From NCBI RefSeq assembly GCF_006539165.1, contig NZ_BJMM01000012.1, positions 62,001-126,000 of the forward strand: a stretch of 64,000 nt of DNA, written 5' to 3'. Below, piece after piece: positions 1 through 64,000 of this stretch. Numbering within the stretch: position 1 is the first letter of the stretch; each line of letters starts with the position of its first letter. Made by a program: the position numbers and the translations under genes. The DNA comes from Streptomyces cacaoi (GTDB taxonomy: Bacteria; Actinomycetota; Actinomycetes; Streptomycetales; Streptomycetaceae). Below the pieces are notes generated by a model. That model had not been told where the DNA came from and did not search any database. It saw only the letters and a list, made by a program, of their open reading frames with translations.

Positions 1-873
1 ACGGAGGGCCGCGACCCGTACAAGGTGATCGTCCTGGAGCAGGTGCCGGCAGTCATGCCTCTGTGGGAGGTGTACGCCGAACTTCTCGGCGGAGGCGAAG
101 GGAGGCTCAACGGTGTCAAGTACGAGACGAGTTGCTGGAAGTTGAAAACGGAGCGGTACGGTGTACCACAGACTCGGACACGTGCTGTCCTGGTCGCCCG
201 ACGCCCCGGCCAGGGCGCGGTCGAACCTCCCGAGACGACGCACCTGCCCTTCGAACTGCGCCGGGGCAAGGGGGCCACCGATGCCGACGGGCTCCTGCCC
301 GATTCCGATATCCCTCGTGCCCGGCGACCTTGGGTCTCCATGGCGCAGGCGCTCGATGCAGCGAGCAAGTCGGACGGGTCCCCACTGGATGTGTCCCGGC
401 TCGTGCAAGACGGAAAGATGCAGTTCTTCGTGGTCTCGAACTACGGTTCCGGCGGCGACCCGAAGAAGCGAGGCCGTCGCCTCGCCTCCCAGCCTGCGTT
501 CACGGTCACCGGGAAGGTCTCACGGAACCGGGTGTACAGAAACCAAGCCGAGTACAAGGCCCAGCGATACGATCGCTTCACGATCCCCGAGTCCGGAGTG
601 CTCCAGACCTTTCCGCACAACTTCCCTTGGTCGGGGAACGACCAGGCGCAGCAGGTGGGCAATGCTGTACCTCCCCGGCTCGGTATGTATGTACTCAGCA
701 AAGCGCTGCGAGGGAACGCTCCGTCTGCGGCCGAGCTTGCCGCCGCGACCACGTGGCCTGCTGTGCCCCGGGCCACGACGGACCAGCTCCGTGCCTTCGG
801 GTGTGGGGATCAGAGCCGTTGTCCTCCGGATTCGCACAAGATCAGTCCCCCCCGGCGGAAGCCCTCCCCCTGA
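1..873 (+). CDS. drmMII: DNA cytosine-C5 methyltransferase, C-terminal part (DISARM drmMII type); 5' end outside window
   Basis: The reading frame is open from base 1, so the start and the AdoMet-binding/PCQ half lie to the left of the window. About 290 residues are visible. They contain LEQVP (motif VI, usually ENV, here EQV), YGVPQTRTRAVLV (motif VIII, QxRxR), PAFTVTGKVSRNRVY in the motif IX position, and QVGNAVPP (motif X, GN). This is the standard C-terminal order of C5-cytosine methyltransferases that flip out and methylate C. In class 2 DISARM, a C5 methyltransferase marks host DNA, and drmA and drmB lie 7-11 kb downstream here, so I infer that role. The last roughly 30 residues are basic and proline-rich, and their coding sequence overlaps the 3' end of the convergent DUF6339-like gene by 32 bp. 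Family assignment is secure; recognition sequence cannot be read. Confidence 0.9.
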   Translation, partial: TEGRDPYKVIVLEQVPAVMPLWEVYAELLGGGEGRLNGVKYETSCWKLKTERYGVPQTRTRAVLVARRPGQGAVEPPETTHLPFELRRGKGATDADGLLPDSDIPRARRPWVSMAQALDAASKSDGSPLDVSRLVQDGKMQFFVVSNYGSGGDPKKRGRRLASQPAFTVTGKVSRNRVYRNQAEYKAQRYDRFTIPESGVLQTFPHNFPWSGNDQAQQVGNAVPPRLGMYVLSKALRGNAPSAAELAAATTWPAVPRATTDQLRAFGCGDQSRCPPDSHKISPPRRKPSP

Positions 874-1729
874 CCGGCGCGTTGGTGAACAACTCCTCGA
901 AGAGCGAGGACAGGACGTCCACCGCATCAGCCGGGGCGCGCTCTTCTTCCGGTCCCTCCGGCAGATCGTTGCGGGGCGAGGGAACAGCCGACTCCGATGC
1001 CCTGATCCAATCGCGCACGACATCGCGGTCCCGCTCGACGTCCGGAGCCATGACGTCGTACATCAACGTCGCCGCTGCCGCGTTGACGGCCGAGGTGAGC
1101 GCGTTGACCTCTCGTCCGGTACGCACGGTCCCCTTTTCCAGGAGCCGCACGAGGGCCAGTGCAGTGGGACGGTGATCGACGACATCCAGTCGTAGTGCGG
1201 AGTTGAGCATGTCCTGATTGCCGCAGGCGACAACCACGGGCCGGTAGTCCGAGCCGTCGCGGAAGAGTTCGGCAGACCACCAGAGACGAGCGAAGGCCTG
1301 TGTGTAGTGGGGGCCGACGAATCTCCCCCTGGACACGCGTCCGTACCGACCTTGCCCCTTCGGCTCCGATCTGTGTCGCCAGACGACATAGTCCGGGGCG
1401 ACACCCAGGGCCAGGTAAGTCCACAGCCGTTTCTCGGACGCTTCTCGGCGGGTCAGCCGAAGTGTCTCGTGCAGCCGCGGGGCCAACCATGCGTCGGCCG
1501 CCGTCGGACGCGCGTCCCTGATTGCACCGAGCGCATCGTCGATCAGGTCTCGTACACGGTGTAGCTGCCACCGTGTCTCGTCTCCGGGCAGCGGCTCGGC
1601 GATCTTGTTCAATGCGATGGACGGGACGTCCTCACGTCCTTCGAGCAGCCCGTCCGAGATGAACTCCGCAGCCTGCGCATCGGTCAGCAGGGCAAGGTGC
1701 TCCGGCAGGTGTTCGGGACGGGAGGTCAC
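842..1729 (-). CDS. DUF6339-like protein of unknown function in the defence island
   Basis: 295 residues, soluble, with no signal peptide or membrane segment. It begins at a GTG that overlaps the stop of the gene before it (GTGA, 1726-1729), so it is translationally coupled. A central segment (about residues 120-170) with YLALGVAPDYVVWRH, GRFVGPHYTQAFARLWW and the later NQDM resembles my recollection of the DUF6339 family, which has no assigned activity. The C-terminal 40 residues are acidic and low in complexity. It is the last gene of a three-gene operon (sigma/ATPase fusion, unknown, this) and runs head-on into the methyltransferase gene, sharing 32 bp with it. Role in defence is inferred only from location; the DUF name is a memory-based match and could be wrong. 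Confidence 0.65.
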   Translation of the reverse strand: MTSRPEHLPEHLALLTDAQAAEFISDGLLEGREDVPSIALNKIAEPLPGDETRWQLHRVRDLIDDALGAIRDARPTAADAWLAPRLHETLRLTRREASEKRLWTYLALGVAPDYVVWRHRSEPKGQGRYGRVSRGRFVGPHYTQAFARLWWSAELFRDGSDYRPVVVACGNQDMLNSALRLDVVDHRPTALALVRLLEKGTVRTGREVNALTSAVNAAAATLMYDVMAPDVERDRDVVRDWIRASESAVPSPRNDLPEGPEEERAPADAVDVLSSLFEELFTNAPVRGRASAGGD

Positions 1730-2718
1730 GCGTGCATCTCCTGCTCGAGTAGTTCGATGTCGCGCACAGTGGTGGCCAACGCTTTCGGCACATCGGATCG
1801 GCGCGCGGCCGCCAAGTGGATGCGCGGCTGCAGATCCGCCCAGCTTCCCTCACCGATCCGCCGCAGATGCACCTCTCGTAGCGCGTCTTCCGCCGAACGC
1901 CCGGGAAAGATGTCGGGAAGCATCTCGCGCAGAACGGCACCACGCCAATCCGGTGGGAAGAGCGGTGTCCCGTCGTCCTCGACCTCCAAGTCACCGATCG
2001 CCGTGTGGAAAACAGCAGTCCAGACGTCAGCGCAGATCTGGGCCAACAGCATTTCTCCGACCACTCTCTCCACCTTCGAGCCCTGGCCCTCCATCAACGC
2101 GGCGAGTCCCTCGAAGTCGGAGTTCAGGCGAACGTTGGGCATGCGCCCCGATGCATCCACAACCCACGGTGCGTCACGGAATGCTCTCAGCCACTCGGCA
2201 CCCCGTGTGAAACTGACGGTCTGTACATCGAGTTGACGGGCCCGGAGCGGAGCGTCGGCCGTCATATCGATCATCCACTCCTGTTCGGTCGAAGCGATGA
2301 TCCTGCCGGCCACCCCCTCGACGCGGGCGACCACGTGCACGGTGAGCGACGCACGATCCAGGTGATCGTCCCGATCCAGCTCGATCTCACCGGCCCAGTC
2401 CCCCTCGCTCCCGGGCGCCGGCGACAGACGCGCGACACTCCGCGCGTTCGTCGCTCCCTCTGTCAGAACCGCGACGACGGATACATCGGACCAATGTCCC
2501 TTCCTCCGGATCTCCCGGGCGGGTACAGAGGCGGCAAGTCCGATCCGGGCGGTCCGCCAGTCGTCCCGCTCCGCCCTGCCGAGCGCCACGACCTGCTCGA
2601 CGGCCGAGCAGGCCCTGACGTCCAGCTGCTCGCGGTGTTCGCCGGGGCCGCGCAAACGGACGGCTGTGACCCTGGCCGTCACCGCCCCGCTCAATCGGGG
2701 GTACGGGTAAGCCCTCAT
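1726..2718 (-). CDS. Conserved-looking hypothetical protein, middle gene of the sigma/ATPase operon
   Basis: 330 residues starting at ATG 2718, which overlaps the stop of the upstream gene in an ATGA (2715-2718). A longer open frame to 2892 exists but lies wholly inside the upstream gene and is not needed. I do not recognise the family. The N-terminal half (to about residue 170) is rich in alternating hydrophobic/charged stretches suggestive of beta structure. The C-terminal half looks helical, with VGEMLLAQICADVWTAVFHT around residues 200-220 and an acidic WADLQPRIHLAAARR segment near the end. There is no signal peptide, membrane segment, Walker motif or zinc ligand set. Tight coupling on both sides suggests it works with the GHKL ATPase and the DUF6339-like protein, perhaps as a complex; that is inference. 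Confidence 0.75.
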   Translation of the reverse strand: MRAYPYPRLSGAVTARVTAVRLRGPGEHREQLDVRACSAVEQVVALGRAERDDWRTARIGLAASVPAREIRRKGHWSDVSVVAVLTEGATNARSVARLSPAPGSEGDWAGEIELDRDDHLDRASLTVHVVARVEGVAGRIIASTEQEWMIDMTADAPLRARQLDVQTVSFTRGAEWLRAFRDAPWVVDASGRMPNVRLNSDFEGLAALMEGQGSKVERVVGEMLLAQICADVWTAVFHTAIGDLEVEDDGTPLFPPDWRGAVLREMLPDIFPGRSAEDALREVHLRRIGEGSWADLQPRIHLAAARRSDVPKALATTVRDIELLEQEMHA

Positions 2719-5700
2719 GCCCCGACCCACCTGCCCTCCTGCAACTCGACGACGAGGCCGGTCAGTGCCGCACGCACAGGGTGACTCGAAACATCGGTGA
2801 CGCCCCGGAACACGGCCCGGCGGCTTCCCGGTGTGAAGCACAGAACCCCGTCGTCGAGTTCGCAGTGGCTGATGGCGACAAGTTCGGCCCAATCGACCAC
2901 CGGTCGGGGACCGGAGCGGACCTCGAGTTTGGCGACGGGCGTCATGCGCCAGGTCTCCGCCCGTGGCGGAAGCCTGACCTCAGCAGTGATCCGCCACGCT
3001 CCTGTTGGGTCGACGACAGCCTCCAGGTCGTCCATCCTCGGGCGCTCCGCCACTCCCACGGCTCTGGGGGAGGGTTTGCCCGACACCTTGAGGCGTCTGC
3101 TCACCTTGCCGGCACCCGTGAGCTTCTTCTCCTGGCGAATCGCGACGAGGGCGTGGACGGCCCGATTGGTCTCGGTCGTGAGCGCGGCGATCCGCCGATG
3201 TGCCGAGGGCGAATAGCGCATTCTCAGTTCCTCGGTCTGTCCCCACTTGTTGTGTTCCGGCGGTTCGGAAGTACGGAGGAATTCCTCCGCCTCTGCGGCG
3301 AAGGGAGCGTCCGGCCCGGCAGCCAGGCCGGCGAGCAGGACCGCTTGGAACGGGTTGGTGCCGATGGGCAGGCCCGGCACATGACTCACCTTGACTGTCA
3401 TACGGTTACCGCGCATCGCAGTCACCCTGTTCGGCTTTCCGTCGGTGTCCGTGGCCCGCGTGACGAGGAGTACTGCCCGGTGCTCACCGGCGGTTCCGGA
3501 GGTTCCGTCCTTCTCCGGTACTTTCAGCGGCACAGTGGTGCATGCCACCTGTTCCTCCTCGGTGATACGGTCCACCGTGGTGCCGCACAGGAACGCCCGG
3601 AGCGCCCTCGTCCGTGCGGGCTGGTGGACCTCCGGCTCCACCTTCTCCTCGGCGATGAATTCCGCTCCGTTCCGCAAAGACCGAACCGAAGCCTCCAACA
3701 ACGGCTGGTGGTCGCCTCCCGACGTCATGGCGGCCCAGAAGTTCCGTCCGAGCGCTTGCACCAACCTTCTGTGCATACGTTCCAGGCTGTCCTCGTCGTC
3801 CCCCGCATCCCCTTCCGTGCCCTGTCCGACCTCGGTGAGGCTGGCCACGTCGTGTGCCCCGACGATCAGGAACGACGTGCCGGGTTCGTCGGTTCCACGA
3901 GTGAGGTGGAGAAGCTCTGCCGTCGCTTCGTCGGCCCACCACGAACGCGCGACCTCACCGTTACCGGCTTCGTCATCGGGCCGTCCCAGCCAAGCGGGGC
4001 CGGCATACCTCTTGCCGGCCACCTCTCGCCAGGGCAGGTCCAGCCGTCCGATGAAACGACGCTCCGTCCGGCCTTCATGGGGCTCACAGAGCGTCGAATT
4101 GATGAGCACGAGGCCCAACCGGCTGGTACTCCAGAGCGTGGCCTTGCCCAGGCCGTACGACCCTCCGGCCATCAGGTCCGACTTTCGGCTGTCGAGCTGG
4201 CGCCGGACGACTGCGGCGAAACGACCGTCCTCGTAGTCGTCACCGGTGAGCCCGTTGGCGTTGTAGTCATCCACCCGGAGAAGAACGAGCCGGTCCTTGT
4301 CCATCATCTCGCGCAGACCTGCTCGGATGGCACGGCCCACCTTCTGGTCCTGCGCAGCAGCCGCTTCGAAATGCGGGAGAAGATCGTCCCAGTGGATCGC
4401 TTCGCAGAAGCGTGTCAGGAAGTCCCCTGTCAGCTCGTGCAGCGTGTAGGAAACCCTGACCGGTCGGTCGTTACATCTGACGCGCTCGTCGAGACTGTTC
4501 TGTGTCGCTTCGCGGGCGAGGACTTCCACGTCCGCCTCGAAGGCGAAAGCAGCCGCGTTTCCGAATTCACGCCCTCCGTCATCGTGGCCGGGGCGGTGGT
4601 ACCAGACGACCTGACTCATATCGTTCGCCGGCTGCTCCGGAGTGGCACGGGAACCGTCCGCCCCCGACTCGGCTTCAAGACACTCCTGTGCCCGAGCGAG
4701 AAGTTCAGGCGGGGGTTCGGAGCTGCCGTTCAGCCAGGCCTCGACGGTGGCCTGTGGCACTGCGAGCCGACGCCCCGCCTCGACCGCGTCCCACCCTCTG
4801 ATTCGCATACGTTCGGCCATCCATCGACCGAACCCGATGTTCACCGACGTCACCGCTCCCTCTTCTCCGTCGGCACTGCTCTCCACTTCCTGCTCGCAAC
4901 CACCGTTGCGCGGCGGGGCCTTCCACCCGTACGAATCCCTGACCGAGCCATCGGAGCCGCCGGAGGACGCGGAACCCGCGACGCTCATTTCACAAACAGC
5001 CCGCCGCCGGCGGCGTTCCGAGGCCGGGTCGTCGGGCTCCAGGCCCAAGTGCACCCTCAGATCCTTGAAGGCCCACTTCTCGAGCTGTCGGATGCGCTCC
5101 CGCGTGACGCCGAACTCCTTTCCGATCTCCTCAAGAGTCCATGGTGTCCCGTCCACGAAGCCGTAGCGGAGCAGGAGAACCTTCCGGGACCGTTCCGACA
5201 GGGGGCAGGAGTCGAACAGATTGAGGATCTCCTGGCGAGCGAACACCGGCCACAACACCTGTTCAGGCCCCGGTACGGGCGTGAAGGCATCAACCACCAG
5301 TTCCCCGAGAGTCGTGTCGGCACTCACAGGCTGTTCCAACGAGAGCACCACTCGGCGACTCAGTTGCAGACACTTCGCGACTTTCTCGGAACTCATCTCG
5401 CAAGCGAGAGCGAGATCGTCCACATTCGGCTTCAGCCCTTGGTCGAGACAAGCTCTCTCGGCTCGACGCACCTTCTCCACATCCACCCTCATGTGAACCG
5501 GCAGCCGGATGGAGGTTCCCTCGTTGGCGATGGCCCGCGTGATCCGTTGCCGGATCCAGCAAGTCGCGTAGGTCGAGAACTTGCAGCCCAGGGTGACGTC
5601 GAACTTCTCGACGGCGCGCATCACACCGATCGCCCCATGTTGTACAAGATCCTCGTACATGGGGCCTCCCGGCCGATGTCCGAGGTCCCGGAGAATCTTG

Positions 5701-6353
5701 TGAACGAGTCGCTGATTATGGGCGATCATCGCGGACAGAGCCCTGTGGGCCTCGCCCTCCCGTGGCAACCCAACCGTGTAACCGTCGGGCAGTGGGCCAG
5801 ATATTTCCTCCCTCCCCCGGTACAGCAGGCAGAGGCCGACTTCCTCCTCGGCCGTGAGAATCCTTCGTTGCGGGTTCGCCCGCCGTCGATCCACCTCGAG
5901 CACCCGACGCGCAGCACTGCGAGCAGCCTCGAAGTCGCCGACGTGATCCGTTCCCCGGAATGCTTCGATGTCGGGCTCTTCCGTGTCCTCGCCGAGTTCC
6001 GAGTCCGAGAACGGGTCCCAGTGAGCGGTGTCCCCGTCGGCCACCTGCTGCTCCGAGGAGCCCACATCGTCCGCGAGGCCCCGACCGTCCCTCTGAGGCT
6101 CCGCGGCAATCTCCGCAGCCGCGACGGCCTCCGACAGGGCCTGGGCTTCCGACGCGTCGAGACGCGCAGCGCGCAGTACCTGCTGCACCGCCACCCGGGG
6201 TTGCACTCTCTCGGCCGTGAAGCGCCGAACGAGTCGAACGAGGATCTCCGGGAACGTATGGTGCTCACTCTGGCCGGAGGCACCTCTTCGTGTCCTGGTC
6301 ATCCTGCCCCCAACGCCCCGTACGGCCACCCCTGTTACGTACCAGTCCATCAC
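2715..6353 (-). CDS. Sigma-70 factor / HTH / GHKL-type ATPase fusion protein
   Basis: One uninterrupted 1212-codon frame. The start GTG 6353 (or ATG 6350) follows GAGG by 7 nt. Residues about 165-435 form a complete non-ECF sigma70 factor. Region 2 includes YEDLVQHGAIGVMRAVEKFD and FSTYATCWIRQRITRAI (about 233-275). Region 3 lies near 290-340. Region 4 ends in the HTH WTLEEIGKEFGVTRERIRQL (405-424). After a low-complexity linker comes an HTH-like stretch (about 508-560, GWDAVEAGRRLAVPQATVEAW). From about 600 follows a GHKL ATPase: N-box EATQNSLDE (615-623), G1 DDYNANGLTGDD (695-706), G2 GGSYGLGKA (730-738). The C-terminal 450 residues are unrecognised. GHKL proteins bind ATP and change shape; sigma factors direct RNA polymerase. 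Joining them suggests ATP- or damage-gated transcription, which is inference. An internal GTG (4853, residue 501) has a purine-rich upstream stretch, so a separate ATPase product is possible. Confidence 0.85.
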   Translation of the reverse strand: MMDWYVTGVAVRGVGGRMTRTRRGASGQSEHHTFPEILVRLVRRFTAERVQPRVAVQQVLRAARLDASEAQALSEAVAAAEIAAEPQRDGRGLADDVGSSEQQVADGDTAHWDPFSDSELGEDTEEPDIEAFRGTDHVGDFEAARSAARRVLEVDRRRANPQRRILTAEEEVGLCLLYRGREEISGPLPDGYTVGLPREGEAHRALSAMIAHNQRLVHKILRDLGHRPGGPMYEDLVQHGAIGVMRAVEKFDVTLGCKFSTYATCWIRQRITRAIANEGTSIRLPVHMRVDVEKVRRAERACLDQGLKPNVDDLALACEMSSEKVAKCLQLSRRVVLSLEQPVSADTTLGELVVDAFTPVPGPEQVLWPVFARQEILNLFDSCPLSERSRKVLLLRYGFVDGTPWTLEEIGKEFGVTRERIRQLEKWAFKDLRVHLGLEPDDPASERRRRRAVCEMSVAGSASSGGSDGSVRDSYGWKAPPRNGGCEQEVESSADGEEGAVTSVNIGFGRWMAERMRIRGWDAVEAGRRLAVPQATVEAWLNGSSEPPPELLARAQECLEAESGADGSRATPEQPANDMSQVVWYHRPGHDDGGREFGNAAAFAFEADVEVLAREATQNSLDERVRCNDRPVRVSYTLHELTGDFLTRFCEAIHWDDLLPHFEAAAAQDQKVGRAIRAGLREMMDKDRLVLLRVDDYNANGLTGDDYEDGRFAAVVRRQLDSRKSDLMAGGSYGLGKATLWSTSRLGLVLINSTLCEPHEGRTERRFIGRLDLPWREVAGKRYAGPAWLGRPDDEAGNGEVARSWWADEATAELLHLTRGTDEPGTSFLIVGAHDVASLTEVGQGTEGDAGDDEDSLERMHRRLVQALGRNFWAAMTSGGDHQPLLEASVRSLRNGAEFIAEEKVEPEVHQPARTRALRAFLCGTTVDRITEEEQVACTTVPLKVPEKDGTSGTAGEHRAVLLVTRATDTDGKPNRVTAMRGNRMTVKVSHVPGLPIGTNPFQAVLLAGLAAGPDAPFAAEAEEFLRTSEPPEHNKWGQTEELRMRYSPSAHRRIAALTTETNRAVHALVAIRQEKKLTGAGKVSRRLKVSGKPSPRAVGVAERPRMDDLEAVVDPTGAWRITAEVRLPPRAETWRMTPVAKLEVRSGPRPVVDWAELVAISHCELDDGVLCFTPGSRRAVFRGVTDVSSHPVRAALTGLVVELQEGRWVGA

Positions 6354-6456
6354 TCATCGGCCTCGTCTGCCAGCTTCTGTCCGGGCCGGAGGCACTCCCC
6401 CAGGCAACCCTCTGTATTTTGATGGGGCGTTGGCGTGACAAGGGGGGAGAGAGTCG
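6354..6456. promoter_or_regulatory. Divergent promoter region of the two defence operons
   Basis: This 103-bp gap is the only non-coding DNA inside the island and must hold promoters for both arms. Its single AT-rich block, TCTGTATTTTGATGG (about 6411-6425), could supply a -10 element on either strand. I cannot identify a convincing -35 partner. The + strand gene has a strong ribosome site (AAGGGGGGAGAG just before ATG 6457). Since one arm encodes a sigma factor, this is the natural candidate for autoregulation; there is no direct sequence proof. Confidence 0.4.
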
Positions 6457-8070
6457 ATGCGCATCATCCCTAGCGAGATCTCGAGCAACACCAGGAGCAA
6501 CGCGGAACGCAGCGTCTTCGCCGCGCTGAAGGCGGTACCTGACGACCAGAGCGTCGCGTTGCACACCGTGCACCTTCCCAGGCACCGCAAGAAGCGCGTC
6601 GGTGAGATCGACTTCGTCGTCATCACGCCCGATCTCCTGCTCTTCATTGAGGTCAAGGGGGGTCGAGTGCGCGAAAGCGATGGAAAGTGGTACTACGGCC
6701 CACCGGGCCGCGAGGACGGACCGAAGGAGAGTCCGTTCAAGCAGGCGAGTGGGGGCATGCACGAGTTCGAGCGAGAGCTGGGAGCCCTGATCGGCGATCT
6801 GAGGGACCACGGCGTCGCCGGGGGTTACCTCGTGATCACTACGGACGTCGACCTCGACCGTACGACGGAGTTCGAACCCGAGCAGTACCTCGGGGCCACG
6901 GCATACGACGGCGGCCGTGGCCTGGCCGCCGGCATCGAGCGGGCGACCCGCTTCTGGTCGGCCCGGAACAGGTGGGCACGCACGCCGGTGCCCGCATCTC
7001 TCCGCAAACGGATGCTCGCGGCCATTCGTCCGGACTTCGACCTGGTGCCGAACCTGCAGTCACGCCTGACCCATCTCGACGTCGTCTTCGAGCGGCTCAC
7101 CGAGGAACAGCTCGACAGGCTCGACGAGTTGGAGTCCAACCCACGGCTCATCTGGACCGGCGGTGCAGGAACGGGGAAGACGTTCCTTGCCGCCGAGGCC
7201 GCCCGCCGCAAGTCGGCCAGGGGCAGCGTCCTGTTCACGTGCGCCGGCAGCACTCTCGCGCAGCATCTGGCGGCAGTCCTCACCGAGGTCTCGATCACGG
7301 TGCTGCCGTTCGACCGGCTCGACGAGGTGCGAGGGCAAAGCTTCGACCACCTGATCGTGGACGAGGCTCAGGACCTGATGTCCTTCGAGGCTCTCGACGT
7401 CCTGGAGGAACTGGTCGCAGGAGGTCTGTCCGGCGGCCAGTGGATCTTCATGCTCGACCAGAACAATCAAGTGCTGACACCGGACGTCTACGACCCGGAG
7501 GCATGGCAGTACTTGTGCGACCTGGGGTTCCGGTACGGCCCCATGAAGCGCAACTGCCGCAACACCGTGCAGATCGTGAACCAGGTGCGCTCCTACACCG
7601 GGGCCGATCTGGGGATCGCCACTGCTGGTGAGGGGGAGCCCGTACGCTTCGTCGATGTACACGACACACAGGACGAGGCCCGGGCTCTCGACGTGTACGT
7701 GGACGAGTTGGTACGGAACGGAGTATCACCTCGGGACGTCACCTTGCTGTCCGTCGGGGGGGAGTGGGAGACCAGCTCCGCCTGCCAGTCGCAACGTTCC
7801 TCGAAGATCGAGCGGTTCGCCGACGTGGTCGGGACCGAGCGCAGGAAGCACCGGCTCACCTGGTCGTCCATCGGGGATTTCAAGGGACACGAAAACCATG
7901 TCGTCTGCCTTCTGGACCTCGAACCGGCCCATCTTGAGGGACGGCTCGACGCGATCTACGTCGCGTGGACAAGGGCACGCGCCCAACTCTGGGTCGCGTG
8001 CCGCCCCGGCACACGACAGGCACTGAAGGACCTGGGCGTGGCCATGCTGAAGCAGCAGGGGAGGCTCTGA
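6457..8070 (+). CDS. NERD-domain nuclease / UvrD-like SF1 helicase fusion
   Basis: 537 residues from ATG 6457, with ribosome site GGGGGGAGAG 4-5 nt upstream. Residues 8-165 are a NERD (nuclease-related) domain: GEIDFVVITPDLLLFIEVKGG (49-69) carries the restriction-fold E/D...ExK pattern (E50, D52, E65, K67). Residues 225-537 form a compact superfamily-1 ATPase: Walker A GGAGTGKT (235-242), Walker B VDEAQD (301-306), DQNNQ (334-338), NCRNT (366-370), GDFKGHENHVV (473-483) and VAWTRARAQLWV (502-513). Such proteins are predicted to translocate on and cut DNA. It is the first gene of the drmAB operon, and its stop shares one base with the drmA ATG (TGATG). A nuclease-helicase here may stand in for the drmC phospholipase-D nuclease, which I do not find; that substitution is inference. 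Confidence 0.85.
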   Translation: MRIIPSEISSNTRSNAERSVFAALKAVPDDQSVALHTVHLPRHRKKRVGEIDFVVITPDLLLFIEVKGGRVRESDGKWYYGPPGREDGPKESPFKQASGGMHEFERELGALIGDLRDHGVAGGYLVITTDVDLDRTTEFEPEQYLGATAYDGGRGLAAGIERATRFWSARNRWARTPVPASLRKRMLAAIRPDFDLVPNLQSRLTHLDVVFERLTEEQLDRLDELESNPRLIWTGGAGTGKTFLAAEAARRKSARGSVLFTCAGSTLAQHLAAVLTEVSITVLPFDRLDEVRGQSFDHLIVDEAQDLMSFEALDVLEELVAGGLSGGQWIFMLDQNNQVLTPDVYDPEAWQYLCDLGFRYGPMKRNCRNTVQIVNQVRSYTGADLGIATAGEGEPVRFVDVHDTQDEARALDVYVDELVRNGVSPRDVTLLSVGGEWETSSACQSQRSSKIERFADVVGTERRKHRLTWSSIGDFKGHENHVVCLLDLEPAHLEGRLDAIYVAWTRARAQLWVACRPGTRQALKDLGVAMLKQQGRL

Positions 8071-11000
8071 TGAACGATGCAGAAACACGACTTCCGGAGC
8101 ACCGGGACGAATTCGTCTCATACCTGCGTCGGCAGCTGGTCGGTCCCGCGTACGCCGAGGACGAAACCCTGGTGGATCCACCGGATCGCCGGTACCTGAT
8201 GGGAACGCTGTACCCACGCGGCGTCTCCTTGTCCGAGCATTCGAGGGACGACGGGGAGCAGGATTTCGCCGAGAACCAGGCAGGGAGCGGCGAGGAGGAC
8301 GGTTTCGCGGACGACCCCGTGGCTGAAGCGAACGCGTGGCTGCCCTCGTCCCTCGGCTTCTCCTTCTTCACCGATGCGGATCGCGTACGGGTCACGTGCA
8401 GTGCCTCCCGTTACCTCACGTTCCGGGAGGGCGGGCGCCGCAGTTGGCGTCGGCAGCCTCGCCTGGCCAGCACCGAGACCGTCACCGTCGGGCAGGCCTC
8501 ACCGATCGGCGTGCTGGACGGACACGGACTTCTGCATGTGCGGTGGCGGGCCTTCGGCGAGGGACACCTCGTGACGTGCGTGCTCGCCAACGGGCACGAC
8601 GAGGAGGAGAGCGCTCACAAGGACCGGGACCTCATGCTCTTCCAGGCGGAAGTGGAGGCCACGACTGTCGGCGGGAGGATCATGGAGTACCCCAGCACCC
8701 GCCTCACCAGTCGGGACGAGGAAGAGGAGGAGCTGCGTGTCCAGTACCGCCGCGTCATCACGAGAGCAGTGGGTCACGGGTGCGCGGTGGAGTGGGACGA
8801 CGACGGGGAAGTCGACACTGTGCGCGCCGAGGTCATGCCCCAACAGGTAGTGCACCACATCAAACCCGACGGCCCCGTGAGCTTGCCCGTCCTTCGTCTC
8901 GCACACCTGTCGCAACCGGTACCCGCTGCCGAGCTCCGGGACGAATTGCAGCACTTCGTCGAAGGTTATCGCGCGTGGTACGACCACCAGCAGACGGTGG
9001 CAGACGGTTTCGGGCCCTGGGCGGCCGAGCCGGCCGGACGCATCCTCCGTCGCATCGAAACGGCTCTGAACCGCATGGTGCGGGGGGTGGAGGCGATCAC
9101 CGCTCCGACCCGGGCGGGTGAGGACGCGCGCGAGGCCTTCCGGCTGGCGAACCGGGCGATGGCGCTCCAGATGCTGCACAGCCGCCCGGAGCTCGCAGGC
9201 AACCGGCGCCGCCGCACCGATCCGGTGCTCGAGCTGACGGAGCCGGACGGCAGTTACGCATGGCACCCGTTCCAGCTCGCATTCTTCCTGCTCGTGGTCG
9301 AAGGACTCATGTACCCCGAGCACGAGGACCGCGAGACGGTCGATCTGATCTGGTTCCCCACCGGCGGTGGCAAAACCGAGGCATACTTGCTCACCGCATG
9401 CTTCGAGATTCTCTGGCGGCGCCTGCGCTTCGGCGCCCAGGGCGGCGGAACTGCTGTACTGAGTCGCTACACCTTGAGCCTGTTGACGACTCAGCAGTTC
9501 CAACGGACCGCTACAGCCGTGTGCGCCCTGGAGTACATCAGGAAGGGGCACGACGGACCGCTCGAGAAGAGCTTGGGCGAGGAACCCGTCTCCATCGGGC
9601 TATGGGTGGGAAGAGAGACGACGCCGAACAGGGTCGACGCGGCGCAGGAGGAACTCGAGGCTCTGAAACAGATGGAGGAGCCCGACGACAGGTTCCTTCT
9701 GGAGCGATGTCCTTGGTGCGGTACCGAGATCGTTCCGCAGCGGTACCGATCCGACCGCGACTTCGGCATCCGAGCTGACGGAGCCACCACCTACTTCTTC
9801 TGTCCGCGGGATTCGTGCGTCTTCCACGAACGGCTCCCGGTGTCCGTCGTGGACGAGCAGATGTACGAAGAACCGCCGACCTTCCTGCTCGGCACGGTGG
9901 ACAAGTTCGCGCGCCTGGCCTGGGAGCCGAGAGCGGGGCGCCTCTTCGGCGGGAACGGTAAGCGCGCTCCCTCTCTCGTCATCCAGGACGAATTGCACCT
10001 GCTGGCAGGACCATTGGGAACGACAGTGGGACTGTACGAGTCCGCCGTCCTCGAGTTGTGCAGGCGAGGCGGTACGGCAGCGAAAGTGATCGCGTCGACG
10101 GCGACGATTCGGCGCTCGCAGGAGCAGGTCCAGAACCTCTACGGGCGTACCGCACAGCTCTTCCCCCCGCCCGGCCTCGATGCCGGTCACTCGTACTTCG
10201 CGTCCCCGGACGAGAAGAAGCCGGGGCGCATGTACGTAGGTGTCATGGCCCAGGGGCACACTGCTTCCACCTCGACGGTCCACGTCGGAGCCGCCGCTCT
10301 CCAGGCCTCGGAGGAGGTCTGTGACGACGACACACTCCGGGACGCCTACTGGACCGTGGTCGCTTATCACAACAGCTTGCGGGAACTGGGCCGGACGGTG
10401 ACCATCGCCAGGGACGACATCCCGGCCCGTCTCGAACACCTCACGCAGAACGAAACGCACCGCCGTGAGCTGGACGACGATTCAGTGGTGGAACTGACCA
10501 GCAACATCTCGAGGGCCGCTCAGCCCCGGCTTCTCGAGCGTCTGGGAAAGAACTTCAAGAGCCGCGACAGCGTGTCCTTCCTCGCCACGACGAACATGCT
10601 GTCCGTCGGTGTCGACGTGCCTCGTCTCGGCCTGATGCTCATGAACGGCCAGCCCAAGACCACCTCGGAGTACATCCAGGCCACCAGCCGCGTCGGCCGA
10701 CGTCACGTCCCAGGGCTGGTTGTCACGCTCTTCCGCTCCACCAAACCCCGGGACAGGTCCCATTACGAGTCGTTCGGCGTGTACCACCGTTCGCTCTACC
10801 GGCACGTCGAGCCGACCAGCGTCACTCCTTGGTCCCTGCCGTCGCGCGACCGGGCGCTACACGCAGTTCTCACCATTCTCGTGCGCCACGGCATCGGCCT
10901 GGCGGCGGAGAACAGAGCCGGGGAACTCCTTGAGCACCAGGCAGAAGTGGAGCGTGTTCGCGACATCCTCGTCGACCACGTGTGTCGCGCCGATCCCAGC

Positions 11001-11231
11001 GAGGCGAGCGCCGCTGCCGACCAGCTCGACAAGCTCGTGGAGAGCTGGAAACAGGAGGCAGAGAACGCCCGCGTCGACGGTGGACGACTCTACTACCAGC
11101 CTCAAGGACGTCAGCACGCGTCGCTGCTCCGGGACTTCGGGAAGCAGGACGGCATGTGGCCGACCCTCCAGTCGATGCGCAACGTGGACAGGGAGTGCCT
11201 CGTCGTCGTGAGAGGAGCCGGCAGTCAGTGA
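8070..11231 (+). CDS. drmA: DISARM helicase DrmA
   Basis: 1053 residues. ATG 8070 is preceded by AGGGGAGG and shares one base with the previous stop; a longer frame back to 7965 lies inside the upstream gene. It is an SF2-type helicase: Walker A TGGGKTEA (431-438), DEAH-box variant DELH (640-643), STATI (676-680), and a C-terminal helicase lobe with TNMLSVGVDVPRLGLM (841-856) and QATSRVGR (870-877). A probable zinc site lies between the lobes (C547, C550, C578, C583). The N-terminal 390 residues are the family-specific domain. In DISARM, DrmA and DrmB form the complex that senses and acts on incoming unmodified DNA; DrmA is the motor. Length and motif order fit that family well, and the next gene encodes DrmB, as expected. 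Confidence 0.9.
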   Translation: MNDAETRLPEHRDEFVSYLRRQLVGPAYAEDETLVDPPDRRYLMGTLYPRGVSLSEHSRDDGEQDFAENQAGSGEEDGFADDPVAEANAWLPSSLGFSFFTDADRVRVTCSASRYLTFREGGRRSWRRQPRLASTETVTVGQASPIGVLDGHGLLHVRWRAFGEGHLVTCVLANGHDEEESAHKDRDLMLFQAEVEATTVGGRIMEYPSTRLTSRDEEEEELRVQYRRVITRAVGHGCAVEWDDDGEVDTVRAEVMPQQVVHHIKPDGPVSLPVLRLAHLSQPVPAAELRDELQHFVEGYRAWYDHQQTVADGFGPWAAEPAGRILRRIETALNRMVRGVEAITAPTRAGEDAREAFRLANRAMALQMLHSRPELAGNRRRRTDPVLELTEPDGSYAWHPFQLAFFLLVVEGLMYPEHEDRETVDLIWFPTGGGKTEAYLLTACFEILWRRLRFGAQGGGTAVLSRYTLSLLTTQQFQRTATAVCALEYIRKGHDGPLEKSLGEEPVSIGLWVGRETTPNRVDAAQEELEALKQMEEPDDRFLLERCPWCGTEIVPQRYRSDRDFGIRADGATTYFFCPRDSCVFHERLPVSVVDEQMYEEPPTFLLGTVDKFARLAWEPRAGRLFGGNGKRAPSLVIQDELHLLAGPLGTTVGLYESAVLELCRRGGTAAKVIASTATIRRSQEQVQNLYGRTAQLFPPPGLDAGHSYFASPDEKKPGRMYVGVMAQGHTASTSTVHVGAAALQASEEVCDDDTLRDAYWTVVAYHNSLRELGRTVTIARDDIPARLEHLTQNETHRRELDDDSVVELTSNISRAAQPRLLERLGKNFKSRDSVSFLATTNMLSVGVDVPRLGLMLMNGQPKTTSEYIQATSRVGRRHVPGLVVTLFRSTKPRDRSHYESFGVYHRSLYRHVEPTSVTPWSLPSRDRALHAVLTILVRHGIGLAAENRAGELLEHQAEVERVRDILVDHVCRADPSEASAAADQLDKLVESWKQEAENARVDGGRLYYQPQGRQHASLLRDFGKQDGMWPTLQSMRNVDRECLVVVRGAGSQ

Positions 11232-13120
11232 AAGATGTTCGACGCAAGGTGCGCAGAGCCCAGACCATCGTTCCTTTCGGAGTCGGAGGCATCATCGATC
11301 TCCGCGGCGAATCCTTCGTAGCCGCCGACATCCAGAGCTGGTCCCGCAGAAGCGAGGAGGTGAAGTCCCCACGACTGGCCCGTAAACTCGGGGTGCAGAG
11401 CTTCCGTTCAGCACCCGTGATCCCCGCCGGCAAGGCGGCTTTCGCCAGCCGGAACGGGCCTGTCTATGTACGGTTTCCGAAGTGGCTCTTCTGTCCTCGT
11501 TGTCGGCGGATGGCCCTGTGGCGCCCGGAACTCGAGCAGGCAGACAAACAACCCGCCTGCAGACGCTGTGCCGGTGGCTCCCAGCTGGCCCCCATGCGTT
11601 TCATCCAGGTGTGCCGAGCAGGCCACATGGCGGACATCGACTGGCACCGTTGGGCCCATTCCCGCAGCGAGAACCACGACCAACGCCAGTGCCAGGCCCG
11701 GAGGCTCCGGTTCATCGCGATGCCCGACTCCTCCGGGCTCGAAGCCCTGCGGGTCGCCTGTCTCTCCTGTCATGCGGGGCGGAGCCTGGCGGGAATCAGC
11801 CAGAAGAACGTTCTCAAACGAGTCGGTCTGGCGTGTCCCGGGACCCATCCGTGGCAGTCGGAAGGCGACGAACCGGAAATCTGTGAGGAGACTCCACAGG
11901 CGGTACAGCGCGGCGCCTCCAATGTGTACTTCCCGGTCACGCACTCGGCGATCGACATCCCTTCCCCCGCAGACCTTCCCGCAGAGGAGGAAGCGGCCCA
12001 GAGAGTATTCGACCACTCGCTGTGGCCGCAGTTCAGAAGCTCGGAGGGAAGCCCGATCGCAGAGGCTCTGAGACAGGTCATCTCAGACCATTGCTCAGTT
12101 CCCGAGAGTTTCGTGGAGGGACTTCGCCGTCGCGACACGGACGACGCCGTCGCGATGCCGACGGTGGTCGACGCGGACGACGACCTGAGCATCGACGAGT
12201 GGGCGGCGTTGTCCGCACCGGAAAGCGTCACCGAGTCCCCCACCTTTTCGGTCCGCCGCTCCACTCTCGGTGTCCGGTCCGACGATGCCGGGTCCTTGCA
12301 GAAACTGGCTGCGAAGATCGGTTCCATTGTCGTCGCGGACCGGGTGCGCGAAGTACGTGCGCTCGCCGGATTTTCACGCTACGAGCCTGCTTCGAGCGAC
12401 GATGAAGACGACGAGGGCGGGAGAGTCGTCAAGGTCGGCGGTGCCTCTCGGGCAAAATGGCTCCCCGCTGTCGAGACCTACGGTGAGGGCATCTTCCTCA
12501 CCGTCGACGAGGACCATCTGAGTTCCTGGGAGAATCTCCCGGCTGTGCGCGAACGGACGCGGCGTATCGAGGAGAACCTCGAAGCCTCTTTCCAGAAGGA
12601 TCGGCTCAGGGCCCGGTCCGGGCCCGTGCTCCTGCCACGGTTCGTCATGCTCCACACCCTGGCTCACCACTTCATCCGCCAGCTCTCCTACGACAGCGGA
12701 TACAACGCGGCTTCTCTCCGGGAACGTGTCTATGCGCGAAGTCATGCTCCGGGAAGCGATCATCCACCGCAGGCGGGCGTGTTCGTCTACACAGCAGCCG
12801 GTGATGCGGAAGGAACGTTGGGCGGGCTGGTTCGCCAGGGACGCCCGCCGCATCTCGTCGAGACACTGGTACGGCTGCTCGAGTCGGCCCAGTGGTGTTC
12901 ACAGGACCCACTGTGCGCTGACTCGACGGGTCGGTCCCTGGCCAACCTCAACCGAGCAGCCTGCCATGCGTGCACGCTTCTTCCCGAGACATGCTGCGAA
13001 GCGGGCAACTCTCTACTCGACAGAACGCTGTTGATCGGTGACGGCGAAGTCCCCGGATTCTTCCGGGACGTGGTGCGGGCGGCACTGGAGGAATCCGCAG
13101 AGGCCGTCGAGCTGCCATGA
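11228..13120 (+). CDS. drmB: DISARM protein DrmB (DUF1998 domain)
   Basis: 630 residues. The GTG start at 11228 overlaps drmA's stop as GTGA and has GAGGAG about 10 nt upstream; the frame extends further 5' but only within drmA. The N-terminal part has paired-cysteine zinc-like sites: CPRC (89-92), CRRC (111-114), CRAGH (129-133), CLSC (178-181). The C-terminal third is a DUF1998 domain, with LHTLAHHFIRQLSYDSGYN from about residue 475, GVFVYTAAGDAEGTLGGL, and a cysteine-rich end (ACHACTLLPETCCEAGN). DUF1998 is the defining domain of DrmB, the partner of DrmA. The middle (about 350-460) holds an acidic linker. Its stop overlaps the next gene's start (ATGA). Confidence 0.9.
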   Translation: MKDVRRKVRRAQTIVPFGVGGIIDLRGESFVAADIQSWSRRSEEVKSPRLARKLGVQSFRSAPVIPAGKAAFASRNGPVYVRFPKWLFCPRCRRMALWRPELEQADKQPACRRCAGGSQLAPMRFIQVCRAGHMADIDWHRWAHSRSENHDQRQCQARRLRFIAMPDSSGLEALRVACLSCHAGRSLAGISQKNVLKRVGLACPGTHPWQSEGDEPEICEETPQAVQRGASNVYFPVTHSAIDIPSPADLPAEEEAAQRVFDHSLWPQFRSSEGSPIAEALRQVISDHCSVPESFVEGLRRRDTDDAVAMPTVVDADDDLSIDEWAALSAPESVTESPTFSVRRSTLGVRSDDAGSLQKLAAKIGSIVVADRVREVRALAGFSRYEPASSDDEDDEGGRVVKVGGASRAKWLPAVETYGEGIFLTVDEDHLSSWENLPAVRERTRRIEENLEASFQKDRLRARSGPVLLPRFVMLHTLAHHFIRQLSYDSGYNAASLRERVYARSHAPGSDHPPQAGVFVYTAAGDAEGTLGGLVRQGRPPHLVETLVRLLESAQWCSQDPLCADSTGRSLANLNRAACHACTLLPETCCEAGNSLLDRTLLIGDGEVPGFFRDVVRAALEESAEAVELP

Positions 13121-14214
13121 CGTTCCCCTCCCTCGTCGACCTCGGAACCGAACAGCAGGCTGTCGTCGATCTGCCTTTCCACGGGTGCCATCTGGTCACC
13201 GGAACACCTGGGTCGGGCAAGTCCGTGATGGCTGTCTACCGGGCGTGGGCACTTGCGACTGCCGGGCGCGGGGTCACTCTCCTCACTCGTTCCAATCTGC
13301 TCCATCAATATCTCGCCCAGTTGGCACCGGACCTTACGGAAGCGCTCGACGTGACCACCTACCATCGGTGGATCCGGGCATTCTGGAGTGCACGTTTCCG
13401 GAGCGATCCTCCCCAGATCGACGAGGACGACTGGACATACGACTGGCTCGAGATGCAGCAGAACTGTCTCGCCCGGAAGGTCGGGACGACCGGGCACCTT
13501 GTGATCGATGAAGGACAGAACCTGCCCATAGGCTTCTACCAGTTGTGCCGTCTGCTCGGGCTGGACATCACTGTCTTCGCGGACGAGAACCAGCGGATCG
13601 ACAGTGAGCAGAGCGCCTTGTCGGAGATACGCAGAGCACTCGGTATCCGGTCCCCGATCGTACTCCGCGAGAACCACCGGAACAGCCGTGCCATCGCTGC
13701 CCTGGCGTCCGCGTTCCACGTCAGGGGGGACTCAGAGGTCGCTGTGCCGACCCGTGCGGGCCCTATACCGACGCTGCTGAGAGCCCCTTCCCGGGAGCAC
13801 CTTCTCTCCGCTGTACGCCAGTGCTTCCACGCGCATCCGGAGCGGAGCATCGGAGTCATCTGCAGGTCGACGCACACCTTGCGTTCCGTCCAGAACGGCC
13901 TCACAAAGCTCGGTCTGGCCGGGTCGACCCAGGCCTACGCACACAACGACCGGTACCGGAACGCCATCGATTTCTCCTCCCGCCCGATTCGGCTAGTCAG
14001 CACAGCGAGCATGAAAGGGTTGGAGTTCGACAGCGTTTTCGTCCCGGATCTCGACGCGTACACCGAGGACCCGACCGGTGTGGAAGCGTGTCTGCGGTTC
14101 TTCGTCCTGTGCACCCGCGCTCGCGAAGACCTGCACTTCGCTCACCTCGGTGCAAAGGAACCACCTATCCTGTCCGGAATTCCGGAGTCCTTGTTGATCC
14201 GGCGCACCTGCTGA
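13117..14214 (+). CDS. Small UvrD-like SF1 ATPase at the end of the drmAB operon
   Basis: 365 residues, ATG overlapping the drmB stop. It carries superfamily-1 helicase motifs in a very compact form: Walker A TGTPGSGKS (28-36), TYHRW (81-85), Walker B-like LVIDEGQN (128-135), ADENQRI (155-161), LRENHRNS (183-190), MKGLEFDSVFVPDLD (299-313) and FFVLCTRAREDLHF (328-341). The usual UvrD 1B/2B subdomains are missing, so it may be a DNA-dependent ATPase rather than a processive helicase. Unlike the NERD protein at the head of the operon it has no nuclease domain. It occupies the operon position after drmB where drmC often sits in described DISARM loci, but shows no HKD phospholipase-D motif. Function is inferred from location. 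Confidence 0.8.
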   Translation: MTFPSLVDLGTEQQAVVDLPFHGCHLVTGTPGSGKSVMAVYRAWALATAGRGVTLLTRSNLLHQYLAQLAPDLTEALDVTTYHRWIRAFWSARFRSDPPQIDEDDWTYDWLEMQQNCLARKVGTTGHLVIDEGQNLPIGFYQLCRLLGLDITVFADENQRIDSEQSALSEIRRALGIRSPIVLRENHRNSRAIAALASAFHVRGDSEVAVPTRAGPIPTLLRAPSREHLLSAVRQCFHAHPERSIGVICRSTHTLRSVQNGLTKLGLAGSTQAYAHNDRYRNAIDFSSRPIRLVSTASMKGLEFDSVFVPDLDAYTEDPTGVEACLRFFVLCTRAREDLHFAHLGAKEPPILSGIPESLLIRRTC

Positions 14215-14219
14215 GACAC

Positions 14220-14258
14220 GGCATTCCCTGCTTCCTCTCCGGGGATGCAGGGAATGCC
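14220..14258. terminator. Bidirectional hairpin between the defence operon and cobN
   Basis: Inverted repeat GGCATTCCCTGC / GCAGGGAATGCC, a perfect 12-bp stem with a roughly 15-nt loop, lies between the + strand ATPase stop (14214) and the - strand cobN stop (14270). No U-run follows on either strand, which is common in high-GC actinobacteria. Confidence 0.75.
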
Positions 14259-14269
14259 CGTCGCGGAGG

Positions 14270-18154
<3,885 letters not shown>

Positions 18155-18194
18155 GCGGCGTTCGGCCCTTCCTCGGGGTGTCCTCGCCCCGGGC

Positions 18195-18360
18195 GGTCTC
18201 GGACGGCGGGAGTTCCTGGCTCACCCGGCCTCGCAGGCCGGGCTCACAGTGGCGGGACCGCGCCGGATTCACACCGGGCTTCCTCCCCTGTCGCCGTCGA
18301 TGGCGATGGCGGACCGGACTGATCCGCCGGAGAGCATCGTAAGGGGGCAGCCTCACCTGC
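18195..18360 (-). promoter_or_regulatory. Cobalamin riboswitch in the cobN leader
   Basis: On the - strand the leader contains CCGGTGTGAATCCGGCGCGG, then TCCCGCCACTGTGAGC, a short GC hairpin (GCCCGGCCTGCGAGGCCGGG), and the B12-box-like AGCCAGGAACTCCCGCC. This is the conserved core of cobalamin riboswitches in the correct order, ending about 40 nt before the cobN start. In streptomycetes these elements usually reduce translation or transcription when adenosylcobalamin binds. Confidence 0.93.
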
Positions 18361-18419
18361 GGTAAGTACGGGCTGCGCGAACGCCTGCCCGGACCCGGTC
18401 GAGCCCGCACGGATTCCCG

Positions 18420-18740
18420 GCCCTGCTGCGCCCAGGTGCCTGCCCACAGCTCTGCTGCGCCCGGAGGTTTCCGTCGCTCTGCTGTGCCCGAGCACCTGCC
18501 CATGGCTCTGCCGCGCCGGAGGTTTTCGTGGCTCTGCTGTGCCGGGAGTTTTCCGTGCCTCTGCTGTGGACGCGTTTCCGTGGCTCTTCTCGCGGCCCTG
18601 CTGCGCCGGCACGCCTTTTCTCGGCCCTGCTGTGGGTCACCGCAGATCCACCGCTCTGCCGGGCCTCGCCGCGTACAACCACCGCCGGGCCACCGCTCTG
18701 CTGTGCCGAGTCGCGGCCTGCTGTGCCGGGCCAACGCGCT
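18420..18740. repeat. Degenerate repeat array between cobN and cobG
   Basis: About ten to eleven imperfect copies of GCTCTGCTGTGCC recur roughly every 25-35 bp, often with a GGAGGTTTTCCGTG-like spacer. They fill the divergent gap (18361-18914) between the cobN riboswitch and cobG. No coding signature is convincing on either strand, and repeats and spacers are too variable for a CRISPR. Promoters for cobN and cobG must lie in or beside this array. Confidence 0.7.
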
Positions 18741-18914
18741 TCCGGCGTCACGCGCGGAGATGTGCAGGGGCCGGGGCTCCAGGGGCCGAGGTCGGCAAGG
18801 GGAGTCCGCTGAGCGGACGCGCGGGCCGGTCCGGCGGCGGGGCAGTCATCACCCGCACCTGGCGGCCGGTTTGCCCGGTTTGCCTGGCCGGGGGCGCGAG
18901 GGGGCGCGGTGGGT

Positions 18915-20714
18915 ATGCTCGCCGCCATGGCCACGCCCCCCACCCCCGCCGCGCACGCCCGGCAGGTCGCGCCCACGTGCGACCGGACGACCGGTCGGGC
19001 ACGTCAGCGTGACGACGCCTGCCCGGGCGCGCTGCGTCTGCACGCGGCGGACGACGGCGCGCTGGCCCGCGTCCGCATTCCGGGCGGGGTGCTCGACTCC
19101 GGCCAGGCCCGGGCCCTCGCCGACCTCGCACAGCGGCTCGGCGACGGTGCGCTGCACCTCACCTCGCGCGGGAACGTGCAGTTCCGGGGGCTCCCGGCCG
19201 ACTGCGGGGCGGACCTCGCGGACGCGCTCACCACCGCGCGGCTGCTCCCGTCCGCCGCGCACGAGCGCGTACGCAACATCGTGGCGAGCCCGCTGTCCGG
19301 CCTCGACGGGCACGGCCACCGGGACATCCGACCGTGGTTGACCGAACTGGACCGCCTGCTGTGCGCGGACGATGCCGTACGCGCGCTCTCCGGCCGGTTT
19401 CTGTTCGCGCTCGACGACGGGCGCGGGGATGTCGCCGCGCTGGGCGCCGATGTGACCTTGCTCGCGTCCGTCCCCGGCGCAGGACCCCCCGGGGCCGGCT
19501 CCGGGACGCGGACCGCCCCAGGGACGCCGGACGTCGGGCTGCTGCGCTGCGGAGACGCGCCCCACGCCGTTTCGGTGGCGGCTCCGGACGCTCCCCGTGC
19601 CGCACTGCTCGCCGCCACGGCCTTTCTGGAGGCCGCACACGAGCACGGCATCCGCGCCTGGCGGGTGCGTGATCTCCCGGAAGGCGCACGGGAGTTCACC
19701 CGGCGTGTGGTGCGTCGGCTGACCGGCGCCGGCCTTCCTGTGCGGGCGGACGACGTACCCGTCGCGCTCCCCGCCGGCTCCGCGCGCCCCGATGCCGCCG
19801 CGCCGGGCACGGTTCCGTACCCTTACCCGGCCCCGACCCCGTACCCGCGCTCGGCGCCCGCTTCCGACGACCTCGCGCGCCCGGGAACGACCGCCGACAC
19901 GCAGACCGGGACGTCCGCCGACGTGCAGCGCGGAGCTGTCACCGACGCGCAGGCCGGAACGTCCGCCGACGGGCCAACCGCGGCATCCGCCGACGGGCCT
20001 CCGCAGTCGCCCCGGACAGACAAGTACCTGCCCGAACCCCCGTACGAAGACGCCTCGTTGGTGGTGCTCGCACCGCTCGGCCGGGCGTCGGCGGCAGGCT
20101 TCCGGCTGCTCGCCGACCTCGCGGACCGTGCGGGCGGTGGCGAGCTGCGGGTGACGCCCTGGCGCAGCGTCGTCGTCCCCCGCGTGCCCGCCGACCAGGT
20201 GGCGACGGCTCTGGCGGAGCTGCGCGCTGCGGGGCTGGTCACCGAGCCGGACTCGCCCTGGCGCGGGGTGAGTTCCTGCGCGGGGCGCCCGGGTTGCGCC
20301 AAGTCGCTGGCCGATGTGCGGGGCGATGCCGCCGCCACGCTGCGGGCCCCGGACGGTGCGTCAGCCGGAGTACCACACGCGGCGGCAACTCCCCTCGAAG
20401 GCACGGGAGTCGAGGCAGGACACACCGCGCTTCCCGTCCACTGGTCCGGCTGTGAGCGGCGTTGTGGACGCCCGACCGGCGATCGGGTGGACGTCGTCGC
20501 CGGGCCGGACGGCTATCGCGTCACCGTTGTCCACGGCGCGGGCGCGGCAGGGGACGGCACCCCCGAGGAATCGCCCGTCTCCCCTGCCGCTCCTGCCTCC
20601 CTGGTTTCCCCCGGTTCCCCTGTACCGCCCGTTTCCCCCTCCGACCTCGCCGCCACCGTGGCGGCAGCACGCGTGGTCGCCGCCGCGGCCGGCGTGCGGC
20701 AAACAGATGAGTGA
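18915..20714 (+). CDS. cobG: Precorrin-3B synthase CobG
   Basis: About 599 residues from ATG 18915 (GAGGGG 10 nt upstream; a GTG at 18909 and an ATG at 18927 are alternatives). It belongs to the nitrite/sulphite reductase ferredoxin fold: the N-terminal half-domain contains LHLTSRGNVQFRGLP, and the [4Fe-4S]/siroheme-type cysteines are in CAGRPGCAKS (near residue 455) and WSGCERRCGRP (near 512). CobG uses O2 to hydroxylate precorrin-3A, a hallmark of the aerobic B12 route. A linker of about 80 residues (roughly 290-370) has repeated GTSAD-type units and proline/tyrosine runs and looks like an expanded disordered insertion; a second Pro/Ser-rich run sits near the C-terminus. Its stop overlaps cobH by 8 bp. 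Confidence 0.9.
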   Translation: MLAAMATPPTPAAHARQVAPTCDRTTGRARQRDDACPGALRLHAADDGALARVRIPGGVLDSGQARALADLAQRLGDGALHLTSRGNVQFRGLPADCGADLADALTTARLLPSAAHERVRNIVASPLSGLDGHGHRDIRPWLTELDRLLCADDAVRALSGRFLFALDDGRGDVAALGADVTLLASVPGAGPPGAGSGTRTAPGTPDVGLLRCGDAPHAVSVAAPDAPRAALLAATAFLEAAHEHGIRAWRVRDLPEGAREFTRRVVRRLTGAGLPVRADDVPVALPAGSARPDAAAPGTVPYPYPAPTPYPRSAPASDDLARPGTTADTQTGTSADVQRGAVTDAQAGTSADGPTAASADGPPQSPRTDKYLPEPPYEDASLVVLAPLGRASAAGFRLLADLADRAGGGELRVTPWRSVVVPRVPADQVATALAELRAAGLVTEPDSPWRGVSSCAGRPGCAKSLADVRGDAAATLRAPDGASAGVPHAAATPLEGTGVEAGHTALPVHWSGCERRCGRPTGDRVDVVAGPDGYRVTVVHGAGAAGDGTPEESPVSPAAPASLVSPGSPVPPVSPSDLAATVAAARVVAAAAGVRQTDE

Positions 20715-21348
20715 GAGCACAGTGTTCGAGTACGAGAAGGACGGTGCTGCCATCTACCGGCAGTCCTTTGCCACCATCCGCGCCGAGGCGGACCTGGCGG
20801 GGCTGCCGGCCGATGTCAGCCAGGTTGCGGTGCGGATGATCCACGCCTGCGGAATGGTCGACCTCGTACGGGATCTCTCCTACACGCCCCGGGTCGTCGA
20901 ACGTGCGCGCGCGGCGCTGCGCTCCGGGGCGCCCATCCTCTGCGACGTCGCCATGATCGCCAGCGGTGTGACCCGCAGGCGGCTGCCCGCCGACAACGAG
21001 GTGCTGTGCACGCTGGCCGACCCCGCCGTTCCGGGGCTCGCCGCCGAGTTGGGGACGACCCGCACCGCCGCGGCGCTCGATCTGTGGCAGGACCGGCTGG
21101 AGGGCTCCGTCGTCGCCATCGGCAACGCCCCCACCGCGCTCTTCCGGCTGCTGGAACTGATCGAGGCGGGTGCGCCGCGCCCCGCTGCGGTGATCGGCGT
21201 ACCGGTCGGCTTCGTCGGTGCCGTGGAGTCGAAGCAGGCGCTGGCCGAACACCCGTCCGGGCTGGAGCACTTGGTCGTCCACGGGCGCCGCGGCGGCAGC
21301 GCGCTCGCGGTGTCCGCGCTCAACGCCATCGCGAGTGAGGAGGAGTGA
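20707..21348 (+). CDS. cobH: Precorrin-8X methylmutase CobH
   Basis: 213 residues, ATG at 20707 inside the end of cobG (8-bp overlap). It matches the CobH/CbiC family throughout: VAVRMIHACGMVDLVRDL, GAPILCDVAMIASGVTRRRL, VVAIGNAPTALFRLLELI, GVPVGFVGAVESKQAL and the closing GGSALAVSALNAI. The conserved histidine of IHACG (residue 43) is the catalytic residue in this family. It moves the C11 methyl to C12, giving hydrogenobyrinic acid. Translationally coupled to both neighbours. Confidence 0.95.
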   Translation: MSESTVFEYEKDGAAIYRQSFATIRAEADLAGLPADVSQVAVRMIHACGMVDLVRDLSYTPRVVERARAALRSGAPILCDVAMIASGVTRRRLPADNEVLCTLADPAVPGLAAELGTTRTAAALDLWQDRLEGSVVAIGNAPTALFRLLELIEAGAPRPAAVIGVPVGFVGAVESKQALAEHPSGLEHLVVHGRRGGSALAVSALNAIASEEE

Positions 21349-23288
21349 GCGGCGTGCGGGACGAGAGCGGTGCGAACGGCGTGACCGGCACGGAAGGCAC
21401 GAACGGCACGAACGGCACGGACAACGTCGACGGCAGGCACGGCGCGGACAGCTCGGGAAGCGCGGAGGGCGTGTACGGCGTGGCGGGCGCGAACGGCGCG
21501 GCCGAGGCGGCTGCCGACAGGGAGTCCGGCGCCGCGCGGGGCCGGCTGATCGGTGTCGGACTCGGCCCCGGTGATCCCTCGTTGATGACCGTGCGTGCGG
21601 TGGAGGCCATCGCGGAGGCGGATGTGGTCGCGTACCACAGCGCGCGCCACGGCCGTTCCATCGCCCGTTCGATCGCCGCCCGGCATCTGCGGCCCGAGCA
21701 CATCGAGGAGGCGCTGGTCTACCCGGTCACGACGGAGACCACCGACCATCCCGGCGGCTACCGGGGCGCGTTGGAGGAGTTCTACGCCGAGGCGTCCGCC
21801 CGGCTGGCCACGCATCTGGATGCCGGGCGCACCGTCGCCGTTCTCGCGGAGGGCGATCCGCTCTTCTACGGCTCCTACATGCACATGCACAAGCGGCTTG
21901 CGCACCGCTATCCGACCGAGGTCGTCCCCGGCGTCACCTCGGTCAGCGCCGCCGCAGCGCGCCTCGGCACCCCGCTGGCCGAGGCGGAGGAGGTGCTGAC
22001 GATCCTGCCGGGCACCCTGCCCGAGGAGGAGCTGACGGCGCGGCTGGCCGCGACCGACGCCGCCGTGGTGATGAAGCTGGGGCGCACCTACCCCAAGGTC
22101 CGCCGGGCCTTCGAACGGGCCGGGCGGCTGGACGAGGCGCACTATGTGGAGCGGGCCACGATGGAGGGCGAGCGCACCGGCGAACTGGCCGCGGCCGACG
22201 CCGGATCCGTGCCGTACTTCTCGGTCGCCGTGCTGCCGAGCCGTGTCGCGCCGCTGACCGCACCGCGGCCCGGGCCGGGATCCGGACGGCAGCCGGAGTC
22301 CGAGCGGCAGCCGGAACCCGGGCAGCAGGGGCAGGGGCAGGGGCCGCAGCCGGAGCCCGGGCAGCACGAGCCGGACGCGCACGCAGCGGCGCACGGCACG
22401 GACGGCGGACGCGGCCGGCACGGCGCGGAGTGCAGCGGCGGTACCGGCGCCACGTCCGGTGCCCGGGGCGAGGTGGCCGTCGTCGGTACCGGTCCCGCGG
22501 GGCCGCTGTGGCTGACGCCCGAGACCCGGGGCGTCCTCGCGGCGGCCGACGACCTCGTCGGCTACACCACGTATCTCGACCGGGTACCGGGGCGCCCCGG
22601 GCAGCGGCGGCACGGCAGCGACAACCGTGTCGAGTCCGAACGCGCCGAGTTCGCCCTGGAGCTGGCCCGGCGGGGCCGCCGTGTGGCCGTCGTCTCCGGC
22701 GGCGACCCCGGTGTCTTCGCGATGGCCACGGCCGTCCTGGAGGCCGCCTGCGCCGAGGAGTTCACGGACGTACCCGTTCGGGTGCTGCCGGGGGTGACCG
22801 CCGCGAACGCCGCCGCCGCGCGCGCCGGTGCGCCCCTCGGCCACGACTACGCCACGATCTCCCTCTCCGACCGGCTCAAGCCCTGGGAGGTCATCGCGGA
22901 CCGGCTGCGCGCCGCCGCCTCGGCCGACCTCGTGCTGGCGCTCTACAACCCCGGCTCGCGCAGCCGCACCTGGCAGGTGGGCAAGGCCCGCGAGCTGCTG
23001 CTCGAACACCGCGCTCCGGACACGCCCGTCGTCCTCGCCCGTGATGTGGGCGGGACCGGCGAGAGCGTGCGCACGGTCCGCCTCGCCGAACTCGACCCGG
23101 ACGAGGTGGACATGCGCACCCTCCTCATCGTCGGCTCCTCCCGGACGCGGGCCGTGCGGCGCGGTACGGGCGGGGAGACGGTCTGGACGCCGCGGCGCTA
23201 CCCGGACGAGCCGGAGGCCCGGCCCGGCCAGGACGCCACGACCGGCCCGGACGCCCCGGCGGGCCCGGAGCCCGCGCGGAAGGCGTGA
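21345..23288 (+). CDS. cobIJ: CobI-CobJ fusion: precorrin-2 C20- and precorrin-3B C17-methyltransferase
   Basis: 647 residues. GTG 21345 overlaps the cobH stop; GTG 21354, 8 nt after GGAGGAG, is an equally good start. After a Gly/Asn/Thr-rich leader, a CobI domain starts at residue about 66 (GVGLGPGDPSLMTVRAV, VAVLAEGDPLFYGSYMH). After a Gln/Pro/Gly linker of about 80 residues (roughly 295-370), a CobJ domain starts at about 375 (VAVVGTGPAGPLWLTPE, VSGGDPGVFAMA, LYNPGSRSRTWQ). Both are AdoMet-dependent tetrapyrrole methylases with the GxGxGD-type pocket. CobJ also contracts the ring. Fusion puts the enzymes acting before and after CobG on one chain; such fusions are known in actinobacteria. 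The C-terminus carries a short Pro/Ala tail. Confidence 0.93.
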   Translation: MSGVRDESGANGVTGTEGTNGTNGTDNVDGRHGADSSGSAEGVYGVAGANGAAEAAADRESGAARGRLIGVGLGPGDPSLMTVRAVEAIAEADVVAYHSARHGRSIARSIAARHLRPEHIEEALVYPVTTETTDHPGGYRGALEEFYAEASARLATHLDAGRTVAVLAEGDPLFYGSYMHMHKRLAHRYPTEVVPGVTSVSAAAARLGTPLAEAEEVLTILPGTLPEEELTARLAATDAAVVMKLGRTYPKVRRAFERAGRLDEAHYVERATMEGERTGELAAADAGSVPYFSVAVLPSRVAPLTAPRPGPGSGRQPESERQPEPGQQGQGQGPQPEPGQHEPDAHAAAHGTDGGRGRHGAECSGGTGATSGARGEVAVVGTGPAGPLWLTPETRGVLAAADDLVGYTTYLDRVPGRPGQRRHGSDNRVESERAEFALELARRGRRVAVVSGGDPGVFAMATAVLEAACAEEFTDVPVRVLPGVTAANAAAARAGAPLGHDYATISLSDRLKPWEVIADRLRAAASADLVLALYNPGSRSRTWQVGKARELLLEHRAPDTPVVLARDVGGTGESVRTVRLAELDPDEVDMRTLLIVGSSRTRAVRRGTGGETVWTPRRYPDEPEARPGQDATTGPDAPAGPEPARKA

Positions 23289-23382
23289 AGCAACCGGCGA
23301 ACGGCGTGCGGCGGCCGGCGGGAGGCGGCATGCGGCGGTGGACGGCCGCCGGCGCCGCTGCCGCCGGTCTCCGTCCGGCCTG

Positions 23383-24129
23383 TCACGGGGCGGGGGCCGC
23401 CATCGCGCGCACCCGGGCAGCGGCCTCATCCGCCGTGGTCGCCACGGGGACGCCGTCCGGGACCGGAGGGCGGCGGACCACGACGACGGGGACGCCCGCC
23501 TCGCGGGCCGCGGTCAGCTTGGGTGCCGTCGCCGCGCCGCCGCTGTCCTTGGTGACCAGCACGTCGATCCGGTGCCGTGCGAGCAGCGCCCGCTCGCCCT
23601 CCAGCGTGAACGGGCCCCGCTCCAGCAGGGCCTCCATCCGCGGCGGGCACGCGCCCTGCGGCGGGTCGACGGAACGGACGAGGAACCACAGGTCGCGCAG
23701 GCCCGCGAACGCCGCGAGGCCCATCCGGCCCGTGGTGAGGAAGATCCGGCTGCCCAGCCCGGGCAGCGCGGCGGCGGCCTCGTCCAGGGAACCGACCGTG
23801 TGCCAGGTGTCGCCCTCGGCCGGGACCCAGCCGGGGCGCCGCAGCGCGAGCAGGGGAACATGGGCGGTGGCCGCGGCCTCGGCCGCGTGGAAACTGATCG
23901 TCTCGGCGAAGGGATGGGTGGCGTCGATGAGCGCGTCCACGCGCTGTGCGCGCAGCCATCGCACCAGGCCGTCGGTCCCGCCGAACCCGCCGACCCGTAC
24001 CTCGCCGACGGGCAGCCGGGGCCCGGCGACCCGCCCGGCCAGGGAGCTGGTGACGCGTACCGGCTCCGGCTCCAGCAGTTCGGCGAGCCGGCGGGCTTCG
24101 GTGGTCCCGCCGAGGATCAGCACGTGCAC
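23383..24129 (-). CDS. cobK: Precorrin-6A reductase CobK
   Basis: 248 residues from GTG 24129, starting MHVLILGGTTEARRLAELL, the nucleotide-binding start typical of CobK/CbiJ. Further conserved segments are DALIDATHPFAETIS, IFLTTGRMGLAAF and DVLVTKDSGGAATAPKL. It reduces precorrin-6A with NADPH. It converges on cobIJ (94-bp gap) and is divergent from cbiD with only 17 bp between starts, so any promoters must overlap the two coding regions or the pair must share one. Confidence 0.93.
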   Translation of the reverse strand: MHVLILGGTTEARRLAELLEPEPVRVTSSLAGRVAGPRLPVGEVRVGGFGGTDGLVRWLRAQRVDALIDATHPFAETISFHAAEAAATAHVPLLALRRPGWVPAEGDTWHTVGSLDEAAAALPGLGSRIFLTTGRMGLAAFAGLRDLWFLVRSVDPPQGACPPRMEALLERGPFTLEGERALLARHRIDVLVTKDSGGAATAPKLTAAREAGVPVVVVRRPPVPDGVPVATTADEAAARVRAMAAPAP

Positions 24130-24146
24130 GAGAAGCGGTTCCCATC

Positions 24147-25310
24147 GTGAGTGAGGTACGCGAGGCGGCCGGCGCGCTGCCCGGGCCGACGGGCGAGGCG
24201 CAAGGGGGCCGCGGCGCCCAACTCAAGCACACCCGTCTGCGGCCGGGGTGGACGACCGGTGCCTGCGCGACCGCCGCCACGACCGCCGCCTACACCGCAC
24301 TGCTGACCGGCGACTTCCCGGACCCGGTGACGATCACCCTGCCCAAGGGCCAGACACCGTCGTTCGCGCTGGCGGTGGAACAGCTGGACGCGGAGAGCGG
24401 GACCGCCACAGCTGGTGTGGTGAAGGACGCGGGGGACGACCCCGATGTCACCCATGGCGCCGTCGTCCGTGCCACGGTGCGTGCGCTGCCGCCCGGCTCG
24501 GGTGTCGTCTTCCGCGCGGGACCGGGCGTGGGCACGGTGACGCGCCCGGGGCTTCCTCTGGACGTCGGCGAACCGGCGGTCAACCCGGTGCCCCGGCAGA
24601 TGATGCGCGAGCACATCGCGCGCGTAGCGGAAGAGAACGGTGGCGCCGGCGACGTGGAGCTCACGCTCTCCGTGGACCACGGCGAGGAGATCGCCCGCTC
24701 CACCTGGAACCCCCGGCTCGGCATCCTGGGCGGGCTGTCGATCCTCGGGACGACGGGCGTGGTCGTGCCCTACTCGTGCTCGGCGTGGATCGACTCCATC
24801 CGCCGGGGTGTGGACGTGGCGCGGGCGGCGGGGCGCACCCATGTGGCGGGCTGCACGGGGTCGACGTCGGAGAAGACGGTGGTCGCGGAGTACGGGCTTC
24901 CCGAGGACGCGCTGCTGGACATGGGCGACTTCGCGGGCGCCGTGCTGAAGTACATCCGGCGCCATCCCGTGGACCGGCTCACCATCTGCGGCGGTTTCGC
25001 CAAGCTGTCGAAGCTGGCGGCGGGCCATCTGGATCTGCACTCCAAGCGTTCGCAGGTGGACAAGGGTTTTCTGGCCTCCCTGGCACAGCGGGGCGGCGCG
25101 GACACACAGCTGGCGGAGGACGTCGCCGCGGCCAACACGGGACTTGCCGCGCTCCAGCTGTGCGCGGCCGCGGGGGTACCGCTGGGTGATCTGGTCGCGG
25201 CGGCGGCCCGCGACGAGGCGCTCGCGGTGCTGCGGGGCGCGCCGGTACGGGTGGACGTGGTCTGCATCGACCGGGCGGGCACCGTCGTCGGCCGCAGCAC
25301 GGTGCGCTGA
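24147..25310 (+). CDS. cbiD: Cobalt-precorrin-5B C1-methyltransferase CbiD-type
   Basis: 387 residues from GTG 24147. It has the CbiD signatures RPGWTTGACATAATTAAYTALL, NPVPRQMM, LGILGGLSILGTTGVVVPYSCSAW, GCTGSTSEKTV and LTICGGFAKLSKLAAGHLDLH. CbiD is the deacetylating C1-methylase of the anaerobic pathway; the aerobic equivalent is CobF, which is not seen here. Its presence with CobG and CobN is the mixed gene set common in actinobacteria. The first about 25 residues are a poorly conserved leader. Confidence 0.93.
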   Translation: MSEVREAAGALPGPTGEAQGGRGAQLKHTRLRPGWTTGACATAATTAAYTALLTGDFPDPVTITLPKGQTPSFALAVEQLDAESGTATAGVVKDAGDDPDVTHGAVVRATVRALPPGSGVVFRAGPGVGTVTRPGLPLDVGEPAVNPVPRQMMREHIARVAEENGGAGDVELTLSVDHGEEIARSTWNPRLGILGGLSILGTTGVVVPYSCSAWIDSIRRGVDVARAAGRTHVAGCTGSTSEKTVVAEYGLPEDALLDMGDFAGAVLKYIRRHPVDRLTICGGFAKLSKLAAGHLDLHSKRSQVDKGFLASLAQRGGADTQLAEDVAAANTGLAALQLCAAAGVPLGDLVAAAARDEALAVLRGAPVRVDVVCIDRAGTVVGRSTVR

Positions 25311-25320
25311 ACCGGCCCCG

Positions 25321-25356
25321 GCGCCCATCCGGCCTCTGGCGCCCATCCGGCCTCTG
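25321..25356 (+). repeat. Perfect 18-bp tandem duplication
   Basis: GCGCCCATCCGGCCTCTG occurs twice back to back immediately downstream of the cbiD stop and directly before the TetR remnant. It looks like a replication-slippage product, or a scar of the loss of the TetR N-terminus. Confidence 0.85.
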
Positions 25357-25360
25357 GCCC

Positions 25361-25795
25361 GTGCCGCCGACCATCGGGCCCAACTTCCTCCCCTGGATGG
25401 AGATCCTCCAGTCGACGCTCACCCGGGCCGGGTTCGCCGGGGCGGGGCTCTCCGCCGCCACCTGGGCGCTCTACCACCACGTCATGGGCTCGGCCTCGTC
25501 GGAGACGGCTCTGCGGATCTCCGACGAGGAACGCCGCCTGGGACAGCAGGCGTTGCAGGCCGACCGGGAGCGGTACCCGACACTGGCCGCCAACGGCTAT
25601 CTCCACGAGGACGACTGGACCGGCAGCTTCACCACCGGCCTGGCCTACCTCCTGGACGGTCTGGAGGCACAGCTGGGCGACGGCCCGGCGACGGGAGGCG
25701 CCCGGCACACGCGGCGGAAGGCGGACGACCGCTCGACGGGGCAGCCGGAGGAAACGGAGCAGCCGGAGCGGAAAACTTCCGCCACGCGCGCATAG
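25361..25795 (+). pseudogene. TetR-family regulator remnant (ligand-binding half only)
   Basis: A 144-codon frame whose first 110 residues resemble the C-terminal ligand-binding domain of TetR regulators: GPNFLPWMEILQSTLTRAGF, then AATWALYHHVMGSA, YPTLAANGYLHEDDW and FTTGLAYLLDGLEAQL. The N-terminal DNA-binding HTH, about 60-80 residues in intact members, is absent, and the sequence between cbiD and this frame is a short duplication, not HTH code. The tail is charged and low in complexity. I judge it a decayed gene in the cobalamin cluster. It could still be translated (GTG 25361) but could not bind DNA. Confidence 0.7.
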
Positions 25796-25807
25796 CGGAA
25801 GGCCACC

Positions 25808-26575
25808 TCAGCTGTCGCGGGCGCTCCGGCAGCTGCCGCGGTCGCGCTCCGGCGAGTACAGATGGCTGTCGCCGAACTGTTCGGCGCCGAGGGCGCGTCC
25901 GACCAGGATGACCGCGGTACGGCTGATGCCGGCGTCCCGCACGAGGGCGGCCATCTCGCCGAGGGTGCCGCGCAGCACCACTTCGTCCGGCCGGCTCGCG
26001 AACGCGACGACGGCCGCCGGGCAGTCGGCTCCGTAGTGCGGCAGGAGTTCGGCGACGACCTCGTCCGCGTACCGGACGGCCAGGTGCAGCACCAGCAGCG
26101 CACCGCTGCGGCCGAGCGTGGCGAGGTCCTCGCCCTCGGGCATGGGCGTCGCCTGCCGTGCCACCCGGGTCAGCACGACGGTCTGGCCGACGGTCGGCAC
26201 GGTCAGCTCCCGCTTGAGCGCCGCGGCCGCCGCGGCGAAGGCGGGCACACCGGGCACCACCTCGTAGGGCACACCGGCCGCGTCCAGCCGCCGCATCTGT
26301 TCGGCGACGGCGCTGAAGACCGCCGGGTCGCCGGAGTGCAGCCGCGCCACGTCGTGCCCCGCCTCGTGCGCGCGCACCAGCTCGGCGGTGATCTCGTCCA
26401 GGTCGAGCCGCGCGGTGTCCACCAGGCGGGCACCGGGCGGGCACTCCGCCAGCAGCTCGTCCGGTACGAGGCTGCCGGCGTACAGGCAGACCTGGCAGGC
26501 GGCCAGCGTGCGCGCGCCCCGCAGGGTGATCAGATCGGCGGCGCCGGGGCCCGCGCCGATGAAGTGGACCGTCAT
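25808..26575 (-). CDS. cobM: Precorrin-4 C11-methyltransferase CobM
   Basis: 255 residues from ATG 26575, which overlaps the cobL stop (ATGA), so the two are coupled. Opens with MTVHFIGAGPGAADLITLRG, the AdoMet-binding loop of tetrapyrrole methylases, followed by YAGSLVP, RLHSGDPAVFSAVAEQM, VVPGVPAFAAAAAALKREL and a C-terminal FGDSHLYSPERDR. It methylates C11 of precorrin-4. A longer upstream frame is only cobL in another register. Confidence 0.95.
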   Translation of the reverse strand: MTVHFIGAGPGAADLITLRGARTLAACQVCLYAGSLVPDELLAECPPGARLVDTARLDLDEITAELVRAHEAGHDVARLHSGDPAVFSAVAEQMRRLDAAGVPYEVVPGVPAFAAAAAALKRELTVPTVGQTVVLTRVARQATPMPEGEDLATLGRSGALLVLHLAVRYADEVVAELLPHYGADCPAAVVAFASRPDEVVLRGTLGEMAALVRDAGISRTAVILVGRALGAEQFGDSHLYSPERDRGSCRSARDS

Positions 26576-27990
26576 CTGCCGCCTCCTGAAGGTTGTTCGC
26601 CACTGCTGTCGCCGACTACCGGCCGGTCGGCTGCGGTGTCGCCGTCCGCCGGGCCGGCCTCCCGCTTGATGACCGACCACTGCGTCACCGGCATCGCCTG
26701 CCGCCACCCCGTGAACCCGCCGACCGGCACGGCATGGGCGACCGCGAGCCGGACCAGCTCACCGCCGTAGCGGCGGCAGCGCTCGGCGAGCAGCGCCTCG
26801 GACTCCAGCGTCACCGTGTTGGCGACGAGCCGCCCGCCCTCCCGCAGCGCCTCCCAGCAGGCGTCCAGCAGACCCGGCGTGGTCAGCCCGCCTCCGATGA
26901 ACACCGCGTCCGGTGTGGGGAGTCCGGCCAGCGCGCCGGGTGCCGTGCCGGTCACCACGCGCAGAGCCGGCACTCCGAGCCGTTCGGCGTTGCGCGCGAT
27001 GCGCGCGGCACGCTCCGGATCGCGTTCGACGCCGACGGCCCGGCAGGCGGCATGGGCACGCAGCCACTCGACGGCGACCGAGCCCGCCCCGCCGCCGACG
27101 TCCCACAGCAGTTCGCCGGGTGCAGGCGCCAGCGCGGCGAGCGTGGCGGCACGCACATACCGCTTGGTCAGCTGGCCGTCGTGCTCGTAGGCGGCGTCGG
27201 GCAGCCCGGGGACGGTGCCGAGCCGCGGGCCGTCGGCGTTCCCGGCCCGGACACAGCTGACGGCGACGATGTTGAGCGGGTCGCCGGGCGGATGCGCCCA
27301 GGCGTCGGCCGTGCCCTCGTACGCGCTCTCCCGCTCCCCACCGAGCTGTTCGAGCACCCGCATCCGGCTGGGCCCGAAGCCCCGCTCGCACAGCAGCGCC
27401 GCCAGCTCGCCCGGGGTGCCGGCGCCGGAGCTGAGAACCAGCAGCCGGCGCCCCTCGTGCAGCAGTGCGGCGACCCGCGCGAGCGGCCGGCCCACGGCGG
27501 AGACGACCTCCACGTCCTCCTGCGGCCAGCCCAGCCGTGCGCAGGCGAGCGAGACGGACGAGGGGTGCGGCAGCACACGCGGAGCGCCGGGCGCCAACTC
27601 CTCGTGCAGCGCACGGCCGATGCCGTAGTGCAGGGGGTCACCGCTAGCCAGCACGGCGACACGGCGCCCGGCGTGCTCGCGCAGCAGCCGGGGCACGGCG
27701 GGCCGCAGCGGTACGGGCCACGGCACCCGGGTGCCCGCGCACTCGCCGGGTAGCAGGTCCAGCTGGCGCGCACCGCCGAGGATCACCTCCGCCTCGCGCA
27801 GCGCCGCACGGGAGGTCTCCGGCAGCCCGGCCCACCCGTCGGCGCCGACGCCGACGACGGTGACGTCCGCCGGAAGCCCGGAGGCATCGCGGGCGGCGGA
27901 GCCGGCGCACGGGCCGGAAGCCCCGGGAGCCCGGGAGCCGTCGACGGGGCCGTCGGACACGTCGCGGGTGTCGGGGTTCTCGGGGGGCAC
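26572..27990 (-). CDS. cobL: Precorrin-6Y C5,15-methyltransferase (decarboxylating) CobL
   Basis: 472 residues. The GTG at 27990 has GAGG 10 nt upstream; the open frame continues far 5' to 30285 but only as antisense of the peptidase gene. It has two domains: a CbiE-type methylase (VTVVGVGADGWAGLPETSR from about residue 43, VLASGDPLHYGIGRALH) and a CbiT-type methylase/decarboxylase (LLWDVGGGAGSVAVEWLR, DAVFIGGGLTTPGLLDACW, GRLVANTVTLES). One chain does both methylations and loses the C12 acetate carboxyl, as in aerobic CobL. The first about 40 residues are a variable Pro/Gly/Asp-rich leader, so a later start is possible. First gene of a cobL-cobM operon. Confidence 0.93.
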   Translation of the reverse strand: MPPENPDTRDVSDGPVDGSRAPGASGPCAGSAARDASGLPADVTVVGVGADGWAGLPETSRAALREAEVILGGARQLDLLPGECAGTRVPWPVPLRPAVPRLLREHAGRRVAVLASGDPLHYGIGRALHEELAPGAPRVLPHPSSVSLACARLGWPQEDVEVVSAVGRPLARVAALLHEGRRLLVLSSGAGTPGELAALLCERGFGPSRMRVLEQLGGERESAYEGTADAWAHPPGDPLNIVAVSCVRAGNADGPRLGTVPGLPDAAYEHDGQLTKRYVRAATLAALAPAPGELLWDVGGGAGSVAVEWLRAHAACRAVGVERDPERAARIARNAERLGVPALRVVTGTAPGALAGLPTPDAVFIGGGLTTPGLLDACWEALREGGRLVANTVTLESEALLAERCRRYGGELVRLAVAHAVPVGGFTGWRQAMPVTQWSVIKREAGPADGDTAADRPVVGDSSGEQPSGGGR

Positions 27991-28308
27991 GGAGCGGCTA
28001 CCTCGGGCGTCGCGGGGCCCACACGGGGCTTCGGCAGGGGACCGGCCGCACTCTACTGCGCCGCCGGGGCCGCACCCGCCCCGGGGCGGAACCCCTCCCC
28101 GGAACCGACCGCGAACCGGCCGTGGACCGGCAGCGCACCGGCCGCGCACCGACCGCGGACGGGACCCCGAGCGGCCCTCCCAGCGGCTCCCGACCAGCCC
28201 CGACCAGCTCCCGAGCGGCCCCGGACCGGGGGCTCGGACCAGCCGCGGTCGTACACCGTAGAGGAGAGTTATCCACAGGCGCCCCACTCGGGCTCGCGGA
28301 CCTCCACA
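27991..28308. other. Intergenic region between cobL and the S9 peptidase
   Basis: 318 bp between divergent genes. Much of it is a low-complexity run of CCGACC/CCGGCC words (about 28095-28250). No ORF, RNA or riboswitch core is visible. Promoters of cobL and the peptidase are expected here but I cannot point to them. Confidence 0.6.
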
Positions 28309-30129
28309 ATGGTGCGCATGGAACGCAACGCACTGCCCGACTGGGAAAAGCGGTTCCGGGCGCCGCGTGTCTCGCTGCCGGAGTGGGCCGAGGACGCACC
28401 GGCCCGGTCGCTGTTCGTGTCCAACGCGACGGGCACCTTCGAGCTGTACGCCTGGGACCGCACGACCGGCGAGCAACGCCAGGTCACGGACCGTCCGAAC
28501 GGCACGACGGACGGCACGCTGACGCCGGACGGCGAGTGGATCTGGTGGTTCTCCGACACCGACGGTGACGAGTTCGGCGTCTGGATGCGCCAGCCCTTCA
28601 CCGGCGGCGCCGACGTACCGGCCGTCCCCGCGCTCGCCCCCGCCTACCCCGCCGGGCTGGCGATCGGCCGGGACGGCACGCTCGTCATCGGCCGCTCCAC
28701 CGACGAGGAGGGCACGACGATCCATGTCGTCCGACCCGGCGCCGGGACGCCCGAGGAGATCTACCGGCACAGCGAGTCCGCCGGCGTCGGCGATCTCTCG
28801 CACGACGGCACGCTGCTGGTGATCGAGCACACCGAGCACGGCGACGCCATGCACTCCGCGCTCCGCGTCGTCCGCCCGGACGGCACGACGGTCGCCGAGC
28901 TGGACGACACCGAGGGCGGCACGAAGGAACTGGGCCTCGGCGTCCTGGGCTTCGCGCCGGTCGCCGGCGACGCCCGGCTGCTGATCGGCCACCAGCGGCG
29001 CGGCCGCTGGGAGCCCATGATCTGGGACCCGCTCTCGGGCGAGGTCACGGAGCTGGAGCTGGATCTGCCGGGCGATGTGAGCGCCGAGTGGTACCCGGAC
29101 GCGAGCGCCCTGCTGATCGCCCACTCCTACCGCGCCCGCGACGAACTGTGGCGCTACGACCTCGCCACGGGCGAGCGCACCCGCATCGAGGCCCCGGCCG
29201 GCTCGGTCTCCGGCGCCACCGCACGCCCCGACGGCAGCGTGGAATTCCTGTGGTCCTCGGCGGCGCAGCCACCCCAGGTGCGCTCCACCACGGGCGAGGT
29301 CGTGCTGGATCCGCCCGGTGAGACGGCGCCCGGCTCCGTGCCGGTCGAGGACGCCTGGGTCGAGGGGCCCGGCGGGACGATCCACGCCCTGGTGCAGAAG
29401 CCCGCGGGCGAGGGCCCGTTCCCGACGATCTTCGAGGTGCACGGCGGGCCCACCCACCACGACACGGACTCCTTCGCCAGCCAGCCGGCCGCCTGGGTCG
29501 ATCACGGATTCGCCGTCGTCCGCGTCAACTACCGCGGCTCCACCGGGTACGGCCGCGCCTGGACGGACGCGCTCAAGCACCGCGTCGGCCTCATCGAGCT
29601 GGAGGACGTCGAGGCCGTACGCGAATGGGCCGTCGGCTCCGGCCTGGCCGACCCCGACCGGCTGGTGCTCTCCGGCGGCTCCTGGGGCGGGTACCTCACC
29701 CTGCTCGGGCTCGGCACCCAGCCGGAGGCGTGGACGCTCGGCCTGGCCGCCGTCCCGGTGGCGGACTACGTCACGGCGTACCACGACGAGATGGAAGCGC
29801 TGAAGTCCATGGACCGCACCCTGCTGGGCGGCACGCCCGAGGAGGTCCCGGAACGCTTCGAGGCGTCCTCCCCGCTCACCTACGTCGACAAGGTGCAGGC
29901 GCCGGTGTACATCTCCGCCGGTGTCAACGATCCGCGCTGCCCGATCCGGCAGGTGGAGAACTATGTGCGGCGGCTGGAGGAGCGCGGGCACCCGCACGAG
30001 GTCTACCGGTACGACGCGGGGCACGGCTCGCTCGTCGTCGAGGAGCGGATCAAGCAGGTCCGCCTCGAACTCGACTTCGCGCTGCGGCATCTGCCGAAGA
30101 GCCCCGAGCTGCCGTCCGGGCCGCACTGA
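28309..30129 (+). CDS. S9-family serine peptidase (prolyl oligopeptidase / acylaminoacyl-peptidase type)
   Basis: 606 residues from ATG 28309 (or ATG 28318); no clear ribosome site, so possibly leaderless. Residues up to about 350 form repeated beta-propeller blades (TFELYAWDRTTGEQRQVT, GEWIWWFSDTDGDEFGVWMR). The rest is an alpha/beta hydrolase domain with catalytic Ser458 in GGSWGG, Asp541 in NDPRCP and His572 in GHGS. There is no signal peptide, so it is cytoplasmic. It likely cleaves short peptides, with the propeller excluding large proteins. Convergent with the SURF1 gene across a strong hairpin. Confidence 0.92.
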   Translation: MVRMERNALPDWEKRFRAPRVSLPEWAEDAPARSLFVSNATGTFELYAWDRTTGEQRQVTDRPNGTTDGTLTPDGEWIWWFSDTDGDEFGVWMRQPFTGGADVPAVPALAPAYPAGLAIGRDGTLVIGRSTDEEGTTIHVVRPGAGTPEEIYRHSESAGVGDLSHDGTLLVIEHTEHGDAMHSALRVVRPDGTTVAELDDTEGGTKELGLGVLGFAPVAGDARLLIGHQRRGRWEPMIWDPLSGEVTELELDLPGDVSAEWYPDASALLIAHSYRARDELWRYDLATGERTRIEAPAGSVSGATARPDGSVEFLWSSAAQPPQVRSTTGEVVLDPPGETAPGSVPVEDAWVEGPGGTIHALVQKPAGEGPFPTIFEVHGGPTHHDTDSFASQPAAWVDHGFAVVRVNYRGSTGYGRAWTDALKHRVGLIELEDVEAVREWAVGSGLADPDRLVLSGGSWGGYLTLLGLGTQPEAWTLGLAAVPVADYVTAYHDEMEALKSMDRTLLGGTPEEVPERFEASSPLTYVDKVQAPVYISAGVNDPRCPIRQVENYVRRLEERGHPHEVYRYDAGHGSLVVEERIKQVRLELDFALRHLPKSPELPSGPH

Positions 30130-30135
30130 CCGTAT

Positions 30136-30169
30136 CCGGTTCCGGGCGCCCTCGCGCGCCCGGAACCGG
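30136..30169. terminator. Bidirectional hairpin terminator (peptidase / SURF1)
   Basis: Perfect 13-bp stem CCGGTTCCGGGCG / CGCCCGGAACCGG with a short loop, filling the gap between the convergent stops at 30129 and 30173. No U-tract on either side. Confidence 0.85.
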
Positions 30170-30172
30170 TCC

Positions 30173-31171
30173 TCAGCGCGTCGTGGAAGTGGAAGCGGGG
30201 GCCGCCGGGGCGGTGCGCTGCGCCGGGGCCGCCGCCGGCTCCCGGGCCGGGTCGGTGTCCGGCGCAGCATCCGGCCCGGCGGCATCCGCCCGCGGCGCGT
30301 CGCCGGGGTCCGTCCGCGGGCCGGAGTCCGCGGCGGGGTCCGGGGTGTGCGGCGGTTCCGGATCGGTGGCGGAGCCGCCGGGGGGCGGAGGGTCGTCCGG
30401 GCCGGGCGCGAGCCCCAGTTCGGCGTCGCGGGCGATCTCCACCTCGCGACGGAAGAAGCGGAACCACATGAAGACGACGAACCCGGCGAAGAGGAACCAC
30501 TGCGCGGTGTAGCCCAGGTTCTGGAACGCCTTCATGTCCAGCCCGGTGTTGTCGGGCGCGACCGGCGGCACGGCCCGCAACGGCTTGTCGGTGTGCTGCT
30601 GGGTGATCCACGCGTTCTCGACCTGGTACGGCACGACGTTCACGAGCGCCGCCGCGCTGATGAACCCGAGCTGTCCCTCGGGCAGCCCGCCCGAGGCGCC
30701 GGGTCCGGCGTCGTTCTGCGACTCGGACGCCTGGAGCACACCGGAGACGGTGACCTCGCCCCGGGGCGCCTCCGGCACCCGCGCCGGGTCCGCGCTGCCG
30801 GGCAGCCAACCCCGCACCACCGGCAGGGCCTTGGCGCCGGCCGCCTCGGGCCGCAGCAGGGAGAGCACGTAGAAGCCCTCCGTGCCCTTGATGTCGCGGT
30901 CGGGGACGAGCAGCGGATGCCGGCTGTCGAAGCGCCCGGTGACCTTCGCCGTACGGCCGACGGTGTCCTCGGAGACCGGCAGCAGCCGGGCGAGCGGCTC
31001 GGCCTTCGCGTGCGCCGCCTGCTCCTCCTGTTCTTCCTGCTGCTGATGGCGGTCGACGCGGGCGTCGAAGCGGCTGAGCTGCCAGCTGCCCATCACCAGA
31101 CAGACCGCAATCGCCAGTACGGCGAAGACGTTGATCCCCCACCACCGCGGGGTCAGCAGAAACCGGTACAC
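30173..31171 (-). CDS. SURF1-family membrane protein (cytochrome oxidase assembly)
   Basis: 332 residues from GTG 31171 with GGGGG 1-2 nt before it; the frame continues upstream without support. The SURF1 layout is clear: an N-terminal membrane helix (WWGINVFAVLAIAVCLVMGSWQLSRF), an extracytoplasmic domain with LPVVRGWLPG and QNLGYTAQW, and a second helix (FLFAGFVVFMWFRFFR). The family assists maturation of haem-copper oxidases. The last about 90 residues form a Pro/Asp/Ala-rich cytoplasmic tail not needed in other members. Confidence 0.9.
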   Translation of the reverse strand: MYRFLLTPRWWGINVFAVLAIAVCLVMGSWQLSRFDARVDRHQQQEEQEEQAAHAKAEPLARLLPVSEDTVGRTAKVTGRFDSRHPLLVPDRDIKGTEGFYVLSLLRPEAAGAKALPVVRGWLPGSADPARVPEAPRGEVTVSGVLQASESQNDAGPGASGGLPEGQLGFISAAALVNVVPYQVENAWITQQHTDKPLRAVPPVAPDNTGLDMKAFQNLGYTAQWFLFAGFVVFMWFRFFRREVEIARDAELGLAPGPDDPPPPGGSATDPEPPHTPDPAADSGPRTDPGDAPRADAAGPDAAPDTDPAREPAAAPAQRTAPAAPASTSTTR

Positions 31172-31256
31172 GCCCCCACGGTACGACCAGCGGGCCGCGC
31201 TCCGGCCGCCCGGGGCTCCCGGACCCGTCCCGCGTCCCCGGGGAGTCCGGCCCGGA

Positions 31257-32654
31257 TCACTCGCCCCGCAGCACTCCCGTGCGGTAGACGGTGCCGCCTC
31301 CGCAGCCGCCCTGGAGCCGGGTCTGCGCGACGGGCTGCCCGGACGCCTCCGGGGTGTGCGTGAGGACGACGCTGGTGTCCTCGCCCCCGCCGCCCGGCTC
31401 GCCGGAGCCGCCGCCGGCACCGCCGTCGCCGGGGTTGGTGCCGCCGTTGCCGCCGCCGTCGCCGCCGCCGTTGGAGGAGTCCCCGCCGTCGCCGCCCGCT
31501 CCCGGATCGGGAACCTCCGGGTCGCCCTGGCTGCCGTCCGGCGTCGGTGCGTTGCCGTTGCAACCGCCCTGCGGCACCCAGGCGAACTTCACGATGTACG
31601 CCTGGCCGGGCCGCAGCACCAGATCGTCGGAGGCGGCGGCCGGGTCGCCGAGGCCGGGAGCCGCGTCGCCGGGGGTGTGGTCGACGACGGTGACCCGCGC
31701 GCGCTCCGGGCCGCCCTGCACCGAGGCGTTGACCATGCCGCTGCCGTCGACGGTGCACGCGTCGCTGGAGCTGTTGGTGACGGTGAAGCTGCCGTAGACG
31801 GTGCCCTGGCCGTCCGGCGCGCCGGCCTGGGCCGTCGCGTTGCTCAGCTGCTCGCGGCCGCAGGAGGGCGCGCTCGCGGAGAGGGTGTCGTCCGGATCGG
31901 CGCCGTCCTGGCCGGGGCCGCCGGAGGGCGAGGGGTGGGCGTCACCGCCCCCCTTGCCACCCTTGTCCTTGTCGTGACTCTTGTCGCCCTTGTCCTTGTC
32001 GTGGCCCTTGCCCCGGTTGTCGCCGGAGTCGCCCTCGGGGCCGTGCGTCTCGCCGTGGCTGCTGGAGGCCGTCAACGGGTGCTCGTCGTCGCCGATTCCG
32101 GGCACGACGCCGCCGTAGAAGAGCGCGGGCACACCGACGACGGCGACCAGCGTCGCGGCCACACCGCCGACCACCGCCTGGCGGCGGTGCGCCCGCCGGG
32201 CCGGCACCGCGCGGCGCAGATGGTCGAGGGAGTCGGGCGAGGGTTCGAGGTCGTCGACGCTGTCCTTGAGGAGCCGGCGCAGCGCCTCCTCCTCGGGGTT
32301 CAGCCCGGCGTCGTCGTCCAGGGAGATCTCGGCCGGTCCGCCGGGGGCGTCCGCGCCGCCGCCGGGGGCCGGGCCGTCGGACGCGGCGCCGGCGACCGGT
32401 GCCGACTGCGCCGGTTCGGCCGCCTCCGGCGCCCGGGACGGCTCCGGCTGCTGCTGCGTGGACGAGCCGTCCGGGCGGGGACGTCCGGCGTCGCGCCCGG
32501 GTGCGGAGGAATCCCGCTCCGGGGCTTCCCGCTCCGGGGAATCCGGCTCCGAGGGGTTCTGTGCCGGAGAACCCTGCTCCGGAAGGTTCTGTTCCGGTCC
32601 GTTTCCGGACCTCTCCTGTCCGCCGCCCTCCGGGCGGCCCGGGGCCGCGCTCAT
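31257..32654 (-). CDS. Membrane-anchored protein co-transcribed with an ECF sigma factor
   Basis: 465 residues; ATG 32654 overlaps the sigma stop (ATGA). The N-terminal 110 residues are Pro/Glu/Ser-rich and contain the repeat SPE/APE-RD. A conserved-looking helix (PEEEALRRLLKDSVDDLEPS) precedes one membrane span (VVGGVAATLVAVVGVPALFY, about 160-180). Outside are a Lys/Asp-rich stretch (HDKDKGDKSHDKDKG), a domain with paired cysteines and beta structure (YGSFTVTNSSSDACTVDGSG, YIVKFAWVPQGGCNG), and a Gly-rich run. The cytoplasm-membrane-outside order and coupling fit an anti-sigma or sigma-regulated envelope protein, but no zinc anti-sigma motif (HxxxCxxC) is visible. I do not assign a biochemical function. 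Confidence 0.8.
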   Translation of the reverse strand: MSAAPGRPEGGGQERSGNGPEQNLPEQGSPAQNPSEPDSPEREAPERDSSAPGRDAGRPRPDGSSTQQQPEPSRAPEAAEPAQSAPVAGAASDGPAPGGGADAPGGPAEISLDDDAGLNPEEEALRRLLKDSVDDLEPSPDSLDHLRRAVPARRAHRRQAVVGGVAATLVAVVGVPALFYGGVVPGIGDDEHPLTASSSHGETHGPEGDSGDNRGKGHDKDKGDKSHDKDKGGKGGGDAHPSPSGGPGQDGADPDDTLSASAPSCGREQLSNATAQAGAPDGQGTVYGSFTVTNSSSDACTVDGSGMVNASVQGGPERARVTVVDHTPGDAAPGLGDPAAASDDLVLRPGQAYIVKFAWVPQGGCNGNAPTPDGSQGDPEVPDPGAGGDGGDSSNGGGDGGGNGGTNPGDGGAGGGSGEPGGGGEDTSVVLTHTPEASGQPVAQTRLQGGCGGGTVYRTGVLRGE

Positions 32655-33151
32655 GACGTGGTCTCCATGGCGGTGCGAAGCGCGGCGATGCCACGCGACC
32701 CGTAAGCCTTCACGGAGCCGAGCGAGAGCCCGAGCACCTCGGCCACCTGCGCCTCGGTCATGTCCGCGAAATACCGCAGCACCAGCACCTCCCGCTGGCG
32801 CCGCTGCAAGCCGCGCATCGCCTGTATCAACTGATCCCGTTCGAGCTGTTCGTACGCCCCCTCCTCGGCGCTCGCCATGTCGGGCATCGGCTTGGACAGC
32901 AGCTTCAGCCCGAGGATGCGGCGGCGCAGCGCGGAGCGGGACAGGTTCACGACCGTCTGCCGGAGATAGGCGAGGGTCTTCTCGGGGTCGCGGACGCGCT
33001 TCCGGGCGGAGTGCACCCGGATGAACGCCTCCTGGACGACGTCCTCGCACGAGGCGGTGTCGTCGAGCAGGAGCGCCGCGAGCCCCAGCAGGGACTTGTA
33101 GTGGGCGCGGTAGGTCTCGGTCAGATGGTCGACTGTGGTGCCCGCTGCCAT
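32651..33151 (-). CDS. SigE-family ECF RNA polymerase sigma factor
   Basis: 166 residues from ATG 33151; an upstream in-frame ATG at 33226 exists, but its GGAGG sits only 1 nt away. Region 2 is HYKSLLGLAALLLDDTASCEDVVQEAFIRVHSARKR... with AYLRQTVVNLSRSALRRR, and region 4 is RQREVLVLRYFADMTEAQVAEVLGLSLGSVKAYGSRGIAAL. Such two-domain factors redirect RNA polymerase to a stress regulon, usually including their own promoter. It is followed by the membrane protein in a coupled operon, which probably controls it. Confidence 0.9.
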   Translation of the reverse strand: MAAGTTVDHLTETYRAHYKSLLGLAALLLDDTASCEDVVQEAFIRVHSARKRVRDPEKTLAYLRQTVVNLSRSALRRRILGLKLLSKPMPDMASAEEGAYEQLERDQLIQAMRGLQRRQREVLVLRYFADMTEAQVAEVLGLSLGSVKAYGSRGIAALRTAMETTS

Positions 33152-33286
33152 CGCGTCGTCAGTGTCCCCACGCTGTCCGTGCAGTCGGGCGGGGCGCGCG
33201 GCAGGCCAGGGGGCGATCACGGGCATGCCTCCGGCTGTGGAGCCGACGCGCCCAGGGGCCGTTGCGATTCCGAGTACCTCTGCCAC

Positions 33287-33607
33287 GCCTGTTTGACACG
33301 CTTCCCCCCGTCAGGGTTGTACGCGAAAGGCATTGCGCCCCTAAGCACGGTGTATGCCCTCATACGTACCAGCTCTTCCTCGATACCCCGTTGGTTCCGG
33401 CCGTCCCGGCCTCCCCGGTGCCCGGGCACGCCAACTCGGTCGTGAAGACGCGCACTTGGGGCCCGGCAGGAGACCGACGATGCCGGAGGCGGACAAAGAC
33501 GCTCCCCGCCGTCCTGCCGGTTGCAGGGGACGGGGAGCGAATTCTCCGCCGCCGGCGGCCCGCCCGCCAGAGGCCGGTGCCGGCCCGCGGGCGCCGGCGC
33601 GCGGGTG
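33287..33607. other. Intergenic region upstream of the ECF sigma operon
   Basis: About 320 bp between ask and the sigma gene. It holds the ask terminator hairpin (33501-33538) and an AT-richer stretch (about 33315-33380, TTGTACGCGAAAGGCATT...GTGTATGCCCTCATACG) where the sigma promoter is expected. No gene is visible. In several streptomycetes asd lies immediately after ask; it is absent here. Confidence 0.6.
33501..33538 (-). terminator. Hairpin downstream of ask
   Basis: GCTCCCCGCCGTCC pairs with GGGGACGGGGAGC, a long GC stem with one or two mismatches and a loop of about 11 nt, lying about 70 bp after the ask stop on the - strand. Confidence 0.65.
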
Positions 33608-34129
33608 TCAGCGGCCGGTGCCGCCGTAGACGACCGCCTCGTCGGAGTCGCTGTCCAGGCCGAACGCCGTGTGCACGGCGCGGACCGCGTCGCCCACGGC
33701 CTCCTCGCGCGTCACCACCGAGATCCGGATCTCCGAGGTGGAGATCAGTTCGATGTTCACCGCCGCGTTGGACAGCGCCTCGAAGAACGTCGCCGTGACG
33801 CCCGGGTTGGTCTTCATGCCGGCGCCGACGAGCGAGATCTTGGCGATCTGGTCGTCGTAGCGCAGCGAGTCGAAGCCGATGGTGCTCTGCGCCTTCTCCA
33901 GCGCGCTGATCGCCCGGCGGCCCTCGGCCTTGGGCAGCGTGAAGGAGATGTCGGTCAGCCCGGTCGAGGCGGCGGAGACGTTCTGCACCACCATGTCGAT
34001 GTTGACCTCGGAGTCGGCGATCACCCGGAAGATCGCCGCGGCCTCGCCCGGCTTGTCCGGCACACCGACGACCGTCACCTTCGCCTCGGACGTGTCGTGT
34101 GCGACACCCGAGATGATCGCCTGCTCCAT
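33608..34129 (-). CDS. ask: Aspartate kinase beta subunit (internal in-frame start)
   Basis: ATG 34129 (residue 254 of the alpha frame) is preceded by AAGGGGAAGAG with 3-4 nt spacing and starts [17 protein letters not shown], exactly where the beta subunit begins in actinobacterial alpha2-beta2 aspartokinases. The product is 173 residues consisting of the two ACT regulatory domains. Internal initiation is established for this family; here it is inferred from the ribosome site and position. Confidence 0.75.
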
Positions 34130-34888
34130 CGACTCTTCCCCTTGCCCGTCCGGCTTCTCGTTGCTCACCCACGTGCCCTTCAGGCCGGAGAAGGAGGACC
34201 GCACGTGGATCGGGATGTTGTAGCGGCGCGCGTACTCGACGCAGCGGTGCAGCAGGACCTTGGAGCCGGAACTGGCCAGCTCCAGCATGTCCTCGAAGGA
34301 GATGTTGTCGATCTTCCGGGCCTTCTTGACGACCCGCGGGTCGGCGGTGAACACACCGTCGACGTCCGTGAAGATCTCGCACACCTCCGCGTTCAGCGCG
34401 GCGGCCAGCGCGACGGCCGTGGTGTCGGAACCGCCGCGGCCCAGCGTGGTGATGTCCTTGCTGTCCTGCGAGACGCCCTGGAAACCGGCCACGATGGCGA
34501 TGTTGCCCTCGTCGACCGAGCTCTTGATACGGCCCGGGGTGACATCGATGATCCTGGCCTTGTTGTGGGCGGAGTCCGTGATCAGCCCGGCCTGGCTGCC
34601 GGTGAACGACTGCGCCTCGTGACCGAGGGATTTGATCGCCATCGCCAGCAGCGCCATGGAGATGCGCTCCCCTGCGGTCAGCAGCATGTCGAACTCGCGC
34701 CCCGAGGCGACCGGAGACACCTCTCCGGCGAGATCGATCAGCTCGTCCGTCGTGTCGCCCATCGCGGAAACCACAACGACAACCTGCTTGCCGTTCTTCT
34801 TGGCTTCGACGATCCGCTTGGCGACGCGCTTGATGCCCTCGGCATCCGCAACGGAGGAGCCGCCGTACTTCTGCACGACAAGGCCCAC
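33608..34888 (-). CDS. ask: Aspartate kinase, alpha subunit
   Basis: 426 residues from GTG 34888. N-terminal kinase domain: [12 protein letters not shown] (5-16), [53 protein letters not shown]. Two ACT domains follow from about residue 265 ([20 protein letters not shown] and [22 protein letters not shown]). It makes aspartyl phosphate, the first step to lysine, threonine, methionine and diaminopimelate, and the ACT domains bind lysine/threonine for feedback control. This is the class with a separately translated C-terminal beta subunit (next entry). asd is not beside it, unlike in many actinobacteria. Confidence 0.96.
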
Positions 34889-35221
34889 GTGTGCTCGCTC
34901 CTCGAATCACTCTCCGGGCCCCTGGCGCTCCGCGCGACGCTGCCCGGCAGTCAGGAGGCCCACTGATGGCTCAGTGTATCGACCGGGCGGGTCCCGGCCC
35001 CGCCCAGCCGATCCCCTGCCCGCTGCTTCCGGGGCCACACGGAAACGTGACTGTGCTCACGAGGCTCCGGGCGCTTCCCTGGGCCGCGGACTCTCCCGCG
35101 CCCGCCCGGGCTCCCGCCGGAGAGGGCACACCAGGAGATCACCGGCACATCAGCATATGCCCGTACTGTTGTGCCCTTGTTCCGCACCGGCGCCCGACGC
35201 TCCGCACCCTGGGGGGACTGC
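34889..35221. other. Intergenic region between ask and the VWA protein
   Basis: 333 bp between divergent genes. I see no ORF, RNA or repeat; promoters for both genes are presumed. A strong ribosome site (GGGGGGACTGC) ends the region before ATG 35222. Confidence 0.6.
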
Positions 35222-36013
35222 ATGGCCATCGACTACGTGAAGCGGCCCGCGCACCGCACGGAGACCACTGCCGGGCCCGACGCCCCGGCGATCCGCCTCG
35301 ACAAGGTGACCGCCCGAGCGCCGGGCCTGGTCAGCCTGTACAAGAGCGCGCGGGTCTCCCTGGAGAAGGCCGGACTCGCCGGACAGCGCGCCGCCGTCTA
35401 CCTCGTGCTGGACCGCTCGGGCAGCATGCGCCCCTACTACAAGGACGGCACGGTCCAGCACCTCGCCGAACAGGTGCTCGGGCTCTCCGCCAATCTGGAC
35501 GACGACGGCATCGTGCCGGTCGTCTTCTTCTCCACCGAGGTCGACGGCACCGCCGAACTGAGCCTCGACGCCTACCAGGACCGCGTCGGAGCGCTGCACG
35601 ACGCGCTCGGCCACATGGGGCGCACCAACTACCACGTGGCGATGCAGGCGGTCATCGACCACTACACCGCTTCCGGCACCACCGCACCGGGGCTCGTCGT
35701 CTTCCAGACGGACGGCGGCCCCACCTCGCGCGCCGCCGCCGAACACGTGCTGTGCACCGCCGCACGGCTGCCGCTGTTCTGGCAGTTCGTGGGCTTCGGC
35801 GACACCGACAGCAAGCAGTTCGACTTCCTGCGCAAGCTCGACGAGCTGCCGGCCCCGGGCAAACGGCTCGTCGACAACGCCGGCTTCTTCCCGGCGGGCC
35901 ACTGCCCCCGGGAACACTCCGACGACGCGCTCTACCGGAACCTGATGTCCGAGTTCCCCTCCTGGCTCCGGGACGCGCGCGCCGCGGGCATCCTGCCGCA
36001 GGCCCGGGGCTGA
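35222..36013 (+). CDS. VWA-domain protein (TerF/TerY-like)
   Basis: 263 residues from ATG 35222, with GGGGGG 4-5 nt upstream. It has a von Willebrand A fold with MIDAS motif DRSGSM (64-69), the second metal-site residues in GRTNYHVAM and a late VFQTDGGPTSR. The N-terminal stretch RLDKVTARAPGLVSLYKSA is typical of tellurite-resistance-associated VWA proteins that occur with TerD-type calcium-binding proteins. No ter genes are adjacent here. Metal-dependent protein-protein adhesion in the cytoplasm is the family expectation. Confidence 0.85.
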   Translation: MAIDYVKRPAHRTETTAGPDAPAIRLDKVTARAPGLVSLYKSARVSLEKAGLAGQRAAVYLVLDRSGSMRPYYKDGTVQHLAEQVLGLSANLDDDGIVPVVFFSTEVDGTAELSLDAYQDRVGALHDALGHMGRTNYHVAMQAVIDHYTASGTTAPGLVVFQTDGGPTSRAAAEHVLCTAARLPLFWQFVGFGDTDSKQFDFLRKLDELPAPGKRLVDNAGFFPAGHCPREHSDDALYRNLMSEFPSWLRDARAAGILPQARG

Positions 36014-36076
36014 GCCGTGCACCCCTGCCGGGACCCTTCCGTGCCCACCGAAGTGTCCCGGCGGCACACTCGCCGT

Positions 36077-36871
36077 ATGGCTTCCCCGTACACCGCGTCC
36101 GCCGGGCATGCGGCGCCCCGCGCGGACGCGGCTCCCGGCACGGCCCCCGATCTGGCCGCCGTCGCCGGGCTGCTGGCGGACGACACCCGTGCCCGGTTCT
36201 GTCTCGCCCTGCTCGACGGCCGGGCATGGACCGCCGGCGAACTCGCCCGGCACGCGGGCGTCGCGGCGTCCACGGCCACCTCGCATCTGAACGCGCTCGT
36301 GAGGGGCGGCCTGCTCACCGAGGTCCGGCAGGGCCGGCACCGCTACGTCCGGCTCGCCGGGGGCCGGGTCGCCGCCGTCGTCGAGGATCTCGCGGCGCTC
36401 GCCCCCGCCCGTGCGACCCCGGTGCGCACCCTCTCCGCCGCGGGCCGCCGCCGCGCCCTCGCCTTCGCCCGCACCTGCTACGACCATCTGGCCGGCACCG
36501 TCGGCGTCGCGATCACCGACGCCATGGTGGGGCGCGGACTGCTCGACGACGAACAGGGGTTGAGCCTCACCCCGGACGGCGCCGACTGGCTGGCCGGGCT
36601 CGGCATCACCGTGCCGCGCGGCACTCGCCGCCCCGCCGTCCGGCCCTGCCTCGACTGGACCGAACGCCGCACCCATCTCGCCGGGGCCGTCGGCGCCGCG
36701 CTGTGCGCCCACGCCCTCGCCGCACGCTGGCTCACCCCGGCCGGCACCGCCCGCGCCCTCGCCCTCACCCCGGACGGGCACACGGCTCTGCGCACCCACC
36801 TGGGGCTCGACCTCGGCGCTGCGGCCGGCCCGGCAGCGGGGACGACCGGGGCGCGGCTCAGCCGTTCTTGA
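36077..36871 (+). CDS. ArsR-family (winged helix) transcriptional regulator
   Basis: 264 residues from ATG 36077. After a variable Ala/Pro leader, residues 28-100 are a winged helix: LLADDTRARFCLALLDGRAW, TAGELARHAGVAASTATSHL, GRHRYVRLAG. The following about 160 residues carry a helical domain seen in larger ArsR-like regulators (FARTCYDHLAGTVGVAITDAM). No metal-binding CxC motif is visible, so it is probably not a metal sensor. Its last 14 bp overlap the end of the convergent DUF5063 gene. Confidence 0.85.
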   Translation: MASPYTASAGHAAPRADAAPGTAPDLAAVAGLLADDTRARFCLALLDGRAWTAGELARHAGVAASTATSHLNALVRGGLLTEVRQGRHRYVRLAGGRVAAVVEDLAALAPARATPVRTLSAAGRRRALAFARTCYDHLAGTVGVAITDAMVGRGLLDDEQGLSLTPDGADWLAGLGITVPRGTRRPAVRPCLDWTERRTHLAGAVGAALCAHALAARWLTPAGTARALALTPDGHTALRTHLGLDLGAAAGPAAGTTGARLSRS

Positions 36872-37517
36872 GCCCCAGGGGCTCGGCGATCTCCGCGGCC
36901 ATGACCGCCCCCGCCTCGTCCTCCAGGTCGCCGTTCTCCTGCGCGTCGCTGTCGGTGTCCAGGCCGTTCAGCTCGTCCAGCGGGGTGTCGAGCCGCACAT
37001 GCGCGACGAGGGACTGGAGGGCGCGCAGCGCCGCCGAAGCGGTCGGGCCCCAGTTCGACAGATAGGAGAACTGCCACCACCACAGGGCCTCGCTGACGCG
37101 CCCCGCGCGGTAGTGCGCCATGCCGTGCCGCAGATCGGTGACGACATCGGCGAGGTCGTCGGAGATCCGGCAGGCCACCGGCGCGGAACGCGGCACGTAC
37201 GGGTCGAAGACCTCGGAGTAGACGTCGACCGGGTCCAGCAGCGCGGCGAGCCGCTCCCGCAGCTCGTCCACGTCCGCCTCGGGTCCGATGTCCGGCTCGT
37301 ACCGCTCGTCCGGGACGATGTCCTCGTGCGCGCCCAACCGGCCGCCGGCGAGGAGGAGTTGGGAGACCTCCAGCAGGAGATAGGGGACGGCGCTGTCCGG
37401 ATCGTCCCCCTTGGCGACCTCGGCGACCGAGACGATGAAGCTCTGCACCTGGTCGGAGATCTGGACGGCGAAGTCGTCCGGGCTGTTCGTGATCGTGTTC
37501 AGCGTCGCATCGGACAT
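36858..37517 (-). CDS. DUF5063 protein
   Basis: 219 residues, acidic and soluble, beginning MSDATLNTITNSPDDFAVQI. It carries the DUF5063 pattern: DDVADQVQSFIVSV-like N-terminal helix, DLADVVTDLRHGMAHYRAG, and EALWWWQFSYLSNWGPTASAALRAL. The function is unknown; it sits beside recR in Streptomyces genomes, which is the main support. An acidic C-terminal tail is variable. Confidence 0.85.
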   Translation of the reverse strand: MSDATLNTITNSPDDFAVQISDQVQSFIVSVAEVAKGDDPDSAVPYLLLEVSQLLLAGGRLGAHEDIVPDERYEPDIGPEADVDELRERLAALLDPVDVYSEVFDPYVPRSAPVACRISDDLADVVTDLRHGMAHYRAGRVSEALWWWQFSYLSNWGPTASAALRALQSLVAHVRLDTPLDELNGLDTDSDAQENGDLEDEAGAVMAAEIAEPLGLKNG

Positions 37518-37723
37518 CGGGCAACCTTCTCCCCTTCAGGGCCCCGCGGGGTCGGACGGCTCAGGCGTCGGACCCCGGCACGTCGGGGCGTGGGCACGGG
37601 CGGCTGATGACATGCCCCGCGGATGCGGGGAGAGCTCCGGAAAGGAGCCCGGGACAGCGGGGCGGCATTCTGCGGCGCGGACCGTGCCGGCTCCCCGCGG
37701 ACCCCGCCCGTCTGTGCTTCACC

Positions 37724-38323
37724 TCACACATCCAGCAGACGCCTCCCCTCGAAGGCCCGCCCCAGGGTGACCTCGTCCGCGTACTCCAGGTCCCCGCCGA
37801 CGGGCAGCCCACTGGCCAGCCGCGTCACCTTCAGCCCCATCGCGGACACCATCCGCGCGAGGTACGTGGCCGTCGCCTCGCCCTCCAGATTCGGGTCCGT
37901 CGCCAGGATCAGCTCGGTCACGGTGCCGTCCGCGAGCCGGGCCAGCAGCTCACGGATGCGCAGATCGTCCGGGCCGACGCCCTCGATCGGGCTGATCGCC
38001 CCGCCCAGCACGTGGTACCGGCCGCGGAACTCCCGCGTCCGCTCGATCGCGACGACGTCCTTCGGCTCCTCGACCACGCAGATGACCGCCGGATCACGGC
38101 GCGGATCCAGACAGACCCGGCACTGCTCCTCCTGCGCCACGTTCCCGCACACCGAGCAGAACCGGACCTTCTCCTTGACCTCCGTCAGCGCGTGCGCGAG
38201 ACGGCGCACATCGGCCGGCTCCGCCTGGAGGATGTGGAAGGCGATCCGCTGCGCGCTCTTGGGACCGACGCCGGGCAGCCTGCCCAGCTCGTCGATGAGG
38301 TCCTGAACCACGCCCTCGTACAC
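37724..38323 (-). CDS. recR: Recombination mediator RecR
   Basis: 199 residues from GTG 38323, GGAG 6 nt upstream; this is the standard RecR length. Helix-hairpin-helix [20 protein letters not shown] (13-32), C4 zinc finger C56/C59/C68/C71, and Toprim domain ([34 protein letters not shown]). With RecO/RecF it loads RecA on gapped DNA. The frame stays open for another 124 codons upstream through a repeat region; I reject this extension because the conserved start coincides with the ribosome site. Confidence 0.95.
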
Positions 38324-38390
38324 GGATCGCTCCTGCTCCTGTGCTCTGCCGTCCGAGCGCCGCCCGGGGCGCTCCGACTCCTTCGCGCCT

Positions 38391-38497
38391 TCTGTGTTCC
38401 GGCTTCTGTCTTCCGGCTGCTGTGTTCCGTCTGCGTTCCGGCTTCCACGTTCCGGGTTCTGCGTTCCGGTTCTGTGCTTCGGGTTCTGTGCTTCGTC
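38391..38497. repeat. Degenerate TTCTGTGTTCCGG-type repeats upstream of recR
   Basis: About nine imperfect copies of a 10-14 bp unit (TTCTGYGTTCCGG / TTCTGTGCTTCGG) fill part of the 421-bp gap between ybaB and recR, a pair that usually lies close together. On the - strand the array remains in frame with recR. The rest of the gap is GC-rich without features. Confidence 0.7.
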
Positions 38498-38744
38498 CTG
38501 GGGCCGGTCGCGCCTCGGGCCCCGTCTCCGGGTTCCTCGGGGTCCCGGGCCCCCGGGTCCCCGAGAACTTCGGGCTCCTCGCGCTTTCCGCCCGCTCCCG
38601 GCGCCCTTGCCACCTGCTCCGGGGCCTGCCGCGCCGGCCCGCCGCACCGCGGACCACCGCTCTCCGTACGGTAGTTGCCCGCACGGCCCCCCCACTAGCC
38701 GCCCGACAGGGCCCGGGGACGCGCCCCGGACCCTTCCGGAAACC

Positions 38745-39083
38745 TCAGAAGGGCAGGCCCGGCATGCCGCCGCCCATGCCCTGCGCGAGCGGCCCGAGCT
38801 TGCTCTGCTGTAGCTCCTGCACCGCCTCGTTCGCGTCCCGGACGGCCGCGACGACGAGATCCGCGAGGGTCTCGGTGTCCTCCGGGTCGACCGCCTTCGG
38901 GTCGATGACCAGGCCCTGCAACTCTCCCGAGCCGTTCACGGTGGCCTTCACCAGACCACCACCGGCCGTGCCCTCGACGGACGACTCGGCCAGCTCCTGC
39001 TGCGCCGTGGCCAGGTCCTGCTGCATCTTCTGTGCCTGCTGCAGCAGCTGCTGCATATCGGGCTGCCCACCACCGGGAATCAC
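38745..39083 (-). CDS. YbaB/EbfC nucleoid-associated protein
   Basis: 112 residues from GTG 39083, AGGAG 7 nt upstream. It has a typical coiled-coil start ([22 protein letters not shown]), central [22 protein letters not shown], and a C-terminal Gly/Met-rich end. Dimers bind DNA. The dnaX-ybaB-recR order is conserved across bacteria and supports the assignment. Confidence 0.93.
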
Positions 39084-39217
39084 GACATCGCTCCTGGCTC
39101 GCTCGACGGCTTGTCCGTACTCCGGGATCCGGACCCTGGCGCTCCGGTACACCGGTCCGCCGGGCTCCGCCCCTCGGCTACGAGCCTACGTGCTCACACA
39201 CGGGTGCCGCTCCGCGC

Positions 39218-39290
39218 CCGGAGAACCCGAAGAAGCCGGATAACCCGGAGAACCCCGAGAACCCGGAGATCCCCGAGAACTCGGAGAAGC
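39218..39290. repeat. AACCCGGAGAACCCC repeats between ybaB and dnaX
   Basis: Roughly six imperfect units of GAACCCGGAGA/CCCCGAGAA in 73 bp, inside the 347-bp gap 39084-39430. No gene is visible in the gap. Confidence 0.65.
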
Positions 39291-39430
39291 GGCCTCCGGG
39301 ACCTCCGGCTCCCGGCCCGACGACCGCCCCGGCGCGGTACGGACCCGCACGGCCGGTCTCGTCGGGCCCCCTCCGCGGCGCGCACGGCTCGCTCATGCTT
39401 CGAGGCGGCTCACCCGTGGCTCACCACGGC

Positions 39431-41833
39431 TCACTCGTGCTGGAACTCCTCGATGACCGTCGCGCCCAGCTCGCGCACGATCAGGTCGTGCCCGGACAGG
39501 GCGGAGTCGTCCAGATCCGGGTCGTCCTCCGCCGGCATGTCGTCCTCCAGCCCGGCGGATGGCGCTCCACCGGCAGGGCCCGCGCCCCCGCGCTGCGCGG
39601 GTGGCTCGGCGCCCGGCCCGGCCTGCGCCCCGTCCGACGGCGCCCCGCCCGACGAGGACGGCGCGGCAGCCGGCGACGGCGCGGCGGCCGGAGCCGACCA
39701 CTGCTGCGGCCGGCCCGCCTGCGGCTGCTGCGGCGCCGGAGCCTGCGGCGCGGGGGACGGACCCGGCTGCGGCGGAGCGGGCGCGGCCGGAGCCGCCGCC
39801 CCCCGCACACCGCCGCCGGGGCCGCCCGAGCCCCCCGGACCGCCCGGCCCCTGGCCACCGCCCGACGGGTCGACGATCGCCTCGACCTTCCACTGGACAC
39901 CGAGCGCGTCGTGCAGCGCCTGCCGCAGGATCTCGTCACTGCCGCCGTTCGCGAAGCTGTCGCGGGCGCCGGGGTTGGGGAACCCGATCTGCAACGTCGT
40001 GCCGTCGAAGCCGACGACCTGCGCGTTCTGGCTGAGCAGGATCCAGGTGAAGCGACGGCGGTTCTTCACGGCCTCCAGGATCTGCGGCCACATCTGCCGC
40101 ACCTGTGTGGGATCCCCCACCGGCGCCTGGCCCTGGGGCGCGGCGGGGGCCGGCCCGGGGCCGCCCGACGGCGGCGGGCCGCCCGCGGGACCCGCGCCCG
40201 CGCCCGGAGCAGCAGGAGCCGTCTGGCCGCCCGTCGGCGCACCGGCGGTCGGCCACGCACCCGGACGACGGCCCGGCTCCCCGCCCGGACCGGAACCACC
40301 CGCTCCGGCGCCACTCTGCCCGGCCTGTCCGCTCTGTCCGGCCTGTCCGGCACCCCCCGGGCCGGTGCCGCCCGGCCACGCGCCCGGCCTGCGCCCCGGC
40401 TCGGCCGCCGGCTGCGGCGCCGCCTCGGGGGCGCCGCCCGCGGGCGCGCCGCCGGGCGCACCCGGGCCGGCGGACTGCGGCGCGACCTCGGCTGCGCCGG
40501 CCACCGGCTGACCGGCAGGCGGCCCCGGCGCGTGAGCGGGCGCAGGCGCAGGCCCGGACGCGGAAGCAGGTGCAGGCCCGGACGCGGAAGCAGGTACGGG
40601 CGCGGGCGCCGGAGCAGCGGCGGGGGCCGGGCCCGGAGCCGGGGCGGACTGTGCGCCCATGGCGGCACCCAGCGCCACGCCCCGCTCCAGCCGGTCCAGC
40701 CGCGCCTGCACCGAACGCTCGTCGCCGTACGCAGCGGGCAGCAGCACCCGGGCACAGATCAACTCCAGCTGGAGCCGGGGCGAGGTCGCGCCCCGCATCT
40801 CCGTCAGCCCGGTGTTCACCAGATCCGCCGCGCGGCTCAGCTCAGCGGCGCCGAACACCTCGGCCTGGGCACGCATCCGCTCGACGACATCGCCCGGGGC
40901 GTCGATCAGCGTCTTCTCCACGGCGTCCGGGACCGCCGCGAGGATCACCAGATCCCGCAGCCGCTCCAGCAGATCCGTCACGAAACGGCGCGGATCGTGG
41001 CCGCCCTCGATGACGCGGTCCACGATCTCGAACGCCCGGGCGCCGTCCCCCGCCGCGAAGGCGTCCACGATGTCGTCCAGCAGGGCGCTGTCCGTGTACC
41101 CCAGCAGCGCCGTGGCCATGGTGTACGTCACACCGTCCGCGCCCGCGCCGGCGAGGAGCTGGTCCATGACCGACATCGAGTCACGCACCGACCCCGCGCC
41201 CGCCCGCACGGCGAGCGGCAGCACGGCGTCCTCGACGGGGATGCTCTCGCGCTCACACACCTCGGACAGGTAGTCACGCAGCGTCCCCGGCGGCACGAGC
41301 CGGAACGGATAGTGGTGCGTCCGCGACCGGATCGTGCCGATGACCTTCTCCGGCTCCGTCGTCGCGAAGATGAACTTCAGATGCTCCGGCGGCTCCTCGA
41401 CGACCTTCAGCAGAGCGTTGAAGCCCGCCGGCGTCACCATGTGCGCCTCGTCGACGATGTAGATCTTGTACCGGCTCGACGCCGGGCCGAAGAACGCCTT
41501 CTCACGGAGGTCACGCGCATCGTCCACGCCGCCGTGCGAGGCGGCGTCGATCTCGATGACATCGATCGAACCGGGCCCGTTCCGCGCCAGATCGAGGCAG
41601 GAGCGGCACTCGCCGCACGGCGTCGGGGTCGGCCCCTGCTCGCAGTTGAGGCAGCGGGCCAGGATCCGCGCGCTCGTCGTCTTGCCGCAGCCGCGCGGGC
41701 CGCTGAAGAGATAGGCGTGGTTGACGCGGTTGTTGCGCAGCGCCTGCTGAAGCGGATCGGTTACGTGCTCTTGCCCGATGACCTCTGCGAAGGTCTCGGG
41801 CCGGTAGCGGCGGTACAGAGCGAGGGACGACAC
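39431..41833 (-). CDS. dnaX: DNA polymerase III gamma/tau subunit DnaX
   Basis: 800 residues from GTG 41833, starting SSLALYRRYRPETFAEVIGQ. AAA+ clamp-loader ATPase: Walker A GPRGCGKT (45-52), cysteine zinc site (C61, C64, C73, C76, C79), DVIEIDAASHGGVDDARDLR, VDEAHMVTPAGFNALLKVVEEPP and the sensor-1/arginine-finger region. From about 400 to 560 and again after 690 the protein is an extremely Pro/Ala/Gly-rich linker; between them lies the tau-like domain (QILEAVKNRRRFTWILLSQN). The long linkers account for its large size. It loads the sliding clamp. The SRP RNA gene lies directly upstream on the same strand. Confidence 0.95.
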   Translation of the reverse strand: MSSLALYRRYRPETFAEVIGQEHVTDPLQQALRNNRVNHAYLFSGPRGCGKTTSARILARCLNCEQGPTPTPCGECRSCLDLARNGPGSIDVIEIDAASHGGVDDARDLREKAFFGPASSRYKIYIVDEAHMVTPAGFNALLKVVEEPPEHLKFIFATTEPEKVIGTIRSRTHHYPFRLVPPGTLRDYLSEVCERESIPVEDAVLPLAVRAGAGSVRDSMSVMDQLLAGAGADGVTYTMATALLGYTDSALLDDIVDAFAAGDGARAFEIVDRVIEGGHDPRRFVTDLLERLRDLVILAAVPDAVEKTLIDAPGDVVERMRAQAEVFGAAELSRAADLVNTGLTEMRGATSPRLQLELICARVLLPAAYGDERSVQARLDRLERGVALGAAMGAQSAPAPGPAPAAAPAPAPVPASASGPAPASASGPAPAPAHAPGPPAGQPVAGAAEVAPQSAGPGAPGGAPAGGAPEAAPQPAAEPGRRPGAWPGGTGPGGAGQAGQSGQAGQSGAGAGGSGPGGEPGRRPGAWPTAGAPTGGQTAPAAPGAGAGPAGGPPPSGGPGPAPAAPQGQAPVGDPTQVRQMWPQILEAVKNRRRFTWILLSQNAQVVGFDGTTLQIGFPNPGARDSFANGGSDEILRQALHDALGVQWKVEAIVDPSGGGQGPGGPGGSGGPGGGVRGAAAPAAPAPPQPGPSPAPQAPAPQQPQAGRPQQWSAPAAAPSPAAAPSSSGGAPSDGAQAGPGAEPPAQRGGAGPAGGAPSAGLEDDMPAEDDPDLDDSALSGHDLIVRELGATVIEEFQHE

Positions 41834-41877
41834 ACCCCCGACGATATAAGGGAGCGGCGACAAGTGACCCGGGCCAC

Positions 41878-41974
41878 GAAAACGCCCCTCACGCACCCGT
41901 CAGAGCCGACCTACCCTTGCTGCCTTCCGGCCCTGGGGGAGTTCAGTCGGATAACGCCACGTGAGGGGCTGGCG
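41878..41974 (-). ncRNA. ffs: Signal recognition particle RNA (small bacterial type)
   Basis: The - strand contains the invariant SRP apical loop CCAGGGCCGGAAGGCAGCAA followed by GGGTAGGTCGG. The flanks CCAGCCCCTCACG (near 41970) and CGTGAGGGGCG (near 41885) pair to close one long hairpin of about 95 nt. Location immediately upstream of dnaX is the classical actinobacterial site. Confidence 0.95.
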
Positions 41975-42070
41975 CCAACACTACCTGATCGCGCACCGCT
42001 CGTACGAACCGATCACCGACCCCCCGTCCGAGTTCGCGAGCACCCCCCGGTGTCCTGTACTGTCTTCCGC

Positions 42071-42158
42071 GGAGGATTCGCCTAGAGGCCTAGGGCGCAC
42101 GCTTGGAAAGCGTGTTGGGGGCAACCCCTCACGAGTTCGAATCTCGTATCCTCCGCCA
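42071..42158 (+). tRNA. tRNA-Ser (anticodon GGA)
   Basis: GGAGGAT acceptor pairs with ATCCTCC before G73 and encoded CCA. The long type II variable arm (TTGGGGGCAACCCCTCA) and T-loop GTTCGAATC identify a serine tRNA; the anticodon loop CTTGGAAAG gives GGA, reading UCC/UCU. A -10-like TACTGT lies about 15 bp upstream. Confidence 0.97.
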
Positions 42159-42181
42159 CAGCCTCACCGGGCTGGAACGTA

Positions 42182-42220
42182 GGGCCCCACCGGTTCGCCG
42201 GTGGGGCCCTCGTCGTTTTT
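42182..42220 (+). terminator. Intrinsic terminator of tRNA-Ser
   Basis: Perfect hairpin GGGCCCCACCGG / CCGGTGGGGCCC with a TTCG tetraloop, followed by TCGTCGTTTTT. This is a textbook rho-independent terminator, one of the few in the window with a T-run. Confidence 0.95.
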
Positions 42221-42545
42221 GGGTGCGCGTTGTTGCCTTGAGTTCGCGGGCTGTCGTTCCGGTGCGCGCGGGCGGCGATCCGTCCGTCGGTCTCGTGCGA
42301 TCCCGCGGCCGTGCCGCCCGGCCGTTCCGTAGTCCCCCGGTCGTCCCGGCGATCATCCCGTGGCATCAGCCGGCCCTGGGGCCGTACGACTTCCGGGCGG
42401 TCCCGCGCGGGCGGGAAGGGTGATGTGCCGTGGGCGTCGGGCGGGTCACGATCGGCGGGATCACGGAGCCCTTGGGCCGGGTCCGTTCCGACGTCGCCCC
42501 CGGGCCTCGTGTGTGACCGGAGCTGGACGAGACGCAGGAGGACTG
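42221..42545. other. Intergenic region upstream of the secreted protease
   Basis: 325 bp without a supported gene, RNA or repeat. It ends in an excellent ribosome site (AGGAGGACTG) for the protease. Confidence 0.55.
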
Positions 42546-43307
42546 ATGATCAAGCGCGGCAAGGCGGCACTGTGCGCGGTGGCGGGGGCGGTCACGCTCA
42601 CCATGGCGGTGGCACCGCAGGCTTCGGCCATCATCGGGGGGCACGACGCCACGTCGCCGTACCCGTTCATGGCGAGCGTGCAGAAGGACGGCCACCACTA
42701 CTGCGGAGCTTCGCTGATCAAGCGGGACTGGCTCGTGACCGCCGGGCACTGCACGGTGGGCGTCGAACCGCAGCAGCTGACCGTGCGGATCGGCGACCCG
42801 GATCGTAGGAAGGGTGCCGAGGCGAAGGTCACCAAGATCGTCGCGCACCCGGACTTCTCCTACGAGCCGTTCCGCGACGACGTGGCCGTGATGAAGCTGG
42901 ACCACCCCGTGGACGCGCAGCCCGTCAAGCTGGCCGACTCCGCGCCGACGGGTACCGAGACCCGGATCCTGGGCTGGGGGATGACCTGCGAGGACGGCAA
43001 CGAGTGCCCGGACCCGCCGATCCGCTTGCAGGAGCTGGACACCGAGATCGTCCCCGGCGACCGGTGCAGCGAGAACTTCAACAAGGACAACGAGCTGTGC
43101 ACCGACAGCCCCGTCGAGAACGCCCAGGCGTGCGTGCTCGACTCCGGCGGGCCGCAGATCAAGGGCCGTCCCGGGCGGTGGGAACTGGTCGGGGCGACCA
43201 GCCGCGACGGCGACGCCGATCCGAAGTGCGCCACCGGGCCCGGCATCTACACCGACCTGACCGCCCACCGCGACTGGATCGAGCGGACCACCGCCGACGG
43301 GAAGTGA
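42546..43307 (+). CDS. Secreted trypsin-like (S1) serine protease with altered oxyanion-hole residue
   Basis: 253 residues from ATG 42546. A signal peptide (KRGKAALCAVAGAVTLTMAVAPQASA, 1-28) is followed at once by IIGG, so no propeptide seems to be used. Chymotrypsin-fold triad: His68 in TAGHC, Asp112 in DDVAVMKL, Ser200 in CVLDSGGP. Disulphide cysteines are in place (C53/C69 around the His; others in CEDGNEC and DRCSENF). Family members read GDSGGP; here leucine (residue 198) replaces the glycine whose backbone NH helps form the oxyanion hole. That could lower or alter activity. Expected to be exported and to cleave extracellular protein. Confidence 0.9.
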   Translation: MIKRGKAALCAVAGAVTLTMAVAPQASAIIGGHDATSPYPFMASVQKDGHHYCGASLIKRDWLVTAGHCTVGVEPQQLTVRIGDPDRRKGAEAKVTKIVAHPDFSYEPFRDDVAVMKLDHPVDAQPVKLADSAPTGTETRILGWGMTCEDGNECPDPPIRLQELDTEIVPGDRCSENFNKDNELCTDSPVENAQACVLDSGGPQIKGRPGRWELVGATSRDGDADPKCATGPGIYTDLTAHRDWIERTTADGK

Positions 43308-43547
43308 GCCCGCCGGTCGGGGACTTGGCGTCGTCACCGTGCCGGTGTGCGGGGCGTGGCGGGCGCTGACCGGCGGGGAATTTTTCTTCCGCAGCTGTGA
43401 ACTTTTCCGTTCCGCCGGGCATCGAACCTCGGTGTCCGCCCCGGTTGCCGCCGCCACTGCCCCCGCGAAGGCGGCGGCGGTCGGGTGCGGGCGTGATCTT
43501 GAGGCGGGCGCGGGTCGTGCGGGCCGCCGTTCGGCGAACGGAGTTCC

Positions 43548-44480
43548 ATGCGTGCGAGAAGTTCGGTCATAGGCAAGACAGTTGCCGCCGTCGCGGCAGG
43601 CGGTGCGCTGATCGGCGTCACCCCGCTCGTCGCGGGGGCCGTCACCTCCGACAGCAAGCCGGCGCCGTCGGTCGCGGCCAAGGGCGCGACGCTGGTCGAC
43701 GGGGAGAGCGGCACGTCGCTGTTCGACAAGGAGGGCGGCACGGCGCGGCCCATCGCGAGCACGACGAAGATCATGGTCGCGTCGGTCGTCCTCGACGAGG
43801 AGAAGCTCGATCTCCAGCAGAAGGTTCCCGTGCAGCAGGCGTACCGCGACTACGTCACGGAGCACCACGCCAGCACGGCCGACCTTCAGACCGGCGACAA
43901 GCTCACCGTGCAGCAGCTATTGTACGCCGCGCTGCTGCCCTCCGGCGCGGACGCCGCGTACGCGCTCGCCGACACCTTCGGTGACGGGGACAGCCGGGCC
44001 GAGCGGGTGCGTTCCTTCGTCTCACAGATGAACGCGAAGGCGCGTGAACTACAGCTGAAGAAGACGAAGTTCACGACGTTCGACGGTACGGGCGAGGACG
44101 TCAGCACCCCCGACGAGCTGGCGAAGCTGGCCGGACACGCCATGCAGAAGCCGCTCTTCCGCAAGGTCGTCAAGACCAAGGAGTTCAAGGGCGAGGCGCC
44201 GGCGGCCAACGGCCGTACCCGGTACTACACCTGGAACAACACCAATCAGCTGCTCGGTGCCTACGACGGCGCGATCGGCATCAAGACGGGCACCACCAGC
44301 AAGGCCGGTGAGTGCCTGGTGTTCGCGGCGAAGCGGGGCGACAAGAGCCTCGTCGGCACCGTGCTCAACAGCAAGGACCGCTACAAGGACGCGGCCAAGC
44401 TGCTCGACCACGGCTTCGGCTCCGACGACGCGAAGGACCTGAAGATCCGGAAGCTGCCGTCGGACACGCAGCAGGACTGA
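43548..44480 (+). CDS. D-alanyl-D-alanine carboxypeptidase (class A-type PBP)
   Basis: 310 residues from ATG 43548, CGGAG 4 nt upstream. N-terminal signal (VIGKTVAAVAAGGALIGVTPLVAGA). Penicillin-binding-protein motifs: S71-TTK74 in IASTTKIM, S132-G-A in LLPSGADAAYAL (usually SxN), and KTG at 246-248 in GIKTGTTSKAG. It trims the terminal D-Ala from peptidoglycan stem peptides outside the membrane. There is no C-terminal amphipathic anchor or second domain, so it is a minimal, probably soluble or signal-anchored enzyme. Confidence 0.92.
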   Translation: MRARSSVIGKTVAAVAAGGALIGVTPLVAGAVTSDSKPAPSVAAKGATLVDGESGTSLFDKEGGTARPIASTTKIMVASVVLDEEKLDLQQKVPVQQAYRDYVTEHHASTADLQTGDKLTVQQLLYAALLPSGADAAYALADTFGDGDSRAERVRSFVSQMNAKARELQLKKTKFTTFDGTGEDVSTPDELAKLAGHAMQKPLFRKVVKTKEFKGEAPAANGRTRYYTWNNTNQLLGAYDGAIGIKTGTTSKAGECLVFAAKRGDKSLVGTVLNSKDRYKDAAKLLDHGFGSDDAKDLKIRKLPSDTQQD

Positions 44481-44502
44481 CACGGCCTTTGCCCAGTGGG
44501 CG

Positions 44503-44552
44503 TTCACGGGAGGGCCACCGTGTCCCCCGTGGCCGTGGCCCTCCCTGTGAAC
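44503..44552. terminator. Hairpin terminator after the carboxypeptidase
   Basis: GTTCACGGGAGGGCCAC pairs with GTGGCCCTCCCTGTGAAC, a 17-bp stem with one mismatch, starting 23 bp after the stop. No T-run. Confidence 0.8.
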
Positions 44553-44608
44553 TTCCCCGTGTTCCCCCGTGACCGGTGCACGCCCCGGCAGCACCACGGC
44601 GCCGAAGC

Positions 44609-44663
44609 CGCTGTGCAGCTGTACTGCTGTGCAGCTGTGCAGCTGTGCAGCTGTGCAGCTGTA
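44609..44663. repeat. GCTGTGCA octamer tandem repeat
   Basis: Four perfect consecutive copies of GCTGTGCA (44626-44657) with partial copies on both sides, followed to about 44700 by diverged GCAGCTGTGGCCGCTGTGCTGCTG. Every junction makes the palindrome CAGCTG. It sits in the 279-bp gap between the carboxypeptidase and the MFS gene, after the terminator. Confidence 0.9.
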
Positions 44664-44759
44664 GCCGCCGCAGCAGCTGTGGCCGCTGTGCTGCTGTCGG
44701 GCGTTCCCGGCATGTCTCCACCATGGCGGTGGTCCGGCGGGCCGGGAACCTGGCAACTG

Positions 44760-46274
44760 TCAGGGTGCTCCGCCGGCGTCCGGGCGGCGCGGGGCGGGTG
44801 TGCGGTGCAGCACCGCCAGCAGGACGCCGGTGAGCAGGGCGAGGACCGCGCCCGCGCCGAGGAGGACCGGCGGGTCGAACGGTCCGCTGAGCAGCGTGAC
44901 GACGTACGGGGCGAACATCCCGGTGTAGGCGAGCGTCCAGAAGTGGGCCGTGAGGCGGGCCAGCCGGTCGGGCGGGGCGAGCGCCGCGACCCTGGTGAGG
45001 CCGTAGGAGAGCGCGAGGCCGTATCCCGCGCCGAGCACGGCGGCGGCCAGCAGGGCGAGGGCCGGTCCGTGGGCCGCCGCGGCGAGGGTGGCGAGGACGG
45101 CGAGGACGAGGCCGAGCGCGATCGTCACCAGGGCGGCGAGCGCGGGGGCCAGGGGGTGCCGGGCCGCCAGCCGTCGTCCGGGCGGCTGGGCGAGGAGCCC
45201 GCTGCCGGGGACGACGGCGGTGGCGAGGCCCGCGTACACGGTCCGCCAGCCGTCCAGTCCGCCGTCGACGAGCCCGGGCAGGGTGGCGAAGCCGATGGTC
45301 GGGGCGGCGAACACCCAGGGCGCGAGCGGCAGTACGGACCGGGCGAAGGAGTGGCGCGGCCGCTCGTGCGGGCGGGGCCCGGTGGGCCCGGTGGGCACGG
45401 CGTGCTGCCGGGGCGCCGGGGCCGCGGGGCCCGGGCCGTCCGGGTGCGGCGGCTCCGGGGGACGGCCAGGGGCGCAGCCAGGGGCGTGACCAGGGGCGTG
45501 ACCAGGGGTGCGGCCGGTGGCGCGGCCGGGCAGGGTTTCGGGCGCGGGGAGGGCTGCCACGCCGGCGGCGAGGGTCAGAGCCAGGTGCGGGAGGTAGGCG
45601 GTCACCATCGGGTGCGGCGCCCACTGGGCGATGAGCGCGGCGACGAGGCCGCCGGTCGCGAAGCCGCCGGAGACGAACAGTCCGGCGCGGCGGGCGGCGG
45701 TGTGCTCCGCCGCACCGGCGGACAGTTCCTTGATCCACGCGCTGCCCGCTGCGAGCAGCGCACCGGCGCTCACTCCGGTGACGAAGCGGCCGGCCAGCAG
45801 CCACGCCGGGTGCGCGGCGCCCACCATCAGCATGCAGGTCGACAGCAGGTTGAGAGCGAGCGCGAGCAGGGCCACGGGGCGGCGTCCGGTCCGGTCGGCC
45901 AGTGGGCCGCCCAGCAGCAGGCCGGGGGCGAGCCCGACGACGTAGAGCGCGAAGAGGCCGGTCACGGTGGACTCGGACAGTCCGGATTCCGTGCGGTAGG
46001 CGCCGAGGAGCGCGGAGAACTGGTTGCCGCTCCAGCCGGACGCCAGCATGATCCAGGCGGCGCGGATGCCGTGGCGGCCGGTGCCGGAGGCGGATCCGGG
46101 CCCGGAGACCGGGCCGCTGCCGGAGGCGGAACCGGCGGCGGAGTCAGGGCCCGTGCCGGGGCCGGGACCGGGTGCTGCTGTGCCGGGTTCGGGGGCCGGG
46201 CCGGGGGGCACGGCGGACGACGGCGCGGAGGGCGGGCACGGTCTGTCCGGCGGGGTGGGGGCGCGGGGAGTCAT
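44760..46274 (-). CDS. MFS transporter
   Basis: 504 residues from ATG 46274. The first 65 residues are a Pro/Gly/Ser-rich cytoplasmic leader; then about 12 hydrophobic spans, with the MFS loop 2-3 signature GGPLADRTGRRPVALLAL and the loop 8-9 region GRRLAARHPLAP. A central loop (about 245-310) has PGH/PGR repeats and separates two six-helix halves. It is probably a proton-driven exporter, substrate unknown. Divergent from a LysR regulator with a shared palindrome in between, so regulation by that protein is likely. Confidence 0.88.
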   Translation of the reverse strand: MTPRAPTPPDRPCPPSAPSSAVPPGPAPEPGTAAPGPGPGTGPDSAAGSASGSGPVSGPGSASGTGRHGIRAAWIMLASGWSGNQFSALLGAYRTESGLSESTVTGLFALYVVGLAPGLLLGGPLADRTGRRPVALLALALNLLSTCMLMVGAAHPAWLLAGRFVTGVSAGALLAAGSAWIKELSAGAAEHTAARRAGLFVSGGFATGGLVAALIAQWAPHPMVTAYLPHLALTLAAGVAALPAPETLPGRATGRTPGHAPGHAPGCAPGRPPEPPHPDGPGPAAPAPRQHAVPTGPTGPRPHERPRHSFARSVLPLAPWVFAAPTIGFATLPGLVDGGLDGWRTVYAGLATAVVPGSGLLAQPPGRRLAARHPLAPALAALVTIALGLVLAVLATLAAAAHGPALALLAAAVLGAGYGLALSYGLTRVAALAPPDRLARLTAHFWTLAYTGMFAPYVVTLLSGPFDPPVLLGAGAVLALLTGVLLAVLHRTPAPRRPDAGGAP

Positions 46275-46316
46275 GGTGCAGTCCTACGGCCGCGGAGGGG
46301 GAGCGCGCCGCACGGC

Positions 46317-46331
46317 TTCACGAATCGTGAA
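46317..46331. promoter_or_regulatory. Perfect 15-bp palindrome, probable LysR operator
   Basis: TTCACGAATCGTGAA is a perfect dyad in the 99-bp gap between the divergent MFS and LysR starts. Its TTCAC-N5-GTGAA form fits the T-N11-A rule of LysR boxes and lies about 42 bp from each start codon. Confidence 0.75.
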
Positions 46332-46373
46332 CGCCTGGCCCTTGCGCCGGGGGCCGGTCGTACGCTGGAGACC

Positions 46374-47360
46374 ATGCCTGTGGATCTCCGACTGCTGTCC
46401 TCCTTCCTGGCGGTCGTCGAAGAGGGCCACTTCGCACGGGCCGCCGCGCGGCTGTTCCTGTCCCCTCCGGCCGTCACCCAGCATGTGCGGCGCCTGGAGT
46501 CGGACCTGGGCACACGGCTGCTCACCCGGAGCAGCCCGGTGGTGCCGACGCCCGCCGGCGAACGGCTGGCCGGTCACGCGCGGGCGCTGCTACAGGCGGC
46601 CGACGCGGCGGTGGACGACGTGTGCGAGCTGGTGGAGGCAGGCCGTCCGGGGAGCCGGAGGAAGCCGCAGCGGCCGCTGCGGGTCGGCATCATGGGGCAC
46701 GGTTCGGCCGAGCTGACCCCCGCCGCGATCAACGCCTACCGGCGGGCCCGCCCCGAGGTGCCGGTACGCATCCGCCAGCTGGACTTCACCGAGCACGCGA
46801 CGGCGCTCGTCGAGGACCGGGTGGACGTCGCCTTCGTCCGCCCGGTGCCGGGGGACGAGCGGGTACGGGCCGATGTGCTGACGACCGAGCAGCGCATCGT
46901 CGCGGTGCACGCCCGTACGTCCCTGGCCGACGCGGCCGCCACCGGCGCCACCCTCGCCGACGTGGCGGAGCTGCCGTTCTTCCGCGTCCCCGGGCACACG
47001 CCCCGACCGTTCACCGAGTACCTGTACTTCGGGCAGGTGGGGGACGGGGCCGGGCGCCGCAGCGCCGACTGCGCCGTGACGCCGCAGGAGGTGCTCACGG
47101 GGGTGGTGACCGGGCGGGCGGCCGGGTCCGGGCTGAAGTCCTTCGCGCGCTACTACGCCTGGCCGGGCGCGGTGTTCGTCCCGGTGCTGGACGCGCCCTG
47201 GGAGAGCAGCTATCTGGCGGTGCGCGCGGGCGACGACGATGCGGAGGTCCGGATCTTCCGCGCCCTCACGCTGGCGCTGGTCCGGGACGCCGGGCAGTAC
47301 CTCGCACCCGACCCCGGGGTGGTCACCGGCGGGGCCCGGGCGGCGGACGTCCGACGGTAG
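46374..47360 (+). CDS. LysR-family transcriptional regulator
   Basis: 328 residues from ATG 46374 (the frame is open far upstream but only antisense to the MFS gene). N-terminal HTH is canonical: LRLLSSFLAVVEEGHFARAAARLFLSPPAVTQHVRRLESDLGTRLL. It is followed by a linker helix and a periplasmic-binding-like effector domain (LRVGIMGHGSAELTPAAINAY, LVEDRVDVAFVRPV). It probably controls its own gene and the divergent transporter through the palindrome between them. Confidence 0.92.
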   Translation: MPVDLRLLSSFLAVVEEGHFARAAARLFLSPPAVTQHVRRLESDLGTRLLTRSSPVVPTPAGERLAGHARALLQAADAAVDDVCELVEAGRPGSRRKPQRPLRVGIMGHGSAELTPAAINAYRRARPEVPVRIRQLDFTEHATALVEDRVDVAFVRPVPGDERVRADVLTTEQRIVAVHARTSLADAAATGATLADVAELPFFRVPGHTPRPFTEYLYFGQVGDGAGRRSADCAVTPQEVLTGVVTGRAAGSGLKSFARYYAWPGAVFVPVLDAPWESSYLAVRAGDDDAEVRIFRALTLALVRDAGQYLAPDPGVVTGGARAADVRR

Positions 47361-47620
47361 GCCGGACGCGAGACCGGGCGGCAGGCCGGGCGGCCCGGCG
47401 TCCGCGCGCCGGGGATCCGACGAGGGGTGCCCGTGGCGGCCCGCACCACCGGCGTGCGCGCCCAACTCGCCCGCGCCGCAACGGCGTTACGGCTTCCCCC
47501 GACGGGTGGGTGATGCCCGCACCTTCCTGCCGACGGGGAGAACCGCTCCTACAGTGCCGTGCATGACCGACATGTCCTGAAGGTCTGCTCTCACCCTTCG
47601 GCTACTGAGAGAGGAACCCC

Positions 47621-48139
47621 ATGCGCTCGATGCGCTCCACCCTGCTCGGTAAGGGCGCCGTGGCCGCCGTCGCCACCGCCTGCATGCTGCTCCCCGTCGC
47701 GCCCGCGGCGGCCTCGGCCGACCGCGCCCCGCAGCGCGGCCCGTCGGCCGACGGCCGGGCCGCCCCGCGCCTGGACGGCACGGCGGCACGGCAGGCCGCC
47801 GTCTGCAAGGACGCCCGCCAGATCGGCTCCACCGGCTACATCAAGCGGTCCGGTTCGACGATCGGCTCCGTCAAGCTCTACCACTCGAAGCGGTGCAACC
47901 TGTACTACGGCTACCTGTGGGTGTGGCAGAGCTTCCGCAACCAGCATCCCGTCTACGACACGAACGTCGGCGTCTCCGTCCGCGGCCACCTCCAGGGCGC
48001 GCGCACGTTCCACAACACGAAGGCACAGGAGTTCTGGTCCGACGGGGTACGTGCCTCCGGGTGCGTGTCCGCGCGCGGCGCCATCCGCGCCCCCAAGGAC
48101 ACCAAGTGGAGCTACGCCTACTCGGGCCGTGCCTGCTGA
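47621..48139 (+). CDS. Small secreted protein (possibly DUF2690-like)
   Basis: 172 residues from ATG 47621 with GAGAGGAA upstream. A clear signal peptide (STLLGKGAVAAVATACMLLPVAPAAASA) precedes a short disordered stretch and a mature domain with four cysteines and an aromatic-rich core (SVKLYHSKRCNLYYGYLWVWQSF, AQEFWSDGVRASGC). The style resembles small secreted actinobacterial DUF2690 proteins, but I hold that name loosely. Its last codons and stop lie in a 20-bp tandem duplication. Confidence 0.75.
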   Translation: MRSMRSTLLGKGAVAAVATACMLLPVAPAAASADRAPQRGPSADGRAAPRLDGTAARQAAVCKDARQIGSTGYIKRSGSTIGSVKLYHSKRCNLYYGYLWVWQSFRNQHPVYDTNVGVSVRGHLQGARTFHNTKAQEFWSDGVRASGCVSARGAIRAPKDTKWSYAYSGRAC

Positions 48140-48167
48140 CAGCTGACCGTGCCTGCTGACAGCTGAC
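48128..48167 (+). repeat. Perfect 20-bp tandem duplication across a stop codon
   Basis: CGTGCCTGCTGACAGCTGAC occurs twice in direct succession; the first copy contains the codons Arg-Ala-Cys and the TGA of the secreted protein, the second repeats them out of use. Confidence 0.9.
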
Positions 48168-48509
48168 GTCTGCCGAACTCGCGGACGCCCGTCGGCATCT
48201 GCTGATGCCCGCCGACGTCCGACTGGTCTCTGCCGACGTCTCCCGTACGCACGGCGCCCGCCGGGGCCCCGGCCGCATCCCCGCGGCCGGGGCCCCGGTG
48301 CGTGCGGCGGGGCGGTCGGAACAGCGCCCCGGGGAGAAAGGGCGGCCGGAACGGCCCGGCGGCTGCGTGGACCCGGCAGCGGGACGGCCCGGAATCCTGC
48401 CGTGACCCTGACGCTTACGGTCTTGACATCCGCGGAAGGCGTCCCCCCACACACCGCAAGACCCGGGTACGGCCGCCGGCGGTACCCGGCACAAGGAAGG
48501 GGGGACCCT
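48168..48509. other. Intergenic region upstream of the SPFH pair
   Basis: 342 bp with no gene. Contains further weak CTGCCGACGTC echoes of the duplication and a TTGACA (48423-48428) without a good -10 partner. Ends in a strong ribosome site AAGGAAGGGGGGA before ATG 48510. Confidence 0.55.
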
Positions 48510-50273
48510 ATGGCACGGGGTCCGCGGGACACACGCAGTGCTCGCGAAAGCGTGCGCAGAGCCGCGCAGGCCGTCGCCTCCGGCGGCAGCGCGCGCGAGG
48601 CCGCCGAGGAGGAGGTGCGCCGCCGCGCAGGGCACGGCGATCCGGGACAGCAGGGCCAGGGCGGGCAGCGGCGCGAGGACGGCATGGACCCGTCCGACTT
48701 CCCCGCCGCACGCGAACAGGGCGGCTCCATCGAGACGCTCATGGAGCAGAAGTCCGTCCCGCTGGACGACGCGGGCGAGGAGCTGAACCACAGCGGCCAG
48801 AGCCGCGAGGGCCTTCAGCAGGTGCACACCATCTGCCCGATGGTGATGCCGCGCGGCCGCTCGTTCCTCAGCATGCTGCCGGTGTCGCTGCTGCTGGTGA
48901 TCGGCGTGGTGGGCACGGTGATCACCTCGCTGACGTCCTCGTTCACGGACGGCAGCGCCTGGACGAACCCGCTGTTCGGCGTGCACTACTGGGTGCTGGC
49001 GCTGGGCGCCGTGGCCTTCGTGTGGTGGCGGCAGGGCATGGTGATGGTCCCGGACGGCTGCCAGGCGCTGATCACCCGCTTCGGCAAGCTCGAACAGGTG
49101 GTGGGCCCGGGCCGGGTGATCCTGCTCAACCCGTGGAAGCGCGTCTCGTACATCGTCAACACCACGCGCGAGTACCCGTTCAACGCACCCGTGCGGGAGG
49201 CGCCGACCCGGGGCGGGGTGAAGGCGTCCATCGACCTGTTCATCCAGTTCCGCATCAGCGACCCGGTCGAGTTCGTCTACACGCTCGGTGCGGTGCGCGG
49301 CTTCGAGGAGAAGCTGGGCAACGCCGTCAGCGAGACGATCCGCAGCCTCATCTACGAGCAGGAGGCCGCCGGGATCTACGACATGGTGGGCGAGGACACG
49401 GGACGGCTGCTGGGGCAGCTGAACCAGCAGTTCCGGCCAGCGGTCGAGCTGACGAACGCCAACATCACCCACGCCGAGCCCTCCGACCGCGGCTACCGGA
49501 TGGACCTGGCGTCGCCCGAGATGGTGCGCGTCGCCAAGGAGGCGTACACCCACGAGTACGAGTTGCAGCTGCGCAAGGAACAGGACGAGGGTGATCTGAG
49601 CAAGGAACTGGCCACGCGGCAGGAGGAACTGTCCGCGATCCAGGCCGAGATCGCCCAGCACCAGGCACAGATGGACACCGCCGTCGAGCGGGAGACCAAC
49701 CGTGCCGAGGCGCTCGCCCGGCAGCGCTATGTGCAGGCCGAGTCGGAGGCGAAGGCGAACGCGGCACTGCTGGAGGCGCAGGCCCTGGACATCCGCGCGG
49801 TGACGGCGGCCGAGGCCCCCGAGATCCTGGAGTACCGCTACGAACAGCAGGTGCTCGACACCCTGGAGCAGGTCGCCGACCATCTGCCGCGGCTGATCCG
49901 GGTCGGCGGCGACGGCGCGGCGGACGGCGCGGCCGGCGTCGACTTCCTCGCCCTGGCCAGGGAGCTGGTGGGCGAGCGGGACACCGAGCTGTTCTCCGCG
50001 CAGGACGTGACCGCCGTCCGCGAACGGCTCGCCGAGGTCGCCGCGCGCATCGAGGAGCGCGAGGCGGAGATCAGCGCCCTGCGCGAGGCCGAGCGCCCGA
50101 CCGTCCCGGCCGCCGGCCCGGACGGCACAGGCGGTGCAGTCCGCACAGACGGCACAGACGGCGCAGACGGCCCGGGCAGCCCGGGCAGCACAGCCGGTGC
50201 CTTCCCGGACGGCGCAGACGGCGCCTTCGGCGGGGACAGCGTGGACAGCCAGTACGGGGAGGCCGGTCAGTGA
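48510..50273 (+). CDS. SPFH/band-7 (stomatin-like) membrane protein 1
   Basis: 587 residues from ATG 48510. A charged cytoplasmic N-terminus (about 110 residues) precedes two membrane spans (SMLPVSLLLVIGVVGTVITSL and HYWVLALGAVAFVWW). Then comes an SPFH domain (VPDGCQALITRFGKLEQVVGPGRVILLNPW, ASIDLFIQFRISDPVEFVYTL), a long coiled coil (about 340-460) and an acidic Gly/Asp-rich tail. SPFH proteins form large ring scaffolds in membranes. Its stop overlaps the next gene's start, so the two are likely subunits of one assembly. Confidence 0.87.
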   Translation: MARGPRDTRSARESVRRAAQAVASGGSAREAAEEEVRRRAGHGDPGQQGQGGQRREDGMDPSDFPAAREQGGSIETLMEQKSVPLDDAGEELNHSGQSREGLQQVHTICPMVMPRGRSFLSMLPVSLLLVIGVVGTVITSLTSSFTDGSAWTNPLFGVHYWVLALGAVAFVWWRQGMVMVPDGCQALITRFGKLEQVVGPGRVILLNPWKRVSYIVNTTREYPFNAPVREAPTRGGVKASIDLFIQFRISDPVEFVYTLGAVRGFEEKLGNAVSETIRSLIYEQEAAGIYDMVGEDTGRLLGQLNQQFRPAVELTNANITHAEPSDRGYRMDLASPEMVRVAKEAYTHEYELQLRKEQDEGDLSKELATRQEELSAIQAEIAQHQAQMDTAVERETNRAEALARQRYVQAESEAKANAALLEAQALDIRAVTAAEAPEILEYRYEQQVLDTLEQVADHLPRLIRVGGDGAADGAAGVDFLALARELVGERDTELFSAQDVTAVRERLAEVAARIEEREAEISALREAERPTVPAAGPDGTGGAVRTDGTDGADGPGSPGSTAGAFPDGADGAFGGDSVDSQYGEAGQ

Positions 50274-51643
50274 GCAGCGCACGTACGAACCACAGGTCCG
50301 TCATCACGGAGGAGGTGGCCCCCTGGGGCGACATCCCGCAGCTGCTGCGGGGCGGTGAGGCCGGCACGCTCGTGCCGGTGATCATCCCCCGGCACCGGCG
50401 CCGTGTGTGGTGGATGGTCCCGTTCTGGCTGGGACTGCTCTCGCTGTCCGCCGGTGTCATGGCGGCCGTCCGGGACGACGGCGGGGCCGCCGGCGCGGCC
50501 TGGGGCGTCTTCGCCGTCGTCGGCTACCTCCTGGGGCTGGCGTTCCTGCTGGCGGGCGCCCTGTGGTGGTGGCGCTCGTCCATCGTCGAGATCGAGCAGG
50601 GCACCACGGGCATCCTCACCCGCTACGGCGCCATCACCCGCACCCTCGACCCGGGCCGGCACTATCTGTGGCACCCGTGGTCCCGTGTGGACTTCGTGGT
50701 CGACACCGCCACCGAGATCCCCTACTCGGCGCCCGTCGTGGCCTGCCCCACGCAGGAGAACGTGCCGCTGCGCGCCATCGACTTCTTCCTCAAGTTCCGG
50801 ATCACCGACGCGGTGCTGTTCGTCCGCACGATCGGCGCCGGCAACTTCGACCTGGTGCTCTCCAGCGCCGTCCAGGACGCCATCCGGCAGCGCGGCCGCC
50901 GGGTGCGCACCGAGCGCGCCTACGATCTGCGCGGCTCCGACGTCGCCGACATGCAGGACCTGCTCAACCGCCAGCTGTCCCGCTACGGCGTCCGCATCAC
51001 CGGCGCCAACATCCCCGATGTGCAGCTGCCCACGCAGTACCAGCAGCACCTGGCGACACGGGAGCGCGTCGCCAAGGAGCGCACCGCCTACGAGCAGGAG
51101 TGGGGCCTGACCCGCAAGCGCCGTATCGACAGCCTCCAGATGGACATCGAGCGGGCGAAGAAGGTCCGGGACGCCCGGCTCGTCGAGGTCAAGGCGGCGC
51201 TGAACAAGGCACGCGAAGAGGTCGCCCAGCTGCTGGAGCAGCAGGAGACGCAGGCGCAGAAGGTGCGGTTCGAGATCGAGACGCGGGGCCGCAGCGGGCT
51301 GATCGCCGCCGAGAACGAGGCGCGGGCACAGCGCCGGCTCGCCCAGGCGTACCGGGACAACCGGGCCGTCCTGCAATACGAGTTGGCGCGCCGGCGGCTC
51401 GACGTCGGTGCGGCGCTGGCGGGACGGGCACCGCGTCCGGTCGTGCTGCGCACGGACGGCGGCAGCGGTGACACGTCCGCGCTGTCGACGCTGCTGGCCG
51501 CCCAGCTGCTGCCCGGGCTCTCCGGGGCCTCCGGAGCGTCCGGGCTGCCCGCGGGCCGGACCGGCTCCGGCCCGGGTTCCGGTACACGTTCCGCCGGGTC
51601 CGCCGTGGAGGACGCCGTGTCCGAGGTCTGGCCCCGCAACTAG
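50270..51643 (+). CDS. SPFH/band-7 membrane protein 2
   Basis: 457 residues; GTG 50270 overlaps the previous stop (GTGA). Two membrane spans (MVPFWLGLLSLSAGVMAAV and WGVFAVVGYLLGLAFLLAGALWWW), then an SPFH domain (IVEIEQGTTGILTRYGAITRTLDPGRHYLW, VPLRAIDFFLKFRI, DLRGSDVADMQDLLNRQL), a coiled coil (about 270-350) and a Gly/Ser tail. Same architecture as the preceding protein, pointing to duplication and hetero-oligomer formation. Confidence 0.87.
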   Translation: MSSARTNHRSVITEEVAPWGDIPQLLRGGEAGTLVPVIIPRHRRRVWWMVPFWLGLLSLSAGVMAAVRDDGGAAGAAWGVFAVVGYLLGLAFLLAGALWWWRSSIVEIEQGTTGILTRYGAITRTLDPGRHYLWHPWSRVDFVVDTATEIPYSAPVVACPTQENVPLRAIDFFLKFRITDAVLFVRTIGAGNFDLVLSSAVQDAIRQRGRRVRTERAYDLRGSDVADMQDLLNRQLSRYGVRITGANIPDVQLPTQYQQHLATRERVAKERTAYEQEWGLTRKRRIDSLQMDIERAKKVRDARLVEVKAALNKAREEVAQLLEQQETQAQKVRFEIETRGRSGLIAAENEARAQRRLAQAYRDNRAVLQYELARRRLDVGAALAGRAPRPVVLRTDGGSGDTSALSTLLAAQLLPGLSGASGASGLPAGRTGSGPGSGTRSAGSAVEDAVSEVWPRN

Positions 51644-51699
51644 GGTCTGCACCCCGTCACTTGGGGCCGAGCCGGAGCCCTCCGGATCGCGCGGGCATG

Positions 51700-51741
51700 C
51701 GAACGCCCCGCTCTCGTAGGGGAGCGCGAGCGGGGCGTTCG
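51700..51741. terminator. Bidirectional hairpin (SPFH operon / DUF4232 gene)
   Basis: CGAACGCCCCGCTC pairs with GAGCGGGGCGTTCG, a perfect 14-bp stem with a loop of about 14 nt, in the gap between convergent stops. Confidence 0.9.
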
Positions 51742-51825
51742 GTCCGGGGCCGGGCGCGGGGGCGGCGCGGGGGCGTACGGCGGAAGGGTCCGCGGCGCTC
51801 CGCCGGTTCTCCGCGCGCGGCGGTC

Positions 51826-52704
51826 TCAGGCGCCGGAGCCGGGGGCGAGCGGGCCGATCTTGGGAACCGACGCCTTGCCCGTGTTGGTGACCGGAGTGTC
51901 GTTCCACGGCACCTTGAGCGAGGTCGTCTGGTTCGGCGGCGTGATCTCCACCGTGGCGGGCGTGACCGTCGTGACGCCGGTCATCTCCGGGTTGGACCAG
52001 GTCAGCGGCGCCCAGGCGCTGTTGCCCGGCGCCAGCCGCACCGTGGTCCGGGCGCCGCCCATCCGGTGCGGGTCGAAGGAGACCTGCTCGCCCGCGCCGT
52101 CGAGGAAGGCCATGCCCGGGTAGCCGCGCACGGTGCAGGTCTTGCCGGAGCGGTTCGTCAGGACCAGCGAGAAGTTCTGCTGCCCGGCGCCGGGATGGTT
52201 GGGTCCGACCGAGGCCCGCAGATCGCCCGTCGTGCAGGCGGCCGGACCGCCGGCCCCTGATCCGCCCCCGTCGTCACCGGAGCCCCCGGCCGTGCCGGAC
52301 GACGGAGTGGCGGACGCGCCGGACTCGGAGGAGCCCGAGGCGGACCCGCCGCCCGCCTCGGTGCCCGAACCGTCCGCGCCGGAGCCGCCGTCCTTGCTGC
52401 CCGACGGCTTGGCCGACGCCTCGCCCGCGTCCCCGCCCGCGGGGGCCGCACCACCCGACACCTTGCGCGGTGCCGCGTCGCCCGAGCCCTCGGGGTCGCC
52501 GCAGCCGGTGAGCAGCACACCGGCGGCGAGCAGCGCGGTCGAGGCGACGGCGAACCGTGCGGCACGGGACCGGGCGCGGGAGCGCGGGACACCCGACGAC
52601 GGGACACCCGACGAGAGAAGCGGGTCGCCCTGTGGTCCGGACGTCCCCCCGTGCACGTCCGCGGCCGTCGGCGGGCGTCCCGTGGTGCCGTGCTGCTGTG
52701 TCAT
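51826..52704 (-). CDS. DUF4232 lipoprotein
   Basis: 292 residues from ATG 52704. A long basic N-terminus (about 50 residues) precedes the hydrophobic lipoprotein signal with lipobox LLTGC (C68). A Gly/Ser/Asp-rich spacer of about 90 residues is followed by the DUF4232 beta domain (CTTGDLRASVGPNHPGAGQQ, LVLTNRSGKTCTVRGYPGMA, WSNPEMTGVTTVTPATVEI). It should be anchored to the outer face of the membrane; activity unknown. The start may be further in, since 50 residues before a lipid signal is long. Confidence 0.85.
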   Translation of the reverse strand: MTQQHGTTGRPPTAADVHGGTSGPQGDPLLSSGVPSSGVPRSRARSRAARFAVASTALLAAGVLLTGCGDPEGSGDAAPRKVSGGAAPAGGDAGEASAKPSGSKDGGSGADGSGTEAGGGSASGSSESGASATPSSGTAGGSGDDGGGSGAGGPAACTTGDLRASVGPNHPGAGQQNFSLVLTNRSGKTCTVRGYPGMAFLDGAGEQVSFDPHRMGGARTTVRLAPGNSAWAPLTWSNPEMTGVTTVTPATVEITPPNQTTSLKVPWNDTPVTNTGKASVPKIGPLAPGSGA

Positions 52705-53338
52705 GACGCCGTCACTCCTCGCTCGTCCGTGGCGCGGTTGGTCGGGCCGCGCCGGCTGCCGCACGGGCCCGCCGCGGCGTCCCGGTGCAACCGGCTTCCC
52801 CACCAGCCTGCCCGGGCCCGTACACAGCATTCGATGGCCCAGGACGGAAGAAAGTTCACGGCCGGACCGGACGGATTTCCCGGATTCCCCGGAGCCCGGC
52901 TTCCCCGGATTCCCCGGAGCCCGGCCGGACTCCCCGGCACCGTGCCGATCCCCGAGGGGCCCCTGCCGCACTCCGAGGAGCCCCCTGCCGAACGCTGGTG
53001 AACTCGCCTGCGGTACGCGGCACTTGGCCGGGCGGGGTGCGACGGACCCGCCGGACTCGGCCGAGTTCGGCGGGAGTGGGAAGAAATCGAAGGATCTTGG
53101 AGGCTCGGCGGGGCCTCGCGATGCGCTCCGGATCCCCGTGCGCGCCGGACTCCCGGTGCGCGCCGGACTCCCGGGCCCGGGCACTCCTGGCGCCCCCTGC
53201 GACCGCCCGCCTCCCCCGCCTGCCCGCGTCCACAGACGGCCCGGACACGGCCTGCGAGGCGTCGCGACGCCCGGGAACCCGTCGGCCGGTACCGGAGGAC
53301 CGCACAGGCGGCTGTGCGGCCCTCACGGGGCCGGGACG
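52705..53338. other. 634-bp gap with tandem duplications between the kinase and lipoprotein genes
   Basis: No gene is supported on either strand. It contains two imperfectly spaced copies of CCGGATTCCCCGGAGCCCGG (52880-52899 and 52905-52924) and a perfect 18-bp tandem duplication GTGCGCGCCGGACTCCCG (53138-53173). The lipoprotein promoter is presumably near 52705-52800. Confidence 0.65.
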
Positions 53339-55672
53339 TCAGGACGGGTGGACGCGCAGACTGCGCAGCACCCTGTCGGTGCGCGCCTTGCAGTCCTGGT
53401 CGCAGCGGATCTGCACATATACCGGCGGAATGCCGGACTTGCCGGAGGACAGCGCGATCTCCTCCAGGCCGTGCCCCGGGGAGTCGCAGGACGACCAGGA
53501 GCGCACGCTGCCCGACCACGAGCCGCTGCGGAAGGACCGGTTGCCCCGGGGCACACACCCCTTGTGGTCGATCGCACCGACCCTGCGCGGCAGTTGCTCC
53601 GCCGTCTGGTCCTTCTTCCCCCCGGCGCCCCGGCCGTCCGTGCCGAGGCCGACGAAGACGCCGCTCACCGGCGCGGTGAGGTCCTGCCAGCGGGACACGT
53701 CCTGCGCGACCGTCAGCCCGGGCGCGCTCTGGTCGGAGAGCCCCAGCGCCGAGGGCCGCCAGCCCGAGCCGGCCGTCTCCTTCGCCCAGTCGCCCGGAAC
53801 CTCCACACTGATGCGGCCGGACGCGTCGGACACCCGGATCTCGGACGGCGGCTCGGACGGGTCCTGCCGGCCCAGCACATACGCGCCGGCGCCCGCACCG
53901 CCCAGCAGGACGGCGAGCGCCGTACCGATCGCCAGGGAGCGGCCCCGCCGCCCGCGCGACCGCCCGGACTCCCCGGCACCGCTCGCCGGGCCGGAGACCG
54001 CGCCCGGCGGCCCCGCGATGCTGCTCGACGAACCCTGGACGCCGCCCAGCGGTTCGCCCGCGCCGCTCGCCGGCTCGACCCCCGTGACGTGCCCGTGGCT
54101 CACGGTGCCCTGCCCCGGCACGCCCGCAGCAGCCCCCGATCCGTACGGGGCCGCCGGATACGTGCCGACGCCCTGCCCGGCCGCACCGCCGCCCGCCGCG
54201 CCGAGGCCGCCGCGCAGTTGCCAGGTCTCCTCCAGCTCCGCCGGGGCCGTGCCCCGCGCCGCGCCCGGCCCCGGCGCCGTACGCCGTTCCCCGAGGTCCT
54301 CGGAAGCCGTCGCGCCTGCCCGCGCGACGGTTTCCGTGCCCTGCCCGGCCGCGCCGTCCGGCCCGGCCTCCGCGTCGGCTTCCGTCTCCTGTGCGGGCCC
54401 GGAGCCCGCCGTGTTCCCGACCTCGGTGTCCGGCTCGCCCGGCGGTCCCGCCGGGGAGGCCGCGTCAGGGGGCGATCCTGCCGGAGAGGCCGCGTCGGGG
54501 GAGGAGACCGCGGATGCGGGAGCGGCGGAGCCGGCCGAGGCGGCTTCGGCAGCTGCGGCAGACGTGGCGGCCGCCGCAGCTGTGCCGGCCGCCGGGGACG
54601 CGGAGGCCCCGGCGGGCCGGGCGGGGCCGGATCCGGAGGCCGAGGACGGTTCGCGGGGTGCCGGTACGGCGTCCCTCGGCTCGGTGGCGTCGGACGGTGC
54701 GGTCTCGTCCGGGGCCGGAGCATCCGGAGCGGAGCCGCCCGCTCCGGACGGTGGCCCCACGAGCGCCGTCGGCGTCCCGGACGGCGCCCGCGGAGCGCCC
54801 CGCGCCGGGCCGGCCCCCAGGAACGGCGGCCGGGAGAAGGTCATGGTGGTGCCCGAGTCCATGCCCTGCCCGGCGTCGCTGCCGCTCGCCAGGCGGGCCA
54901 GCTCGTCGGCGAAGGCGGCGGCCGTGGGCCAGCGGTGCTCGCGGTCCGGCTCCAGGGCGCGGGTCAGCGCCCTCACCAGGGCCTGCGGCAGTCCGGGGCG
55001 TACCCGGTCGGCGGGGGCCATCCGGCCCGCCGGGCCCGGTACCGTGCCCGTCACCAGGTGGTAGAGGACGGCGCCGAGCCCGTAGACATCGGCGCGTGCG
55101 TCGATCCCGTCGTACGGTTCGGACTGCTCGGGGGCCATGTAGCCGGTCGAGCCGGCGACCACCGTCAGCCCGGACGCCTGCGCGAGGTTCTTCGCGAGCC
55201 CCAGATCCGCGACGAGCACCCGCTCCCGGCCGGCGCGGGCGCCCCGGGCCAGCAGCACGTTGGAGGGCTTGAGATCGCGGTGGACGACGCCGGCCTCGTG
55301 CAGCGCGTGCGCGCCCCGCGCCGCGCGCTCGGTGATCCGCAGCGCCTCCGGCACCGGCAGCGGACCCTCCTCCAGCAGATCGGCCACGGTACCGAGATCG
55401 GCGTACTCCATGACGAAATACGGCCGTTCGTCGTCCAGCTCACCGACGTCGAAGACCTGGACGACGCCTTCCGAGGTGGCCTTGCGCAGCATCTGGGCCT
55501 CGGTCAGGAAGCGCTCGCGGATGTCCGTGCGGAAGGCCCAGTTCTCCGCCATGACCTTGACCGCTACGGGCGCCCGCAGCCGCTCGTCGTGGGCCAGCCA
55601 TACAACGGCGAAGGCCCCCGAGCCGAGACGTCGCTCCACTCGGTACCGGCCGATCGATTCAGGTGCGGGCAT
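53339..55672 (-). CDS. Transmembrane Ser/Thr protein kinase (PknB-like)
   Basis: 777 residues from ATG 55672. Cytoplasmic kinase domain (1-265): GSGAFAVVWLA, catalytic Lys39 in VAVKV, HRDLKPSN (131-138), DLG (156-158, replacing the usual DFG) and GYMAPEQ. It is followed by a very long Pro/Ala/Ser-rich juxtamembrane linker (about 300 residues), one membrane span (SLAIGTALAVLLGGAGAGAYVLG, roughly 575-597) and a small extracytoplasmic domain with four cysteines, not PASTA repeats. Likely senses something outside and phosphorylates cytoplasmic partners. It is divergent from a sigma factor gene with only 20 bp between starts, suggesting a shared pathway. Confidence 0.92.
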   Translation of the reverse strand: MPAPESIGRYRVERRLGSGAFAVVWLAHDERLRAPVAVKVMAENWAFRTDIRERFLTEAQMLRKATSEGVVQVFDVGELDDERPYFVMEYADLGTVADLLEEGPLPVPEALRITERAARGAHALHEAGVVHRDLKPSNVLLARGARAGRERVLVADLGLAKNLAQASGLTVVAGSTGYMAPEQSEPYDGIDARADVYGLGAVLYHLVTGTVPGPAGRMAPADRVRPGLPQALVRALTRALEPDREHRWPTAAAFADELARLASGSDAGQGMDSGTTMTFSRPPFLGAGPARGAPRAPSGTPTALVGPPSGAGGSAPDAPAPDETAPSDATEPRDAVPAPREPSSASGSGPARPAGASASPAAGTAAAAATSAAAAEAASAGSAAPASAVSSPDAASPAGSPPDAASPAGPPGEPDTEVGNTAGSGPAQETEADAEAGPDGAAGQGTETVARAGATASEDLGERRTAPGPGAARGTAPAELEETWQLRGGLGAAGGGAAGQGVGTYPAAPYGSGAAAGVPGQGTVSHGHVTGVEPASGAGEPLGGVQGSSSSIAGPPGAVSGPASGAGESGRSRGRRGRSLAIGTALAVLLGGAGAGAYVLGRQDPSEPPSEIRVSDASGRISVEVPGDWAKETAGSGWRPSALGLSDQSAPGLTVAQDVSRWQDLTAPVSGVFVGLGTDGRGAGGKKDQTAEQLPRRVGAIDHKGCVPRGNRSFRSGSWSGSVRSWSSCDSPGHGLEEIALSSGKSGIPPVYVQIRCDQDCKARTDRVLRSLRVHPS

Positions 55673-55692
55673 GCCCTCTATGATGCCGGTCT

Positions 55693-56352
55693 GTGTCCAA
55701 CCCTCCCCACGGCACCGTGACCGGCTCCCCCGACGACCCCGACAACACCCCTGATCCCAGCGGCGACGACGGCGGCGCATCCCACGCCGGCGCCGGCCGC
55801 CCGGACGACGGCACCGAGGCGCTCGCCACCCGGGCCGCAGGGGGCGACGCAGCAGCCCTCGACCAGCTGTTGCGCGCGATCCACCCCGAAGTGCTGCGCC
55901 GCTGTGGACGTTTCCTGCTCTTCCGCGAGGACGCGGAGGAGGCCGCGCAGGACGTCCTGCTCCAGGTCCATCGGCACATCCACCGCTTCGAAGGCCGCAG
56001 CCGCTTCAGCACCTGGCTGCACACCGTGGTGGCCAACTGCGCACGGCAGAAGTACCGCGAACTCAAGCGCCGCTCCGCCGAGCAGCCGCTGACGCCCGCC
56101 ACACAGGAGAACGGCGCACCCGATCCCCGTACGACCAGCGTGATCGCGGGCTCGCGCGTCGACATCCTGGAGGCGCTCGACCGGCTGGAGCGCGACAGCC
56201 CGCATCTGGTCGCACCGCTCGTCTACCGCGACATCTGCGGGATGGAGTACTCCGAGATCGTCGACCGGCTCGGCATCCCGCTGGGCACCGTCAAGTCCCG
56301 GCTGCACCACGCACGCCGCCAGCTGCGCCCCTGGCTCTCCAGCGGCTTCTGA
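55693..56352 (+). CDS. ECF-type RNA polymerase sigma factor divergent from the kinase
   Basis: 219 residues from GTG 55693. After an Asp/Gly/Pro-rich leader of about 45 residues, region 2 (LDQLLRAIHPEVLRRCGRFL, EDAEEAAQDVLLQVHRHIHR, STWLHTVVANCARQKYREL) and region 4 (LVAPLVYRDICGMEYSEIVDRLGIPLGTVKSRLHHARRQL) are complete. No ribosome site is visible and the gap to the kinase start is 20 bp, so the mRNA may be leaderless or initiate inside the kinase gene. No anti-sigma gene follows; kinase-based control is a reasonable inference. Confidence 0.9.
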   Translation: MSNPPHGTVTGSPDDPDNTPDPSGDDGGASHAGAGRPDDGTEALATRAAGGDAAALDQLLRAIHPEVLRRCGRFLLFREDAEEAAQDVLLQVHRHIHRFEGRSRFSTWLHTVVANCARQKYRELKRRSAEQPLTPATQENGAPDPRTTSVIAGSRVDILEALDRLERDSPHLVAPLVYRDICGMEYSEIVDRLGIPLGTVKSRLHHARRQLRPWLSSGF

Positions 56353-56378
56353 GGCGCCCCGGGAGCCTCCCGGAACCA

Positions 56379-56421
56379 ACGGGGCCCGGCCCCGGGAGCC
56401 TCCGGGACTCCCGGGCCCCGT
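56379..56421. terminator. Bidirectional hairpin (sigma factor / phosphatase)
   Basis: ACGGGGCCCGG pairs with CCGGGCCCCGT around a loop containing a second small GGGAG/CTCCC helix; it sits between the convergent stops. Confidence 0.8.
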
Positions 56422-56864
56422 CAGGCCCCCGGGAAGCGGGCCACGTACCGCCGCTGCCAGGGGGTCTCGACGGCGCGCGAGGAATAGTGCGCGCGGACGT
56501 AGGCGACGGCCTCCGCGTTCGGCACGCCGTCGAGCACGGCGAGGCAGGCCAGCGCCGTACCGGTGCGCCCGTACCCGCCGCCGCAGGCGACCTCGACCCG
56601 CTCGTCGCCCGCCCGCTCCAGCAGCTCGCCGAAGGCCGCACGCGCCGCGTCCCGGTCGCCGGGCAACCGGAAGTCGCGCCAGCGCAGCCAGCGGGACTCC
56701 CACGGCACGGACGGCGGCTCGTGCCCCAGCAGATAGAGCCCGAACTCCGGCTGCTGCCCCTCGGGCAGCGGGCGCCTGAGCCCCCTGCCGCGCACGGCGC
56801 GTCCGGACGGCAGGGCCAGCAGTCCGGCCGTCTCCGGCTCCCACGGTGTGCGTTCGGCGTTCAT
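56421..56864 (-). CDS. Protein tyrosine/dual-specificity phosphatase-like protein
   Basis: 147 residues. The P-loop ACGGGYGRTGTALACLAVL has Cys94 and Arg100 in the CX5R spacing of tyrosine phosphatases, with the preceding His changed to Ala and the following T present. The short N-terminal half contains WRDFRLPGD, a possible general-acid loop. The family removes phosphate via a Cys-phosphate intermediate. Two genes away lies a Ser/Thr kinase, so a signalling role is possible but not shown. No export signal. Confidence 0.8.
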   Translation of the reverse strand: MNAERTPWEPETAGLLALPSGRAVRGRGLRRPLPEGQQPEFGLYLLGHEPPSVPWESRWLRWRDFRLPGDRDAARAAFGELLERAGDERVEVACGGGYGRTGTALACLAVLDGVPNAEAVAYVRAHYSSRAVETPWQRRYVARFPGA

Positions 56865-56928
56865 GCGCCCCGAGCGTAGGCGCGCACCGGCCGGCGTACC
56901 GGCGGACGGGGAAACCCGCGGCCGCTCG

Positions 56929-56978
56929 TGTCACATCTGTGCGCCGTCGGGCTTGTCACATCTGTGCGCCCTCGGGCT
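56929..56978 (+). repeat. 25-bp direct tandem repeat upstream of the NAD(P)-binding protein
   Basis: Two adjacent 25-bp copies beginning TGTCACATCTGTGCGCC, differing at one position (G/C at copy position 18). They lie about 105-150 bp before ATG 57081, in the gap between divergent genes; the TGTCACA word could be a regulator site. Confidence 0.85.
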
Positions 56979-57080
56979 GTCGTACCCGCGGAAGGGAAGA
57001 ACCTGCACCCGCGGCGGCAGCTGTGCCCGTGTTCCCGGTGCCTGCCGTCGTCGGCCGAACTCCCCGAAAGGCGGACCGAC

Positions 57081-57920
57081 ATGACCGATACGACGGGTTC
57101 ATCCGGCATCTCCCGCTCCTCCGTGCCCACCGGGCGTCCGGTACTCGTCACCGGCGGCACCGGCACCCTCGGCCGGCCCCTGGTGGACGCCCTGCTGGCC
57201 GCGAGGGTGCCCGTGCGCGTCATGAGCAGGCGCCCCCGCGCGCGGGACGACGAGCGGCCCTACGAGTGGGCACGGTGCGACCTGGCGACCGGCGTCGGGC
57301 TGGGCGCCGCCGTCCGCGGTGTCCGCGCGATCGTGCACTGCGCCACCCACCCGCTGAAGGAGGAGACGCTGGTGGCGCGGGTCATCGAGGCGGCGCGGCA
57401 GACGAGCGGCCCGCCGTATCCGCACCCGGTGCCGCATCTGGTGTACATCTCGATCGTCGGCGTCGACGAGGTGCCGTTCGTCTACTACCGGCGCAAACTG
57501 GCCGCCGAGCGGCTCATCGAAGGCGGCGAGCTGCCGTGGACGATCCTGCGTGCCACCCAGTTCCACGACCTGGTGGCCGGCGCCGTCCGGTCCCAGCGCA
57601 GGCTGCCCGCCGTTCTCCTGCCGCGCGGTGCGCGCTTCCAGCCCGTCGAGGTCCGGGAGGTCGCGGCGCGGCTGGCCGCGCTCGTGCAGGACGAGCCGGC
57701 GGGCCGGGTGCCCGACATGGGAGGGCCCGAGGTGCGCACGGCGGCGGACCTGGCCCGGGCCGCCCAGCGTGCCCTGGGGCTCCGGCAGCGGATCGTCGGC
57801 CTGCCGGTGCCCGGCCGCACCGGCAGGGCACTGCGCGCCGGCCGCAACCTGGCGCCCGGCCACGCGGTCGGGAAGGTGACCTTCGAGGAGTACCTCGGCA
57901 CGGCTGCCCCGTCCCGATGA
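57081..57920 (+). CDS. NAD(P)-binding (NmrA/extended-SDR-like) protein
   Basis: 279 residues from ATG 57081. Rossmann fold start PVLVTGGTGTLGRPLVDALL with GGTGTLG at 25-31, then VRVMSRRPR, VRAIVHCATHP, HLVYISIVGVDEVPFVYYRRKLAAERLI and LPWTILRATQFHDL. This is the pattern of NmrA-like atypical SDRs, which bind NAD(P) but often lack the usual catalytic pair. Substrate cannot be told. Likely cytoplasmic. The next gene (alpha/beta hydrolase) is in the same direction 100 bp away. Confidence 0.88.
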   Translation: MTDTTGSSGISRSSVPTGRPVLVTGGTGTLGRPLVDALLAARVPVRVMSRRPRARDDERPYEWARCDLATGVGLGAAVRGVRAIVHCATHPLKEETLVARVIEAARQTSGPPYPHPVPHLVYISIVGVDEVPFVYYRRKLAAERLIEGGELPWTILRATQFHDLVAGAVRSQRRLPAVLLPRGARFQPVEVREVAARLAALVQDEPAGRVPDMGGPEVRTAADLARAAQRALGLRQRIVGLPVPGRTGRALRAGRNLAPGHAVGKVTFEEYLGTAAPSR

Positions 57921-58020
57921 CGGCCGGATCCGGCCGGTACGGGCAGGCTCGTCCCCGTGCCGGCGGGCGCTCACCGGTACCCGGCGGCACCGCCCGCGCG
58001 GCCCGTGCCATCGTGAGCGC

Positions 58021-58857
58021 ATGCCCTTCGCCCGAGCCCAGGACGGCACCGCGCTGTACTACGACACCGTCGGCGCGGGCCCGCCGCTGCTCCTGCTGAG
58101 CGGCCAGTCCAACGATCACCACTGGTGGGACCCGGTCCGCGCGGACTTCGCCGCCGCCTTCCGCACCGTCGTCATGGACTGGCGCGGCACCGGCCTCAGC
58201 GAGCGGCCCGACACGGACACCTACAGCACCCCCGGCTTCGCACGGGACGCGCTCGCCGTCCTCGCCGACGCGGGCATCGAAAGCGCCCACGTCTACGGCA
58301 CGTCGATGGGCGGCCGGGTCGCCCAGTGGCTGGCCGCCGACCATCCCGGCCGGGTGCGCCGGCTCGTGCTCGGCTGCACCTCGCCGGGCTCCCCGCACGG
58401 CATCGAGCGCGGCCCCGAGGTGCGCCGCGCCCTGGTGCAGCCCGATCCGGCGGCGGCCCGGCAGGCCCTGATCGAGCTGATGTACACCCCGGGCTACGCG
58501 GCCCGGCACGGCGGCCCGTTCACCACGCTCGGCGAGCCGCTGCCGGGCTCCGGGACGCCTCCGATGCCCGGGTACGCACGCCGCCGCCATCTGCGTGCCA
58601 GCGCCCTGCACGACGCCTGGGACGCGCTGCCCCGCATCGCCGCGCCCACCCTCGTCCTGCACGGCACCGAGGACACGTTCAACCCGACGGCCAACGCGCC
58701 GCTGCTGGCCGGCCGGATTCCCGGCGCACAGCTGCGGCTCGTCCCGGGCGCCCGGCACGCGTACTTCGAGGAGTTCGCCGACGTCGCCACCCCGCTCGCC
58801 CTGGCCTTCCTCCAGGGCCGCCCGCTGCCGGATCCGCAGGCCCCGGCAGCGGGGTGA
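58021..58857 (+). CDS. Alpha/beta hydrolase
   Basis: 278 residues from ATG 58021. Nucleophile Ser95 in GTSMGGRVAQWLA, oxyanion region LLLLSGQSNDHHWWDPV, VVMDWRGTGLSERPD, acid Asp in HGTEDTFNP and His in PGARHAYFEEF. No signal peptide. A general esterase/lactonase-type enzyme; substrate unknown. Confidence 0.9.
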   Translation: MPFARAQDGTALYYDTVGAGPPLLLLSGQSNDHHWWDPVRADFAAAFRTVVMDWRGTGLSERPDTDTYSTPGFARDALAVLADAGIESAHVYGTSMGGRVAQWLAADHPGRVRRLVLGCTSPGSPHGIERGPEVRRALVQPDPAAARQALIELMYTPGYAARHGGPFTTLGEPLPGSGTPPMPGYARRRHLRASALHDAWDALPRIAAPTLVLHGTEDTFNPTANAPLLAGRIPGAQLRLVPGARHAYFEEFADVATPLALAFLQGRPLPDPQAPAAG

Positions 58858-58897
58858 CACGCGGCCCGGGCCGCGCACAGCTGCCGACGGCACGGCC

Positions 58898-58925
58898 ACC
58901 CGGCACCCGGCACCCGGCACCCGGC
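58898..58925 (+). repeat. Four copies of CACCCGG
   Basis: Perfect 7-bp tandem array in the 208-bp gap after the hydrolase; no coding content. Confidence 0.85.
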
Positions 58926-59065
58926 AAGGACGCCGCGTACAACTTCCGCAGCTGAGCGGGGTTTTCGGACCGTGCACCGATGCGCACAACCCGCACAGCT
59001 GTGGCGGTTTTCCGGCCGTGCACCGGTGCGCGGGCGCCCGTGCGCCGCCGCCCCTCTCGCGCGCC

Positions 59066-59731
59066 CTACTCGGCGAGCGTCTCGCACAGGTCCTCGTACG
59101 GGCCCGACAGCTCCAGCAGTTCGCGGGACGTGCCGTTCCCGTCCTCGGAGTAGCGCACGGCCATGAAGCCCCGGGAGATGAGCCATCTGTTGTGGACGGG
59201 CCGGTCCCCGGTGTGCAGCCCGGCGCCCCAGTCGCCGCCGCTGAGGACGTGGGTCCCCGTGCCGGGCTCCGGGTACGTCAGGGTGCCGGTTCCGGACACG
59301 TCGCGGCGTACGGTCCTCCCGGTGTCCAGGTTGGTGGCCTCCATCACCAACGGGCCGCTGACGACGGCGTAGACGGGGTCGCCCGCGTCGTTCGTCCAGG
59401 TCTTCTGCACCATGTCGACGACGGGGAACGTGGCGTGCGCCGGGAACGGGCACACCTCGCCCCGCGGATAGTCGATCTCCGGCTGTTCCGGGCGGGTGAC
59501 CACCGGCCCGTGCCACCCGCCCGAGCGGTCGGCGGCCCGTGCCCCGGCCGGCACGTCCCCCGTGTCCCGTGCCGGAGCCGCCTGCGCGCCCGGGACCGCG
59601 CACAGCAGCGCGGCCGTCACCGCGGTGCACGCGGCCGCCGCCACGGCACCCCGCGTCCGCCGCACACGCCCCTTCCGTCCGCCGCCCGCCGTCCGGGCCA
59701 CGCCACCGGCTGCCGCTCCCCGCATCCGCAT
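59066..59731 (-). CDS. Secreted hypothetical protein
   Basis: 221 residues from ATG 59731, GGAGG 8 nt upstream. A long Arg/Gly-rich N-region is followed by a signal sequence (AVAAAACTAVTAALLCAVPGAQA, ends near residue 52). The mature domain is beta-rich with only two obvious cysteines (GEVCPFPA and EDLCETLAE) that may pair. Conserved-looking segments are VVSGPLVMEATNLDTGRTVRRDVSGTGTLTYPEPGTG and LISRGFMAVRYSEDG. I do not recognise the family. Confidence 0.8.
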   Translation of the reverse strand: MRMRGAAAGGVARTAGGGRKGRVRRTRGAVAAAACTAVTAALLCAVPGAQAAPARDTGDVPAGARAADRSGGWHGPVVTRPEQPEIDYPRGEVCPFPAHATFPVVDMVQKTWTNDAGDPVYAVVSGPLVMEATNLDTGRTVRRDVSGTGTLTYPEPGTGTHVLSGGDWGAGLHTGDRPVHNRWLISRGFMAVRYSEDGNGTSRELLELSGPYEDLCETLAE

Positions 59732-59997
59732 CTGCCGTCCCTCCGCTCCGGCCGGGCCCTGCTGCGTTCCGCGGGCCCACGGTCGCCGCGGCACCCCCGC
59801 GCGGGAACACGTTTCGGCCGTCACCGAACGGAAACCGGCGCGGCCGGACGGCACCGCTCCGCCGCCGTTCCGCAGATGTGGGCGGAAAACGTGTACGCGC
59901 GCGGCTGTGCCCGGAAAACGCCCCGGCGACAAGCCCGTCGAGCGTTCCCGGTCCACACTTCCGGCCACGGAGACCCAGCAGAAGGGCAGGCCGAGGA

Positions 59998-61059
59998 ATG
60001 CGCATCCACTTCACCGTGACGGATCTGGCCCGCACCCGGCTCGCGCCGGCGCCCAGCCCGCTCGCCGTGACCACGCTCAGCGCCTGCCGTCTGCGCCACG
60101 GCCCCGGCGACGCCCCGGGCCTGGACCTGTGGCGGCGCACCGTCGAGGCGGCCCGCGCCCCTGCCGCACCGGACCGGGCGGGCGGACCGGTAACAGCTGC
60201 CCGGCCGGGGGCCTTCCCGCCGCTGGGCGGCCTGGCGGCGACCGCGCCCAGCCATCCCGTCCCGCGTCTGCTGCGCCCGCACACCGCCCTGCCCACCCTC
60301 GACGAGGAGTTGGAGCGGCTGCTGGCCACACCCCGTGCCGAACTGCGCGCGGACCTCGGCTATGTCGCCTCCCGCCGCCCCCTGCCCCGCTGGGCCCGCG
60401 CGCTGGCCGACGGGCGGCCCGCCGCGCTGCGCCGGCTCGCGGACGCCGTCCGCGCCTACCACGAGGTCGCCGTGGCGCCCTACTGGCGCGAGCTGCACGC
60501 CGCGATCGGCGCCGAACTGACCCGCCGCGCCCGGCAGTTGCAGGAGGGCGGTATCGAGCTGGTGCTCGACACCCTGCATCCGGCCATGCGCTGGCGCCCG
60601 CCCTACCTGGAGCTGTCCTCCCCGAACGAGGACGTCTACCACCTGGGCGGGCGGGGACTGGTGCTCGCACCGGGCGCGTTCACCGCCTATCTGCCGTGCG
60701 ATCCGGGCGACGACCGGCCGACCCTGCACTACGCGGCCGTCCCGCACCCGCCCCTCGACACGCTGACCGGACCGCACCACCACCTCGCCGCGCTGCTCGG
60801 ACACAGCAGGGCCGCCGTGCTGGAGGCCGTCGCGGAGGGCTGCTCCACGAGCCAACTGGCCCGCCGCGTGGGGTTGTCGCCGGCGTCCGCGAGCGAGCAC
60901 GCCACGGTGCTGCGCAGCGCCGGGCTGGTGGAGACCCACCGGAGGGGCCGCGCCGCGCACCACACACTGACCCCGCTGGGCGCCGAACTGCTGCTGCACA
61001 GTGCGTCCGGCCGCACCCCGGAGCCCGTCGGCCGGACGCCGGCACGCGACCGCAGCTGA
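59998..61059 (+). CDS. DUF5937/ArsR-type transcriptional regulator
   Basis: 353 residues from ATG 59998. N-terminal domain begins MRIHFTVTDLARTRLAPAPSPLAVTTLS, the pattern of DUF5937. The C-terminal 90 residues are an ArsR-like winged helix (GHSRAAVLEAVAEGCSTSQL, RRVGLSPASASEHATVLRSA, GLVETHRRGRAAHHTLTPLG). No metal-ligand cysteines. It lies 131 bp upstream of the UvrA-like ATPase in the same direction and may regulate it. Confidence 0.85.
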   Translation: MRIHFTVTDLARTRLAPAPSPLAVTTLSACRLRHGPGDAPGLDLWRRTVEAARAPAAPDRAGGPVTAARPGAFPPLGGLAATAPSHPVPRLLRPHTALPTLDEELERLLATPRAELRADLGYVASRRPLPRWARALADGRPAALRRLADAVRAYHEVAVAPYWRELHAAIGAELTRRARQLQEGGIELVLDTLHPAMRWRPPYLELSSPNEDVYHLGGRGLVLAPGAFTAYLPCDPGDDRPTLHYAAVPHPPLDTLTGPHHHLAALLGHSRAAVLEAVAEGCSTSQLARRVGLSPASASEHATVLRSAGLVETHRRGRAAHHTLTPLGAELLLHSASGRTPEPVGRTPARDRS

Positions 61060-61190
61060 GCGGCCGGACCGGAAAACCATTATGTGCGTACGCCGTACTC
61101 AGTATCCTGGTCGCTCGCACCGTCCGGCCGCACCGCAACCGCGCGCGGCCCGGGGGACCGAGTGCGCCGTCGAGCAGAGGAGACACCGCA

Positions 61191-63524
<2,334 letters not shown>

Positions 63525-63527
63525 ACC

Positions 63528-63561
63528 CCGCGCGGCCCCGGCCCGTACCGGGGCCGCGCGG
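63528..63561. terminator. Bidirectional hairpin after the UvrA-like gene
   Basis: CCGCGCGGCCCCGG pairs perfectly with CCGGGGCCGCGCGG around a 6-nt loop (CCCGTA), between the convergent stops. Confidence 0.9.
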
Positions 63562-63564
63562 CGA

Positions 63565-64000
63565 TCACCACGGGGAGCGGGCGGTCATCCCGCCGTCGAC
63601 GACGAGGTCGTGCCCGGTGATCCACGAGGCCATCGGCGAGGCGAGGAACACACAGGCGTCGCCGACCTCGCCGGCCCGCCCCATCCGCCCCAGCGGCGCC
63701 CCCGCACACCAGCGCCGCACCCCGTCCTCCCATGCCTGTTCGATGCCGTCCCGGGCGACCAGCCCGGGCGAGACCGTGTTGACCCGCACCCCGTCCCCGC
63801 CGTACTCGACGGCCGCGGCCCGCGCGTGCGCGACGACCGCCGCCTTCGAAGCGGAGTAGTGCGCGTGCCCCACCGCGGCGTACCCGGCCTCGATCGAGGC
63901 GACATGGGTGACGCTGCCGCCCCCGTGCGCGGCGAGCAGCGGGGCGGCGGCCTGTGTGCAGGCGAACACGCTGGTGAGGTTGGTGTCGACGACCTCCCGC
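63565..64000 (-). CDS. SDR-family oxidoreductase, C-terminal part; 5' end outside window
   Basis: At least 145 residues on the - strand, open to the window edge. Visible SDR features are the NLTSVFACTQAAAPLL helix, SVTHVASIEAG with the catalytic-Ser-position residue, catalytic YSASKAA (Y-x3-K), GVRVNTVSPGLV, and the closing FLASPMASWITGHDLVVDGGM. The N-terminal GxxxGxG nucleotide site lies to the right of the window. Substrate unknown. Confidence 0.92.
   Translation of the reverse strand, partial: REVVDTNLTSVFACTQAAAPLLAAHGGGSVTHVASIEAGYAAVGHAHYSASKAAVVAHARAAAVEYGGDGVRVNTVSPGLVARDGIEQAWEDGVRRWCAGAPLGRMGRAGEVGDACVFLASPMASWITGHDLVVDGGMTARSPW

What the first reader, a model, noticed from the sequence alone, without database searches (positions are those of the whole stretch)
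2715..6353. Sigma70 factor fused to a GHKL ATPase in a defence island
A single 1212-codon frame carries a complete group-2-type sigma factor (regions 2-4), an HTH-like segment and a GHKL ATPase with intact N, G1 and G2 boxes. I know of no described protein that joins a non-ECF sigma factor to a GHKL ATPase. GHKL proteins (MutL/Hsp90/gyrase type) change shape on ATP binding. In this locus, the fusion could let infection or DNA damage switch on transcription of the defence genes, or let the ATPase be delivered to promoters, for example phage promoters. The seen facts are the motifs and the open frame; the mechanism is inference.
Basis: partly seen in the sequence, partly recalled or inferred. 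Interest (0 to 1): 0.92.

Follow-up and report, generated by a model that had tools for sequence, protein, structure and literature searches.

The report
Sigma factor fused to MORC-like ATPase
In a phage-defence-type gene cluster of soil bacteria, a promoter-recognising sigma factor and a clamp-like ATPase are encoded as one protein, and the two are joined in every examined relative that has this sigma factor, which suggests a switch between sensing and transcription built into a single chain.

Summary
The chain: helical N-domain, sigma70 regions 1.2-4, XRE-type HTH, GHKL ATPase with MORC/MutL-like fold. It is no sequencing error: 27 distinct loci (mostly Streptomyces; also Streptantibioticus, Yinghuangia, Amycolatopsis) carry the same uninterrupted frame, and no examined relative has this sigma as a separate neighbour. 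First, a start codon sits at a fixed place in the linker of all 22 HTH-bearing fused loci, so the gene probably makes two nested products: sigma-HTH-GHKL and free HTH-GHKL. Second, the usual relative is HTH-GHKL without sigma; archaeal and cyanobacterial relatives lack both. Sigma occurs only with one divergent operon type (NERD-UvrD, DrmA, DrmB, UvrD2), and TGTCAAA/TTTGACA words found before 39 of 58 unfused genes are absent from 26 of 26 fused ones. Most likely the chain is an ATP-gated regulator of its own DISARM-like operon, sigma having replaced HTH control (inferred). It is not MzaA, and not full DISARM (no DrmC). My searches found no description in print. New variant of a known kind.

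The parts
2718..6302 (-). Full-length fusion protein, probable start ATG 6302, 1195 aa (open frame reaches GTG 6353)
   Evidence: uninterrupted in 27 distinct loci
6105..6254 (-). N-terminal three-helix domain, where region 1.1 would be expected
   Evidence: model helices 17-66; residues 20-165 match 9 of 384 genus genomes: 8 fused loci incl. the window and 1 weak unexamined match
5055..5861 (-). Sigma70 regions 1.2 (by eye), 2, 3 and 4
   Evidence: Pfam, Foldseek to SigA-type sigma, alignment
4854..5054 (-). Linker (residues 434-500), no in-frame stop in the fused loci
   Evidence: model residues 447-489 pLDDT<50
4851..4862 (-). Purine-rich leader GAGGGAG and GTG codon 501: probable internal translation start for HTH-GHKL
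   Evidence: start codon at this place in 22 of 22 HTH-bearing fused loci
4674..4841 (-). XRE-type helix-turn-helix (degenerate; deleted in 5 of 27 fused loci)
3117..4586 (-). GHKL ATPase plus transducer domain, MORC/MutL-like fold
   Evidence: invariant boxes, MORC3 Z 15.2, rmsd 4.2 over 299 residues
2733..3050 (-). C-terminal beta domain
   Evidence: model strands 1089-1189
6303..6456 (.). Divergent intergenic region shared with the NERD-UvrD/DrmA/DrmB operon; no TGTCAAA/TTTGACA words
6346..6355 (-). GAGTGATGGA motif, present with up to two mismatches in 21 of 26 fused intergenic regions
1726..2718 (-). M33B (my label): unknown protein, beta-sandwich plus helices, ATGA overlap with the fusion gene
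842..1729 (-). M33C: DUF6339 protein (PDC-M33C)
1..873 (+). C5-cytosine methyltransferase, 437 aa; 441 bases of the gene lie left of the window
6457..8070 (+). NERD nuclease domain with UvrD-type helicase
8070..11231 (+). DrmA-type helicase
11213..13120 (+). DrmB family protein (start approximate)
13117..14214 (+). UvrD-type ATPase (UvrD2, my label)

Best explanation
One gene makes a chain in which a housekeeping-type sigma factor is tethered through a flexible linker and an HTH to a MORC/MutL-like GHKL ATPase; a conserved internal start very probably also gives free HTH-GHKL. The GHKL part dimerises on ATP and is the sensor/clamp of a DISARM-like system (GHKL-M33B-DUF6339-C5 methyltransferase plus NERD-UvrD, DrmA, DrmB, UvrD2). 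In most actinobacterial relatives HTH-GHKL controls its locus as an XRE-type repressor on TGTCAAA/TTTGACA operators. In this group those words are gone and a sigma factor sits in front: the same ATPase now controls recruitment of RNA polymerase to the shared divergent promoter region, so that a change of its ATP or partner state on infection raises or releases transcription of the operon. Shown: architecture, one frame in 27 loci, internal start codon, operon linkage, absence of the words. Inferred: translation of both products, dimerisation, repressor role of the relatives, target promoter, signal.
For: One uninterrupted frame in all 27 distinct fused loci; of the 13 linkers none has an in-frame stop, versus 4 and 8 of 13 in the other two frames. 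Sigma goes with the NERD-UvrD operon type (over 45% identity to the window's NERD-UvrD): 12 of 12 loci with sigma against 0 of 101 without (some with short flanks), 20 of 21 against 0 of 58 (the 21st contig ends too soon). Sigma contact motifs largely kept and purifying selection (9 sequences: pN/pS 0.45 sigma, 0.25 GHKL, 0.54 HTH, 0.87 linker). Start codon at a fixed place in 22 of 22 HTH-bearing fused loci; background of ATG/GTG 0.59 of 22 per position. TGTCAAA/TTTGACA before 39 of 58 named unfused genes (0.8 by shuffling), 0 of 26 fused (0.2 by shuffling). HTH deleted in frame in 5 of 27 fused loci, as expected if sigma took over its task. MORC/MutL fold.
Against: No experiment. No sigma-70 consensus promoter in 6200-6600 (0 found), although the sigma keeps consensus-reading residues; its target is unknown. 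The linker evolves nearly neutrally with weak codon periodicity, and its other two frames are often open too by composition, so proof that full-length protein is made is lacking, and proteolytic separation is possible. The loci are related, so counts are not independent trials. The window's copy has Cys at the first Trp of the melting pair (E. coli W433, recalled), L048 Ser. 19 of 58 unfused genes also lack the operator words, among them the three Nocardia loci nearest to the main fused clade. GAGTGATGGA is missing from 5 of 26 fused regions even with two mismatches and occurs before 5 of 58 unfused genes with at most one.
Confidence: 0.5

Rival explanations
1. Delivery: the sigma part docks the MORC-like clamp (and its M33B/M33C/NERD partners) on RNA polymerase or on promoters of entering phage DNA, where the clamp closes and blocks or marks the DNA for the helicase-nuclease set. 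The sigma part is a targeting module rather than a regulator of its own operon.
For: MORC and MutL are DNA clamps (established knowledge) and the fold matches them; sigma keeps consensus -10/-35 contact stretches, so it would read ordinary promoters (roles recalled); GHKL-M33B-DUF6339-methyltransferase exists without HTH or sigma in Synechococcus, so the module has a task of its own.
Against: Operator-like words are absent where sigma is present, and in 26 of 27 fused loci the gene lies divergent to one operon type (27th contig too short), which points to regulation.
Confidence: 0.22
2. Guard: the tethered sigma is bait for phage factors that inhibit or remodel host sigma/RNA polymerase; its capture changes the GHKL state and fires the system.
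For: Sigma region diverges faster (pN/pS 0.45 against 0.25 for GHKL) yet keeps contact stretches; it has its own N-terminal domain.
Against: No phage anti-sigma factor tested; fast change has many causes; does not explain the absence of operator words.
Confidence: 0.13
3. The joint frame is incidental: sigma and HTH-GHKL work as two proteins (sigma part cleaved off, HTH-GHKL made from the internal start); the lack of a stop codon has no consequence.
For: Internal start codon kept in 22 of 22, and a GTG in the linker of the five HTH-less loci too; linker hardly constrained.
Against: No in-frame stop in any of 27 loci, while the other two frames carry stops in 4 and 8 of 13; HTH deletions kept the frame; this sigma not found as a separate gene (N-domain search).
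Confidence: 0.15

Closest known systems
PDC-M33 (PADLOC phage defence candidate; GHKL PDC-M33A and DUF6339 PDC-M33C)
   Same: GHKL and DUF6339 proteins match the models, as do those of Halobaculum and Synechococcus; order GHKL-M33B-DUF6339 with a C5 methyltransferase near.
   Different: Known to me only as candidate models (0 papers for 'PDC-M33'); no sigma or XRE HTH in the archaeal and cyanobacterial members seen.
DISARM
   Same: DrmA-type helicase and DrmB beside a C5 methyltransferase.
   Different: No DrmC phospholipase-D gene in the island; DrmA below the NCBIfam cut-off (894 of 950 bits); NERD-UvrD and UvrD2 added; sigma-GHKL chain.
mza system (MzaA sigma factor; MutL-type ATPase, recalled)
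   Same: A sigma70 factor and, from memory, a MutL-type GHKL ATPase in one system; passage in PMC9523054 calls mzaA 'a sigma factor'. On the Synechococcus plasmid a second PDC-M33A/M33C set lies beside an MzaD-like PD-(D/E)XK protein (E 8.9e-12), so the two kinds may be related.
   Different: There separate genes (recalled); our sigma scores 202 bits against the MzaA cut-off of 800, while the host's own HrdB-type sigma scores 356; no MzaB-E model matched among the 8 island proteins.
Prokaryotic MORC ATPases of restriction systems (Iyer et al. 2008, PMC2292703, passages seen)
   Same: GHKL plus S5-type transducer fold beside a methyltransferase.
   Different: The word 'sigma' does not occur in that paper's main text.
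Group 1/2 sigma factors (HrdB, RpoD)
   Same: Regions 1.2-4 and contact stretches.
   Different: No region 1.1 seen; apart from 9 other sigma rows in the tree (one change, weak support 44); always tethered in the loci seen.

Membership tests
DISARM | DrmA helicase | tested here: inconclusive
   PADLOC DrmA E 1.5e-207, but NCBIfam 894.3 bits under its cut-off of 950
DISARM | DrmB (DUF1998-type) | tested here: met
   NF038324 450.8 bits, cut-off 240
DISARM | DrmC, phospholipase-D domain (core gene, recalled) | tested here: not met
   none of the 8 island proteins matches DrmC or a PLD family
DISARM | Methyltransferase DrmMI or DrmMII | tested here: inconclusive
   C5 methyltransferase; DrmMII model E 8.8e-18, but MTase_II scores far better, 1.3e-78
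mza system | MzaA over its curated cut-off | tested here: not met
   202 of 800 bits; the model also matches ordinary sigma factors in 246 of 246 phylum genomes, none over cut-off
mza system | MzaB-E genes | tested here: not met
   no such model matched by the 8 proteins scanned at E<=0.01
PDC-M33 | PDC-M33A and PDC-M33C proteins | tested here: met
   E 4e-19 and 8e-8
PDC-M33 | Third (B) protein and PADLOC's rule for the system | tested here: inconclusive
   a gene between A and C is present, but matched no PADLOC model; the rule was not available
GHKL ATPase | N, G1 and G2 boxes and fold | tested here: met
MORC | Closest fold MORC, and S5 motif GhXhhpXXRhl | tested here: inconclusive
   best Z MORC3 15.2, but Hsp90 14.1 and MutL 13.3 lie close; motif judged by eye: its Gly is not kept
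Sigma70, group 2 type | Regions 2, 3, 4 without region 1.1 | tested here: met
Sigma70, group 2 type | Binds core RNA polymerase and reads promoters | not testable with these tools
   motifs only

The most novel reading that the evidence does not exclude
A sigma factor gated by a DNA-clamp ATPase within one chain: ATP-driven closing of a MORC-like dimer (full-length with free HTH-GHKL from an internal start) decides whether the tethered sigma can form holoenzyme, so that phage sensing, clamp and transcription of the defence operon are one machine; the sigma-operon half and the clamp half are exchanged between loci as modules, with the joint kept in frame.
Probability: 0.35. Interest if true: 0.92.

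Novelty: new variant of a known kind. Interest (0 to 1): 0.78.

Why it matters
How large defence operons are kept quiet until infection is mostly unknown. Here a likely repressor-type sensor (HTH-GHKL) and a sigma-type sensor (sigma-HTH-GHKL) with the same ATPase can be compared across close relatives, which makes the question testable. It would also be the first case I know of a group-2-type sigma factor covalently joined to a GHKL ATPase, in a nested gene that never makes the sigma without the clamp.

Tried and rejected
Lost stop codon or assembly error: rejected (27 loci). MzaA identity suggested by PADLOC/NCBIfam: rejected. My early idea that L170 (Yinghuangia) lacks any start codon at the joint, so that only the fusion can be made there: wrong, a GTG after AGGGGAGTT is present. 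One clade of fused GHKL: rejected on a quick tree (4 changes, 5; AU p 1e-62; near-copies were among the rows because my removal of duplicates did not work). Exchange of halves at the joint seems simpler than repeated fusion, but I did not prove it; on the sigma tree the deep rows L203 and L048/L180 are unresolved against other sigmas. A free copy of this sigma's N-domain: none convincing in 384 genus genomes (9 matched, 8 fused, 1 at E 4.6e-4 not examined; the search missed the diverged fused locus of G247). Fold of M33B: no clear relative (best Z 7.7). Viral contigs: none of 128 stretches was a relative. Plasmids: GHKL part in 5 of 72,556 records, no sigma in the stretches seen; Halobacterium sp. 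DL1 shows no DISARM genes in its stretch. Phage collection, E. coli genomes and metagenomes were not searched. The 20 and 15 genomes with only weak partial matches were not fetched. The genome-contig scan found 84 relatives, of which 79 loci were held. A strongly diverged sigma could escape the tblastn cut (E 0.01). Literature: the ten searches were made; no listed title describes a sigma-GHKL chain. Passages were read in PMC9523054, PMC2292703, PMC12458937 (YprA helicase preprint: no GHKL, MORC or DUF6339), PMC7824862 (GHKL as topoisomerase and rIIA domains only) and PMC13118837 (no GHKL; 'disarm' there is an ordinary verb). Most subscription papers are not held. DrmB hits came from a query in the wrong frame and are void; redone. 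The regular expression flagged four unfused loci as lacking HTH; their printed sequences show one. The 120 entries hold 113 distinct loci (7 entered twice, all without sigma).
Full report
WHAT IS THERE. The frame is real but lies on the minus strand, 6353 to 2715. Frame length by itself is no evidence: an antisense frame of 1213 codons overlaps it. Domains: sigma70 regions 2, 3, 4 at 209-433, a weak HTH_3 at 519-554, and a GHKL part that Pfam does not name at E<=1 but PADLOC calls PDC-M33A. Relatives place the likely start at ATG 6302; GTG 6353 lies inside the GAGTGATGGA word of the intergenic region. A predicted model of the 1195-aa chain (mean pLDDT 74.8, pTM 0.49, 40 sequences; used for domains, not for their arrangement) shows a three-helix N-domain, sigma helices, a low-confidence linker at 447-489, the HTH, a GHKL-transducer unit and a C-terminal beta domain. 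Foldseek's best match is SigA (E 4e-13), with Streptomyces holoenzyme sigma at 3e-12; VIA-align matches 573-1062 to MORC3 (Z 15.2, rmsd 4.2, 299 residues), MORC4 14.9, SMCHD1 14.1, Hsp90 14.1, TopoVI-B 13.7, MutL 13.3.

SURROUNDINGS. Downstream on the same strand, joined by a 4-base overlap (ATGA), come M33B and, again overlapping, M33C (DUF6339); facing them a 437-aa C5 methyltransferase that starts left of the window. Divergent from the fusion gene, 154 bases away, run NERD-UvrD, DrmA, DrmB and a UvrD-type ATPase. Bases 1-14214 have 65% G+C, the rest of the window 74%. A tRNA-Pro gene lies 1.3 kb beyond the methyltransferase.

IS THE FUSION REAL? The GHKL part was sought in 392 genus genomes (104 matched at E<=0.001, 84 of them near full length, the window's included) and 293 order genomes (62 matched, 47 near full length, 30 of these new), and in genome contigs (84 relatives, 79 loci held). 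I fetched all near-full-length loci. Of 113 distinct unnamed loci besides the window, 12 have the sigma, all in one open frame with GHKL; of 79 named loci 21 do, and none has it out of frame. Merging duplicates among the 136 loci whose whole GHKL was held gives 27 fused and 85 unfused distinct sequences. For 6 distinct loci only 1,500 bases of flank were held and for 51 up to 4.9 kb, one of them 1.4 kb. The window's genus is unnamed; identical relatives with names are Streptomyces. In the 13 linkers there is no in-frame stop, while the other two frames hold stops in 4 and 8 of 13; lengths run from 50 to 67 codons. The linker is weakly constrained (pN/pS 0.87 against 0.45 sigma and 0.25 GHKL in 9 sequences), as expected of a tether, but this also means that the frame, not the residues, is what is kept.

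TWO PRODUCTS. In 20 of 22 HTH-bearing fused loci an ATG or GTG stands exactly 7 codons before the FGxWL motif of the HTH, in one (L176) at 8, and in the last (L180) a TTG at 7 behind GAAGGAGGATCG; ATG/GTG background is 0.59 of 22 per position, at most 3. TTG was not in the preset count; the loci are related. The residue changes Val-Met-Leu with the codon, as a start codon would. Upstream is mostly purine-rich (in the window GAAGAGGGAGCG-GTG). It corresponds to the start region of the separate HTH-GHKL gene of unfused loci. The five loci without HTH also have a GTG in the linker, L170 behind AGGGGAGTT. So a ribosome that makes sigma must go on into GHKL, while GHKL can be made alone. Production of the short form is inferred.

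HISTORY. GHKL, M33B, DUF6339 and C5 methyltransferase occur without HTH or sigma on a Synechococcus plasmid, where a second PDC-M33A/M33C set lies nearby with an MzaD-like PD-(D/E)XK protein, and in haloarchaea near a phospholipase-D gene and DrmB- or helicase-type genes in 3 of 4 plasmids seen (not in the stretch). The Halobaculum gene overlapping GHKL is annotated ribbon-helix-helix, but Pfam did not confirm it. In the actinobacterial loci seen, outside the five HTH-less fused ones, GHKL carries an N-terminal XRE HTH; 82 of the 108 sigma-less entries have a sacsin/DEAD helicase operon (examples with UvrD and a diverged DrmA). In three Nocardia loci HTH-GHKL follows a helicase, NERD-UvrD (31% identity to the window's), DrmA and DrmB in one direction. 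Sigma is present only with the NERD-UvrD/DrmA/DrmB/UvrD2 operon: 12 of 12 against 0 of 101, 20 of 21 against 0 of 58. On the GHKL tree fused rows are not one clade (4 changes, at least 3 forced by well-supported branches; AU p 1e-62 with 34 fused and 66 other rows, near-copies included, quick tree), while the NERD-UvrD proteins are one group against two Nocardia rows and the fused sigmas against 9 other sigma rows, with support of only 44. I read this as exchange of halves at the joint.

PROMOTERS. TGTCAAA or TTTGACA lies within 300 bases before 39 of 58 named unfused genes (mononucleotide shuffles 0.8), in 16 of 58 as an inverted repeat, several with a third copy; 0 of 26 fused intergenic stretches of 243 bases have it (shuffles 0.2). 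These look like XRE operators. The 19 unfused genes without it include the three Nocardia loci. Fused loci often share a word near AAnATACCGA and one or two GAGTGATGGA words about 60 bases apart: in the named fused loci 36 such words with at most one mismatch occur in 392,721 bases, 22 of them in the short intergenic windows; 5 of 58 unfused upstream regions have one or more; 5 of 26 fused have none even with two mismatches. Related loci share words by descent, so this is no proof of function. No sigma-70 consensus promoter was found in 6200-6600.

SIGMA FUNCTION. Among 27 fused sigmas the TYATWWIRQ stretch is nearly unchanged except Cys (window) and Ser (L048) for the first Trp; RER[I/V]RQ of region 4 is in all 27 (I anchored on it; none was dropped for lacking it) (contact roles recalled from E. 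coli RpoD). Region 1.1 is not seen. The match to MzaA is generic: the host's HrdB-type sigma scores higher on that model (356 bits) than the fused sigma (202).

MECHANISM. Best reading: an ATP-gated transcription switch for the DISARM-like operon, in which a sigma factor has displaced HTH-based control. For: linkage to one operon type, divergent site, absence of operator words, loss of HTH in 5 of 27. Against: no target promoter, no data, Nocardia without operator words though unfused. Rivals: delivery of the clamp to promoters; sigma as bait for phage factors; incidental joint. What is shown and what is inferred is marked in Best explanation.

NOVELTY. The searches named in Tried and rejected gave no description of a sigma-GHKL chain; the nearest is the mza system with a sigma factor among its genes (passages of PMC9523054). 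The system is a DISARM-like relative, so I call it a new variant of a known kind; the protein architecture appears undescribed.

Noticed in passing
L264 256-5820 and L274 3014-7626 (Synechococcus elongatus IITB6 plasmid): A compact GHKL, M33B, DUF6339, C5 methyltransferase set, and about 2.8 kb from it a second, oppositely read PDC-M33A/M33C set whose first gene is an MzaD-like PD-(D/E)XK protein: a possible link between PDC-M33 and mza, and a good object for cloning.
   Followed up: partly
L177, L178, L229 (Nocardia): All genes in one direction: DEAD-type helicase, NERD-UvrD, DrmA, DrmB, HTH-GHKL, M33B, M33C, then facing methyltransferase(s); near the fused type on the GHKL tree.
   Followed up: partly
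upstream of HTH-GHKL in L189, L192, L194, L196, L201, L234: TGTCAAA-N5-TTTGAC(A) plus a third TGTCAA about 115 bases before the HTH motif: a likely XRE operator of unfused systems, holding a TTGACA-like word.
   Followed up: partly
L160, L170, L173, L207, L095: HTH deleted in frame in five fused loci while sigma and GHKL are kept.
   Followed up: yes
L045 3328-8163 (minus): A 1611-aa protein with a weak sacsin match (second GHKL by eye) at the N-terminus and a DEAD helicase is the first gene of the usual partner operon in unfused loci.
   Followed up: partly
window 13117-14214: UvrD2 has its best NCBIfam match to HelD, the RNA polymerase recycling motor (E 6.6e-13, 47 of 419 bits); probably generic helicase similarity, but curious beside a sigma factor.
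   Followed up: no
L239 6191-6265 (window about -1809 to -1735): tRNA-Pro(CGG) 1.3 kb outside the methyltransferase gene: possible insertion point of the island.
   Followed up: no
L055 8705-12717: In this sigma-less relative the GHKL frame runs on past its usual end to 12382 and M33C is matched in two pieces: a decayed copy or an assembly error.
   Followed up: no
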